NCBI RefSeq assembly: GCF_000227725.2 | Contig: NZ_MU255056.1 | Coordinates: forward strand, 51,005-101,240 | Source of the DNA: Thiorhodospira sibirica ATCC 700588 | GTDB lineage: Bacteria; Pseudomonadota; Gammaproteobacteria; Ectothiorhodospirales; Ectothiorhodospiraceae | Reading direction: 5' to 3' | Length of the DNA: 50,236 nt | In this document: one piece after another, positions 1 through 50,236 of the stretch | Numbering within the stretch: position 1 is the first letter of the stretch | Layout: each line of letters begins with the position of its first letter | The notes under the pieces: model-generated | Seen by the model: the letters and a program-made list of their open reading frames with translations, nothing else | Databases searched by the model: none | What the model was told of the DNA's origin: nothing | Position numbers and translations under genes: made by a program

Positions 1-677
1 CCGTGTCGAAGGACACGGCGGGGCGGTATTTCGTGTCGCTGCTGTGCGACGACACAGTATCGCCGAAGCCCGAAGTCACCGGCAAGGTGGGCATCGACCT
101 GGGCCTAACCCACTTTGCCATCCTCTCGACCGGCGAGAAGATCGCCGCGCCGAACACGTTTCGCAAAAATGAAGCCAAGCTCGCGAAGCTGCAGCGGCGG
201 CTGGCGAAGAAGCAGAAAGGCTCACGCAACCGGGCCAAGACACGTTTGAAGGTTGCACGGCTGCATACACGCATCACAGACGCCCGCAAGGACTTCCTGC
301 ACACGCTTTCAACCCGGCTGGTCAACGAGAACCAAGTGATCGCCGTCGAGACGCTGGCCGTGAGCAACCTGCAGAAGAACCGCTGTCTGGCAAAGTCGAT
401 CAGCGATGCAAGCTGGTCGGAGTTCGTCCGGCAGTTGAAGTACAAGGCGCAATGGTGTGGGCGAATGCTGGTGGGTATCGACCGCGGGTATCCGTCGAGC
501 AAACGCTGTTCTGAGTGTGGACACACCGTAGCGAAAATGCCGCTGTCTGTCCGAGAGTGGGTCTGCCCGGAATGCGGCAATCTCCACGACCGCGATGTGA
601 ATGCAGCGCGCAATGTGTTAACCGCCGGGCTGGCGGGGTTAGTCTGCACAGAGAACGTAAGTCCCGTGTTGCTGTAA
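1..677 (+). CDS. tnpB: TnpB/OrfB RNA-guided nuclease of an IS200/IS605-type element, 5' partial
   Basis: The frame is open from the left window edge, so the N-terminal part is missing. The visible ~224 residues hold the RuvC-like nuclease core: GIDLG (first acidic residue, about residue 32), VETLAV (second acidic residue), a four-cysteine zinc ribbon (CSECG and CPECG) and DRDVNAARN with the last catalytic Asp. Family knowledge: TnpB is an RNA-guided DNA endonuclease helping IS200/IS605 elements persist; the guide RNA overlaps the 3' end of its own gene. The reading frame is intact to the TAA, so this copy may be active. No tnpA is visible, but it could lie left of the window. Confidence 0.93.
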   Translation, partial: VSKDTAGRYFVSLLCDDTVSPKPEVTGKVGIDLGLTHFAILSTGEKIAAPNTFRKNEAKLAKLQRRLAKKQKGSRNRAKTRLKVARLHTRITDARKDFLHTLSTRLVNENQVIAVETLAVSNLQKNRCLAKSISDASWSEFVRQLKYKAQWCGRMLVGIDRGYPSSKRCSECGHTVAKMPLSVREWVCPECGNLHDRDVNAARNVLTAGLAGLVCTENVSPVLL

Positions 678-762
678 AGCGGCATCGGCTGATCTCGTTG
701 AAACAGAAAGTCCTGATCGTGAGGTTAGGAATCCCCCGCCTTCAGGCGGGGGAGGATGTCAA
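600..762 (+). mobile_element. Right end of the IS200/IS605-type element, possible omega-RNA region
   Basis: About 55 bp after the tnpB stop lies a perfect hairpin, CCCCCGCC-TTCA-GGCGGGGG (733-752), followed by GGATGTCAA. This is the usual form of a subterminal palindrome at the right end of such elements. The same 3' coding sequence and right end recur in truncated form at 33229-33397 on the other strand. By analogy with TnpB systems, RNA from the 3' end of tnpB through this hairpin would be the omega-RNA scaffold, and the bases just past the end (from about 760) its guide. The guide role is inferred. Confidence 0.65.
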
Positions 763-829
763 TCTACGAATGTGCTATTGAGTTGGGGCCTGGATGGGTA
801 GGCAACCACCGCCCGCGCAGAGGCCAATG

Positions 830-1474
830 CTAGGGCCCCTGCTGGGCAACCGCTTGCCTGAGCTGCTCAATCAGGGTCTTGATCTGCTGTGAATGCAATT
901 TCAGCGAGGCCTTATTGACAATCAAACGCGAGCTGATATCGGCGATATGTTCCAGGGGCACCAGGCCATTGGCCTTAAGCGTGTTGCCGGTATCGACCAG
1001 ATCGACAATCGCATCCGCCATGCCCACCAACGGCGCCAGTTCCATGGAACCATAAAGCTTGATCAACTCAACCTGCTTGCCCTGGGCGGCATAATAGCGG
1101 CGGGTGATATTGACGAATTTGGTGGCGATACGCAAACGGGTATTGCTGTCATTGGCGCCCGGTCGCCCTGCCACCATCAGGCGGCAGCGGGCAATGCGCA
1201 GATCCAGTGGCTCATACAGGCCCTCGCCGCCATGCTCCATGAGCACGTCTTTACCCGCCACGCCCACATCAGCTCCGCCATATTGCACATAGGTCGGCAC
1301 ATCGGTGGCACGAATCACCACCAGCTTGACCTCCGGCTGGTTGGTATCCAGGATCAGTTTGCGGCTTTTTTCCGGGTCATCTTGCGGCACAATGCCCGCG
1401 TGAGCCAGCAAGGGCAGGGTGTCTTGATAGATGCGCCCTTTGGAGAGCGCGATCACGAGCGTTGATGTTGACAT
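830..1474 (-). CDS. hisG: ATP phosphoribosyltransferase, short form (HisG)
   Basis: First enzyme of histidine synthesis: condenses ATP with PRPP. The 214-residue product begins [14 protein letters not shown] and carries [26 protein letters not shown] and the [16 protein letters not shown] motif that binds PRPP phosphate. The length and lack of a C-terminal regulatory domain place it in the short-form class, which needs HisZ as partner; hisZ is not in this window. A start 72 bp upstream is open but would add residues unlike HisG and overlap murA. It begins 14 bp after the murA stop, the common murA-hisG order. hisD would normally follow; instead there is a tnpB element. Confidence 0.95.
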
Positions 1475-1488
1475 ATCAGACTTGCATA

Positions 1489-2763
<1,275 letters not shown>

Positions 2764-2815
2764 TCATGCAGGGAATGGCGCTAAAGTGTACGGGTTTAAA
2801 AGGATTCACGAGGCG

Positions 2816-3136
2816 TTAATCCATCGGTAACAGGCCATCTAAGTCACTGACCTCGATAATGGCCCGCGTTTCCGGGGAAATGCCGGTATAGCGGATATCC
2901 TTGCCCGCTGCCCGGCGCAGGCGCAGCCACTCCACCATCAAGGCCACCCCGGCACTGTCAACGCGCGCCAGCTGACTGCAATCAATCTGACAGGGATCGG
3001 CGGCGGCTTCAAGCACCGGAGTGGAATGCACCAGCACCTCGCCGACGGTGGCAAAACTCAACTCGCCCAGGATGCAAAAGCCGCCGTTTGCATCGGCTTC
3101 CAGACGCGCCGGGGAGGGCTTAGGAGGGTTGCTCAA
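2816..3136 (-). CDS. mlaB: STAS-domain protein of the Mla lipid transport system (MlaB)
   Basis: About 106 residues forming one STAS domain. The helix-capping segment VDSAGVALMVEWLRLRR includes the conserved D-S-A-G turn. In the family, MlaB binds the ATPase MlaF of the inner-membrane MlaFEDB complex that moves phospholipids between membranes. I chose a TTG start at 3136 because a GGAG motif lies seven bases upstream; an ATG at 3160 in the same frame is an alternative. Either start overlaps the 3' end of mlaC, implying translational coupling. mlaF, mlaE and mlaD are not in the window. Confidence 0.78.
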   Translation of the reverse strand: MSNPPKPSPARLEADANGGFCILGELSFATVGEVLVHSTPVLEAAADPCQIDCSQLARVDSAGVALMVEWLRLRRAAGKDIRYTGISPETRAIIEVSDLDGLLPMD

Positions 3137-3761
3137 TGATTTTCTCCACGAGGGACTCATCACCGCGTTCCAGGCGTGCAATCAAGGCCTCCAGGCCGTG
3201 ACGGTCAATCTCGGCGCCGAAGTTGGTGCGAAAATTGGTGATAAAGCTCAGGCCCTCCACTTCCACATCAAAGACCTTCCACTGCCCCTGCACCGGGCGC
3301 AATTTGTAAGTCACCGGGATGTTCGGACGGCCCTGACCGACGATGATTTCTGTAGCCACCAGCGCCAGGCGATCCGTGGTCTGTGAGCGCTGCGCAATCA
3401 CCCGCACCCGCTTGTCGGCATGCTCCGCCAGTTGCAGGGCATAGGCGCGTACCAGGGTATTGCGAAAAGCCACGGTAAAGCGGGTGCGCTGTTCGGGAGT
3501 AGCACTGCGCCAATGTTGTGCCAGAATCAGGCGCGATACCCCGTCAAAATCCAAAAGCGGAGTGAGCATCTCATTGACCAGATCGTATAAAAACGCCGGG
3601 TCAGTGCGAATGCGGGCCGCGTTTTCATCCAGCGCCGCAAATAATTGATCGGCGCTTTCTTCTACCAGGCGAAGCGGTGCATCATCGGCTTTGCTCGGCA
3701 GGCTGAAAATCAGGGTGAAAAACAACAAACTGATAAATAAGGCAAAACTTCGCAAGCCCAT
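3120..3761 (-). CDS. mlaC: Periplasmic phospholipid-binding protein MlaC
   Basis: 213 residues starting with a signal peptide (MGLRSFALFISLLFFTLIF, cleavage near SKADDA). The body fits the MlaC/Ttg2D family: SRLILAQHWRSATPEQRTRF and a C-terminal VEGLSFITNFRTNFGAEI segment. The protein shuttles phospholipids across the periplasm between the outer-membrane MlaA complex and MlaFEDB. The start at 3761 is preceded by GGGAGATTTTTC, a good ribosome site; a start 48 bp upstream is open but would bury the signal peptide. It is the first gene of the visible mlaC-mlaB-murA-hisG run, divergent from dut. mlaFED, normally upstream, are absent. Confidence 0.88.
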   Translation of the reverse strand: MGLRSFALFISLLFFTLIFSLPSKADDAPLRLVEESADQLFAALDENAARIRTDPAFLYDLVNEMLTPLLDFDGVSRLILAQHWRSATPEQRTRFTVAFRNTLVRAYALQLAEHADKRVRVIAQRSQTTDRLALVATEIIVGQGRPNIPVTYKLRPVQGQWKVFDVEVEGLSFITNFRTNFGAEIDRHGLEALIARLERGDESLVEKIIEQPS

Positions 3762-3924
3762 GAAAAATCTCCCGTGATGGATGCAAGCAAACGTGCTGTG
3801 CGGCATCATGCCTCAAGCAGCACAGAGGCATCCTGAATAAAATCAAGCGTGCTAATATAGCGCCTAAACCGCTAAAAACCAAACCGCCGTCCGCGCAAGG
3901 CCGGCACAGCACCGAAAACACCCA

Positions 3925-4404
3925 ATGCATACCGTTGAACTTAAACTGCTTGACCCGCGCCTGGGAACAGAGATTCCCCATCCGGCCTATGCCACGCCCG
4001 GCTCTGCCGGACTGGATCTGCATGCCTGTCTGCAAGTCCCATTGACCCTGCATCCCGGCGAAACCACCTTGATTCCGACCGGCTTTGCCCTGCATCTGCA
4101 CGATCCCAATCTGGCCGCATTGATCTTGCCGCGTTCCGGGCTGGGGCATAAGCATGGCATTGTTCTGGGCAATCTGGTGGGGCTGATTGATTCAGACTAT
4201 CAGGGACAGATCATGGTTTCATGCTGGAATCGCGGACAAACCCCTTTCACCATTCCCGTGGGGGAGCGCATCGCGCAACTGGTTCTGGTGCCGGTAGTGC
4301 AGGCACAGTTTCAGTGTGTCGAAGCATTCAGCCAGGACAGTAGTCGCGGCAGCGGCGGTTTTGGCTCCACCGGTCGCGGCCCCCTGTCACCCGCATCAAG
4401 TTAA
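3925..4404 (+). CDS. dut: dUTP diphosphatase (dUTPase)
   Basis: Trimeric enzyme that hydrolyses dUTP to dUMP and pyrophosphate, preventing uracil incorporation and feeding dTMP synthesis. All five dUTPase motifs are visible in order: [40 protein letters not shown] and the C-terminal [10 protein letters not shown]. The length (159 residues) is normal; nine extra residues follow the last motif. No clear Shine-Dalgarno sequence precedes the ATG. It is divergent from mlaC and followed 12 bp later by hypF in the same direction, an unusual pairing since dut usually follows coaBC. Confidence 0.96.
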
Positions 4405-4416
4405 GGTGCTCGTCGG

Positions 4417-6702
4417 ATGTCCGCCGCAGACAGCCGCCTGCTGACGGTGGGCGGACAGGTTCAGGGGGTGGGCTTTCGGCCCTTTGTGTATCGGCTGGCG
4501 CATCAGCATGGCCTGAGCGGCTGGGTACGCAATCAGGGCGGGCAGGTGCAGATATTGATACACGGCCTGCCCACCGCGCTGGATGCCTTTGAACACGCGC
4601 TGTGGCAACACCCGCCACCGCTTGCACAGCCCCAGCGTCTGGCATCCATGCCCGCAGATGCCAGGGCTGATCTGCAGGGCTTTAGGATTCTGCCCTCTGC
4701 GACGCATGAGCAGGCAGAGATTTACATCCCGCCGGATTATTTTTGCTGTGATGAGTGCATCGCTGAATTAAACGACCCCCAGGCCCGCCGTTATCGCTAC
4801 CCCTTCATCAACTGCACCCAATGCGGCCCGCGCTATACCCTGATTCAGGCGCTACCTTATGACCGCCCGCACACCAGCATGGCGGCTTTTGCGCTCTGCC
4901 CGGCCTGCGAGGCGGAATACCACAACCCGCTGGACCGGCGTTTTCATGCCCAGCCGCTGGCCTGTCCACAGTGCGGGCCACAGTTGCACCTGCACTATCA
5001 GCACCAGCATAGCCACGATACGCAGACCGCCCTACGCGAGGCTATCACCCTATTGCAGGCCGGGCAGATTCTCGCGGTCAAGGGCGTCGGCGGCTATCAC
5101 CTGCTGTGCGATGCCTGCAATGATCAGTCCGTAAGCCGCCTGCGCCAGCGCAAACAGCGTCCCCATAAACCCTTCGCGGTGCTGTTTGCGTGGCAGGGCG
5201 CTGATGGCCTGGACTCCGTGCGTACCCATCTGCACCTTGACCCGCACAGCGCCCAGATCCTCACCGATCCGCAGCGTCCGATAGTATTACTGCCCAAACA
5301 CCCGCACAGCCGACTTTCTGCACAACTGGCACCGGGGCTTGACGAAATCGGCGCCCTGTTGCCCTATAGCCCCTTGCATCATCTGCTGGCGGCAGACTTT
5401 CAAGGGCCATTGCTGGCCACCTCCGCCAATCGCAGTGGTGCCCCGGTGCTCATCGACCCCGCGCAGGCCGAGCAGGAACTTGCCGACATCTGCGATGGCT
5501 TTTTGCATCATGATCGCCCGATTCTTCGCCCGGCGGATGACAGCGTAATCCGCGTCATTGCCGACAAACCCCGATACCTGCGCGCCGGACGTGGCCGGGC
5601 ACCGCTGAGCCTGCGCTTGCCCAGTGCCGTGAGTGAGCCGATGGTTGCCCTGGGTGGGCACGATAAAAACACTGTGGCACTGGCCTTTGAGCAGCGCGTT
5701 GTGATTTCGCCCCATATCGGTGATTTGGGCAACCCGCAATCCCTGGCGCTGTTTGAACAGCTGATCCATGCGTTGTGTCGCCTGCATCAGCTACGCCCCC
5801 GCCACATCGTCGGCGATACCCATCCCGGCTACGCCAGCACCCAGGCCGCCGCCCGCCTGTGTAGTCACTATGGCGCGCAATGGCACCCGGTGTATCACCA
5901 TCATGCCCATGCCGCCCAGCTTGCCGGAGAATATCCCCACGAAACGCGCTGGCTGGTGTTTACCTGGGATGGGGTGGGACTGGGCGAAGATCATACCCTG
6001 TGGGGCGGCGAGGCCCTGCTTGGACAGGCCGGAGCATGGCAACGTGTCGGAAGTGTCCGCCCTTTTCATCTGCCCGGCGGCGAACGCTGCGCCCGTCAGC
6101 CGTGGCGCACCGCCCTGGCACTATGCTGGGCCAGCGACCTGGCATGGACACCGGCCAAGATCCCACTTCAGACACAAACACTGTTGCAACAAGCCTGGCA
6201 ACGCCGCATCAACAGCCCGCAAAGCAGCGCCGTGGGTCGGCTGTTTGATGCTGCCGCTGCCTGGCTGGGGTTACTGACCGAGGCCAGCTACGAAGCCCAG
6301 GCGCCCATGCTTTTAGAAACCCTCGCCCGACAGGCCAAGATCAGCGCACCATCCTCCATCCGCCTGCCGCTGTATGAAAGAGACGGCCTGTGCTGCATCG
6401 ACTGGTCCCCGCTGCCCGCACTGATGCTTGATGGCACACCGCCCACCGCCCAGCGCGCCTTATGGCTACATCACCTGCTGGCCCAGGCACTGCTAGATCA
6501 AGCCTTACACCTACACTCACAGCACGGCGACTTTGCCATCGGCCTTAGCGGCGGCGTCTTTCAAAACCGCCTGCTCAGCGAACACGTCCTGCACTTGCTG
6601 CAACGCCACGGCCTGCGCGCCTATCTCCCCCAAACCCTCCCCTGCAACGACGCCGCCCTAAGCTATGGGCAAATCATCCACGCCAGCACCGGCTGTGCTT
6701 AG
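4417..6702 (+). CDS. hypF: Carbamoyltransferase HypF, [NiFe]-hydrogenase maturation
   Basis: 761 residues, full length for HypF, which turns carbamoyl phosphate and ATP into a carbamoyl group passed to HypE for the cyanide ligands of [NiFe] hydrogenases. Domains in order: acylphosphatase-like (VQGVGFRPFVYRLA, about 8-90), paired zinc fingers (CDEC, CTQC, CPAC, CPQC, about 110-190), YrdC-like (KGVGGYHLLCDA, about 195-375) and Kae1-like with the metal-binding HHHAHAA motif, about 395-750. No other hyp or hydrogenase gene is nearby. The stop codon is formed at the junction with an IS5 element; removing the IS restores a TAA in the same place, so the protein is intact. Confidence 0.96.
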   Translation: MSAADSRLLTVGGQVQGVGFRPFVYRLAHQHGLSGWVRNQGGQVQILIHGLPTALDAFEHALWQHPPPLAQPQRLASMPADARADLQGFRILPSATHEQAEIYIPPDYFCCDECIAELNDPQARRYRYPFINCTQCGPRYTLIQALPYDRPHTSMAAFALCPACEAEYHNPLDRRFHAQPLACPQCGPQLHLHYQHQHSHDTQTALREAITLLQAGQILAVKGVGGYHLLCDACNDQSVSRLRQRKQRPHKPFAVLFAWQGADGLDSVRTHLHLDPHSAQILTDPQRPIVLLPKHPHSRLSAQLAPGLDEIGALLPYSPLHHLLAADFQGPLLATSANRSGAPVLIDPAQAEQELADICDGFLHHDRPILRPADDSVIRVIADKPRYLRAGRGRAPLSLRLPSAVSEPMVALGGHDKNTVALAFEQRVVISPHIGDLGNPQSLALFEQLIHALCRLHQLRPRHIVGDTHPGYASTQAAARLCSHYGAQWHPVYHHHAHAAQLAGEYPHETRWLVFTWDGVGLGEDHTLWGGEALLGQAGAWQRVGSVRPFHLPGGERCARQPWRTALALCWASDLAWTPAKIPLQTQTLLQQAWQRRINSPQSSAVGRLFDAAAAWLGLLTEASYEAQAPMLLETLARQAKISAPSSIRLPLYERDGLCCIDWSPLPALMLDGTPPTAQRALWLHHLLAQALLDQALHLHSQHGDFAIGLSGGVFQNRLLSEHVLHLLQRHGLRAYLPQTLPCNDAALSYGQIIHASTGCA

Positions 6703-7544
6703 AACCTGTTCAAAGTCTTCTAAAAATAGCCGACAATAGCAAGATGAGACATACCTATCCCAGTGACCTCCGTCGAGAGCCGTTCGAGCAGATTCGTGCC
6801 TTACTGGAAAGTGGACGCAAGAAGACGGCCCCCCGGCGGGTGGATCTGTACGATGTATTCTGTGCGGTGCTGTATCGGCTAGGTACGGGTTGTCAGTGGC
6901 GAGCCTTGCCAAGCGAGTATCCGAAATGGCGCACAGTGCATCACTCTTTCACGATCTGGAGTGAGCCGCGCGAAGGCGGCAGCCTGCTGGAGCAGGCTTT
7001 AAAAAAATCAGGTGAGCGCAGCCCGCAAAAAACAGGGGCGCAATGCCAGTCCCACGCGGTTAATCGTGGACGCACAAAGCGTCAAGAACGCAGACACCGC
7101 AGAACACAAAGGTTATGATGCGGGCAAGAAGGTTTCAGGCATCAAACGCCCTGTGGCGGTGGATACACAAGGTCTACCCCATGCCGTGGCGGTGACGACA
7201 GCCGAGGTCACAGATCGCCAAGGCGCCGTGCAAGCCTTGGCGTGCTGCAAGACGGGGTTGGGTTGTGTGCCAAGCGTGCTGGCCGACGGTGGCTATACCG
7301 GCCGACCCTTTGCCGAGCACGTGCAAAAGACCCTGGGCGAGCACGTGACCGTACACATCGCCAAGCGCAGCGAATTGCATACCTTCAAGGTCATCCCCAC
7401 GCGCTGGGTGGTAGAGCGCAGCTTCGCCTGGCTGGAAAAGCACCGGCGATTTTGGAAAAACGCTGAGCGCACGCTCAACACGAGCTTACCATTTATTCAC
7501 CTGGCCTTCCTGGGCATCTTGCTTAAGAGACTTTGAACAAGTTC
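6702..7544 (+). mobile_element. IS5-family insertion sequence, complete
   Basis: An 843-bp element with near-perfect terminal inverted repeats: GAACCTGTTCAAAGTCT on the left and, inverted, GAACTTGTTCAAAGTCT on the right. It is flanked by TA (6700-6701 and 7545-7546), consistent with a 2-bp target duplication. The transposase is split over two frames. The element lies exactly in the hypF stop codon; before insertion the site read GCT-TAA, so hypF was not damaged. The right side abuts a decayed cobT fragment. Confidence 0.88.
6744..7536 (+). CDS. IS5-family transposase, two frames joined by frameshifting
   Basis: The first frame (6744-7118) gives the N-terminal part with LYDVFCAVLYRLGTGCQWRALP. 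The second frame, open from about 7003 and reaching 7536, gives the DDE part: VDAQSVKN, VDTQGLPHAV, LADGGYTG and the C-terminal VVERSFAWLEKHRRFWKN. The two overlap at a run of seven A (7001-7007), a likely slippage site; joining them needs a net +1 (or -2) shift. Joined, the product has the expected ~260 residues. Many IS5 subgroups make transposase this way, so the split need not mean inactivation, although -1 is the commoner direction. Confidence 0.85.
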
Positions 7545-7546
7545 TA

Positions 7547-7735
7547 AGCAAGGGTTCTGCGTTGAGGGCCTGCAAGATATGCTGATGGCCGGTTCGGCGG
7601 AGGTATGCGCAAACAGCATCCATTGCGTGGCCTGCGGGCAGATGCGCGCCGTCACCAAAGCGGCGGCGGTGCTGATAAAGCCATCAATCAGCGTCGGCAG
7701 GCCCATCTGTGCGCTCGCGGCTGGCTTCACGCGCC
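7547..7735 (-). pseudogene. cobT: Fragment of cobT (DMB phosphoribosyltransferase), broken at both ends and frameshifted
   Basis: Read on the minus strand, the piece encodes AQMGLPTLIDGFISTAAAL followed by HTSAEPA, matching the internal GxPxxxDGF(I/L)S region of CobT and its H-x-SAE motif. Near 7588-7592 the reading moves by one base: the other frame then gives HQHILQALNAEPLL, the usual continuation (family form GH..L..L.LEPLL). So one base was lost. The N-terminal ~240 and the last ~60 residues are absent. The fragment directly follows cobB in the operon direction. It was cut off at the hypF end before the IS5 arrived, since sequence beyond the IS does not continue CobT. Confidence 0.8.
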
Positions 7736-9022
7736 CAGTAATGCGGCCACGGCCTGCGGACTGGATGGAAAATACCAATGCACATAACTCGCGGTCACTC
7801 GGCCTGTGCGGTATACCGCCTCGCGATGGGGCCGGCCGTTGGGGCATACGGTCTGGGCCCAGGGGGTAAGCGGCGTGTGCATGGTGGAATAATGAAAGCG
7901 ATGCCCGCGCAGTGTGCCTTCTGGCAGGCTTAGCGCCTGTGGCCCCAGACCGGCCAGGCGCTTTTGCATCCGCGCCTCACCGGGCAAAATTCCGGCCAGC
8001 GGCGCCGTGTGTCCAGCCAGATCGGATAAATATTCCAGCAGATACAGCATCCCGCCGCATTCTGCCAGCACGGGCCGACCGGCCTGCACATGCCCGGTGA
8101 GATCAGCTTTGAGCTGTTGATTGGCGGCTAATGCCGATAAATGCAGTTCGGGATAGCCGCCGGGCAAATAAACGGCATCCACGGACGGCGGCAATCCTTC
8201 CCCGGCTACGGGTGAAAAAAAGTGCAAATGCGCACCCAGCTGTTCAAGGGTTTCCAGATTGGCCGGATAGATAAAGGCAAAGGCGGCATCACGCGCCACG
8301 GCGATATGCTGCCCGGCCAGCAGAGGCGGGGGCGGGCTGTCGGCGACCGGCGCAAAGGCCACTGGCGGTGGCAAGGCAGGCTGGGTCCACTGCAGTTGGG
8401 CCGCCGCGTGATCCAGGCGCGTTTCCAGGTCCGCCACTTCACTTGCTTGCACCAAGCCCAGATGACGGCTCGGCAGGGCAAAATCCGGCCTGTCTGGCAG
8501 ATAGCCAAAGGCGGTCAAGCCCGGCGCCAGGCCTTCTTGCAGCAGCGCATAATGGCGCTCTCCGCTGACCTGATTGGCAAAGACCCCGGCCACCGGCAAT
8601 CCGGGGCGATACGTTGCCAGACCGTGGGCAATCGCGGCAAAGGTCTGCGCCATCGCGGCCCCACGGATGCACAGCAGCACAGGAATCCCCAGCGTGCAGG
8701 CGATGTCGGCACTGGAGGGCTGGCCATCAAACAGCCCCATCACCCCTTCCAGCAGAATCAGATCTGCCTCGCCGGCCGCCTGATACAGACGCCGGCGGGC
8801 ATCGGCCTCGCCAGTGATCCACAAATCAATGGAATGCACTGGCGCGCCGCTGGCCTGCTCGTGAATCATCGGATCAAGGAAATCTGGCCCGGCCTTGAAC
8901 ACGCGCACCCGCCGCCCCTGTTGGCGGTGATAACGGGCCAGTGCCGCCGTCACGGTGGTCTTGCCCTGCCCGGACGAGGGCGCCGCCAGCAGCAGCGCGG
9001 GACAATGACGCAGCAGACTCAT
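7727..9022 (-). CDS. cobB: Cobyrinate a,c-diamide synthase (CobB/CbiA)
   Basis: Glutamine-dependent amidation of the corrin a and c side chains using ATP. About 431 residues: an N-terminal dethiobiotin-synthetase-like ATPase with P-loop APSSGQGKTT and KAGPDFLDP, and a C-terminal class I glutamine amidotransferase with PGGYPELH, nucleophile Cys in AECGGMLYL and a late HWYF motif. The ATG at 9022 overlaps the cysG stop as ATGA, the best coupling arrangement; an in-frame ATG three codons earlier (9031) is possible. Last intact gene of the corrinoid operon; a cobT scrap follows. Confidence 0.94.
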   Translation of the reverse strand: MSLLRHCPALLLAAPSSGQGKTTVTAALARYHRQQGRRVRVFKAGPDFLDPMIHEQASGAPVHSIDLWITGEADARRRLYQAAGEADLILLEGVMGLFDGQPSSADIACTLGIPVLLCIRGAAMAQTFAAIAHGLATYRPGLPVAGVFANQVSGERHYALLQEGLAPGLTAFGYLPDRPDFALPSRHLGLVQASEVADLETRLDHAAAQLQWTQPALPPPVAFAPVADSPPPPLLAGQHIAVARDAAFAFIYPANLETLEQLGAHLHFFSPVAGEGLPPSVDAVYLPGGYPELHLSALAANQQLKADLTGHVQAGRPVLAECGGMLYLLEYLSDLAGHTAPLAGILPGEARMQKRLAGLGPQALSLPEGTLRGHRFHYSTMHTPLTPWAQTVCPNGRPHREAVYRTGRVTASYVHWYFPSSPQAVAALLGA

Positions 9023-10422
9023 GCGGTGCATCCGGGGGCGCGATACTGCGGACTGAGCGTGACCGTCTGGCCAATAATCACCAGACCGGGATGGGTGTGA
9101 TCCATCGGTGGCTGGCGGCTGAGATGTGCGAGCGTGCTAAAGGTCAGTTGCTGATTCGCCAGACTGCCATTTTGCACAATAGCCACCGGCGTTTCCGCTG
9201 CCATTCCCGCACGCAGTAAACGCTGACACAGACTTTCCAGATGGAAAACCCCCATATAAAACACCAGCGTATAGCCCGACTGGGCCAAGGCTGGCCAATC
9301 AAAGGCGCTGGCTTCATCGGCACAATGTCCGGTTAAAAACAGACAGCCCTTCGCTACCTCACGATGGGTCAGCGGAATCCCGGTACTGGCCGCACAGCCG
9401 GTGGCTGCGGTAATCCCCGGCACAATATGAAATACAATCCCGGCGGCCTGCAAGGCCAGCATTTCCTCTCCGCCGCGTCCAAATACGAAAGGATCGCCGC
9501 CTTTCAGGCGTACTACCTTATGCCCGGCCTTGGCGTATTCGATCAATAACTGATTGATGGTTGCCTGTGTGCTGGAGTGATGCGCTCGCGCCTTGCCCAC
9601 ATAATAACGCCTGGCATCTTTACGCAAGAATTTAAGGATTTCAGGGCCAATCAGGCGATCATAAATCACCACATCGGCCTGCTGCATGACACGCAACGCT
9701 TTTAAGGTCAATAGCTCAGGATCACCAGGTCCGGTACCGACTAAATAAACCTCACCCTGCGTAGCATAAATATCTTTTGCAATACGCTGCTTTACCAACT
9801 CACACGCATCATCATAGCGTTGTGAAAACACTGTTTCTGCAATCACGCCATCCACAATTTTTTCATAAAAATGTCGTCGTTTATGTATATCAGGAAAGTG
9901 GGTTTTTATGCTTTCACGAAAGCGCTGCAACAGCTTTGCCAGATCACCATAATGCTGCGGAATCAGCGCATCCAGATAGGCACTGAGACGACGCATCAGC
10001 AGCGGTGACGCCCCACCACTGCACAGAGCAATCTGCACAACGCCGCGCCGCAAGGTGTTAGGCAAAAGCAGGGTGCTGAGATGACCAGGATTGGCAACAT
10101 TGACCGGAATATTCAAGCGCTGGGCCACCTGGGCAATGCGCGTATTCAGCACCGCATCATCCGTTGCCGCAACAATCAGCTGATAATTCTGCATATCTTC
10201 TGCCGTATAGCAGCGTGGCTGATACTGTATCTGTGCAGGATAGGCCTGCATCAGCCGCTGCATGGGGGCACTGAGATCCGGGGCAATGAGCGCCAAGTGT
10301 GCGCCGGCCTCCAGCAGCTTTTTGGCTTTGCGTGTTGCCACGCGCCCGGCACCCACGACCAGACAGCGACAGGACGTGGTTGCCAGAAAAACCGGCAACC
10401 ATCCGCTTACATCATGCGCCAT
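9019..10422 (-). CDS. cysG: Siroheme synthase CysG: precorrin-2 dehydrogenase/ferrochelatase plus uroporphyrinogen-III methyltransferase
   Basis: 467-residue bifunctional enzyme. The N-terminal half (about 1-210) is the NAD-binding dehydrogenase/chelatase with VGAGRVATRKAKKLLEAGA, AATDD and SGGASPLLMRRL. The C-terminal half (about 215-460) is the SAM-dependent methyltransferase that makes precorrin-2: LVGTGPGDPELLTLKALR, RLKGGDPFVFGRGGEE, VPGITAATGCAASTGIPLTHR and the TGH motif. In this operon the methyltransferase feeds corrinoid synthesis, while the N-terminal half can divert precorrin-2 to siroheme. It starts 37 bp after cobJ with no clear Shine-Dalgarno and overlaps cobB. Confidence 0.95.
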   Translation of the reverse strand: MAHDVSGWLPVFLATTSCRCLVVGAGRVATRKAKKLLEAGAHLALIAPDLSAPMQRLMQAYPAQIQYQPRCYTAEDMQNYQLIVAATDDAVLNTRIAQVAQRLNIPVNVANPGHLSTLLLPNTLRRGVVQIALCSGGASPLLMRRLSAYLDALIPQHYGDLAKLLQRFRESIKTHFPDIHKRRHFYEKIVDGVIAETVFSQRYDDACELVKQRIAKDIYATQGEVYLVGTGPGDPELLTLKALRVMQQADVVIYDRLIGPEILKFLRKDARRYYVGKARAHHSSTQATINQLLIEYAKAGHKVVRLKGGDPFVFGRGGEEMLALQAAGIVFHIVPGITAATGCAASTGIPLTHREVAKGCLFLTGHCADEASAFDWPALAQSGYTLVFYMGVFHLESLCQRLLRAGMAAETPVAIVQNGSLANQQLTFSTLAHLSRQPPMDHTHPGLVIIGQTVTLSPQYRAPGCTA

Positions 10423-10459
10423 ACATCATTTTACAAACAAGGTATATCAAAGCGTAACC

Positions 10460-11710
10460 TCAAGCAGGATGTGATTTTGCAGAAAACACCAGTGCATCTT
10501 TTTGATCAATCGCATAAACGATTTCTCCCATTGGCGCACGCAATAACCAGGCGCTGTGAATGCGCCCCATATCTACACTGATCTGCATTGATTCATTCTC
10601 TATGGCTATCTGATTTTTATCGGGTTTAAAGTCACTGGCATTCACGCTTAAACATCCCGTCAATCCCTGATGAGGCAGCTTAATATCCACGCGCCCCCAT
10701 GCCTGAAAAATCGCCAAAATCTCTGCCTGATCTGCCAGACTGATTGGCGTAGCATGTATATTGAGCGCCTCTTTAGCTGCATCACGAAAAATAAGATCCA
10801 AAGCCATGCCTATCGGCATCTCAATAGCCTCGGTAATCTCTTCAAGTTTAGCATCTGATTCTTTTTTTAGCGTCGCAAAAAAATGATTTTTCCAGCCATC
10901 CAATCCCATGCGCAATGAATGACCCGGCCTCTCATCATTGATGCTGCGCTCATCGGAGATATTATATTTGTGCGCATAGCCACGCGGGGTCAGCATCAAG
11001 CCATCTTGCATATAACTTTGGCTATTGCCGATCAACACCAGGCTTTGCATATTGATAGCGGCGCTTTGCAAATCAGCCAAAGTACAGGCGTCGATATTCT
11101 GCGTTGAACGATACGCCGCCTGTACAATCATCACCGGGGTTTCAGGCTGGCGATATTGCGCAATAATGCGCTGAGCTTCGTTGATCTGTTCGGTGCGGCG
11201 GCGGCTTTTAGGGTTATACAAGGCGATCACATAATCAGCCTGTGCGGCGGCCTGCAAACGCTTGGCAATCACCGCCCAGGGGGTCAGCAAATCGGATAAG
11301 GAGATGGCACAAAAATCATGTGCCAGCGGCGCCCCGACCAGTGCCGCACTGGCTGATAGGGCGCTGATGCCCGGAATCAGCTCAACCGCGATGGCGTCCC
11401 CCGGACGCCATCCGGCCTGCAAAAATATCTCATACGCCAAGGAAGCCAAGGCATAAATCCCGATATCCCCGGAAGATACCAAGGCCACGCGGCAGCCCTG
11501 CTGTGCGTAGGCATAGGCCGCTTTGCAACGCGCAATTTCCTCCGTCATGCCGCTGGCGATCACAGTTTGTCCAGTGAGCAGCGGCTTACAGAGCTCAATA
11601 TAGGCGTGATAACCGATCACGATCTCGGCCTCACATAGCGCCTGCTGGGCCCGCACGCTCATATATTCCGGCGCGCCTGGCCCGAGACTGACAAGAAAAA
11701 TCTTAGCCAT
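10460..11710 (-). CDS. cobJ: Precorrin-3B C17-methyltransferase (CobJ/CbiH) with a ~170-residue C-terminal extension
   Basis: Residues 1-245 form the SAM-dependent methyltransferase that methylates C17 and drives ring contraction: FLVSLGPGAPEYMS, the SSGDIGIYALASLAYE motif, VELIPGISALSASAALVGAPLAHDFC and TPRGY at the domain end. Usual CobJ/CbiH proteins stop near there. Residues about 246-416 are additional, with few cysteines, so this is not the iron-sulfur extension known from CbiH60. The extension has a WGRVDIKL segment and a late IHSAWLLRAP segment; I see at most a weak likeness to heme-utilisation (ChuX/HutX-like) folds, unproven. It overlaps the CbiG C-terminal gene by 8 bp. Confidence 0.9.
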   Translation of the reverse strand: MAKIFLVSLGPGAPEYMSVRAQQALCEAEIVIGYHAYIELCKPLLTGQTVIASGMTEEIARCKAAYAYAQQGCRVALVSSGDIGIYALASLAYEIFLQAGWRPGDAIAVELIPGISALSASAALVGAPLAHDFCAISLSDLLTPWAVIAKRLQAAAQADYVIALYNPKSRRRTEQINEAQRIIAQYRQPETPVMIVQAAYRSTQNIDACTLADLQSAAINMQSLVLIGNSQSYMQDGLMLTPRGYAHKYNISDERSINDERPGHSLRMGLDGWKNHFFATLKKESDAKLEEITEAIEMPIGMALDLIFRDAAKEALNIHATPISLADQAEILAIFQAWGRVDIKLPHQGLTGCLSVNASDFKPDKNQIAIENESMQISVDMGRIHSAWLLRAPMGEIVYAIDQKDALVFSAKSHPA

Positions 11711-12113
11711 TTGCGCAATTCATATCTTGGCATGCAATCGCGAGTGTGACATGCTTTGCATCCTTCCCACGATATTTATATTTTTCCAATATCAGATTTT
11801 CCATAGTAGTTTGTGCGCCAAGCAACGCCGCAGCCTCAGCAACCGCCGGGGTTGCCATATAACGCTGTACCGTGCTGGATGGATTGGGTACACTGACCTT
11901 GGCTAAGATCGGCGCATCGAATATATGAAGTGGGCATTGCAGGTCATGTGCTAATTGCAGAATTGCCGGCTCTTCTGACTTTTTTTCAATCGTGGCAAGC
12001 GCAACAATCTCATGTATTTCAATATTCACCTGCTGCAACACATGATGTAAGGCTTCTTTTACCGTTTGTACGCTGGTATTACGATCACAGCCAATGCCAA
12101 TAACATACTTCAT
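11703..12113 (-). CDS. CbiG C-terminal domain protein (CobE-like)
   Basis: 136 residues matching the free-standing CbiG C-terminal/CobE domain: start MKYVIGIGCDRNTS (family form GIGCRRG.S), then VALATIEKKSEEPAILQLA, VSVPNPSSTVQRYMATPAVAEAAALL and a Lys-rich strand before the end. In full-length CbiG this domain follows the lactone-opening part that releases acetaldehyde from cobalt-precorrin-5A. Its ATG follows the TAA of the upstream cbiG gene with no gap and in the same frame, so the pair is one CbiG chain split by a single stop codon. Translation probably depends on reinitiation. Confidence 0.88.
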   Translation of the reverse strand: MKYVIGIGCDRNTSVQTVKEALHHVLQQVNIEIHEIVALATIEKKSEEPAILQLAHDLQCPLHIFDAPILAKVSVPNPSSTVQRYMATPAVAEAAALLGAQTTMENLILEKYKYRGKDAKHVTLAIACQDMNCANG

Positions 12114-12854
12114 TTAATTTCCAAATCCAGGACGATAAACGACCAGACGTTCATGTAATTGCTGCCATATATCAGGAGGGATGGCGGCGTGCGTTACCCA
12201 TAAAATACCCTGATATCGCTGTAAATTGACGGCGGTAAACTGGCTAAAGCGGGTGACATTTTCAGGCCAGGCATAAGGCCAGTCATACAAGCATTCATCC
12301 TCTTCGATCAAGGCAATCGGTTCTGCATTCACCAGCATTGCCGCGACGCGGGTTAGATTGATGTTTGGCGCCTCAACCTGCCAGCCTTGTTCACGTCCAA
12401 GAATATCCACACTAAAGGTCTGGCTGGCATCAGAAGCGGTGGTTAATATCGCCTGCGCATCGATTAAGGCTGCAATTTTTTCTGCATAGGCATTGGCATA
12501 GCCCACATGGCCGGAAAGCACCGGAATGACAAAACGCGTTTCCTGATCAATCACCAGCACGCCAGGATCTTGATATTTGCAGCGTAGATGGGGGGCCACT
12601 AAACGCACCACAGCGCCCAGCGCCAGAAAAAAAATCAGCTGATCAAAGGCTTTGAAAATCCGCTCTATATGTGTGTTAAGCGCATTTTCATACAGGCAAA
12701 TATCCCTGCTTTCAGGTTTTTTTGCAGACAGCAGATAACCGAATTTTTGGGGACAAAAAAGCGTTCCATGTCCTATTTTTAAAGCCAGTCTTTCGCCAGA
12801 CATGACGCCTTTTTTTGTGACCGTAATCAAGGCAACTTTTTTATCAGCCGTCAT
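12114..12854 (-). CDS. cbiG: Cobalt-precorrin-5A hydrolase, N-terminal and central CbiG domains
   Basis: 246 residues covering the CbiG N-terminal and central domains: FFLALGAVVRLVAPHLRCKYQDP and VIPVLSGHVGYANAYAEKIA (family form LSGH.GGAN..A..IA). CbiG opens the delta-lactone of cobalt-precorrin-5A, a step of the early-cobalt (anaerobic) route, which agrees with the CbiX cobaltochelatase in the same operon. The third domain is encoded by the next ORF after an in-frame TAA. The start overlaps cobI by 11 bp. Confidence 0.9.
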   Translation of the reverse strand: MTADKKVALITVTKKGVMSGERLALKIGHGTLFCPQKFGYLLSAKKPESRDICLYENALNTHIERIFKAFDQLIFFLALGAVVRLVAPHLRCKYQDPGVLVIDQETRFVIPVLSGHVGYANAYAEKIAALIDAQAILTTASDASQTFSVDILGREQGWQVEAPNINLTRVAAMLVNAEPIALIEEDECLYDWPYAWPENVTRFSQFTAVNLQRYQGILWVTHAAIPPDIWQQLHERLVVYRPGFGN

Positions 12855-13569
12855 GTTTGTTTTTTATCATCAGCAAAGATAGATAATGCATTTCTTTTGC
12901 AGACAGTGTTCTGAGATCATGCGTCACACGCTCCATCGACGTTCCCATCCGCTCACCAAAATACACTTCCGGCATTTTTTCAAGCAGATTGAGCTGTTGA
13001 AAAATCTCACGCCAGTGAGGCTTTATTTTCAATAAAACAATGGTATTAAAATTTGCAAACAGGCTATCCCACTGCACCAAAGCGCGCACTGCGGGTAAAA
13101 TCGCAATGGCATCATGCGCACACGCCAGCGGCTGATTGAGCTTCGCGGCGAGATCTTGATATGCACTGATACCGGGCAGGGTCACAATGACAGCAGCAGG
13201 GTTGATGCTTTGCAAGGTGCGCGCAAGATAAGTGAAGCTGGCATAGGTCGATGCATCACCTTCCACCAAAAAATGGACATCCTGTCCGCACAGCAAGCGA
13301 TCATTGACATAGGATGCGGCCTCAAGCCAGGCTTGCGTCAAACAGGCTGAATCATGGGTCATCGGAAACAGCAAAGGCGTGGCATTGATCGGAATCTTTA
13401 GCCCGCTGCGCTGGAGAATTTCCAGGGCATAACTGGGTCGATTGATCTGACTCACTGGATACACCCACTGGGCATTCTTTTGTAATATCTCCCAGGCTTG
13501 GCGGGTAATCAGTGCAGGATCACCCGGCCCCAGAGAAACACCATATAATCTGCCGAGTTCTTGCATCAT
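12844..13569 (-). CDS. cobI: Precorrin-2/cobalt-factor II C20-methyltransferase (CobI/CbiL)
   Basis: 241-residue SAM-dependent methyltransferase of the tetrapyrrole family. Visible motifs: LYGVSLGPGDPALITRQAWEIL at the N-terminus, the CGQDVHFLVEGDASTYASFTYL loop and TLPGISAYQDLAAKLNQPLA. It adds the C20 methyl group. CbiX in the operon suggests the cobalt-loaded substrate. Two adjacent ATGs are possible (13569 or 13566); the first overlaps the cobL stop as ATGA, indicating coupled translation. Confidence 0.92.
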   Translation of the reverse strand: MMQELGRLYGVSLGPGDPALITRQAWEILQKNAQWVYPVSQINRPSYALEILQRSGLKIPINATPLLFPMTHDSACLTQAWLEAASYVNDRLLCGQDVHFLVEGDASTYASFTYLARTLQSINPAAVIVTLPGISAYQDLAAKLNQPLACAHDAIAILPAVRALVQWDSLFANFNTIVLLKIKPHWREIFQQLNLLEKMPEVYFGERMGTSMERVTHDLRTLSAKEMHYLSLLMIKNKHDG

Positions 13570-14897
13570 TGCAGCTGGGATTTAAGCAGTGAGGACGTCT
13601 GTACAGACATCATCCAAACGGGATTATCTGCGACAAAGCGATGCATATTTAAAATAGGTCGCGTCTGTGCGCTTTGTAATTGTGTAATTTTCCAAGGAAC
13701 GTGCCATTTTTTTAAACACGCTATGGCGCTATGCAGATTTTCAAGCGTCACAAAATTCATGAGCAAAAAGCCGCCGTTTTTTAAACGATGCAGACTTAAA
13801 CGCATCAGCTCCGTGAGCTGGCCATCCGAACCGCCGATAAACACAGCATCAGGGGCGGGCCAATGTTCCATGCCATGAGGGGCTTTATTCAATACCAAGG
13901 AATAATTATATACACCAAGCTTGATCGCATTCTGTAAGGCAATCTTATAGGTTTTTGGATTTTTTTCAATCGCATAAACATAGCCATCCGGGCAAAGTCT
14001 TGCGGCCTCTAAACCCAGCGCACCAAAGCCCGCGCCGATGTCCCAAACAATGCTATCGGAACATAACTGCATCTGTGCCAGCGTCACTGCTCGCACGTCG
14101 CGCTTGGTCAACAGGCTGTGTGGATTGTCTGCCGGTTGATAGTTTTCGTCGTCCAAACCAAAGCGCACCACCGATTTCACTGCAGACATACGCCATAATA
14201 AAACCAGATTAGGCGCAGAGAATGTTATTTTGGCAATGTCAGAAACGCTGCAATTATCCACAATACGTTCAGCAGTTCCGCCGAGTTTTTCAAAGATGAC
14301 CATCTTGACACTATCCGCCAAACCTGCAGCAAGCAAAAGCCGGGCGATACGATCCGGACTATTTTCCGGACTGGTAAAAATCGCCATGTGTGCATGTGTA
14401 TGACAGGCTTTAATAATGGGATAAAGATGATGTTCAGGGCCTGCCGTCGGCGTCCATTCCCCATCATCCCGATGATGCACGGAAATAAGCTTGATATTTT
14501 GCCAGGGACGGTGAATCCGCGCACAGGCAAGTTGCACTGCTGATAGATTAGGAATCACCGTCGCACGGTATTTGCTGTTTTTGCTTAAATAGCCCCCGAT
14601 ACCATAACACAACGGATCACCACTGGCCAGTACCACAAGCTGCTTTTGCTGGGATAATGCAGTATCTATCCAGAGCGGAACCTGCGCTAAAACCTCGTCC
14701 AGTTCATAACATTGTGCGCTGGCCTTGATGTGCTCATGCACTAAGGCCAAAAGATGGACCGCCCCAATCACAACATCTGCATTTTGCAGGCATCGTAATG
14801 CCTGTTGGCACAGACTGGAAGAACCGTCCCCCAAGACACCAATAATATGGTAAGTGGGCGCATTGACAGGCGTGCAGGTATCTAAAGCGGTGTTCAT
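13566..14897 (-). CDS. cobL: Precorrin-6Y C5,15-methyltransferase (decarboxylating), CbiE-CbiT fusion
   Basis: 443 residues. The N-terminal ~230 form the CbiE methyltransferase half (YHIIGVLGDG, VVLASGDPLCYGIGGYL, VIPNLSAVQLACARI). The C-terminal ~200 form the Rossmann-type CbiT half (DIGAGFGALGLEAARL, AIEKNPKTYKIALQNA, APDAVFIGGSDGQ). Together they methylate C5 and C15 and remove the acetate carboxyl at C12. Both halves look intact. It starts 8 bp after cbiM and overlaps cobI at its stop. Confidence 0.94.
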   Translation of the reverse strand: MNTALDTCTPVNAPTYHIIGVLGDGSSSLCQQALRCLQNADVVIGAVHLLALVHEHIKASAQCYELDEVLAQVPLWIDTALSQQKQLVVLASGDPLCYGIGGYLSKNSKYRATVIPNLSAVQLACARIHRPWQNIKLISVHHRDDGEWTPTAGPEHHLYPIIKACHTHAHMAIFTSPENSPDRIARLLLAAGLADSVKMVIFEKLGGTAERIVDNCSVSDIAKITFSAPNLVLLWRMSAVKSVVRFGLDDENYQPADNPHSLLTKRDVRAVTLAQMQLCSDSIVWDIGAGFGALGLEAARLCPDGYVYAIEKNPKTYKIALQNAIKLGVYNYSLVLNKAPHGMEHWPAPDAVFIGGSDGQLTELMRLSLHRLKNGGFLLMNFVTLENLHSAIACLKKWHVPWKITQLQSAQTRPILNMHRFVADNPVWMMSVQTSSLLKSQLQ

Positions 14898-14905
14898 TTT
14901 AAGGT

Positions 14906-15529
14906 TTATGGTGTTGTGTTTTTCCAGAAGGTTCTGGCAAAAATATCAGGCTTTACTTTTTTGATCAAAATGACAGCAACTGCGCACAATAAGCCTTCAA
15001 TGATCATCACGGGAAGATGTGCAATGATGGCAAACTTGGCGATCATGAAAAACGCCTCACCTGAGAGCATCAGCACCAGCGCAATGCTCAAAGCCGTCAA
15101 GAGAATCGCACCGCCGCCGGCAATGGCACCCCACACAGCCGCAATCCGTATATCTGGATGACGCACGCCGTGAATACACAGGTAATGTAAAAGTACCGCA
15201 GGCAAGGCAACGCTTAAAGTATTGATCCCTAATACCGTTATTCCACCGAACCCCAAAAACACCGCTTGTAGAAGCAGCGCAATGAATAATGCAGGAAAGG
15301 CTGCAAATCCGAGTATCAGACCCGCCAGGCCATTCATCAAAAGGTGAACACTGGATGGCCCTAAAGGCACATGAATCAATGAAGCAATGAAAAATACCGC
15401 TGAGATAACCCCGGCAGCCGGGATATTTTCCAAGGTCAAGCGATGCAGGCCGATAGCAATCCCGGCAATGGCGAGAAGACTGCCTGCAATCAGTACTTCA
15501 TGTGTAACCACACCATCAACGATATGCAT
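14906..15529 (-). CDS. cbiM: Cobalt ECF transporter substrate-binding membrane subunit CbiM
   Basis: 207-residue integral membrane protein beginning MHIVDG, the N-terminal signature in which the amino group and His2 bind the metal ion in CbiM/NikM. GPSSVHLLMNGLAGLILG and GFGGITVLGINTL are further family segments, and about six hydrophobic helices are visible. CbiM normally works with CbiN, CbiQ and the ATPase CbiO; none is adjacent, so the energising module must be shared or encoded elsewhere. Its place right after the cobaltochelatase gene supports Co2+ uptake for corrinoid synthesis. No strong ribosome site is seen. Confidence 0.93.
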   Translation of the reverse strand: MHIVDGVVTHEVLIAGSLLAIAGIAIGLHRLTLENIPAAGVISAVFFIASLIHVPLGPSSVHLLMNGLAGLILGFAAFPALFIALLLQAVFLGFGGITVLGINTLSVALPAVLLHYLCIHGVRHPDIRIAAVWGAIAGGGAILLTALSIALVLMLSGEAFFMIAKFAIIAHLPVMIIEGLLCAVAVILIKKVKPDIFARTFWKNTTP

Positions 15530-15543
15530 AAATCTGGATTTTT

Positions 15544-16389
15544 TCAGTGTTGATGATGGCTGTGATGATGATCATGATGATGCGTATGATCAGACGCCGC
15601 TTTGTGTGGGCAACCATCACAAGGCATGTGATGCTCTGGTGTATCAGCCTGTGTGACGCGCTGCGAAACCAGCATGAAAATCTCGTCTTCAAAACCAAAA
15701 TAATCACCACAGCTAAACCGTATCTGCGGGTATTGTTGTTTTAAATGCTGTACTTGCCGCTGGATTCGTTCGATCAAAACGCCTGTAAATAAATAATACG
15801 GCAAAATAATCAGCTGCATCATTCCCAACCGTACCTGCTGCTGCACCACTGTTTCCAGGCGCGGATAGGTAATTCCGGTAAAGGCGATATCAATCATGTG
15901 CCGATGCTCTGTGCTTTCCTGTAGCCAGCGCGCTATTTTTGCCACATCGCCATTGGCCATAGGATCCGATGAACCACGACCGAGAAGGATAACTCCAGTG
16001 CGTGTGGGGTCAGGATGATCCAAATCACGCATGGCCTGCTGCAGGCGTCTTTTTAAAATCGAAAAAATGGCATCACAGGCGCCCAAAGGTGGCATATAAA
16101 TAAATTCAGTCTGCGGATATTGCCTACGCGCCGCTGCAATATATTCAGGGATCTCGGCTTTGACGTGACCCGCCGCGTTTAAGATCAATGGCACGACAAT
16201 GACACGTTCAGCCTGTTTGGCCGCTTTTTCCAGACCTTCATCGAGCAAAACCTCTGCAAGCTCGATAAAACAAACCTCAATATGCCATTCAGGCATCTGG
16301 CGTTGCCAGCGTTGGGCAAAGGCTGTGATTTCTTCATTACCCGGTGCATGACGTGATCCGTGACCCACTAATAAAATGGTTTCTTGCAT
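15544..16389 (-). CDS. cbiX: Sirohydrochlorin cobaltochelatase CbiX, long form with His-rich tail
   Basis: 281 residues with two CbiX/SirB-type halves. The first begins ILLVGHGSRHAPGNEEI with the metal-ligand His, and has VPLILNAAGHVKAEIPEYI with a second ligand His; the second has ILLGRGSSDP and LIILPYYLFTGVLIERI. It inserts Co2+ into sirohydrochlorin, committing to the early-cobalt route. The C-terminus holds CDGCPH followed by a run with about nine His in fourteen residues, a metal-storage or delivery tail as in long CbiX. First gene of the operon, about 295 bp downstream of the B12 riboswitch. Confidence 0.93.
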   Translation of the reverse strand: MQETILLVGHGSRHAPGNEEITAFAQRWQRQMPEWHIEVCFIELAEVLLDEGLEKAAKQAERVIVVPLILNAAGHVKAEIPEYIAAARRQYPQTEFIYMPPLGACDAIFSILKRRLQQAMRDLDHPDPTRTGVILLGRGSSDPMANGDVAKIARWLQESTEHRHMIDIAFTGITYPRLETVVQQQVRLGMMQLIILPYYLFTGVLIERIQRQVQHLKQQYPQIRFSCGDYFGFEDEIFMLVSQRVTQADTPEHHMPCDGCPHKAASDHTHHHDHHHSHHQH

Positions 16390-16683
16390 AGCGTATTACA
16401 CCTGAAGCAATAATGAAGTCTATGGATGGTACACCACGCGACCGTCAGCCTGAACACCACCAAGGCCCGCCACGTCGATACATGAGCTGTTAGAGGGAAA
16501 AGCAAAGGGGGATGGATAGCGAGAACATCGCACGCTAACGACAACAGCAAACGCATTGCTGCCGCGCTGACTCGGCTGGAGATTGTTTTTCAGGTTATCC
16601 GGCATGAACTACCACGCCGCACACACCCAAGGTCCAGTCGGCCCATTCCACACCCCGTGGCATGTACCTCTAAAACACTCAAC
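16390..16683 (-). other. Leader between B12 riboswitch and cbiX, no convincing gene
   Basis: About 294 bp of transcribed leader. Short frames (about 61 codons) exist on the minus strand but have no ribosome site and no recognisable product. I looked for the small cobalt-transport protein CbtB, often found after B12 riboswitches, and found no His-containing CbtB end. The stretch probably contains the expression platform. Confidence 0.4.
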
Positions 16684-16865
16684 AGGTCGGTCTTCTGGCT
16701 TACCCTGCAAACGGTTTGCGCTTGCCTTCCCAAGTGATAAAACCACTCAGTGGCATAGATGAACGCAATACCTCAGGCTTACAGCAGCGGGGGCTGCGCC
16801 GGAATGGTTTAAGCCTGTTGGCTCAAACGGCACCGGTCTTCCCGTTTCACCCTGACACGCGATCG
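16684..16865 (-). ncRNA. Cobalamin riboswitch upstream of the corrinoid operon
   Basis: Read on the minus strand, the conserved B12 aptamer blocks occur in order: GGGTGAAACGGGAAG near 16850, CCGGTG, CATTCCGGCGCAGCCCCCGC, CTGTAAGC, GCCACTG, TTGGGAAGGC and the B12 box AAGCCAGAAGACCGACCTG at the 3' end. Bound adenosylcobalamin would shut off the cbiX-to-cobB operon. The promoter 30 bp upstream (16897-16925) fits. The B12 box departs slightly from the consensus (GAAGACC for GGAGACC). Confidence 0.92.
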
Positions 16866-16896
16866 CCTGTCAGGACTCCTGATGAACGTGCGCGCA

Positions 16897-16925
16897 AGAA
16901 TAGGCGATCTTTCGCCATGAATCAA
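16897..16925 (-). promoter_or_regulatory. Predicted sigma-70 promoter of the corrinoid operon
   Basis: On the minus strand TTGATT is followed after 17 bp by TATTCT. Transcription would start about 30 bp before the aptamer. Confidence 0.6.
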
Positions 16926-17178
16926 GGTATCTGCTTAATTTTCCGCTTGCTCAGTTCGAGCGCCGGCGTGGAACGTTCATCCATTTTGTGCGAAAAATTC
17001 GGCCTTGCATATTGAGGTGGGGTAGTACGTCGGTGCAAGCTGACCCTAACGCACCACGCACCCGGCGGGTGTTCCGCGCCAAGATCGTCTTTGCCGCTTC
17101 ATCTGTTCGTCATGGGCATTTCATCATTTATTCATGCGGATGGTTGAGACTCTCGTATTTTGGCAGGAGATCACGTCT

Positions 17179-18879
17179 ATGCAAGCACGTTTATTGACAA
17201 CCACGGCGGTGACGCTTATCGGCGCAGCCGTTTTATTATCTGGCTGTAATTCTTCCTCATCTTCATCCAGTGCCACTGAGCCAAGCGATGGCGCGGATTC
17301 TGCGACCACGGTTTCTTTGTCGGTACTGGGCCAATATCGTAGCGGGGAATATGCCCGCAGTGCGGCCGAGATCGTAAGCTATGATCCGGCAAGCCGCCGG
17401 GCCTTTGTGATCAATGCCGCCACTCGGCAGGTGGATGTGCTGGATATGAATGATCCGGCCAATCCGGCGCGGCTGTTTTCCATTGATGTCTCCGATATCG
17501 GTGCTGATGCCAATAGTGTGGCGGTCAAAGATGGCATGGTTGCCGTCGCGGTCGAAGCCTATGAGCGAACGGATAACGGTTTTGTGGTGTTACTGGATAC
17601 GGATGGCAACCGCTTGAACGTGCTTGAGGCTGGCGCTTTGCCGGATGCCCTGACCTTTTCGCCCAATGGACGCTATGTGCTGGTGGCCAATGAGGGCGAG
17701 CCCAACGGGGAGTATACGATTGATCCTGAAGGCTCGGTTTCCATTATTGACCTTAGTGGCGGTGCGCAACAGGCCACAGTGCGCACGGCTGATTTTCGTG
17801 CCTGGAATGGCCGCGAGGATGCGCTGCGCGCTGCCGGTGTGAGAATCTTTGGACCCAATGCCAGTGCCGCTCAGGATCTTGAGCCAGAGTGGGTGGAGGT
17901 GACACAGGATTCCCGCACGGCGTATGTTTCTTTGCAGGAAAACAATGCCATCGCGGTGATTGATATTGAGCAGGCCACGGTGACGAATATCTTTGCGCTG
18001 GGATTTAAAGACTGGTCAGAAAATGGCGCGTGGTCAGGGCGTGGTTTTGATGCCAGTGATCGTGATGGCGGCATCTATATCCGCCATTGGCCTGTGCGGG
18101 GGATTTATCAGCCTGATACCATTCGTCTGTATGAAACCGCTGGCCAGACCTATATCGTGACCGCCAATGAAGGCGATGCCAGGGATTATCCCGGCTGGAC
18201 GGAGGAGTTCCGGGTAGGCCAGTTGCAGCTTGATCCGCAGGCCTTTCCAGATGCGGCGGTATTGCAGCAAAACGATCAATTAGGCCGCTTGCGGGTGACG
18301 TCTACCATGGGGGTGAGCAATGGCTGCAATCCTTCAGACAAAGCAACCCATGTGGTGACGGAGTGTGTCTATGATGCCCTCTATGCCTTTGGGGCGCGCT
18401 CCATGTCCATCTTTCGTGTGACTGACAATGGATTGGTCAAGGTCTATGATACAGGCTCGCAGATGGAGGAGATCACCGCACAACGCTATCCGCATGATTT
18501 TAATGCTAATAACAGCGAAAACAACAGCTTTGATAGCCGCTCTGATGATAAAGGCCCCGAGCCAGAAGGCATTGCGCTGGGTGAGGTTGATGGGCGCATG
18601 TATGCCTTTGTAGGTCTTGAGCGCATTGGTGGGGTAATGGTGTATGACATTACCGAACCGGAGCAGACGGTTTTTGTGCAATACATCAATAATCGTGACT
18701 TTAGCCTGCCCAACACCCCCGAGGCACTGACCACCACGGATCTAGGCGCTGAAGGTCTGCATTTCATCCCGACGGTGCACAGTCCCGACCGTGAAGGACG
18801 GCCTTTGCTGCTGGTGGGCAATGAAGTCAGCGGGACCACCACCGTTTTTGTGATCGATCGCGTCGCGGTTGAGGATTGA
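17179..18879 (+). CDS. Lipoprotein of the choice-of-anchor I family (beta-propeller-like)
   Basis: About 566 residues. The start at 17179 follows AGGAG with nine-base spacing; a longer frame from 17134 has no ribosome site. MQARLLTTTAVTLIG leads to a lipobox LSGC (Cys23) and a Ser-rich linker, so an exported lipid-anchored protein is expected. Propeller-like repeats follow (FVINAATRQVDVLDM, LTFSPNGRYVLVANEGEPN, YIVTANEGDARDYPGW, GPEPEGIALGEVDGRMYAFVGLER). NEGEPN and NEGDARDY are typical of the choice-of-anchor I family, found in phosphatase-type exported proteins, but no catalytic phosphatase domain is present. Substrate unknown. Divergent from the corrinoid operon; mobA follows 28 bp later. 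Confidence 0.85.
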   Translation: MQARLLTTTAVTLIGAAVLLSGCNSSSSSSSATEPSDGADSATTVSLSVLGQYRSGEYARSAAEIVSYDPASRRAFVINAATRQVDVLDMNDPANPARLFSIDVSDIGADANSVAVKDGMVAVAVEAYERTDNGFVVLLDTDGNRLNVLEAGALPDALTFSPNGRYVLVANEGEPNGEYTIDPEGSVSIIDLSGGAQQATVRTADFRAWNGREDALRAAGVRIFGPNASAAQDLEPEWVEVTQDSRTAYVSLQENNAIAVIDIEQATVTNIFALGFKDWSENGAWSGRGFDASDRDGGIYIRHWPVRGIYQPDTIRLYETAGQTYIVTANEGDARDYPGWTEEFRVGQLQLDPQAFPDAAVLQQNDQLGRLRVTSTMGVSNGCNPSDKATHVVTECVYDALYAFGARSMSIFRVTDNGLVKVYDTGSQMEEITAQRYPHDFNANNSENNSFDSRSDDKGPEPEGIALGEVDGRMYAFVGLERIGGVMVYDITEPEQTVFVQYINNRDFSLPNTPEALTTTDLGAEGLHFIPTVHSPDREGRPLLLVGNEVSGTTTVFVIDRVAVED

Positions 18880-18907
18880 TCGTCTCTCATGTGAAAACCG
18901 GAGCTTT

Positions 18908-19498
18908 ATGCAAAGCATCACAGGCATTGTGCTGGCGGGTGGATTGAGTCAGCGCATGGGCGGGGAAGATAAGGGCTTGCGGCTATTGGCGGGGCAGCCT
19001 TTGATTTGTTACGCCCTGGCGCAGTTGGCACCGCAGGTTGATGAGGTGGTAATCAGCGCCAATCGCCATCTGGCGGCTTATCAGGCCTTGGGTTATGCGG
19101 TGGTTTGTGATGATCCGCGCTTTGCCCGGCAGGGGCCGTTGAGCGGGGTGCTGGCAGTGATGCAGACCCGACCTTCGCCGTGGTTTGCGCTCAGTGCCTG
19201 TGATACGCCGATGCTTGCCGGGGATTATGTGCAACGGTTGCAGCAGCAGGCTATGGCACACGGAGTGCCGTTGGCCTGTGCGCATGATGGGCAGTCGCTG
19301 CAACCGTTGGTGGCTGTGCTGCATCGGGAACTTTTGCCGGATTTGGCTCACTATCTAGCCAGTGGCGGGCGCAAGGTGGGTCAGTGGTATGCCCGCCACC
19401 CTTATCGGTGTGTCGATTTTGCCGATACTACTGAGCATTTTGTCAACCTGAACACCCCGTTGGAATTTGCGCGCTTTGCACGACAAAATATGCTATAA
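18908..19498 (+). CDS. mobA: Molybdenum cofactor guanylyltransferase MobA
   Basis: 196 residues. It joins GMP from GTP to molybdopterin, giving the bis-MGD cofactor of DMSO-reductase-type enzymes. The nucleotide-binding signature GIVLAGGLSQRMGGEDKGL is at the N-terminus; DDPRFARQGPLSGVLAV, ALSACDTPML and the end VNLNTPLEF also match the family. The ATG at 18908 is preceded by GGAG four bases away. The stop codon lies inside a promoter for the next gene. Confidence 0.94.
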   Translation: MQSITGIVLAGGLSQRMGGEDKGLRLLAGQPLICYALAQLAPQVDEVVISANRHLAAYQALGYAVVCDDPRFARQGPLSGVLAVMQTRPSPWFALSACDTPMLAGDYVQRLQQQAMAHGVPLACAHDGQSLQPLVAVLHRELLPDLAHYLASGGRKVGQWYARHPYRCVDFADTTEHFVNLNTPLEFARFARQNML

Positions 19499-19499
19499 T
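19491..19499 (+). promoter_or_regulatory. Extended -10 promoter inside the mobA stop
   Basis: TGCTATAAT is a perfect extended -10 element (TGN-TATAAT). No good -35 is seen at the right distance, as is common for extended -10 promoters. It lies about 44 bp before the start of the 103-residue gene. Confidence 0.55.
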
Positions 19500-19542
19500 A
19501 TTATTTCCATATAACAATAAATATTGTTGCAGGAGAGTGATC

Positions 19543-19854
19543 GTGGATAAACATAGCTTTGCTGTGGATCATCATTACACCGTAACCCTACGCGAGGCCG
19601 GTGATAAATTGCGGCCTGCCAATCTGTATGTGCATCAACTGGCAGACGCGTATATGATCGCACGTCGTACCGACGGCACCCGTTCGGGTGTGCTGTTCAA
19701 GATCAACTATGAGGACATTCAGCGGGTAGTCAAGGATATGGAGGTGGGCAGTGAAAAGCGCTTTCAACTGCCACAGGCTTTGCTCAATCCCAAGGTCTGG
19801 GCTGAGCGCGATGTCTTTAATGCCTACGCCTCTGGCCCTGGCTTGGGTAAATAA
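19543..19854 (+). CDS. Conserved-looking small protein of unknown function (103 residues)
   Basis: I do not recognise this product. It is a soluble, charged 103-residue protein beginning with GTG at 19543, seven bases after AGGAG; an earlier in-frame GTG at 19537 sits too close to that site. No signal peptide, membrane helix or metal motif is seen. Clear promoter and ribosome signals and codon use like its neighbours make it a real gene. It is followed by the convergent rlmB gene. Confidence 0.75.
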   Translation: MDKHSFAVDHHYTVTLREAGDKLRPANLYVHQLADAYMIARRTDGTRSGVLFKINYEDIQRVVKDMEVGSEKRFQLPQALLNPKVWAERDVFNAYASGPGLGK

Positions 19855-19890
19855 TCACCGCAACTCATCACCATTTCCCATCCTGCGATG

Positions 19891-20661
19891 TTAAGCCGTC
19901 CTGGCCTGAGTGTGTCGCTGACGCAGGGCTTCGTATAAGCAAACCCCCGTCGCCACGGAGACATTCAGGCTTTCTACCTGGCCGAGCATCGGGATATGCA
20001 CCAGCACATCACAGGCCTCCTGGGTCAGGCGCCGGGCGCCTTGGCCCTCCGCCCCCATCACCAGCGCCAGTGGCCCATCCAGTGGGGTGGCATACAGGCT
20101 CGCCGGGGCTTCTCCGGCGGTGCCGACAATCCATACGCCAGCCTCTTTCAACGCTTTAAGGGTGCGTGCCAGATTGGTGACCTGCACCAGCGGGACGATC
20201 TCTGCCGCCCCACAGGCCACTTTGCGCACCACCGGAGTGAGTCCCACGGCCCGATTGCGCGGAATGATGACCGCCATCACACCTGCGGCCTCGGCGGTGC
20301 GCAGACAGGCGCCCAGGTTATGTGGATCGGTCAGGCCATCCAATACCAGCAGCAAGGGCGCGGATTGATGACTCACGGCGTCCAGCAAATCCCCTTCTGA
20401 CCACGCCAAGGCGTGATCACGCTCCGGGGCGCGACACTGCGCCATCACCCCTTGATGTACGCCGCCGGGACAGCGTTTGTCCAGCGTTTTTCTATTGACC
20501 CATTGAATCTGCACCCCCGCAGTTTTGGCGGCCTCAATCAACGCCTTGACCCGTTGATCCTGGCGTTGCTGGTCGGCCAGCAGGGTTTTGATGCGTAAAG
20601 GCTCATGCTGCAACAGCGCCAAGACCGCATGCCAACCAAACACATCATGCGAGGCGCTCAT
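19891..20661 (-). CDS. rlmB: 23S rRNA 2'-O-ribose methyltransferase RlmB (Gm2251)
   Basis: 256-residue SpoU/TrmH-family enzyme methylating the ribose of G2251 in the peptidyl-transferase region of 23S rRNA. The N-terminal rRNA-binding domain begins FGWHAVLALL. The knotted SAM domain shows all three motifs: LDGLTDPHNLGACLRTAEAAG (motif 1, catalytic Asn-Arg), MGAEGQGARRL (motif 2) and IPMLGQVESLNVSVATGV (motif 3). Its ATG overlaps the rnr stop as ATGA, the common rnr-rlmB operon. Confidence 0.95.
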   Translation of the reverse strand: MSASHDVFGWHAVLALLQHEPLRIKTLLADQQRQDQRVKALIEAAKTAGVQIQWVNRKTLDKRCPGGVHQGVMAQCRAPERDHALAWSEGDLLDAVSHQSAPLLLVLDGLTDPHNLGACLRTAEAAGVMAVIIPRNRAVGLTPVVRKVACGAAEIVPLVQVTNLARTLKALKEAGVWIVGTAGEAPASLYATPLDGPLALVMGAEGQGARRLTQEACDVLVHIPMLGQVESLNVSVATGVCLYEALRQRHTQARTA

Positions 20662-23075
20662 GGCGTATCTTTAGCGGCGGGTTTGCGCCGTCTGGAACGA
20701 CCTGAGCGCGAGCGCCGCCCCGGAGAGGCCGTGTCAGCAGCTTTGGTTTTCTTTTCGGCAGGCAGCTCGGTTTGGGTCTGAGTCTGGGCCTGTGTTTTGG
20801 CCTTATGGCGCTTTCTTCTGGACTTTTTCGGTGCGCTGCCTGGCGTGGCCGCTGGGAGCTGCGCAGCTGGCTTTTTGCCAGAGGCGCTGCTTGGACCTTC
20901 TTCCAGGGCAAAATCAATCTTGCGTTCATCCAGATTAACCCGCGCCACCCGCACCCGCAGACGGTCCCCCATGCAGTAAACCCGCCCGCTGCGTTCACCG
21001 CGCAGACGGTGCCCGGCAGGATCAAAGACATAGTAGTCATTGTGCAGGCTGGTGACATGCACCAGACCTTCGACATAGATCTCTTGCAGCTCGACAAACA
21101 GTCCAAAAGAGGTCACGGTGGTGATCAGGCCATCAAAACATTCGCCGATCTTGTCCTGCATGTATTCGCATTTGAGCCAGCCGATGGCATCCCAGGTGGC
21201 TTCATCGGCGCGCCGTTCGGCCATGGAGCTGTGTTCACCCAGACTCACCATGTCGTTCAGGCTGTAGTGAAATTCGCGTGGCTTGCCGCCATTGAGCACA
21301 TGACGAATCCCGCGATGCACGAGCAGATCAGGATAGCGGCGAATCGGTGAGGTGAAATGGGCGTATTTTTCATGCGCCAGGCCAAAATGGCCGATATTGT
21401 CCGGGCTGTAGACGGCTTGCGACAGCGAGCGCAGCAGCAGCGTCTGGATCAGTGAGCGATCCGGGCGCTCAGCAATGCTATGCAGCAGCTGGGCGTAATC
21501 TTTGGGGCTTGGCACCTCGCCGCCGGGCAGACTTAGCCCCTGTTCGCCGAGAAAACGGCGCAGATCCTGAGCCTTTTCCTCGGTGGGGCCTTTATGGACA
21601 CGATACAGGGTGGGCATGCGGTAACGGCGCAAAAAACGCGCCGCGCAGACATTGGCGATAATCATGCATTCTTCGATGATCTTGTGAGCGTCATTGCGCT
21701 CATAAGGCACGATGCGCTCAATTTTGCGGTTTTCGCCAAAGACAATGCGGGTTTCGGTGGATTCAAAATCAATTGCCCCGCGCTTTTCTCGCGCCGCCCG
21801 CAGCACCTGATATAAGCCATACAGCGCCTGCAAATGCGGCAAAAGGGCCTCCAGACGCTGGCAGGTTTTAGGCTCCTGATCCATCAGGGCCTCAGCGACC
21901 TCGGTATAGGTCAAACGGGCATGAGAGCGGATCACCGCCTCATGAAACTGATAGGATTTCACATTGCCGCGTGAGGTGATGTGCATCTCGCACACCAAGG
22001 CCAGCCGGTCCACCTTGGGCTTGAGCGAGCACAGGCCATTAGACAGCGCCTCGGGCAACATCGGCACCACCCGTTCAGGGAAATATACCGAGGTGGCGCG
22101 GTGCTGGGCCTCTTTATCCAGGGCATCCAGAGGCTGCACATAATGCGAGACATCGGCAATCGCCACCCACAGCCGAAAGCCGGAACGCGGCAGGGCTTCG
22201 CAATAGACGGCATCATCAAAGTCCTTGGCATCTTCACCGTCAATGGTCACCAGAGGCATTTGCCGCAAATCCAGGCGTCCCTGCTTGGCACGGGGATTGA
22301 CCCGTGTGCCCATGGCATTGGCCGCCTCCACGACAGCATCCGGCCACTCAAAGGGAATGCCGTGGGCGCGAATGGCAATGTCGATTTCCATGCCCGGCCC
22401 CATGTGTTCGCCGATGATCTCCACAATCTGGCCAATCGGGCGGGTGCGTTTGGAGGGCTGCTCACGGATCACCACCATCACGATCTGCCCCGGTTTGGCG
22501 CCATTAAAGTGTTCCGGGGGAATCAGAATATCCTGGGTGATGCGCTTGTGATCCGGCATCACAAAGCCGATGCCGCCCTCCATGAACAAACGGCCCACCA
22601 CTTGCTGGGTATTGCGCTCCAAGACCTCAATCACCGCCCCTTCGCGCCGGCCGCGATGATCAATGCCAATCACCCGCGCCAGGGCACGATCACCGTGAAA
22701 CAAGGCGCGCATCTGTTTGGGCGATAAAAACAAATCTGCCCCCCCGGCATCAGGCACCAAAAAGCCAAAGCCATCAGGATGACCGATCACCCGGCCCCGC
22801 ACCAAATCCGCCTGATTGACCGGGAGCCACGCGCCTTTGCGATTGCAGACCAATTGTCCGTCGCGTTCCATCGCCCGCAAGCGGCGGCTCAAGGCTTCCA
22901 GGGCCTGCTCATCGTTGAGCTCCAGCATCTGCGCCAAGGGCGTAAACTGCATCGGGCCATCGGCCTGCGCGATCACCTCCAGGATGAACTCACGGCTGGG
23001 GATGGGGTTTTCGTATTTTTGCGCCTCACGCTGAAAATGTGGGTCATGCAAGGTTTTTTTGTTTTTCTTGGTCAT
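20658..23075 (-). CDS. rnr: Ribonuclease R
   Basis: About 805 residues. 3'-to-5' exoribonuclease of the RNB family that degrades structured RNA, important in rRNA quality control and cold or stress adaptation. An N-terminal helix-turn-helix-like segment (about 15-75) is followed by cold-shock domains (VRGRVIGHPDGFGFLVPD), the catalytic RNB domain with GEDAKDFDDAVYCE holding the metal-binding aspartates, an S1 domain (GLITTVTSFGLFVELQEIYVEGLVHV) and a basic Lys/Arg-rich tail. MTKKNKKTL at 23075 matches the usual N-terminus; a start 30 bp upstream is possible. No strong ribosome site is visible. Confidence 0.95.
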   Translation of the reverse strand: MTKKNKKTLHDPHFQREAQKYENPIPSREFILEVIAQADGPMQFTPLAQMLELNDEQALEALSRRLRAMERDGQLVCNRKGAWLPVNQADLVRGRVIGHPDGFGFLVPDAGGADLFLSPKQMRALFHGDRALARVIGIDHRGRREGAVIEVLERNTQQVVGRLFMEGGIGFVMPDHKRITQDILIPPEHFNGAKPGQIVMVVIREQPSKRTRPIGQIVEIIGEHMGPGMEIDIAIRAHGIPFEWPDAVVEAANAMGTRVNPRAKQGRLDLRQMPLVTIDGEDAKDFDDAVYCEALPRSGFRLWVAIADVSHYVQPLDALDKEAQHRATSVYFPERVVPMLPEALSNGLCSLKPKVDRLALVCEMHITSRGNVKSYQFHEAVIRSHARLTYTEVAEALMDQEPKTCQRLEALLPHLQALYGLYQVLRAAREKRGAIDFESTETRIVFGENRKIERIVPYERNDAHKIIEECMIIANVCAARFLRRYRMPTLYRVHKGPTEEKAQDLRRFLGEQGLSLPGGEVPSPKDYAQLLHSIAERPDRSLIQTLLLRSLSQAVYSPDNIGHFGLAHEKYAHFTSPIRRYPDLLVHRGIRHVLNGGKPREFHYSLNDMVSLGEHSSMAERRADEATWDAIGWLKCEYMQDKIGECFDGLITTVTSFGLFVELQEIYVEGLVHVTSLHNDYYVFDPAGHRLRGERSGRVYCMGDRLRVRVARVNLDERKIDFALEEGPSSASGKKPAAQLPAATPGSAPKKSRRKRHKAKTQAQTQTQTELPAEKKTKAADTASPGRRSRSGRSRRRKPAAKDTP

Positions 23076-23276
23076 ATCACTGAACACTTGAGTGGATTCG
23101 CCCACGGGCGCGAGATGCCTCGATGCTTAGGCCGAGGGCGTTGAATTTGGAGTCGGTTTCGGCGGATCGTGTGCCGTGTGTGGCGCGCTCCAAGGATGTG
23201 CATGCCGTTGCGTTGCTTGTACTGCCCATGATTGCGCTTTATTCTACGCTTTACTCTCAGATGATGCACATTGAGC

Positions 23277-23855
23277 ATGAGCGAATATCTTTTAATTCTG
23301 GTCGGCACGGTCTGGGTGAATAATTTCGTGCTGGTGAAATTTTTAGGCCTGTGTCCTTTTATGGGGGTGTCGCGCAAGGTCGAAACCGCTATGGGTATGG
23401 GGCTGGCGACGATGTTTGTGCTCACCCTGTCGGCGGTATGCAGCTATGTGCTCAATGCCTATCTCCTGGTGCCGCTGGGACTTGAGTTTTTGCGCATTCT
23501 GGCGTTCATTCTGGTGATTGCCGCCGTGGTGCAGTTGACTGAAATGGTCGTACAGCGTACCAGCCCGCTGCTGTATAAGGTCTTGGGGATTTTCTTGCCA
23601 TTGATTACCACCAATTGTGCCGTGCTGGGCGTGGCCTTGCTCAACGTGCGCGAAGATCACGGCTTTCTCGCCTCGGCGCTGTATGGCTTTGGTGCGGCCA
23701 GCGGCTTTGCCTTGGTGCTGGTATTATTTGCGGCCCTGCGCGAGCGGGTCGCCGCGGCGGATGTCCCGGTGCATTTTCGCGGCAGCGCCATCGGCCTGAT
23801 TACCGCCGGTCTGATGTCTTTGGGGTTTATGGGCTTTAGCGGCCTGGTGCCATGA
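23277..23855 (+). CDS. rsxA: Electron transport complex subunit RsxA/RnfA
   Basis: 192 residues, six membrane helices. RsxA is a core membrane subunit of the Rsx/Rnf complex, which in many proteobacteria reduces SoxR or couples NADH/ferredoxin electron transfer to ion movement. Family signatures are [19 protein letters not shown] and [14 protein letters not shown], each with a Cys used for the membrane iron-sulfur site. The ATG at 23277 was preferred to a TTG six bases earlier. The stop overlaps the rsxB start by 4 bp. Confidence 0.95.
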
Positions 23856-24412
23856 ATACCGCATCACTGTTCATGCTGGCAATGGTGCTGATGGCGCTGC
23901 TGGCAGGGGTGTTTGGGCTGATTCTTGGCATCGCACATGCCCGTTTGCGGCGGCAAGGCGACCCGGTGGCCGAGCAAATCGACGCCCTGCTGCCGCAAAC
24001 CCAGTGCGGTCAATGCGGCTATCCGGGGTGTAAGCCCTATGCCAATGCCATTGCCAAGGGCGAGGCGGATATTAACCGCTGCCCACCGGGTGGCGAGGCA
24101 ACAGTATTGGCCTTGGCCGATCTGCTGGGCCGTGAAGCTACACCCTTGCAAGGCACGCCTCAGGAAAAGGCGCTGGCAGTGATTGATGAGCCGCGCTGTA
24201 TCGGTTGCACTTTGTGTATTCAGGCCTGCCCGGTGGATGCCATTATGGGCGCACCACGTCAGATTCATGCGGTGATTGCACCGCTGTGTACCGGCTGTGC
24301 GCTGTGTATTGCCCCGTGCCCGGTCAGCTGCATTGAGATGGTGCCGGTGTATAGTGGACCCCGAAATCTGGACAACAGCTTAAGCGATGACAAAGCCTCC
24401 AGCATGGGGTAG
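23852..24412 (+). CDS. rsxB: Electron transport complex subunit RsxB/RnfB, C-terminus replaced by IS sequence
   Basis: Iron-sulfur subunit of Rsx/Rnf. An N-terminal membrane helix (about 5-28) is followed by a four-cysteine [4Fe-4S] domain (C52, C55, C60, C77 in [10 protein letters not shown] and RCPPGG) and two ferredoxin clusters ([12 protein letters not shown] and [12 protein letters not shown]). Native sequence ends at about IEMVPV; the last ~22 residues come from an IS3 element that begins at 24355. About 20 native C-terminal residues are missing, but all cluster cysteines remain. rsxC, rsxD, rsxG and rsxE, which should follow, are absent: after the IS comes gltX. The complex is therefore probably non-functional unless copies exist elsewhere. 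Confidence 0.9.
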
Positions 24413-24419
24413 CGAAGAG

Positions 24420-24743
24420 ATGAGCGAAAAGAGGAAGCGGAACACATACAACGCCGAGTTCAAGGCCAAGGTCGGGCGTGAGGCGATCCATGGGGTCAAG
24501 ACCGTCAACGAGATGGGTCAAGCCTACGGGGTTCACCCGGTGCAGGTCAGCAAGTGGAAGAAGGCAATCGTTGAGCAGGCAGGTACGCGCTTTGAGGGCA
24601 AGCGTGGTCCGAAACCGGCAGCGGAGCAGGACTCGCCGGATCGGCTCTACAGCGAGATGGGCCGCCTGAAGATGGAGCTGGACGGGGACTGGCTCAAAAA
24701 AAAACAGGGATCACCCTGCCATGAGCCGCCAGGGCTGGATTGA
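24420..24743 (+). CDS. IS3-family OrfA (helix-turn-helix), possibly frameshifted at its 3' end
   Basis: 107 residues starting MSEKRKRNTYNAEFKAKV, the usual helix-turn-helix start of IS3 OrfA, with HPVQVSKWKKAIV as recognition region. Near the end a run of nine A (24696-24704) follows GACTGGCTC. Sister elements usually read LKKKSGITLP-stop there; here that ending (GITLP then TGA) is in another frame, suggesting one lost base. The visible product therefore ends in an unrelated tail. Programmed slippage on the A-run is the alternative. Confidence 0.8.
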   Translation: MSEKRKRNTYNAEFKAKVGREAIHGVKTVNEMGQAYGVHPVQVSKWKKAIVEQAGTRFEGKRGPKPAAEQDSPDRLYSEMGRLKMELDGDWLKKKQGSPCHEPPGLD

Positions 24744-25593
24744 GGCGGAGGGTGCGCGCTCCATCGTGCGGCAGTGTGAGCGGGCGGAGGTAGCTCGAGC
24801 GACCGTATACGCGCATCGCCATCCATCACAGGAGAACGCGACGGCGCTGCTGCTGTGCCGTCTGCTCGACGAAATCTATACGCGGCGACCGCTCTACGGG
24901 AACCGCCGGATAGTAGCCGAGCGGCGGGCACAGGGCCATGAAGTCAACCGCAAGTGCGTGCAGCGACTGATGCGCCGGATGGGACTGGCGGCGATCGCGC
25001 CGGGCCCTCACACCCGCCGCCCGCACCCGCAGCACAAAGTCTATCCGTACCGGTTGCGTGGCATTCAGGTCATTCGGCCCAACCAGGCCTGCAGCACTGA
25101 CATCACGTACGTGCGGCTAGCGCGAGGCTTTTGCGACCGGGTCGCGATCATCGACGGGTACAGCCGAAAGGTCTTGAGTGAGCGGCTCAGCAACACCATC
25201 GATGCGAGCTTTTGCCTCGACTGTCTTGAGGAAGCCCTGCGGCTGAACCGCCCTCCTGAAGTCTTCAACAGCGACCAAGGCGCTCAGAACACGGCGGAGC
25301 CATTCACCAGCGTGCTCAAGCGTGAAGGCATGACGATCAGCATCGATGGCCGAGGGCGAGCCTTTCACAACATCTTCGTAGAGCGGCTCTGGCGAACGGT
25401 GAAGCATGAGGACACCGACCTCAAAGGCGACGCTGACCTGCGTGAGGTGACTCTTGGGCTACTGGAAGACTTCTCATTTTACAACGAAGAGCGCCCGCAC
25501 CAAGCACAGGCCGACGAGACGCCAGCAACGGTCTACAGGACCCGGCAGGGAGGAGGTGCATTGATCGTAGACAAATACGGCCCGGGGCGGTGA
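24721..25593 (+). CDS. IS3-family OrfB transposase (DDE integrase core)
   Basis: 290 residues: an N-terminal HTH_21-type region (LLDEIYTRRPLYGNRRIVAE), then the rve integrase core with the first Asp in CSTDITYVRL, the second in FNSDQGAQNT and the Glu in FVERLWRTVKHED. The usual HSDRGSQY around the second Asp is altered to NSDQGAQN, but the acid is kept. Intact to its stop. In the family, OrfB is joined to OrfA by ribosomal frameshifting to make the active transposase. Confidence 0.88.
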   Translation: MSRQGWIEAEGARSIVRQCERAEVARATVYAHRHPSQENATALLLCRLLDEIYTRRPLYGNRRIVAERRAQGHEVNRKCVQRLMRRMGLAAIAPGPHTRRPHPQHKVYPYRLRGIQVIRPNQACSTDITYVRLARGFCDRVAIIDGYSRKVLSERLSNTIDASFCLDCLEEALRLNRPPEVFNSDQGAQNTAEPFTSVLKREGMTISIDGRGRAFHNIFVERLWRTVKHEDTDLKGDADLREVTLGLLEDFSFYNEERPHQAQADETPATVYRTRQGGGALIVDKYGPGR

Positions 25594-25761
25594 CGCCTAC
25601 CGACGGTGAATCTGCGGCATCAGGGCAGCGCTGTGCAGCTGCGAGTGAGGGGCAGGCGATAACTTTAACTCGGCCACCTTTTGTCTTGACAATGGGGTAC
25701 ACCTCACCTTTCAGCGACGGGCGCTCTTTTGCCGCAAGCGGCTTTGCGCTAAGATTAGTCC

Positions 25762-27183
25762 ATGTCTACCAATACACTCACCAAAACACGTTTTGCTCCC
25801 AGCCCGACCGGTCATCTGCATTTAGGTAATCTGCGCACGGCTTTGTTTAATGCCTTGTTGGCGCGCCGTGATCAGGGCGTTTTTTTGCTGCGCATTGAGG
25901 ATACCGATGCGGCCCGCAGTCGGGAGGATTTTGCCCAGGCTTTGCAGGAGGATTTGCAGTGGCTGGGTCTTGCCTGGCAGGAAGGTCCACAGGTTGGCGG
26001 GCCGCAGGCACCCTATGCCCAGGCGGCGCGGGGGGCGATTTACCAGCAGTATTATCAGCAGCTTGAAGACGCTGGTCTGGCCTATCCCTGTTTTTGTTCG
26101 GAGGAGGCGCTGAAGCTGTCGCGCAAGGCCCAGCTTTCTGCCGGACGGGCGCCGCGCTATGCGGGCACCTGTGCGCGCTTGTCTGCGACCGAGATTGAGG
26201 CGCGTTTGGCGCAAGGTATCAAGCCCAGTCTGCGTTTTCGGGTCAGCGATGAGGAAAGCATTGCCTTTGATGATCTGGTGCGCGGGGCGCTGTATTTTAA
26301 CGGGGCGGATATCGGGGATTTTATCATCCGCCGTTCCGATGGTTCGCCGGCGTTTTTTTTCAGCAATGCCCTGGATGATGCCCTGATGGGGGTTAGCCAT
26401 GTGCTGCGCGGTGAGGATCATCTCACCAATACCCCGCGTCAGTTGTTGATTCTGCGTGCCCTGGATCTGCCGATGCCGCGTTATGGGCATATTTCCCTGA
26501 TCATGGATGCCCACGGCGCGCCGCTGTCCAAGCGCCTGGGGGCTTTGAGTGCGCGGGCTTTGCGGGCACAGGGCTTTTTGCCGCTGGCGATTTTGAATCA
26601 TCTGGCCCGCCTTGGGCACACTCTGGACAGTGATGCGCTGCTCAGTTTTGCGGAACTGGCACAGGCTTTCAGTGAGTCCCGTTTGGGGCGGGCTCCGGCG
26701 CGTCATGATGAAACCCAGTTGCAGCATTGGCAGCGGCTGGCGGTCAATGCCCTGGATGAGACCGCCTTGCAGCAATGGCTGGAACACAGCGAGGTGTTGC
26801 AGGAAATCCCGGCGGCGCAACAGCAGGCCTTTCTGGCCACCATCCGCGACAATATCGAGCTTCCCGCAGATGCCCGCGTCTGGGCACAGCGTTTGTTGGT
26901 TGATCCGCTGGATCATGAGCCTGCCGCCCGCGAGGCCGTGGTGCAGGCGGGTGCGGCCTTTTTTCACAGCGCCATCAAGCTGTTAGATACGCAACCGAAT
27001 TGGGATTTTCGCGAGTTCAGCAAAACCCTGGGCCAGCAAACCGGTCTTAAGGGACGTGCGTTGTTCATGCCCCTGCGGGCGGCCTTAAGTGGCGTGGATC
27101 ATGGCCCGGAAATGGCCCGCGTGTGGCAGTTTTTGGGGCCTGAGCGGGCGCGGATACGTTTTATCCAGGCGACTGATCTTTAG
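25762..27183 (+). CDS. gltX: Glutamyl-tRNA synthetase
   Basis: 473 residues, class I synthetase charging tRNA-Glu. The ATP-binding HIGH motif is HLGN in FAPSPTGHLHLGN, and the KMSKS loop is replaced by PLSKRLG (about 254-260). A zinc-binding set C-x-C...Y-x3-C is seen in YPCFCSEEA and YAGTC. DEESIAFDDLVRG and VLRGEDHLTNTPRQ are further conserved segments. Any promoter lies in the 60 bp after the IS3 right end, where TAAGAT could be a -10. The degQ ribosome site overlaps the gltX stop. Confidence 0.96.
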   Translation: MSTNTLTKTRFAPSPTGHLHLGNLRTALFNALLARRDQGVFLLRIEDTDAARSREDFAQALQEDLQWLGLAWQEGPQVGGPQAPYAQAARGAIYQQYYQQLEDAGLAYPCFCSEEALKLSRKAQLSAGRAPRYAGTCARLSATEIEARLAQGIKPSLRFRVSDEESIAFDDLVRGALYFNGADIGDFIIRRSDGSPAFFFSNALDDALMGVSHVLRGEDHLTNTPRQLLILRALDLPMPRYGHISLIMDAHGAPLSKRLGALSARALRAQGFLPLAILNHLARLGHTLDSDALLSFAELAQAFSESRLGRAPARHDETQLQHWQRLAVNALDETALQQWLEHSEVLQEIPAAQQQAFLATIRDNIELPADARVWAQRLLVDPLDHEPAAREAVVQAGAAFFHSAIKLLDTQPNWDFREFSKTLGQQTGLKGRALFMPLRAALSGVDHGPEMARVWQFLGPERARIRFIQATDL

Positions 27184-27192
27184 GAGGTTCTG

Positions 27193-28572
27193 ATGTCGGT
27201 GTTGCCGCGTCTGCATTTAGGGGCTGCGTGGCTGTTGTGTATCGTGCTGCTCAGTGTGCTGGGCTGTGCGCAGGCGCGTCTGCCAGTGATGGTCGATGAA
27301 CAGCCCGTGCCCTCACTGGCGCCGATGCTTGAGCGCACCATTCCCGGTGTGGTGAATCTGGCCACGCGGGGGCGGGTGGTGGAGCAAAGCCCGTTATTTG
27401 ATGACCCCTTTTTCCGGCGTTTCTTTGATGTCCCGCAGTTGCAGCGCGAGCGCCGCACCCAGGGGCTGGGCTCCGGGGTGATTCTTGACGCTGCACGCGG
27501 TTATATCCTGACTAATCATCATGTGATCCATCGCGCTGATGAGATCATCGTGACCTTGCATGACGGGCGACGCTTTGATGCCACGGTGGTGGGCAGTGAT
27601 GCAGATACCGATCTGGCGGTGATTCAGATTCAGGCCAGCGATCTGGTGGCGCTGCGTGCGGCGGATTCCGATCATCTGCGGGTGGGGGATTTTGTGGTGG
27701 CGATTGGCAACCCCTTTGGCCTGGGGCAGACCGTGACCTCGGGGATTGTCAGCGCGCTGGGGCGCAGCGGTCTAGGGGTGGAAACCTATGAGGATTTTAT
27801 CCAGACCGATGCCTCCATCAATCCGGGCAACTCCGGCGGGGCGTTGGTGAATCTGCGCGGGGAGCTGGTCGGTATCAATACCGCCATTCTGGCGCGGGGC
27901 GGCGGCAATATCGGCATTGGTTTTGCCATTCCCATCAATATGGCCCGCGAGGTAATGACGCATCTGGTCGAATATGGCGAGGTGCAGCGCGGTCGTCTGG
28001 GGATTGCGGTGCAGGATCTGACCCACGATCTGGCACAAGCCTTCGGGCTTTCCGGACGTGAGGGCGCGGTGATTACCCGCGTAGAGACGGGCTCACCCGC
28101 CGCCCAGGCCGGTTTGCGCGAGGGTGATGTGATTGTGCGCATCAATGGCCGTGTGGTGCGCCATGCAACCGATGTGCGCAATGTCATTGGGCTGTTGCGC
28201 ATTGATAGCACGGTGCGTCTGGATATTCTGCGCAACGGCCAGCCCCTGAATCTGCACGCCAATGTAGCCCGGCGGGCGGGACAGCAGCTGGATGCCGCTA
28301 GCCTGGATGCCCGCCTGCAAGGCGCTATGTTGGCCGATCTGGATGATGATTCGCCGCTGTATGGTCAGGTATCTGGTGTGGTGATCAAAAGCGTTGCGCG
28401 TAATTCACGGGCGGCGCGAGCGGGCTTGCGCGAGGGCGATGTGATTTTGTCGGTCAACCGGCAGGCGGTGCAAGACCTGGCGCATATACAGCGGCTGCTG
28501 GCCTCACCAACGCGCAATCTGCTATTAAACATACGCCGCGAGCAGCAGGCCTTCTTCCTGCTGTTACAATAG
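27193..28572 (+). CDS. degQ: DegQ/DegP-type periplasmic serine protease (HtrA)
   Basis: 459 residues. A signal peptide (about 1-29, cleavage near CAQA) is followed by a trypsin-like protease domain with triad His110 (TNHHVI), Asp in DADTDLAVI and Ser214 (GNSGGAL), then two PDZ domains (GRLGIAVQDL and a second starting near VSGVVIKSV). It degrades or refolds misfolded envelope proteins. The short activation loop favours DegQ over DegP. AGGAGG lies six bases before the ATG and overlaps the gltX stop, so the two genes are probably co-transcribed. A terminator follows 86 bp after the stop. Confidence 0.93.
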   Translation: MSVLPRLHLGAAWLLCIVLLSVLGCAQARLPVMVDEQPVPSLAPMLERTIPGVVNLATRGRVVEQSPLFDDPFFRRFFDVPQLQRERRTQGLGSGVILDAARGYILTNHHVIHRADEIIVTLHDGRRFDATVVGSDADTDLAVIQIQASDLVALRAADSDHLRVGDFVVAIGNPFGLGQTVTSGIVSALGRSGLGVETYEDFIQTDASINPGNSGGALVNLRGELVGINTAILARGGGNIGIGFAIPINMAREVMTHLVEYGEVQRGRLGIAVQDLTHDLAQAFGLSGREGAVITRVETGSPAAQAGLREGDVIVRINGRVVRHATDVRNVIGLLRIDSTVRLDILRNGQPLNLHANVARRAGQQLDAASLDARLQGAMLADLDDDSPLYGQVSGVVIKSVARNSRAARAGLREGDVILSVNRQAVQDLAHIQRLLASPTRNLLLNIRREQQAFFLLLQ

Positions 28573-28657
28573 CCAGCCCCAACTGCTCCCAGGGAGAGTC
28601 CCGCCACAGGCAGGGAAGGAGCTTATTGCTAAAACTTAACCATCCGCCCCAACGGGG

Positions 28658-28691
28658 CACCTCTCCTTGAAATAAGGAGGGGTGTTTTTTT
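28658..28691 (+). terminator. Rho-independent terminator between degQ and prfB
   Basis: An 11-bp stem (CACCTCTCCTT / AAGGAGGGGTG) with loop GAAAT, followed by seven T. It ends just 16 bp before the prfB start, so prfB either has a promoter within the terminator or depends on read-through from degQ. Confidence 0.85.
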
Positions 28692-28706
28692 ATATAGAGC
28701 GTGTTC

Positions 28707-29802
28707 ATGGAACTTAATCCATTATTTCAACAAATTGATGATCTTGAAGGCCGCCTGGACGCCTTGAGGGGGTATCTTTGACTACGATACCAAGGCCGAG
28801 CGTCTCGAAGAGGTATGCCGCGAGCTAGAACAACCCGATGTCTGGAATGATCCGGAGCGGGCGCAATCTTTGGGACGTGAGCGGGCGCAGCTTGAGGATG
28901 TGGTACTTGGCAGCCAGCGTCTGGTGAGCGGCTTGAGCGAGGCCCGCGAGCTGCTGGAGCTGGCACAGCTGGAACAGGATCATGACACGGTCGCGGCCGT
29001 GCAGACGGATTTGCAGGGCTTTGAGCGCACCGTTGCTGATCTGGAATTTCGCCGGATGTTCTCCGGAAAAATGGACGCCAATAATGCCTTTGTGGATATT
29101 CAGGCAGGCTCTGGCGGAACCGAGGCGCAAGACTGGGCCAGTATGTTGCTGCGTATGTATCTACGCTGGGGCGAGCAGCGCGGCTTTCAGACCGAGATTT
29201 TGGAACTCTCTGACGGCGAAGTGGCCGGGATTAAAAGCGCAACCATCAAATTTGATGGTCAGTATGCCTTTGGCTGGCTGCGCACCGAAACCGGGGTGCA
29301 TCGCCTGGTGCGCAAATCGCCCTTTGATTCGGGTAATCGCCGCCATACCTCCTTTGCGGCAGTGTTTGTCTCCCCGGAGATTGATGATGACATCGAGATT
29401 GACATCAATCCGGCAGATTTGCGCATTGATACCTATCGCGCCAGCGGCGCTGGCGGTCAGCATGTTAATCGCACCGAATCGGCCATTCGCATTACCCACC
29501 TGCCCAGCGGCGTCGTCGTGGCCTGCCAAAGTGACCGCTCGCAGCATAAAAACCGCGATTTTGCGATGAAACAGCTCAAGGCCAAACTCTATGAGCTGGA
29601 GATGCAAAAGCGCAACGCCGCCAAACAGGTCCTGGAAGACAGCAAGTCAGACATCGGCTGGGGCAGCCAGATTCGCTCCTATGTGCTTGATCAGTCGCGT
29701 ATTAAAGATTTGCGCACCGGCGTGGAAGTCGGCAATACCCAGGGCGTGTTGGATGGTGATCTAGACCCCTTCATTGAGGCCAGCCTCAAAAGTGGCCTGT
29801 GA
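28707..29802 (+). CDS. prfB: Peptide chain release factor 2 (RF2), programmed +1 frameshift
   Basis: RF2 recognises UGA and UAA stop codons. The first frame runs 24 codons from ATG 28707 to an in-frame TGA at 28779; the site reads AGGGGGTATCTTTGAC, the conserved prfB shift signal with its internal Shine-Dalgarno-like AGGGGG. A +1 shift continues at 28780 ([12 protein letters not shown]) to 29802, giving about 364 residues. Domain 2 has the stop-codon tripeptide SPF (RKSPFDSG) and domain 3 the peptidyl-tRNA hydrolysis loop GGQ ([13 protein letters not shown]). Low RF2 raises frameshifting, giving autoregulation. lysS follows. Confidence 0.97.
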
Positions 29803-29854
29803 TGTCTGTCTGCCGCATGGCCTTACGCCAACCCCAGCATAACGAGAAAAGCCC

Positions 29855-31360
29855 GTGACCCAGACCGAAACGGCTGCAAGCCCAGATGAAAACAAGCTGA
29901 TTGCCCTGCGACGTGAAAAACTACAGCAGTTGCGCGCCCAGGGACCGGCATTCCCCAATGATTTTCGCCGTGATGCGCTGGCCGCTGAGGTGTTGCGTGA
30001 TTACGCAGAGCAGCCGGCGGAATATTTTGACGAAACCCGTATCGAAGTCTGCATGGCCGGGCGGATGATGGCCAAACGGGTGATGGGCAAGGCCAGCTTT
30101 GCCCAGCTTCTGGATATGTCCGGGCGCATTCAGGTCTTTATTGAGCGTGACACCCTGGCAGAAGGCGTCTATGCCGCCTTTAAAAGCTGGGACATCGGCG
30201 ATATTGTCGGCGTGCAGGGGGTCTTGTTTAAAACCAAGACCGGGGAGCTATCCGTGCGGGTGGCGACGCTGCGCCTGCTGAGCAAATCCTTGCGCCCCTT
30301 GCCGGAAAAATTTCACGGCCTGCATGATCTGGAAACGCGCTACCGTCAGCGCTATGTCGATCTGATCATGAATGAGTCGGTGCGCGAAACCTTCCGCCTG
30401 CGCACGCGTGTCATCCAGTTTCTGCGCGATTACCTCAATGCACAGCACTTTCTGGAAGTGGAAACGCCGATGATGCAGCCGATTCCCGGCGGTGCGGCGG
30501 CCCGGCCTTTTATGACGCATCACAACGCCCTGGACATGCCGCTGTATCTGCGCATTGCCCCGGAGCTGTATCTCAAGCGCCTGGTTGTCGGTGGGCTGGA
30601 GCGGGTTTACGAGATCAATCGTAATTTTCGCAACGAAGGCCTGTCCACCCGGCACAATCCGGAATTCACCATGCTTGAGTTTTATCAGGCCTATGCCGAC
30701 TATGCAGACCTGATGGATCTGACCGAGCAGATGTTGCAGGCATTGAGCCTGGAGGTCTTGGGGCGCACCGCGTTTAGCTATCAGGGGCAAACCATTGATC
30801 TGGGACAACCCTTTGTGCGCATGAGCGTACTGGAGGCGGTTTGCCACTACAATCCGGCTCTCCAGGCCAGCGACCTTGAACACCGCGCCACCGCCGCCGC
30901 TCATGCCAAGGCCCTAGGCATTGAGGTGGCACCCGAATGGGGGGTTGGGCGGATCTGGCTGGAATTATTTGAAACCACGGTGGAAAGCAAATTGCTGGCG
31001 CCTACCTTCATCACCGGCTATCCGACGGAAGTCTCGCCGCTGGCGCGCCGCAGTGATCACAACCCGCTGCTGACCGATCGCTTTGAGTTATTCATCGGTG
31101 GGCGCGAAATCGCCAATGGCTTCTCCGAGCTCAACGACCCCGAGGATCAGGCCGAACGCTTCCAGGCACAGGTCAATGCCCGTCAGGCGGGGGATGCCGA
31201 GGCGATGCATTTTGATGCCGATTATATCCGGGCGCTGGAATATGCCATGCCGCCCACGGCGGGCGAAGGCATCGGCATTGACCGCCTGGTGATGCTGCTG
31301 ACCAACGCCCCCTCAATCCGTGATGTGTTATTGTTTCCCCATCTGCGTCCTGAAACCTAG
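29855..31360 (+). CDS. lysS: Lysyl-tRNA synthetase, class II
   Basis: 501 residues starting with GTG. The N-terminal OB-fold anticodon-binding domain (about 60-160: [21 protein letters not shown]) is followed by the class II core: motif 1 near [21 protein letters not shown], motif 2 [18 protein letters not shown] and motif 3 [13 protein letters not shown]. The prfB-lysS order is widespread in gammaproteobacteria. Tandem GC-rich hairpins follow the stop. Confidence 0.97.
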
Positions 31361-31411
31361 CGTTTAGCGGTTGGGAGCGCCGAGCACCCGCCCGGCAGGC
31401 TTTTCACTGAT

Positions 31412-31512
31412 GCCACGCGGGTGCGTGGCGCGCCATAATGCCGCTCTGGTGAGCGGCGTTTCATGGGAAGCGCCGGGATGTCCCCGGCACCGGGAGTACT
31501 GACCGGCGCACC
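31412..31512 (+). repeat. Three tandem GC-rich hairpins after lysS, likely terminator/leader
   Basis: GCCACGC-GGGT-GCGTGGC (31412-31429), GCCGCTC-TGGT-GAGCGGC (31440-31457, then GTTTCATG) and a third stem GCCGGG...CCCGGC from about 31474 followed by GGGAGTACTGACC. The second has the same layout as the hairpin after the second chemoreceptor gene (35809-35826), with different stem bases and the same NGGT loop. No true T-run follows, so termination is uncertain. Confidence 0.5.
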
Positions 31513-31593
31513 AGCAAGTTTTTTGGCGCTGTTTTTGCTAGGTATCGGTAACGATCACGCAAGCGGCAACCTTTAACCGTCTGGACTGTATTG

Positions 31594-33228
31594 ATGGCTG
31601 GTTTTTTTGCAATCTCCTCATACTCGGTAGGTCGTAAACTCGGCCTCTCCTTTGCCTTGGTCCTGCTATGTATTCTCATCGTAGCGGTGGTCAGTTTTAT
31701 GGCCTTGGGGCGCGTGAGCGCTGTGTATCAGGACATGCAGGAAAGCCTTGAGCAGGCGGTGTTTCAAACAGAAAAAGAAGTGGATCACTTGGCCTGGGCC
31801 AATCAGCTCTCGGCGCTGCTTTTATTGCAGCGGCGCTTTACCGGCGAGCTGAATCCGCAGCACTGTGATTTTGGGCGCTGGTATTATGACTTTCGCGCAA
31901 CGGATGCCTATGCACAGGTCAGCCCAGCCTTTCGCCAAGCCTTTGACGCCATCGAGCAGCCGCACCGGATCTTGCATGAAAGCGCCCAGCAAATTATCGC
32001 GCTCAATACCCAAGGGCAGGCTGCCGAGGCACTCGTGGTGTATCGCGATACCACGTTGCCTCACCTGGAACGCTTGCGCGGCTTGCTGGAACAGCTCAAG
32101 CACGCTGGCAGTGAAGAGCGCCAGCATCTGGCACAAGCGGCGCACCGCATCAGCACGACCGCCCATTGGACCATTGTGATTGCCGTGCTGGCGGCCCTGT
32201 CATTGGCCTTATGGCTGGGGATTGCCTTAACATGGGCAATTACCCGTCCACTGTGCGGCCTGAAACAGCGGGTGGAAAGCATGGCGCAAGGGGATTTGCG
32301 CAATGAGGGCTGGATACGCATTGAATCCAGGGATGAAATTGGCCAAATGGCGAGCGCCTTGCAAACCATGCAGCAGGAAATAGGCGGCTTGGTTGAGCAG
32401 GTGCAAAACGCTGCCGAAATGTTGGCCTCGGCCACTGAAGAGCTGTCTGCCATTGCCTCGATTTCTACCCGGGGTGTGGAACGCCAGCGCGATGAAACCG
32501 AAAATATGGCCACTGCCATGGGCCAGATGACGCATACGGTCAACACCATTGCCCGCAGTGCCCATCAAGCCACAGAAGCGGCTGATATGGCCCATCAGGC
32601 AGCCCAGTCCGGGCAGGGCGTGATTATGGCGAATCTGCGCTCGATGGAAACGATGGAGGCGGACGTTCGTCATACTGCACACGTGGTGCAAAGTGTGCAT
32701 CAACAAAGCCAGGAGATCGGCACGGTGCTGGATGTGATTCGCGGGATTGCCGAGCAGACCAATCTTTTGGCGTTAAACGCCGCCATTGAGGCTGCCCGGG
32801 CCGGTGAGCAGGGGCGCGGATTTGCCGTCGTGGCTGATGAGGTGCGTACCCTGGCCGGGCGAACCCAGGATGCCACCCTTGAGATTCAAAGCATTATTCT
32901 CAAGCTGCAAGAGAGCGTCAATCAAGCGGTGGCGCTGATGCAAAAGGATCAAGGCGAGGTGCAACAGGCGCAGCTCGTGGTGGAGGTGCGCGAGACGCTT
33001 AACCAGGTGCTGGCAACGATTGAGCGGATTCGTGACATGAATCATCAGATTGCCAGTGGCGCCGAGGAGCAGAGTGTGGTGACCGAACAACTCAACCGCA
33101 ATGTCCATATCATTCGTGAAGTGGCCGAAGAAAACACCCGTGGCTCCCATGAAACGGCCTCGGCCAGTGGTGAGCTGACACGCCTTGCGCAGCAGTTGCG
33201 CCAACGCATTCAGCGTTTCAAGGTTTGA
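31594..33228 (+). CDS. Methyl-accepting chemotaxis protein with a periplasmic zinc-binding CZB-type domain
   Basis: 544 residues from ATG 31594 (a TTG just upstream is possible). TM1 is about 17-39 and TM2 about 184-208, enclosing a periplasmic domain with a CZB-like metal site: His65 (DHLAW), Cys91 in CDFGRWYY, and His124/His128 (PHRILHES). CZB domains are usually cytoplasmic zinc sensors, so the periplasmic place is notable. A HAMP domain ([14 protein letters not shown]) and the signalling hairpin with tip [19 protein letters not shown] and [13 protein letters not shown] follow. No C-terminal CheR-binding pentapeptide. It likely senses zinc or an oxidant such as hypochlorous acid; this is inference. 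Its stop codon adjoins an IS200/IS605-type end. Confidence 0.92.
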
Positions 33229-33397
33229 CATCCTCCCCGCCCTACCTGCCTGCGCCGCGTGCGTCGCGGCAGGCAGGACGGGGATTCCTAACCTCACGAT
33301 CAGGATTTTCTGCTTCGCCGAGACCTGCCAAATGCCTCAAAGAGACACCGGACTTACAGTTTCTCCACAGACTAACCCCGCCAGCCCGGCGGTTAAA
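33229..33397 (-). mobile_element. Truncated right end of an IS200/IS605-type element with the last ~20 tnpB codons
   Basis: On the minus strand the sequence encodes LTAGLAGLVC then GETVSPVSL and a stop, matching the C-terminal end of the tnpB at 1-677 (LTAGLAGLVC then TENVSPVLL). It continues into the shared CCTGATCGTGAGGTTAGGAAT, a longer terminal palindrome, and GGGGAGGATGTC. Similarity stops abruptly at about 33397; the rest of the element is gone. The terminal palindrome here is extended (CCTGCCTGC ... GCAGGCAGG). It abuts the TGA of the preceding chemoreceptor. If transcribed it would resemble an omega-RNA with a guide from the receptor gene's 3' end (speculative). Confidence 0.85.
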
Positions 33398-33741
33398 ATA
33401 AAGATAGCATCCATGTATAAAGAGAGCAAGCTACCAAAGAGGAGGCGTCGGGAACAGGAGCACGCTTTGCGTGCTGCGCTATCCCTCCCCGGCCTTGCGG
33501 CCGGGGTTTCCCGCGCAAACTGATGAACATCAAAGCCTCAAAGAACCAGGGAATTTATCATGCAGACCCATCACCGCAGCCCGCGCTTGCGCCCCAAAGC
33601 CAAGGGTGTTGATCCGCCGGGGCCTGGCATCCCCATCCCGTGCGGGCCAAGGCCCATCATGACCGTTACACTGCCGCTTTGCTTAAGCGGCTCGCTATCC
33701 TTTCCCAAGGCCACTGGCCGGGATTTCTCGCGGAGAGACTG
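33398..33741 (+). repeat. Gene-free stretch with two palindromic leader-type repeats
   Basis: No convincing protein gene; short frames of 30-60 codons have no ribosome sites. Two copies of a dispersed element are present: 33461-33527 (stem AGCACGC-TTT-GCGTGCT, then CTATCCCT, then stem CCCCGGCC/GGCCGGGG, then TTTCCCGCG and AACTGATGA) and 33683-33744 (CCGCTT-TGCTT-AAGCGG, CTATCC, GGCCA-C-TGGCC, TTTCTCGCG and GACTGATGA). The second copy supplies the ribosome site and ATG of the next gene. A third copy is at 42105-42170, and the 3' part recurs at 35834-35855. Confidence 0.6.
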
Positions 33742-35769
33742 ATGAAAATCGGTGTTCGACTGACTGCAGGCTTTGTCATCGTCATCCTCCTGTCTGCCAT
33801 GCTGGGGGTGTTGGCCATTGTGCAGATGGGCGGTATTCGCACGAATGCAAGCCAGGTACAAGATGAGGTCTTGCCAGGGCTGGAATCTGCCCTGAAGATT
33901 CAGGATCATGTCACCAAGGCTGCGCACTACTGGCATGTCTATGGTCTGACCTATCGCCCGGAAGATGCGCAGCGCGGAACCGAGCAGCAGAGAATGGCTG
34001 AGCGAGAGATTCAGACCCTGATTAGCCTGGCCAGCCAGCAGCACGATAAAACCCTGCTGGAATTTGCCCAGCAGGTGGCGGCCTATATGAAAGAACACAG
34101 CGAGGCGGCTCAGGATACGCTCAATACCGTGAACCAGCGCGCCCAACTCATGCAGCGCACCGTGCACACTGGTGAAAAGGTGCTGACCGAGATTCGTGCC
34201 CTGCTGGATCTGCATAATCAGGCCATGTGGACCGAAACCCGCGATGATTTCTTTCCCCCGGCAGGCCAGACCTTGGGCGATGTGCTGCATGCCCGTCTGC
34301 AAAAGCTCAATCATCTTAACGAAGCCCTGGAGCTGATGAACTATGTAGGACGGGCCAATCTGTCCTCACAGATCAACCGTGATCCGCAAATCATGCTCAT
34401 GAGCTTGGTACGCTTTGCTCAGGCGCATCAGAATATCGACACCGTAGAACAAAGCTCACGCGAAGAGCACACGCTCCAGCAGGTCGCCGTCATTCGTGCC
34501 GCCATCAATGAGTATCAAAGCGAGGCGGTGGATCTGGCCGGCACCCTGGTCTTGCTGGATGCGCTCAATGAGCGCCGCGCACAGGCTTATACCAATGCCC
34601 TGTCCTCTGTTGATGATCTGGCCAATCTGGCCGTACAGGAAGGCAACCGGGCGGTGGGCGGTGTGGTGAATATCGTACATCGCTCCAGCTCCTCCATGCT
34701 GTTGGGCCTGATTGTGGTGGGTGTCATTGGCGTGGGAACTGCAATTTTTATTACCCGTTCCCTGCTACAGCCGATCAATGCCCTGGTGCATCGCCTGCGC
34801 GATATTGCTGAAGGTGAAGGTGATTTGACCCAGCGGGTGGATGAAAAACGCCCCGATGAGCTGGGCGAACTCGGGCGCTGGTTTAACTCCCTGATGGCCA
34901 AGATTCACGATGTGGTCTTGCAGCTTTCGCAAGCCACCCGCGATGTCGCCACCGCTGCGACCCAGATTGCCACCACCAACGAACAGATGGCCGCCGGGAT
35001 GCAAAATCAGGCGGATCAGACCATGCAAGTTTCCAGCGCCATTGAGGAAATGAGCGCCTCCATCACCGATGTCTCGCGGCAAAGTGCAGACGCCGCCGAC
35101 ACCGCCAGCGAGGCCGGACGGCGCGCCGGAGATGGTAATCAGATTGTTTCTCACATGGTCAATGAGATGCGCAGTATCGCCGAGCGCGTGGACACTTCCG
35201 CCAAAGACATCAACGCCTTGGGTAAAAACAGTGAACAAATCGGACAGATTATCTCGGTGATTGACAGCATCGCCGAGCAAACCAATCTGCTGGCCCTCAA
35301 TGCCGCCATTGAAGCCGCCCGCGCCGGTGAACATGGACGCGGCTTTGCCGTAGTCGCCGATGAGGTGCGCTCCCTGGCGGAACGCACCGTTGAAGCCACC
35401 AAAGAAGTCGCCACTGCCATTGCCGGCATTCAAAAACAAACCGCCGACGCAGTACGCAATATGACCGAAAATGCCGAGCGTGTGACCACCGGGGTGAAGC
35501 TGGCTGAGCAGGCGGGAGAATCGCTTAATCAGATTGTGCTCGATTCACAAAACGTGGCCTCGTATGTGCTATCCATTGCCACTGCAGCCGAACAACAGGC
35601 CGCCGTTTCTGAACAAATCGCGGCCAACGTCGAGGCGGTCAACGCGGTCACCCGGGAAACCACCTCGCGCGTATCCCAGGCTGCCGATGCCGCCAGCGAG
35701 TTGAGCAACAAGGCTGTGCAACTCAAGCGCCTGGTGAGCCTGTTCAAAATTGATGAATCCAAAGCTTAA
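33742..35769 (+). CDS. Methyl-accepting chemotaxis protein with a large helical periplasmic domain
   Basis: 675 residues. TM1 is about 5-28 and TM2 about 312-335. The ~285-residue periplasmic region is all-helical ([20 protein letters not shown]...), the size of an HBM (helical bimodular) sensor, a class that binds carboxylic acids or similar ligands; the assignment rests on size and helical character. HAMP follows ([22 protein letters not shown]), then the signalling domain with tip [19 protein letters not shown] and [16 protein letters not shown]. No CheR pentapeptide. The ATG at 33742 has GGAG six bases upstream inside a repeated palindromic leader. cysS follows after a hairpin. Confidence 0.93.
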
Positions 35770-35808
35770 GCCCGGCAAGCTCTTGAAATGACGCGGCGAG
35801 GTGTTTAT

Positions 35809-35838
35809 GCCGGGCGGGTGCCCGGCGTTTCATGTTTT
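35809..35838 (+). terminator. Hairpin terminator after the second chemoreceptor gene
   Basis: Stem GCCGGGC / GCCCGGC with loop GGGT, followed by GTTTCATGTTTT. Same form as 31440-31465 with compensating stem changes. It ends 27 bp before cysS. Confidence 0.55.
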
Positions 35839-35865
35839 CCGCGCAAACTGACGAAATAAAGCCCT

Positions 35866-37266
35866 ATGCTACATATTTACAATAGCCTGACGCGCAAAAA
35901 AGACCCGTTCATTCCGCTGACCCCCGGTCATGTGCGCATGTACGTCTGCGGCATGACCGTCTATGACTACTGCCATCTCGGTCATGCCCGGGTCTTGGTG
36001 GTGTTTGATGTGGTCTATCGCTATCTGCAGGCACAGGGGTTTAACGTCACCTATGTGCGCAACATCACCGATATTGATGACAAAATCATCCAGCGGGCCG
36101 CACAAAACCACGAACCCATCGAACAACTGACCGAACGCTTCATCGCCGCGATGCACGAAGATGCCCAAGCGCTCAACATCCTGCCGCCGACGCACGAGCC
36201 TCGCGCCACCCAGCATATCCAGCCGATCCTGCACATGATTGAGCAGCTTCTGGCCAAAGGGCACGCCTATCAGGCCAGCAACCAAGATATCTATTACGCC
36301 GTCAACAGCTTTAAAGACTATGGCAAACTTTCAGGCCGCCAGCTTGAAGACCTGCGCGCCGGGGCGCGGGTTGAACCCGATGAAGCCAAGCGCGATCCGC
36401 TGGATTTTGTCTTATGGAAACGGGCTAAGCCCGGCGAACCGAGCTGGGATTCCCCGTGGGGTCTTGGGCGGCCCGGCTGGCATATCGAATGCTCCGCCAT
36501 GTCAGGCAGCTATCTGGGCCAGCATTTTGATATTCACGGCGGCGGACAAGACCTGCAATTCCCGCATCATGAAAATGAAATCGCCCAAAGCGAGGCCAGC
36601 CATGACTGCACCTATGTCAATTACTGGATGCACAACGGCTTTGTGCGCGTCAATGAAGAAAAAATGTCCAAATCCCTGGGCAACTTCTTCACCGTGCGCG
36701 AGATTTTGGCGCGTTATCAGGCCGAGGAAGTGCGCTACTTCATTCTTGGTAGTCATTACAAAAGCCCATTGAACTATGGCGATGAGCAGCTGGAACAGGC
36801 CCGCAACGCCCTGACACGCCTGTATACCGCCTTACGCGGCTTAGACCGCCAGCCCCCTACAACACAAAGCGAGCAGGATCAGACCCAGGCCTACCGGCAA
36901 CGCTTTCACGCCGCCATGGACGACGATTTCAACACCCCCGAGGCCCTCGCGGTATTGTTTGAACTGGCCCACGAGATCAACCGCGTGCGTTCGCAAGACC
37001 CTGCCTACGCGCAGTACCTGGCCGCCACGCTCTACCAACTCGGCGGCATCCTGGGACTGCTGACCCAAGACCCCCAAAGCTACCTGCAAAGCGGCAGCGG
37101 CAGCGATACCATCGACGCTTCCCAGATCGAAACCCTCATTGCCCAACGCCTGCAAGCCCGCGCCGACAAAGACTGGCCGGAAGCCGACCGCATCCGTGAC
37201 CACCTCAAAACCCAAGGCATCATCCTCGAAGACAGCGGCAACACCACCACCTGGCGCCGTCTATAA
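35866..37266 (+). CDS. cysS: Cysteinyl-tRNA synthetase
   Basis: 466 residues, class I synthetase. The HIGH motif is HLGH in [15 protein letters not shown], with a zinc-ligand Cys just before; the other zinc ligands are in WHIECSAM and [13 protein letters not shown]. The KMSKS motif is intact ([12 protein letters not shown]). The C-terminal DALR/anticodon region contains [18 protein letters not shown]. Start is at [12 protein letters not shown], the usual N-terminus. No strong ribosome site precedes it. Confidence 0.97.
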
Positions 37267-37315
37267 ACCCCACTGAAAACGCTGTGGGAGCAGCCAGGTC
37301 CAGCCCAGCATCGTA

Positions 37316-39289
37316 ATGTCTCCATTAAACGGTTCAATGCCTGCCATCAAGCTGTTGGTTGTTACCCGCGAACGGGCAGGTGACCAACGCTATGGTTTGG
37401 GCAAAAGTTTGCAACCCGTTCTGGCCGCGCTACGTGCCGAGGGAGTGTCCTGGCGCTATCTGTCTCAGGCAGATCTGGGGCCGCGCAGTCAGTTAGCGCT
37501 GCGTGGGCTGCAACGCGGGCTTGTCCCTTGGATGGCAAAAATACTGCGCGGTACGCAGACGGACGCGCTGGTGCAGGGGTTGTATGAACGCATCAATATG
37601 GGGCGTCTGGCGGCCAAAGTGGCGCGGCGTGAAGACTATACCCATGTGCATTGCCATGATCCCTTTATTGCCTGGGGATTTTTATGGGCGTCTCGATTGG
37701 CGCGCCGCCGTCCGCCGATACGCGTAGGCATCACCCAGCACGGCTTTGGCAGCTATACCCAGTCCTTTCACGAAGACGGCATTGCCTTGGGGCATCATGT
37801 CATGCGCTGGCTGCGCGCCAGAGAACGCTCGATTCTGGCGCAGCTTGATTGGGTCATCGCCCCTACACAGGCCGCTTTAGTACAGTTGCAGCGTGATTTG
37901 GCCCTGCCCGCACGGCCTGCACATTGGCATTGCATCCCGCACCCGTTGCCGCGCTTGCCAATACTTGAGCGCGCTTTGGCACGCCAGCATTTAGGCTGGG
38001 AGGCGCATGCCTGTGTTCTACTTGCGGTAGGCCGACTGGTGGCGCTCAAGGATTTTGCCACTCTTATTCAGGCCTTGGCGCAGCTGGCCCGGTCGGATGT
38101 GCGGCTGGTAATTTTAGGGGAAGGCGATGCCACACCTCTGCTGGACTTGGCACAAGGTCTGAATCTGAGAGATCGAGTACAGATTAGTGTCACAGACGAA
38201 ATGGCGCATTATTACGCGGCCGCCGATATCTATGTCAGCACCTCCTTGACCGAATCCTTTGGACTGGCCAATCTGGAGGCGATTAGCCAAGGCTTGCCGA
38301 CGGTATGCACTGCCGTGGGTGGGGTTCCCGAAGTGCTTGGTACGGGTGCCTGCCTGATTGCCCCCGGCGATGTCGCTACCTTGGTATACGCACTGGATAC
38401 GCTATTAAGCCAGCCGGTTATCCGCCATCACTATCAACAGCAGGGACAATTACGCACCCGTCAGTGGCCGACGGATGCCCACATCGTGCAGCAATATCTG
38501 GCCCTTTATCGGGGCAGCCCGCCCTCGCCTGCACCGGTTGTACACGCCGCCATTGCCGCTGAACTTGTCGAGGCGCAGATCAACGCCCGCCCGCCTTTTT
38601 GCAGTCCGGCACCGTTGCCATTTATGCCGGGGCTGCGGGTGTTGATCTTTGCCCCTCATGCCGATGATGAAAGCCTGGGGTGTGGTGGCACCATTTGCCT
38701 GATGCTGGCCGCTGGTATGGAGGTCTGCGTGGTCTGGGTCAGTGATGGATCGGCAGGCGACCCTTATGATTACTGCGACGGACAGGTGGTGGCGGTGCGT
38801 CAGCAAGAGGCGCTGTCGGCTGCAGGCATTCTGGGCGTCAAGACATCGGTGTTTCTGGGATTCAAAGACGGTGAATTGCGCTGTGAGCCCGCCTTGCGGC
38901 AGGCGATTTCGCAGCAATTCGAGCAATACCAGCCCGATTGGGTATTTGCGCCGCCGCCTCACGATGCACACCGTGATCATGCGGTGGTCAGTCATCTGGT
39001 ACGCCACTGCTGTACTGTGCATAACCCGGCAATACGGCTGTTTTTTTATGAAATATGGACGCCGCTCACGGCCAATTATCTGGTCGATATCAGCGCCGTC
39101 TATCCGCGCAAACAGGCGGCCATGGCAGCCTATGCCTTACCCTTGCGTTATATGAACTATCTGGAGATGGCTCAGGCGCTGGCGCGCTATCGGGCGATGC
39201 ATCTGGCAGACGGCAAAGGCTTTGCCGAGGCCTTTGCCGAGGTGCGTGGCGTTGAACACGGCCACGTTAGGTATAGCAGCGCGAGTTAA
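37316..39289 (+). CDS. Fusion of a GT4-type glycosyltransferase and a PIG-L/LmbE-type deacetylase
   Basis: 657 residues. Residues about 10-415 form a GT-B glycosyltransferase: VHCHDPF and ITQHGFGSYTQSF in the acceptor half, then LLAVGRLVALKDFATLIQAL and the nucleotide-sugar motif SLTESFGLANLEAISQGLP in the donor half. Residues about 440-650 are a PIG-L zinc deacetylase with APHADDESLGCGG (His448, Asp450, Asp451) and PHDAHRDH. PIG-L enzymes remove acetyl from GlcNAc conjugates, so the chain may attach and then deacetylate an amino sugar, in the manner of MshA/MshB or BshA/BshB thiol synthesis or a cell-surface glycan. Substrate unknown. Stop overlaps the convergent hcp stop. Confidence 0.88.
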   Translation: MSPLNGSMPAIKLLVVTRERAGDQRYGLGKSLQPVLAALRAEGVSWRYLSQADLGPRSQLALRGLQRGLVPWMAKILRGTQTDALVQGLYERINMGRLAAKVARREDYTHVHCHDPFIAWGFLWASRLARRRPPIRVGITQHGFGSYTQSFHEDGIALGHHVMRWLRARERSILAQLDWVIAPTQAALVQLQRDLALPARPAHWHCIPHPLPRLPILERALARQHLGWEAHACVLLAVGRLVALKDFATLIQALAQLARSDVRLVILGEGDATPLLDLAQGLNLRDRVQISVTDEMAHYYAAADIYVSTSLTESFGLANLEAISQGLPTVCTAVGGVPEVLGTGACLIAPGDVATLVYALDTLLSQPVIRHHYQQQGQLRTRQWPTDAHIVQQYLALYRGSPPSPAPVVHAAIAAELVEAQINARPPFCSPAPLPFMPGLRVLIFAPHADDESLGCGGTICLMLAAGMEVCVVWVSDGSAGDPYDYCDGQVVAVRQQEALSAAGILGVKTSVFLGFKDGELRCEPALRQAISQQFEQYQPDWVFAPPPHDAHRDHAVVSHLVRHCCTVHNPAIRLFFYEIWTPLTANYLVDISAVYPRKQAAMAAYALPLRYMNYLEMAQALARYRAMHLADGKGFAEAFAEVRGVEHGHVRYSSAS

Positions 39290-40593
39290 GCCGCCTGGAT
39301 AATGACCTGAACATCATTGGGTGCGTCGCTGCCAATGGCTTGCAGATCATAGCGTTGTTGCAACAGCGCCAGGACATTCGGGGTCACAAAGGCCGGCAGA
39401 CGTGGGCCAATACGGACGCCCTTGACATCCAGCGCCAGCAGGGTCAGCAACACCGCCACCGCTTTTTGCTCAAACCAGCTCAATACCAGCGTCAGCGGTA
39501 AATCATTTACGCCACAATTAAAGGCCTTGGACAAAGCCACCGCCACCTGAATCGCGCCATAGGCATCATTGCATTGGCCCATATCCAGCAGGCGCGGCAA
39601 CCCGGCGACGGTGCCGTAGTCATGATCACGGATGCGGAACTTGCCACAGCCCAGGGTCAGAATCACCGACTCCTCTGGCGTAGCACGGGCAAAATCTGCG
39701 TAATAATTGCGCCCCACTTCAGCGCCATCACAGCCGCCGATCAGGAAGAAATGCTTGATCTGGCCGCTTTGCACCGCCTCAACCACTTTGTCGGCAACGC
39801 CTAAAATCGCCCCATGATGGAAGCCAACCACGGACTCTTTCAAGGGCGTTGGGCTCAATGGGCCGATGGCCTTGGCCTGCGCGATGACCTCGCTGAAATC
39901 ACTGTTGTGAATCACTTTGGAACCGGGCACCGCCGAGGCGCGCATAGTATACAGCCGGTCGCCATAATGGGTCTGCGTTCCCGGAATCAGCACGCAGTTA
40001 GTGGTGGCGATGACTGGGCCGCCAAACTCTTCAAATTCCCGCCGCTGCTTTTGCCAGGCACCGCCATAATGCCCGGCCAGATGCGGATAGGCGCGCAGCT
40101 TGGCGTAGGCGTGTGCAGGCAGCATCTCGCCGTGCGTGTAAACCTTGATGCCGGTCTCTTTGGTCTGCTCCAGCAGATCACGCAAATCCAGCAGATCGTG
40201 CCCGGTGATCAAAATCCCCGGACCTTCCTGAATGCCTTCCTTCACCGTAGCAGGGCTTGGCGTTCCGAACAGTTCGTTATGCCCTTCATCCAGCAATTGC
40301 ATGGTCTTGAGATTCATGCGCCCGCATTCCAGCACCATCTCCAGCAGAGATTCCATGTCAAAGTTGACATTGGTCATGGTGGCAAACAGCGCCTCTTCAA
40401 TAAAGGCCTCCACCTGCGGGTCAGTCTTGCCAAGACGGCGCGCATGGTGCTTATACGCCGCCATCCCTTTTAAACCGTAGAGCAGAATTTTCTGCAAAGA
40501 CTCCACATCCGCATCTTTGCCGCACACGCCGCGGTCGGTACAGGCAATCCCGCCTTTGGTCTGTTCGCATTGATCGCAATACATCTGGCTCAT
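39286..40593 (-). CDS. hcp: Hybrid cluster protein (Hcp), short class III form
   Basis: 435 residues. Hcp binds a cubane [4Fe-4S] cluster and a hybrid [4Fe-2S-2O] cluster and acts on nitric oxide or hydroxylamine. The N-terminal cysteine set is C6-x2-C9-x8-C18-x5-C24. Hybrid-cluster ligands appear in GHDLLDLRDLLEQT, YTHGEMLPAHAY, TTNCVLIPG, ILTLGCGKFR, MGQCNDAYGA and SWFEQKAVAVLL. Compared with the ~550-residue bacterial Hcp it lacks a block of about 110 residues after the first domain, which defines class III, best known from thermophiles and anaerobes. Usual start MSQMYCDQC. An 8-bp-arm palindrome lies 50-75 bp upstream. No hcr reductase is adjacent. Confidence 0.94.
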   Translation of the reverse strand: MSQMYCDQCEQTKGGIACTDRGVCGKDADVESLQKILLYGLKGMAAYKHHARRLGKTDPQVEAFIEEALFATMTNVNFDMESLLEMVLECGRMNLKTMQLLDEGHNELFGTPSPATVKEGIQEGPGILITGHDLLDLRDLLEQTKETGIKVYTHGEMLPAHAYAKLRAYPHLAGHYGGAWQKQRREFEEFGGPVIATTNCVLIPGTQTHYGDRLYTMRASAVPGSKVIHNSDFSEVIAQAKAIGPLSPTPLKESVVGFHHGAILGVADKVVEAVQSGQIKHFFLIGGCDGAEVGRNYYADFARATPEESVILTLGCGKFRIRDHDYGTVAGLPRLLDMGQCNDAYGAIQVAVALSKAFNCGVNDLPLTLVLSWFEQKAVAVLLTLLALDVKGVRIGPRLPAFVTPNVLALLQQRYDLQAIGSDAPNDVQVIIQAA

Positions 40594-40642
40594 GTCGCTG
40601 CCTCTTTGAAGTCGGTGGCTGGTCTAAACGCGTTGAAAAGAT

Positions 40643-40667
40643 AAACAGGACAAACTTTATCCTGTTT
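40643..40667. promoter_or_regulatory. Palindromic operator candidate upstream of hcp
   Basis: AAACAGGA (40643-40650), nine-base spacer, TCCTGTTT (40660-40667): perfect 8-bp arms. Being 50-75 bp before hcp, it could bind a dimeric nitrosative-stress regulator. It does not match the FNR/DNR core (TTGAT-N4-ATCAA). Confidence 0.45.
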
Positions 40668-40806
40668 TGATGCAAAAAACAAGTACAATCTTTGCAAACC
40701 TTCCTACGCGCCTGCTTTAAAGCCTGTAGTCCACCCAGACGGCAGCGGCTTTAACAGGCTTGCAAGACCTCAAATGCACACATCTGTGAACTCGACGATT
40801 ACATAA

Positions 40807-40832
40807 CCACCCGCGCCGGGTGGCGGCTTTTT
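40807..40832 (+). terminator. Hairpin, possible terminator
   Basis: CCACCCG-CGC-CGGGTGG followed by CGGCTTTTTCC. No plus-strand gene precedes it; it lies in the 360-bp gap between hcp and the second riboswitch promoter, which otherwise holds no gene that I can see. Confidence 0.4.
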
Positions 40833-40958
40833 CCAGCAATGGCACACAAGCCGCCGATGAGTTTGAGCTTGACCTTTTTACAGAAACACAATCTCAGTGC
40901 TTTACTGTCATTGTTGTAATCTCACTGAAATCAGACATGGATTACGGTAAATTTCGGG

Positions 40959-40987
40959 TTGAATGACCGCGATCCATAGCGTATTAT
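40959..40987 (+). promoter_or_regulatory. Predicted sigma-70 promoter of the second B12 riboswitch
   Basis: TTGAAT, 17-bp spacer, TATTAT. Transcription would begin near 40994, just before the aptamer. Confidence 0.65.
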
Positions 40988-41007
40988 CCGCCCCTGACGG
41001 TTCCCCT

Positions 41008-41190
41008 TCGTGGGATCAAAAGGGAACACGGTGTGTTGGTGTTGTAAAAAGCCAGCACGCAAACCGTGGCTGCCCCCGCAACTGTAAGCGATGAGCCGGT
41101 ACTCACGATATGCCACTGGTCGATGTGACTGACTGGGAAGGCGGAGTACACAGGCGATGACACGCAAGCCAGGAGACCTGCCGTCAACTG
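41008..41190 (+). ncRNA. Second cobalamin riboswitch
   Basis: The canonical blocks occur in order: AAAAGGGAACACGGTG, CCGTGGCTGCCCCCGC then AACTGTAAGCG, GCCACTG near 41111, TGGGAAGGC near 41134 and the consensus B12 box GCAAGCCAGGAGACCTGCC (41164-41182). It is closer to consensus than the copy at 16684-16865. It has its own promoter. Downstream only a truncated signal-peptide-like ORF is left before an IS5 remnant, so the riboswitch seems to have lost its gene. Confidence 0.94.
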
Positions 41191-41420
41191 CGTCACCTAC
41201 CTTTGAACGGGGTGTTTCAGGGGTGCGGGCTACCGTTTGGGTGACGCCTTGTGCGTTGCTATGCGTGGAGTCCGTTGGGGTGTTTTTTATCTCCTTCCTT
41301 TGATGCCTTGAAGCGTGATCCTGCGGGCGTTTTGCCTGTACGGTGTGCTTTTGGGTATTTGTCTTGCGCCTAGCAGACGCTGTTTTCATTTGTCTTTACA
41401 AGTGCCAACGGAGTCTGTCT
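41191..41420 (+). other. Leader between the riboswitch and the truncated ORF
   Basis: 230 bp without a gene. It contains a T-rich stretch (GTTTTTTATC, near 41281) that could be part of an expression platform, though I see no strong hairpin before it. Confidence 0.35.
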
Positions 41421-41519
41421 ATGTTTTCTGGTTTTGCCCCGCTGTGTGTTTATAACGCCTTCAGCTGTGTACGGCTGCTTGCCCAGTGCCCGTCGAATCA
41501 AGGAGTCATTCAGCCATGA
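41421..41519 (+). pseudogene. 5' stub of a B12-regulated exported protein, probably a TonB-dependent receptor
   Basis: 32 codons from ATG 41421, seven bases after GGAG and the first well-initiated ORF after the riboswitch. The product (MFSGFAPLCVYNAFSC then VRLLAQ) looks like a signal peptide. The frame ends at a TGA overlapping the start of an IS5 transposase fragment, and no receptor body follows. B12 riboswitches commonly control btuB, so this may be a btuB start cut off by the IS; identity is inferred from context. Confidence 0.45.
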
Positions 41520-41927
41520 CCCAACGGCTCTATGCCCTCAGTGATGCGCAATGGGCGCGTATTCAAGACGTTGTTGCCTGGTCGCCCCGGTCATGTGGGC
41601 GTTACCGCCCGTGATAACCGCTTATTTGTTGAGGCGGTGATTTATCGGTATCGCGCCGGTATCCCGTGGCGCAATCTGCCTCAGTGCTTTGGCGATTCTC
41701 GCGCTGTGCGTATCCGTTTTGCACGTTGGGAGCGCAACGGTGTTTGGCAGCGGGTATTTGGGCGTCTGGCCACCGATGGCAATCCTGAGTGGGCCATGAT
41801 TGAGAGCGCCATCATGCGCGAACTGCTACACAGCGCGGCTACTCCAAAGCAAAAGACAACCAAGCCCTCAGCCACTGCAAAGAGGCCTGAGCGTCCAGAT
41901 TCATATCCCTATGCATGCTTTGAATAA
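41516..41927 (+). pseudogene. IS5-family transposase remnant, frameshifted and 3'-truncated
   Basis: The start MTQRLYALSDAQWARIQDV is typical of IS5-type transposase. Near 41578 the frame is lost, and the family sequence continues in another frame as LPGRPGHVGVTARDNRLFV, IYRYRAGIPWRNLP and NPEWAMIESAIM. Only the N-terminal ~120 residues exist; after LHSAA the sequence no longer matches. The DDE catalytic part is missing, so it is inactive. No inverted repeats could be placed. It belongs to a different IS5 subgroup from the intact copy at 6702-7544. Confidence 0.85.
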
Positions 41928-42065
41928 TCCGAACGGTTTTATGTGAACGGCGGGCAGACATCTGTTTGAGGCGGTACTAATCTCACTGACTGGCTGTTTG
42001 ATCTAGAGGCCGACGTTGTTGCCTGGTTAAGCACTTTTCGCCAATCTTGGCACAGAAAAAATATA

Positions 42066-42078
42066 GTTATACTATAAC
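42066..42078. promoter_or_regulatory. Zur-like operator before the His-rich outer-membrane protein
   Basis: GTTATACTATAAC is a perfect 13-bp odd-centred palindrome and matches the core of the proteobacterial Zur site (TGTTATA-N-TATAACA); the right flank A also fits. A TATACT -10 lies at 42087-42092, so bound Zur would block the promoter. Zinc starvation would then induce the downstream gene. Confidence 0.55.
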
Positions 42079-42104
42079 ATAACCTTTATACTGCCTTTGG
42101 CGGC

Positions 42105-42170
42105 TGCGAGGCGTAGCCGCTATCCCTCCCCGCGCCTTGCGGCCGGGGTTTCTCGCGGAGGAACTGATGA
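42105..42170 (+). repeat. Third copy of the palindromic leader element
   Basis: Stem GGCGGCT...AGCCGC, then TATCCCT, a second stem CCCCGCGCC-TTGC-GGCCGGGG, then TTTCTCGCG, GGAGG and AACTGATGA. It resembles 33461-33527 and 33683-33744. Here it delivers a strong ribosome site to a 16-codon ORF. Confidence 0.6.
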
Positions 42171-42217
42171 CCTGGATACACCTGCAAACCCTAATCGTGA
42201 GGATCAATCGAATATGA
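42167..42217 (+). CDS. 16-residue leader ORF coupled to the outer-membrane protein gene
   Basis: ATG 42167 follows GGAGG (spacing five to six) and encodes MTWIHLQTLIVRINRI. Its TGA (42215-42217) overlaps the ATG of the next gene as ATGA. This is the pattern of a translationally coupled leader peptide. Whether it is translated is not shown. Confidence 0.45.
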   Translation: MTWIHLQTLIVRINRI

Positions 42218-43539
42218 CCAACACGCCACACGGCAAACTGCGACCATCTAGGCTTGCCATCATCACCGCTTTGGCATTTTGCGTAGGCGCTCCCAAAGCC
42301 TTTGCCGACTCACCCTTAGACGTGCAGCTCTCCATCATTTTAGAAGGCATTTACCACGAACGTTTAAGCAAAGGAAATACCGAACCCGCCGGATTTGGCC
42401 ATGACCACCATCACGACCACGGTCACCACCATGACCACGATCACGGCCTTGATAGCGGATTCAATCTGGGGCATTCCGAGCTTGCCTTTGAGGCACGCCT
42501 GGGAGATTTGCTAGACGGCGCGGTCATGCTTGGTTTTGATGCCAACCATATCGAGGTTGAGGAAGCCTATATACGCACCTTGAGCCTGCCGGCAGGTTTC
42601 CAGCTCAAGGGTGGTAAATTTCTTTCTGATATTGGATATGTCAACAGCCACCACGGACATGATTGGCATTTTGTGCAGCGTCCTTTGGTCAATGAGTATC
42701 TATTTGGCCATCACGGCCTGCTCGATACGGGTTTGCAGGCGAGCTATGTACCGGCTACAGCATGGTATACGCAGCTGGGTATTGAGGTCTTCCAAGGACA
42801 AGAAGATGAGGGGATCGCACGCCTGGACGATGGCTTACCCATCAATCTCAAGGATGGGCCTCGTCTATTTACTGCCTTTGCCAAGCTAGGGCCTGACTTG
42901 GGCGACTATCACGCATTGCAAACCGGTGTCTCGGCCGGGTATGTGCGTGACTATGGACGCATTGAGGATCATGGCAACCACGCACACGCCGTAACCGGCA
43001 ATGCCTTTTTTACCGGTGTAGATGCAGTTTATCGCTATTATGCCGGACGGGGTTATGGGCATGGCGACTGGCGTATTGCTGGTGAGTATTTTTTGGTTGA
43101 ACGCAATGTAGACGAGCATCTAGAGCGTATACATGGAGGACATCAATATTGGGTTAAACGTGATCGATACACAGAACAGCAGGATGGTATGTATTTGGAA
43201 ACGGTGTATGGATTCAGGCCACGTTGGGAATTGGGGCTGCGCGCTGAGGCGCTTGGTCTGAAAAATCGTGTACTGGACTTTCATCCAACCGCCATACAAG
43301 CGTTTGATACCTCTTATCGTTATGCCGCGCAATTAACGTTTCGCCCCGCCGAACCCGTGTTTATTCGTGCGCAATTAAGCTATGACGACTTTGCTTTTGA
43401 CGATCATCACCATGATCACGACCATGGCCATGCGCATGAGCATCATGAGGGTCGCAATCTAAGCTTCTTGCTACAACTCAATGTGGCCTTGGGTGCGTGC
43501 GGGGCTCGCCGCAGCACTCGCCTCGCCAACACCCCTTGA
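42214..43539 (+). CDS. His-rich outer-membrane beta-barrel protein, probably zinc-related
   Basis: 441 residues. A signal peptide (about 1-31, cleavage near AFADS) is followed by a mature protein with a first His/Asp cluster (GHDHHHDHGHHHDHDHG, about 67-83), a segment typical of barrel porins (ELAFEARLGDLLDGAVMLGF, FQLKGGKFLSDIGYVN) and a second His cluster near the C-terminus. Alternating beta strands and no plug domain suggest a porin-like barrel rather than a TonB receptor. The Zur-like box upstream and the His clusters suggest zinc capture or uptake across the outer membrane. The C-terminus lacks the usual final aromatic residue: after NVALGA there is a foreign-looking tail. GAGG lies ten bases before the ATG. 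Confidence 0.8.
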   Translation: MTNTPHGKLRPSRLAIITALAFCVGAPKAFADSPLDVQLSIILEGIYHERLSKGNTEPAGFGHDHHHDHGHHHDHDHGLDSGFNLGHSELAFEARLGDLLDGAVMLGFDANHIEVEEAYIRTLSLPAGFQLKGGKFLSDIGYVNSHHGHDWHFVQRPLVNEYLFGHHGLLDTGLQASYVPATAWYTQLGIEVFQGQEDEGIARLDDGLPINLKDGPRLFTAFAKLGPDLGDYHALQTGVSAGYVRDYGRIEDHGNHAHAVTGNAFFTGVDAVYRYYAGRGYGHGDWRIAGEYFLVERNVDEHLERIHGGHQYWVKRDRYTEQQDGMYLETVYGFRPRWELGLRAEALGLKNRVLDFHPTAIQAFDTSYRYAAQLTFRPAEPVFIRAQLSYDDFAFDDHHHDHDHGHAHEHHEGRNLSFLLQLNVALGACGARRSTRLANTP

Positions 43540-43722
43540 AAAAAAGTCCAGACCCAACGCGACCCCCAGCATTGGACCTTCAGAAAAGCCTCCCGCAGTC
43601 TGGCTTCCTGGTTTAAACGCGCTCTGCGCCATCTGAAGCGCTGCCTTTAAAACAACATCCCGTTACCTGATTTTTATGCCCGCAAATAACTGATAGGTGG
43701 TAAGCGTAGATAAGCATCCTCG
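43540..43722 (+). other. Gap between outer-membrane protein gene and phage-like region
   Basis: 183 bp. A short frame gives SLASWFKRALRHLKRCL and a stop, not recognised. No terminator hairpin with a T-run and no RNA gene seen. Confidence 0.3.
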
Positions 43723-43751
43723 TTGACAGCGCAGGGGAAAACCGCTACTTT
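43723..43751 (+). promoter_or_regulatory. Predicted promoter of the immunity-like region
   Basis: A perfect -35 TTGACA, 17-bp spacer, and TACTTT as -10. It would drive transcription into the tandem hairpins and the antirepressor region. Confidence 0.55.
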
Positions 43752-43811
43752 GCGCCATAGGAGCAAAAAACAGTTCTTGATTTTTTCTTCATTGTTTATC
43801 AGAATTCTCCA

Positions 43812-43850
43812 TTGTAGATAGGTTATCTACAAACGCGAAGGTTTCGCGTT
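43812..43850. repeat. Two back-to-back perfect palindromes with identical GGT loops
   Basis: TTGTAGATA-GGT-TATCTACAA (43812-43832) and AACGCGAA-GGT-TTCGCGTT (43832-43850) share one base. Different stems with the same loop suggest structure is conserved rather than sequence. Role unknown: operators or RNA hairpins. Confidence 0.7.
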
Positions 43851-44039
43851 CTATGGTCGGGGTCGAAGTCGAATCGCAAAGTTGTTCTCTGTTCAGGATG
43901 AACGCCGAGGCCACTTTTATGGCGCAAGCTGGGTTTCGACGGCTGAAACCGCCCATGTTGCCGGTGTTGACCGGCCATTCGGTTGGGACTGCTCAACCAG
44001 GACTCCAGTTGCTCGCCCGCAAGGGTGTTATCAACGGAG

Positions 44040-44148
44040 AGCGAAGTGCCTAAAAATCGCATAAGCAACTTTGTTTAGGTTTTTAGGAGCAGCGTCAGAA
44101 CTCCTTCATACTCGGAATATCCCCACGCCCGTCAGTCGTGGTTTTTTT
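44040..44148 (+). ncRNA. Candidate c4-type antisense RNA ending in a terminator
   Basis: Upstream of the antirepressor gene lies a short structured stretch (GGAG...CTCC stem) ending in CCACG-N9-CGTGG followed by seven T (44123-44148), a good intrinsic terminator. P1/P7/P4-type prophages carry a c4 antisense RNA in this position that silences ant translation. I rely on position, terminator and phage context; the exact 5' end and pairing are not established. Confidence 0.4.
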
Positions 44149-44430
44149 GTGCGCGCACCTGCCCAAAGTGTGCCTTTATTCCTGCCTGATGGCTGGGATG
44201 TTGCCGAATACAAAACCCGCAAGGGAAATCAGGCAAGCCGAAGTATGACGGTTCTGAACATCCCGGCCGCCCTCAGCCGAGTGCGGTCAACCTCATTGAG
44301 AGGCAAACATCATGACGGCACATTCCCTACCTCTTGTTCACATTGCTGGTACACCCGTTCAGCCCATCCTGTATCAGGCGCAACCGGTCTTAACCCTGGC
44401 CATGATGGATCAGATCCATCAGCGTCCTAA
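44071..44430 (+). CDS. Ash/Icd-like overlapping ORF of a phage immunity region, doubtful
   Basis: A 119-codon frame from TTG 44071 runs through the terminator hairpin and overlaps the antirepressor start. Its TRNIPTPVSRGFFVRAP stretch is the translation of the hairpin region and resembles predicted Ash-family proteins of P4-like prophages, which may themselves be read from c4-type RNA loci. No ribosome site of note. It may not be a protein gene. Confidence 0.3.
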   Translation: MFRFLGAASELLHTRNIPTPVSRGFFVRAPAQSVPLFLPDGWDVAEYKTRKGNQASRSMTVLNIPAALSRVRSTSLRGKHHDGTFPTSCSHCWYTRSAHPVSGATGLNPGHDGSDPSAS

Positions 44431-45319
44431 AGGGACGGCCCGCAAGCGCTTTAATGACAACAAGGGTCGCCTGCGTGAAGGCGTGGACTGGTTTAAAGTC
44501 AGTGCGTCCGAAATTCGGACGCACTCACCGGATGCCATCCCTAAAGCGCGTAAAAGCGATGTCATCCTCGTCAATGAATTCGGCTACCTGTTATTGGTGA
44601 AATCCTTTACGGACGATCTGGCCTGGGAAATACAGCGTCAACTGGTGACGGTATATTTCCGCCTCAAAGATCAGGTGCAGCCAGCACCCAAGCCACTACC
44701 CAGCACCTGGGTGGTATTGCGACAGCAACGCTTGGGGCAGTGCGTCCAAGACACGCTGGATGCCCGCACCCTGCACCACGTCCTGGGCAACAAACGCCAC
44801 TACAGCGACTGGATCAAACAACGCCTCAGCCGCTACCCCTTTATCGAAGCGCAAGACTTTGTGAGTTATTCACAGCCTTGCGATCATCCCCGTGGTGGGC
44901 GACCTTTACAGGAATATCAAATCAGCATCGACATGGCCAAAGCGCTGTGTATCATCGAAAACACCGCCGCCAGTTGGGTTGCCTACCGCGATCTGTGTGA
45001 ACACAGTGGCTTGACGGATGACGCTGCAACATCCTCATCCTCGCTCACCGAGCAATTAAACCACCTTCATCAGCAACTAAAACGCCTTAATCACCGCTTG
45101 AGCACTCCCGGCCTGCAGCTCACCTCAGATCCACTGCACCAGCGCCTCGCCGCCTGGCTTGCGGGACGCCAGCACTGCACCTTGGCGGAAATCTCAGCGG
45201 CCTTATTTGACCTGCCTGTGGAAAACCTCTCATGCCTTGGAAAAATGCGAATCCATTGCCTGTTGCAGGAATTAGGCTGGCACATCGGACAGGACGGCAG
45301 CTTTCAGCCGCTACAATAA
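44312..45319 (+). CDS. Phage antirepressor with ORF6N and AntA/AntB domains
   Basis: 335 residues. The N-terminal ORF6N domain (about 18-110) shows MMDQIHQRPKGTARKRFNDN and ILVNEFGYLLLVKSFTDDLA. The middle AntA/AntB-type domain (about 150-225) shows HYSDWIKQRLSRYPF and EYQISIDMAKALCIIENT. The C-terminal ~100 residues contain a coiled-coil-like stretch (LTEQLNHLHQQLKRLNHRL) and a small helical domain. Antirepressors of this kind inactivate prophage repressors. GAGAGG lies eight bases before the ATG. No integrase, repressor or structural phage gene is nearby, so this is a remnant or satellite module. Confidence 0.85.
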   Translation: MTAHSLPLVHIAGTPVQPILYQAQPVLTLAMMDQIHQRPKGTARKRFNDNKGRLREGVDWFKVSASEIRTHSPDAIPKARKSDVILVNEFGYLLLVKSFTDDLAWEIQRQLVTVYFRLKDQVQPAPKPLPSTWVVLRQQRLGQCVQDTLDARTLHHVLGNKRHYSDWIKQRLSRYPFIEAQDFVSYSQPCDHPRGGRPLQEYQISIDMAKALCIIENTAASWVAYRDLCEHSGLTDDAATSSSSLTEQLNHLHQQLKRLNHRLSTPGLQLTSDPLHQRLAAWLAGRQHCTLAEISAALFDLPVENLSCLGKMRIHCLLQELGWHIGQDGSFQPLQ

Positions 45320-45329
45320 CCACCCCAAA

Positions 45330-45680
45330 GTCATTTTTTAACCACAAAAAACCGCGATAACACGTCGATAGATACACGACCCAAACCCTGGTGGCTAAAT
45401 CCTTGAGCTCGGGATAACGGTTTTCCAGGGTTTCAACCACGCTGGCTTATATATCTGCAAGCATGAAGTCCACAGCGGCCATGAAATCAGAGCGGTTGAG
45501 CCAAGTTCTCAATCTTTCGTCATGGAAGCGTTTGGCACATAAAGCGGTATACCCTGCGAAGAGTGGCGATCTTTTTCTTGCTGGCGGGCTGTGGAGTGTG
45601 GGCCAAGCGTTTGCATGGCAGGTGCTGAAGTATCTGGGCGAAGCTGTCAGTGTCTCGCTATTCAATAAAAATCTATCCAA
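45330..45680 (-). pseudogene. Possible degraded gene with an in-frame stop, unrecognised
   Basis: On the minus strand a frame from 45680 ends in DERLRTWLNRSDFMAAVDFM then a TAA at 45447-45449, and continues in the same frame as ASVVETLENRYPELKDLA then TRVWVV. The composition on both sides looks protein-like, suggesting one gene broken by a nonsense change. I do not recognise the family. The opposite strand has an equally long frame (45463-45729), so the call is weak. The rest of the 590-bp gap between the antirepressor and the next gene shows nothing clear. Confidence 0.25.
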
Positions 45681-45911
45681 TTATTGCGCAAGATCAATAG
45701 CCATCAGGCAGGGTATAGACTATCTTTAAATTAAGTCGCTACGGCAAGACTGTCATGCGCATTACCGCTAATTTTTCTGTATCATCTTACCTCTAAATAA
45801 GGACGGAGCATCGCGCAAACCTTAATGTTGTCTATTTAACGCCATAATTCAAAAGGTATTTTTACATTTTACGGAGGCACTGTTTACCCTGTTATCTTTG
45901 CAGGGGGAGCT

Positions 45912-46538
45912 GTGATACACACCATGACGACACGCAAATTCTCTCGCCGCCGCTTTATCTGCAGTAGCGCTGCTCTGTTTGGCGGAGCGCTCATTCCATC
46001 AGTGACACCCGCGCTGAATATGAATTACCTGCAAATTCAACGCCTTCATCCTGTGCGTTTTATAGCAGGTCTGGTTTTTAATCTGGCGCAAGCCGTTGTT
46101 ATCAAGGTGGTTGCGGATGAGGTTGTGCAGGCATTAAAACAGCATGATTTTCGGTTCCTAGCCCAAAAAACCCGTTTAGAAACCTGTGATCATGGGATAT
46201 GCATTGAGGGCAGTAATTTTCAGCATCCAAACTACAAAGCCTCCATGGTTGTCCTGGGTGTTGCAAATTATGAGGCACACAAAGAGCGTCAGTTACGTTT
46301 GCTGATGGAAGATCAGGCACAACAGGAGCGTATCAGAGATACCCTGCAATACCTGCGTGATGAACGCATTGACGTTCGCTTGCACGGCGATCTGTATTCA
46401 CGCCGGGTCAGCCTGGATACGGAGCCTGATGATTTGTTTACGCTGGATTATTTGTTGATGGCCTCACATCAAGAGCAACATTATATGAACTTGATTGATA
46501 TTACCGGTACACAGGCTTTTAAAGGGTGGAATGCATGA
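45912..46538 (+). CDS. Exported protein with a Tat signal, function unknown
   Basis: About 204-208 residues. TRKFSRRRFICSSAALFGG at the N-terminus is a twin-arginine signal (SRRRFI with a following hydrophobic stretch), indicating export in folded form. The rest is not recognised; it contains a second hydrophobic stretch (VRFIAGLVFNLAQAVVIKVV), then a charged helical region and a C-terminal TLDYLLMASHQEQHYMNLID. GTG 45912 follows a GGGGGAG stretch closely; ATG 45924 begins the classical signal. Its stop overlaps the start of the leucine-rich-repeat gene as ATGA, so the two are co-translated. Confidence 0.75.
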   Translation: MIHTMTTRKFSRRRFICSSAALFGGALIPSVTPALNMNYLQIQRLHPVRFIAGLVFNLAQAVVIKVVADEVVQALKQHDFRFLAQKTRLETCDHGICIEGSNFQHPNYKASMVVLGVANYEAHKERQLRLLMEDQAQQERIRDTLQYLRDERIDVRLHGDLYSRRVSLDTEPDDLFTLDYLLMASHQEQHYMNLIDITGTQAFKGWNA

Positions 46539-47851
46539 TGCAAAAATATGGGATATGCGGGTCAATCATTGGGGCTATTCTGTGGGTCAGCATAAATGCT
46601 GCCTGGGCGGTTGATTTTACACGCGAAGAAATCGCCATTATGCACCGTCATGAGGTTCGCATGGCGCTACCCGATGAAAAACAGCCCTATGTGGTGCCGG
46701 TGGAGATTGCGCCAGCTTTGTTGGTATACACAGAGCTGCTGGATTTTTCCAACCGACCACTGTACGAAGCACCCGCCTGGCTTGCCCGCTTCAAAAACCT
46801 TCGTAAACTGGATCTTTCCAATACACGGTTATCGGCACAGGGGCTTGTTGCCATATTAAGCGAGTTGCATGAGCTTGAAGTCCTGAATCTATCCAATAAC
46901 CCGCTATTTGTAGAAGATGCCTCACTGGCGGAGCTATGGGCGCATCTGCCCCGTTTGTCTGAATTAAATTTATCGCAGACGGGTTTGCAGCCTGCTCATT
47001 TAGGCGCCCTCACCGCACTTAACCTGGTCAGACTGAATCTTGCAGATAATCCTGATCTGGGAGCGCTGGATGATTTAGGCATTGGGCAGCTTAATCGGCT
47101 GCGGGAATTGAATCTGTCCAATACCGGTCTTGCATCCATCAGTCCGCAACACCTACCCGCAGCCTCCCTGATTCGTCTGGACCTCAGCCATAATACATTA
47201 AAAGACATACCTTTTATGGATTTTGCAGCACTGGAGCAATTAAACATCCTGGGCAATCGGCGCGTTACTTTGGCAGAGCGCTACGCCAGTATCCTGAGTG
47301 TACCCCGCTTGATGCAATTATTGGCGCATGATGATGCCGTGATTCCCGATGGCTTGATAACGAAGCTAAACATGCAGGTCTATTCCATGGAAGATTTTAC
47401 CGATGCGGGTCATGGTACTGTGATTGATACGCGCACGAATCTGCAATGGATGCGTTGCGCCATTGGGCAAAGCTGGAATGGCTTCAGTTGTGCGGGTGAG
47501 GCGGAACGGGTGCCTTGGGCGGCCACCGCAAATGTGGTCAGAGCCGTCAATCGGCGATCCCAGGAAGGTGATTGGCGCTTACCTACCGTGACTGAACTGA
47601 AAAGCATCGTGTATTGTAATAACACACCGGATAACCCACCACAGCGCGGTATGCACTGTGCAAGCTTTGGTCTGTATGCCGGTGGCCCCAGCATCAATCC
47701 CCTGGCCTTTCCCAATGCCCCGGCGAGCTATTTCTGGTCACAGACGGCTTTAAAGGATGATTATAGCTGGGGTATTGATTTCAATAGCGGACGCGATCAC
47801 TGGGATTTGCAAGCGATCCCCGCACACATTCGTTTAGTCAGAACCCCCTGA
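46535..47851 (+). CDS. Secreted leucine-rich-repeat protein with a C-terminal Lcl/DUF1566-type domain
   Basis: 438 residues. A signal peptide (about 1-25, cleavage near AWAVD) precedes leucine-rich repeats at about 60-250 (LRKLDLSNTRLSAQGL, LEVLNLSNNPLF, LSELNLSQTGLQ, LVRLNLADNPDL, LRELNLSNTGLAS, LIRLDLSHNTLKDIP). Residues about 295-438 form an Lcl C-terminal/DUF1566-type domain: VIDTRTNLQWMRC, GDWRLPTVTELKSIV, FWSQTALKDDYSWGIDFNSG and a final HIRLVRTP. Such domains occur in bacterial surface and adhesin-like proteins. ATG 46535 overlaps the upstream stop and follows GGGTGG. Its last ~230 bp were duplicated downstream (48548-48800). Confidence 0.88.
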   Translation: MMQKYGICGSIIGAILWVSINAAWAVDFTREEIAIMHRHEVRMALPDEKQPYVVPVEIAPALLVYTELLDFSNRPLYEAPAWLARFKNLRKLDLSNTRLSAQGLVAILSELHELEVLNLSNNPLFVEDASLAELWAHLPRLSELNLSQTGLQPAHLGALTALNLVRLNLADNPDLGALDDLGIGQLNRLRELNLSNTGLASISPQHLPAASLIRLDLSHNTLKDIPFMDFAALEQLNILGNRRVTLAERYASILSVPRLMQLLAHDDAVIPDGLITKLNMQVYSMEDFTDAGHGTVIDTRTNLQWMRCAIGQSWNGFSCAGEAERVPWAATANVVRAVNRRSQEGDWRLPTVTELKSIVYCNNTPDNPPQRGMHCASFGLYAGGPSINPLAFPNAPASYFWSQTALKDDYSWGIDFNSGRDHWDLQAIPAHIRLVRTP

Positions 47852-47897
47852 AAGGTTGAAAGTCATATTATGGACATAATACTAAGAGCAGAAGTTG

Positions 47898-48545
47898 ATG
47901 CAATGCGTTACATATAGCATATTTAAGAAGCTGATTTTTTGTGTTTTATTGAGCTCTATAGTGATGGTGTTATCAGGCTGTTTGTCCTCACGCACCGACA
48001 AAGCTGAGCGCGATATTCAAGCGCTGGTTGCAGCGATGCATGCCTATCGCCTGGATGTCGGTGTCTATCCTGAACGTAATCAGGGTTTGCAAGCCTTGCT
48101 GGCAAGACCGCCGGGTGTGCGCAACTGGAAAGGGCCTTATGTCGGCAAGCCAAAAGACCTGATAGACCCTTGGGGTAATCCATATCAATACATAATACCC
48201 AGTCGGTGGGGCGCACCTTTTGATATTCTTACTGTAGACCCGACAGACCCGACTGGTCCACTTATTAGGGCTTGGCGGTTGGGCGATACAGAGGTACAAA
48301 TCAACCTAGGGTTGCGTTTTGCAAATGGGCGAAACGTTGCCCAGGATTATGCCGAAGCGGTTTACTGGTGGCGTATGGCTGCTGAGCAGGGAAATGCACG
48401 GGCACAATCTATTCTAGGGTTTTCATACGAAAAGGGGCGTGGTGTATCTCAAGATGCTACTGAGGCTGTGCGCTGGTATCGCCTGGCTGCCGAACAAAGT
48501 CATGAATCCGCCCGTCAAGCGCTTATTCGGCTTGGCGTAGATTAA
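47898..48545 (+). CDS. Lipoprotein fusing a GspG-like pseudopilin domain with Sel1 repeats, copy 1
   Basis: 215 residues. The N-terminus is a lipoprotein signal ending in lipobox LSGC, not a prepilin leader. Next (about 30-130) comes a GspG-type pseudopilin C-terminal domain: RDIQALVAAMHAYRLDVGVYP, NQGLQALLARPPG, WKGPYVGKPKDLIDPWGNPY and YIIPSRWGAPFDILTVDP, as in type II secretion major pseudopilins. The end (about 135-215) has two Sel1 repeats (NVAQDYAEAVYWWRMAAEQGNARAQ and GVSQDATEAVRWYRLAAEQS). The long N-terminal helix needed for pilin assembly is missing. Function unknown; a membrane-anchored scaffold is plausible. Start chosen by alignment with copy 2. Confidence 0.85.
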   Translation: MQCVTYSIFKKLIFCVLLSSIVMVLSGCLSSRTDKAERDIQALVAAMHAYRLDVGVYPERNQGLQALLARPPGVRNWKGPYVGKPKDLIDPWGNPYQYIIPSRWGAPFDILTVDPTDPTGPLIRAWRLGDTEVQINLGLRFANGRNVAQDYAEAVYWWRMAAEQGNARAQSILGFSYEKGRGVSQDATEAVRWYRLAAEQSHESARQALIRLGVD

Positions 48546-48547
48546 CC

Positions 48548-48800
48548 AACGGAACAGAAAACCCAAAGCAGCGCGGCTCACACCTCGCGAGATTTGGTTT
48601 ATGTCGTCACCCCAGCATCAATTCGCTGGTATTCTCCAATGCCCTGGCGCGCTATTTTTTGTCACAGGTAGCTTTAAAGGAAGGTTGTAGCTGAGAGTAG
48701 GAATTTGTAAGCTGTCCCTGCGCACATGTTTAATTAAGGCAGAAACGAAGAGCTATTGAAGGTCTGAAAACTATATTATGTACATTCTATACAGAGCAGA
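48548..48800 (+). pseudogene. Decayed duplicate of the 3' end of the leucine-rich-repeat/Lcl gene
   Basis: This 250-bp gap aligns with 47620-47895: CCCAGCATCAATTCGCTGGT (cf. CCCAGCATCAATCCCCTGGC), CCAATGCCCTGGCGCGCTAT (cf. CCAATGCCCCGGCGAGCTAT), GTCACAGGTAGCTTTAAAGG (cf. GTCACAGACGGCTTTAAAGG) and AGAGCAGAA before the next ATG. Many changes and a TGA break the frame. It is the scar of a tandem duplication that produced the second GspG-Sel1 gene. Confidence 0.85.
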
Positions 48801-48805
48801 AAATG

Positions 48806-49546
48806 ATGCATCGCATTACATACAGCATAATTAAACAACTGATTTTCTGTGTGCTATTAACTTCTCTACTGATAGCGTTATCAGGCTGTTCCTCACGCAC
48901 CGATAGAGCTGAACGCGATATTCAGGCACTGGTTACAGCGATGCATGACTATCGCATTGATGTAGGAGATTATCCTGAGCGCGATCAAGCTTTACAAGCT
49001 TTGTTAGCGAGTCCCCATGGTGCATCCAACTGGAAAGGGCCTTATGTGAAAAAAGTAAAAGACCTGATTGACCCTTGGGGTAATCCGTATCAGTATGCAA
49101 TACCCGGTCAATGGGGTGCGCCGTTTGATATCTTTACCGCTACCCCAGATGGATCGCCTATCAGAGCTTGGCAGATGGCTAATGCAGAGATGCAACTTAA
49201 CATGGGTTTTGATTATGCAAACGGTCATGATGTTTCCCAAGACCATGCCGAAGCCATTTATTGGTGGCATATGGCTGCTGAGCAGGGGAATGCGCAGGCG
49301 CAATCTATTCTAGGTTCCTTATATGAAGAAGGTCGCGGGGTTATCCAAGACGATGCCGAGGCAGTACGGTGGTTTCGTTTAGCGGCTGAGCAGGGTGATG
49401 CATTAGCGCAAAATAATCTTGGTATGATGTACCGCCGAGGTCGAGGTGTTCCGCAAGATAATGACGAAGCCTTATGGTGGTTTAGCTTGGCAGCCGAGCA
49501 AGGTCATATCCCAGCACAAAGGAACCTTAGACGTATGGGTCAATAA
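48806..49546 (+). CDS. Lipoprotein fusing a GspG-like pseudopilin domain with Sel1 repeats, copy 2
   Basis: 246 residues, paralogue of the preceding gene. Lipobox LSGC in IALSGCSSRTDRAERD; GspG-like domain with RDIQALVTAMHDYRIDVGDYP, WKGPYVKKVKDLIDPWGNPY and YAIPGQWGAPFDIFTATP; then three Sel1 repeats (DVSQDHAEAIYWWHMAAEQG, GVIQDDAEAVRWFRLAAEQG, GVPQDNDEALWWFSLAAEQG), one more than copy 1. The region between domains is shorter (one DPT-type repeat lost). An ATG three bases earlier is an alternative start. No T2SS gene lies in the window. Confidence 0.86.
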   Translation: MHRITYSIIKQLIFCVLLTSLLIALSGCSSRTDRAERDIQALVTAMHDYRIDVGDYPERDQALQALLASPHGASNWKGPYVKKVKDLIDPWGNPYQYAIPGQWGAPFDIFTATPDGSPIRAWQMANAEMQLNMGFDYANGHDVSQDHAEAIYWWHMAAEQGNAQAQSILGSLYEEGRGVIQDDAEAVRWFRLAAEQGDALAQNNLGMMYRRGRGVPQDNDEALWWFSLAAEQGHIPAQRNLRRMGQ

Positions 49547-49608
49547 TGGCTAAAAACTCCGTTGCGCTCGATTACAGCTGGTATATGTAGCAGCATTAAG
49601 GAATGCGT

Positions 49609-50236
49609 TTAGGCTAAATTCCAAACCAACATTACCAGCATCGCTAAGCTTAAGGTGCCAAAACTGGCCATGCCCAGGGCTGCGAGGATGGCCCAACGCA
49701 AGTAATGGCCAATGATACGTTTTTCCGGTTCGGCGTCTGCCGATAAGATAAAGGGACGGCTGCGGTCGGGGCCGCGTGAGAGGAGGTGGACGGCGGGCAG
49801 GGTGGTGCGTTGGGCGCGAAGCATTAAGGCTTCCTGTGCGGCGGCGGCGCGCACGGCTTCCCAGGCATTTAAATCAATCGGCCCGCGGGGTGACAGGCCA
49901 AAACTGGCCATTTTTTCCGGGTCTTTTTTCCAGGCACGCAGGAGGCTGGTGATCTCGTCTTGCAGCGCGTGCTGATCATCATAGCCGTGGGTGCGAAAGT
50001 AGCCGATGGCATAGAGGCTGTCACCGCTTTCCAGGCGGCGTTCGGTGTAGCGATAGCTCCCCAGATCCAGAAAGGTGCGCGCCTGTGGCCCAAATTCAGG
50101 CCAGCGGCTGGAGCCACTCCAGCGATCTTGATGGTGTGCAAAGATGGTGGCTTTGTGTGGGTCTATCACGCACACGCCGGTGTCATCTTGCAAATAAAAC
50201 AGGTCTTCGCTGCGTCCTTTATCTACCGATTTCCAG
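49609..50236 (-). CDS. GIDE-domain membrane protein, 5' partial
   Basis: The frame is open to the right window edge, so the N-terminal part is missing. The visible ~208 residues begin with EDLFYLQDDTGVCVIDP, which, with a following ERRLESGDSLYAIGYF, matches the GIDE domain named after the E3 ligase MULAN/GIDE and found without RING in bacterial membrane proteins. The C-terminus is a membrane helix (WAILAALGMASFGTLSLAMLVM) ending in WNLA. Bacterial function unknown. Convergent with the GspG-Sel1 genes. Confidence 0.8.
   Translation of the reverse strand, partial: WKSVDKGRSEDLFYLQDDTGVCVIDPHKATIFAHHQDRWSGSSRWPEFGPQARTFLDLGSYRYTERRLESGDSLYAIGYFRTHGYDDQHALQDEITSLLRAWKKDPEKMASFGLSPRGPIDLNAWEAVRAAAAQEALMLRAQRTTLPAVHLLSRGPDRSRPFILSADAEPEKRIIGHYLRWAILAALGMASFGTLSLAMLVMLVWNLA

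Follow-up and report, generated by a model that had tools for sequence, protein, structure and literature searches.

Near the end of a 50,236-nt stretch of the Thiorhodospira sibirica genome (hereafter the window, meaning the whole stretch analysed), two tandem genes join a domain resembling GspG, the major pseudopilin of the type II secretion system (T2SS), to a lipoprotein signal and Sel1 repeats. This raises the question of whether the encoded proteins are still pseudopilins and, if not, what a pseudopilin domain may do on a lipid anchor. A preliminary description had reported two ORFs here, each carrying an LSGC lipobox, the hallmarks of GspG and two or three Sel1 repeats, and this was confirmed by re-reading the ORFs and by Pfam searches (Table 1). 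The T2SSG domain scored 85.2 bits in copy 1 and 87.6 bits in copy 2 (Pfam cut-off 21), and the Sel1 repeats scored 69.2 bits over two stretches and 113.4 bits over three (Pfam cut-off 30.7), all far beyond chance. The motifs WKGPYV and DPWGNPYQY were unchanged between the copies. Read directly, both copies also fitted the lipobox pattern, which we take to be [LVI][ASTVI][GAS]C, with Cys28 followed by Leu or Ser and in neither case by Asp. The 215 residues of copy 1 are counted from an ATG, with a possible TTG start just 5' of it at 47895, and copy 2 has a second possible ATG at 48803.

Table 1 Features of the tandem lipoprotein genes and the genes upstream of them, in window coordinates.
Feature	Position	Strand	Support
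Orphan, first gene of the apparent operon, 208 aa, twin-arginine-like signal (SRRRF) by eye; overlaps the LRR-Lcl ORF	45912..46538	+	
LRR-Lcl: leucine-rich repeat (LRR) protein with Lcl_C (DUF1566), signal peptide by eye	46526..47851	+	Lcl_C 1e-24
Copy 1: predicted lipoprotein, T2SSG (GspG) domain and 2 Sel1 repeats, 215 aa	47898..48545	+	T2SSG 3.9e-24, Sel1 3e-19
Copy 1 lipoprotein signal peptide and lipobox LSGC (Cys28 at 47979-47981)	47898..47981	+	direct sequence reading
Copy 1 T2SSG domain, residues 30-113	47985..48236	+	Pfam
Copy 1 Sel1 repeats (2)	48294..48503	+	Pfam
Decayed second copy of the Lcl_C gene 3' end, 2 stops	about 48545..48706	+	repeat comparison and Lcl_C search
Copy 2: predicted lipoprotein, T2SSG domain and 3 Sel1 repeats, 246 aa	48806..49546	+	T2SSG 6.9e-25, Sel1 3.1e-33, model
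Copy 2 lipoprotein signal peptide and lipobox LSGC (Cys28 at 48887-48889)	48806..48889	+	direct sequence reading
Copy 2 T2SSG domain, residues 30-118	48893..49159	+	Pfam, PDB sequence search, model match
Copy 2 Sel1 repeats (3)	49184..49507	+	Pfam

The N-terminal part of each mature protein (the head) was related to GspG in both sequence and predicted fold. GspG relatives of copy 2 in the PDB ranged by sequence from 2kep (E 1.4e-14) to 1t92 (PulG, 2.6e-12) and weaker matches. An AlphaFold model of copy 2, calculated from the two window proteins aligned with 39 GspG proteins from named records, had a mean pLDDT of 87.7 and a pTM of 0.66. Its residues 26-126 aligned with Vibrio cholerae EpsG (3fu1; Z 14.1, rmsd 2.3, 98 residues) and its residues 124-246 with Sel1 proteins such as 8sxq (Z 17.2, rmsd 1.8, 122 residues). 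The structural comparison therefore matched the head to GspG, and the earlier proposal of a GspG globular domain with a lipobox in place of the prepilin leader stood, given the T2SSG scores above cut-off, the EpsG match of the model and the LSGC motif. When copy 1 was folded from the two window sequences alone, without the GspG rows, the head reached a pLDDT of only 33-44, so that the confidence of the head model comes from the GspG rows and the copy 1 model adds nothing independent on the fold; the sequence match of the head to GspG is independent of those rows. Structure-database matches of the Sel1 part included HcpC, AlgK, MotX, PA5086 and the Pseudomonas immunity protein Pa5087 (5jkp, Z 12.5), and short Sel1 and tetratricopeptide-like (TPR) solenoids generally matched the copy 2 model at similar Z.

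Several features that pseudopilins depend on were missing from both proteins. The class III prepilin leader (G/F-T-L-x-E) was absent from copies 1 and 2; a loose prepilin motif was present in 80/80 GspG relatives (the best 80 of at least 116, from named genomes) and in 65 of 66 further T2SSG frames, the remaining one being truncated where its stretch ends. Both copies also lacked the membrane helix with Glu5, and by comparison with the 39 GspG rows their long helix beyond the anchor is shorter by five or six residues. The acidic, calcium-binding-type C-terminal loop, whose exact calcium-ligand positions are presumed here, appeared mostly lost: a column that is Asp in 33/39 GspG rows is Pro or Leu in the window copies, one that is Gly in 37/39 is Thr or Asp, and alignment columns 137-142 are gaps in both. 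This loss is partial, as copy 2 retains an Asp where 30/39 GspG rows have one, and columns 139-141 are absent from 18/39 GspG rows as well. The calcium site in the C-terminal region of pseudopilins has been reported to matter for folding and assembly (PMC6692295). Against the GspG equivalog model TIGR01710, the two proteins scored 63.5 and 69.0 bits, below the cut-off of 88.85. The match was in register from residue 17 in copy 1 and only from residue 29 in copy 2, which touches on whether a prepilin helix was converted in place into a signal peptide. Because the prepilin site, the Glu-bearing membrane helix and most of the acidic loop are missing, and the equivalog scores fall below cut-off, the head is, judged by sequence, GspG-like, yet neither protein is a pseudopilin. 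Contacts of GspG within filaments run largely via the N-terminal helix, and the absence of the membrane helix, together with that of most of the acidic loop, speaks against either protein being built into a filament.

We then asked how widely this domain combination occurs. A query spanning the head-to-Sel1 junction (copy 2 residues 60-165) was searched against three overlapping genome sets, each of which included the T. sibirica genome itself: 47 from the order (all of one family), 369 from the class and 398 from the phylum. In the class and phylum searches at most 12-13 first-look candidates per genome were scored, with matches listed best first. Among the matches listed, the full junction was matched by the two window copies only (243.9 and 162.1 bits), and the next-best match (66.6 bits) was plain GspG. 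Eleven distinct listed rows continued across stops as far as the junction or beyond it; six of them were read directly, and on the profile test all eleven were likewise plain GspG. With the full-length query, 96 relatives yielded head-only or Sel1-only matches elsewhere among those listed, many of the Sel1 matches covering the Sel1 half alone. An initial motif scan had detected GspG in 29 of 53 loci and drawn a blank in the other 24, and a profile scan was redone on 72 loci, a set that counts some places twice, with the window copies as positive control. A T2SSG frame occurred in 66 of these loci and Sel1 only in the other six. The 66 T2SSG frames ran no more than 7 residues beyond the domain and none (0/66) held a Sel1 repeat, so that among the loci tested both profiles met in one frame in the window copies only. 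The best 80 of at least 116 named-genome relatives gave the same result: these end 21-53 residues past DPWG, and a Sel1 profile that detects both window copies found a repeat in 0/80.

Phyla beyond that of the organism were covered through the named-genome contig search together with plasmid, phage and viral collections. Among plasmids, 23 records matched the junction query and none reached 80% coverage; a named feature was borne by 7 of the 12 rows shown, in each case GspG. The full-length query matched 12 plasmid records at 80% coverage or more, and three of these, plus one below 80%, proved to be Sel1 only on inspection. There was no phage match to the junction query, and a peptide-pattern scan of viral contigs, sensitive to close relatives only, gave none. 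Among the matches listed the fusion occurred in one genome, and we regard it as a new arrangement of known parts that is specific to this lineage. The preliminary description had suggested looking for the same domain pair in other genomes and for co-occurring T2SS or LRR-Lcl genes. No such pair was found among the matches listed for the order, class and phylum sets, and the T2SS genes found in the organism's own genome lie elsewhere than at this locus. Since no homologue of the same architecture was found, neither was one with a prepilin site replacing the lipobox.

The two lipoprotein genes arose by duplication of a larger unit. The copies are 68% identical, and a repeat unit with a spacing of 896-924 nt, overlooked in the preliminary description, starts inside the upstream LRR-Lcl gene and consists of a lipoprotein gene with the 3' end of the LRR-Lcl gene. 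Copy 2 has one more Sel1 repeat than copy 1. Between the copies, dN/dS was 0.142 over 196 codons (counting method, one pair), with 0.155 for the head and the lowest value, 0.073, for the Sel1 part, where dS was saturated. The dS between the two genes was about 1.2, and the Lcl remnant has acquired two stops while both flanking lipoprotein frames are intact; from these comparisons both copies look constrained. The 84-nt Lcl remnant segment shows 81% identity, in tension with the dS of the genes; either it is the part that has been preserved best, or there has been gene conversion.

The origin of the head was less distinct. In the tree, the window pair sat on a long stem (1.09) and grouped, with low support (45/78), with alpha-proteobacterial GspG and the second GspG of the T. 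sibirica genome. The GspG of genome G012 was nearest to the head by identity (52%), but given the long stem and the weak group we name no donor. GC content at 45-49 kb is low (48-50%); 9-17 kb of the same window is low too (45-54%), so composition was not taken as a sign of an island. On the - strand, positions 7727-16389 carry anaerobic cobalamin genes (tetrapyrrole methylases, CbiG, CbiM, CbiX and a CobB/CobQ-like amidotransferase), including a 443-aa ORF in which a tetrapyrrole methylase is followed by merely weak methyltransferase matches. A single 657-aa ORF at 37316-39289 combines a group 1 glycosyltransferase with a PIG-L deacetylase domain.

The cluster is flanked by an AntA/ORF6N antirepressor-like gene on one side and a gene that is transposase-like by eye on the other. 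The latter ORF (- strand, L102 5614-6654, just past the window end) has an IS5-type start by eye; it crosses masked N and ends in the window ORF 49609-50235, and probably represents two genes read together. The Tat-signal ORF that opens the apparent operon matched no Pfam family and, with a query minus the first five residues, was found in 1/369 class genomes, namely its own. No Gsp family was found among the neighbouring proteins scanned. The tandem genes thus lie outside the gsp operon, and T2SS genes occur elsewhere in the genome. These included GspG at C4:1391428 onwards, followed by three ORFs carrying prepilin leaders (GspH-J, judged from gene order and by eye), GspL at C4:2108662, a GspE/F-like pair by eye, and seven matches to the ATPase family PF00437, which also holds type IV pilus ATPases. 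The second GspG, of the MRYLGESKTKTAQ type, is located on another contig (L100 9091-9534, C5:213093) with a MerR/transposase-like pair on one side and an acyltransferase-like gene on the other (all named by eye), and with no other pseudopilin gene seen by eye in 15 kb. Lcl_C is expanded in this genome (13 matches, query and remnant included), with several domains in a single 1107-aa frame (C4:2512941-2516572, L173). In all six regions that hold the other Lcl_C places, no T2SSG motif or Sel1 gene was found, and the Sel1 matches of the genome fell in four places, none within these regions.

We tentatively propose, at a chance that we put a little short of even, that the two proteins are outer-membrane-anchored periplasmic adaptors with a head unable to polymerise, and that LRR-Lcl is their likeliest candidate partner. 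Following export, each lipoprotein would receive its lipid at Cys28 and then probably be transferred to the outer membrane, on its inner leaflet. Such sorting is suggested by the Leu or Ser, rather than Asp, beside Cys28, as under the +2 rule of Escherichia coli Leu or Ser after the lipobox Cys leads to the outer membrane. The GspG-type head, followed by the short Sel1 solenoid, would then face the periplasm. With its membrane helix and prepilin site gone and its acidic loop cut down, the head could presumably not enter a filament. Sel1 solenoids bind proteins, and head and solenoid may each hold one partner at the outer membrane, forming a fixed protein-binding adaptor. LRR-Lcl is the likeliest such partner because it is encoded just upstream and the end of its gene was co-duplicated. 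This adaptor role draws on the T2SSG and Sel1 matches, the model, the absence of a prepilin motif, the loop loss, dN/dS, the co-duplication with LRR-Lcl, and Legionella Lcl (see below). Against it, the other Lcl_C places have no T2SSG or Sel1 motif alongside, the pair occurs in a single genome so that conservation of the neighbourhood has no second case, the confidence of the head model is tied to the GspG rows, and the loop loss is partial.

Whether the head retains a link to secretion separates two further explanations. In a T2SS (lspF) mutant of Legionella pneumophila, the trimeric adhesin Lcl is found neither in supernatants nor on the cell surface (PMC11162425). LRR-Lcl shares the C-terminal Lcl_C (DUF1566) with this protein and has leucine-rich repeats where Legionella Lcl has a collagen-like stalk; by analogy, T2SS secretion of LRR-Lcl is imaginable. 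The preliminary description had proposed that the lipid-anchored module might bind a T2SS pseudopilus or periplasmic substrates. The head might dock on or regulate the T2SS by contacting the pseudopilus tip, the periplasmic domains of the secretin or an exoprotein, with the lipoprotein delivering LRR-Lcl or the Tat-signal protein, or capping or limiting the pseudopilus. The homology of the constrained head to GspG, the T2SS dependence of Legionella Lcl and the presence of T2SS genes and ORFs in the genome, from GspG, GspL and the GspH-J-like ORFs to the PF00437 ATPases and the GspE/F-like pair, would fit such docking. It is nonetheless unlikely, as the lipoprotein genes do not adjoin the T2SS genes found, much of the acidic calcium-site loop and the N-terminal helix that is the main filament contact are gone, and no other genome searched, many of them with GspG, shows the protein among the matches listed. 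A more specific version, in which a pseudopilin has turned into an outer-membrane-anchored, non-polymerising head that passes LRR-Lcl cargo to the T2SS pseudopilus or caps it, is quite unlikely. The missing acidic loop and the shortened long helix would instead suit a head that is a structural spacer, a stray domain with no secretion link, leaving the Sel1 part to work with an envelope partner. The low dN/dS of the Sel1 part (dS saturated) and the many Sel1 matches in relatives that are the Sel1 half alone agree with this. A mere spacer would hardly be expected to keep its core under the constraint seen in the head, with WKGPYV and DPWGNPYQY identical in both copies, and we regard it as somewhat unlikely.

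The Sel1 part could also point to immunity, with the tandem periplasmic proteins neutralising a toxin, like the Sel1-repeat immunity proteins that counter type VI effectors, and the head merely holding the solenoid. Downstream of vgrG4 there are five Sel1 genes, of which Sel1E protects against the VgrG4 effector (PMC7108748); Pa5087, as noted, was among the matches of the Sel1 part. The similar Z reached by short Sel1 and TPR solenoids in general weakens the latter point, and no toxin family reached its curated cut-off (Pfam, NCBIfam) in the lipoproteins, LRR-Lcl or the Tat-signal ORF. Some LRR effector models matched LRR-Lcl far under cut-off and through the repeats, PADLOC found none, and the combination of LRR with Lcl_C would seem closer to an adhesin than to a toxin, so that an immunity role is improbable. 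Finally, occurrence in one genome only, among the matches listed, and the antirepressor-like and transposase-like (by eye) genes on the flanks would be expected of a chance fusion without function. Unlike the intervening Lcl remnant with its two stops, both frames have stayed open since a duplication as old as the dS implies, at a low dN/dS, which makes this explanation very improbable indeed.

Set beside known systems, the proteins combine familiar parts in a new way. They share with GspG (PF08334, TIGR01710) the region given in Table 1, the WKGPY and DPWGNPY motifs and the EpsG fold, and differ in having a lipobox and a Sel1 solenoid, in lacking the prepilin leader and Glu5 helix, and in the reduced loop. 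Several Sel1-repeat envelope proteins are exported or lipid-anchored; HcpC, AlgK, MotX, PA5086, Pa5087 and Sel1E have a Sel1/TPR-like solenoid as the window copies do, and we know of no pseudopilin head on any of these. The nearest parallel is the mitochondrial GspG of some protists, in which a pseudopilin domain also carries a C-terminal addition of about 100 aa (PMC8134430). There, a transmembrane domain comes first and no homologues of the extra part are discernible (PMC8134430), whereas here the anchor is a predicted lipid and the addition is Sel1. A non-canonical T2SS has been described in which a second GspG is named as a major pseudopilin, and the available part of that report describes no such fusion (PMC6971210). 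The preliminary description knew of no system with this design, in agreement with a search of titles and abstract openings in the open-access literature (most subscription literature being outside its scope), where neither a lipid-anchored GspG domain nor GspG with Sel1 was found among the papers listed.

To our knowledge, the way in which substrates are recognised by the T2SS has yet to be settled. Were the cargo-passing or capping version true, these proteins would represent a substrate adaptor made from the secretion machine's own piston subunit. If the head has no link to secretion, they would provide a clean case of a filament subunit that lost polymerisation and was reused as a scaffold domain. 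A constrained GspG head on a predicted lipid anchor would also be a ready reagent for asking what the globular domain of a pseudopilin binds besides itself.
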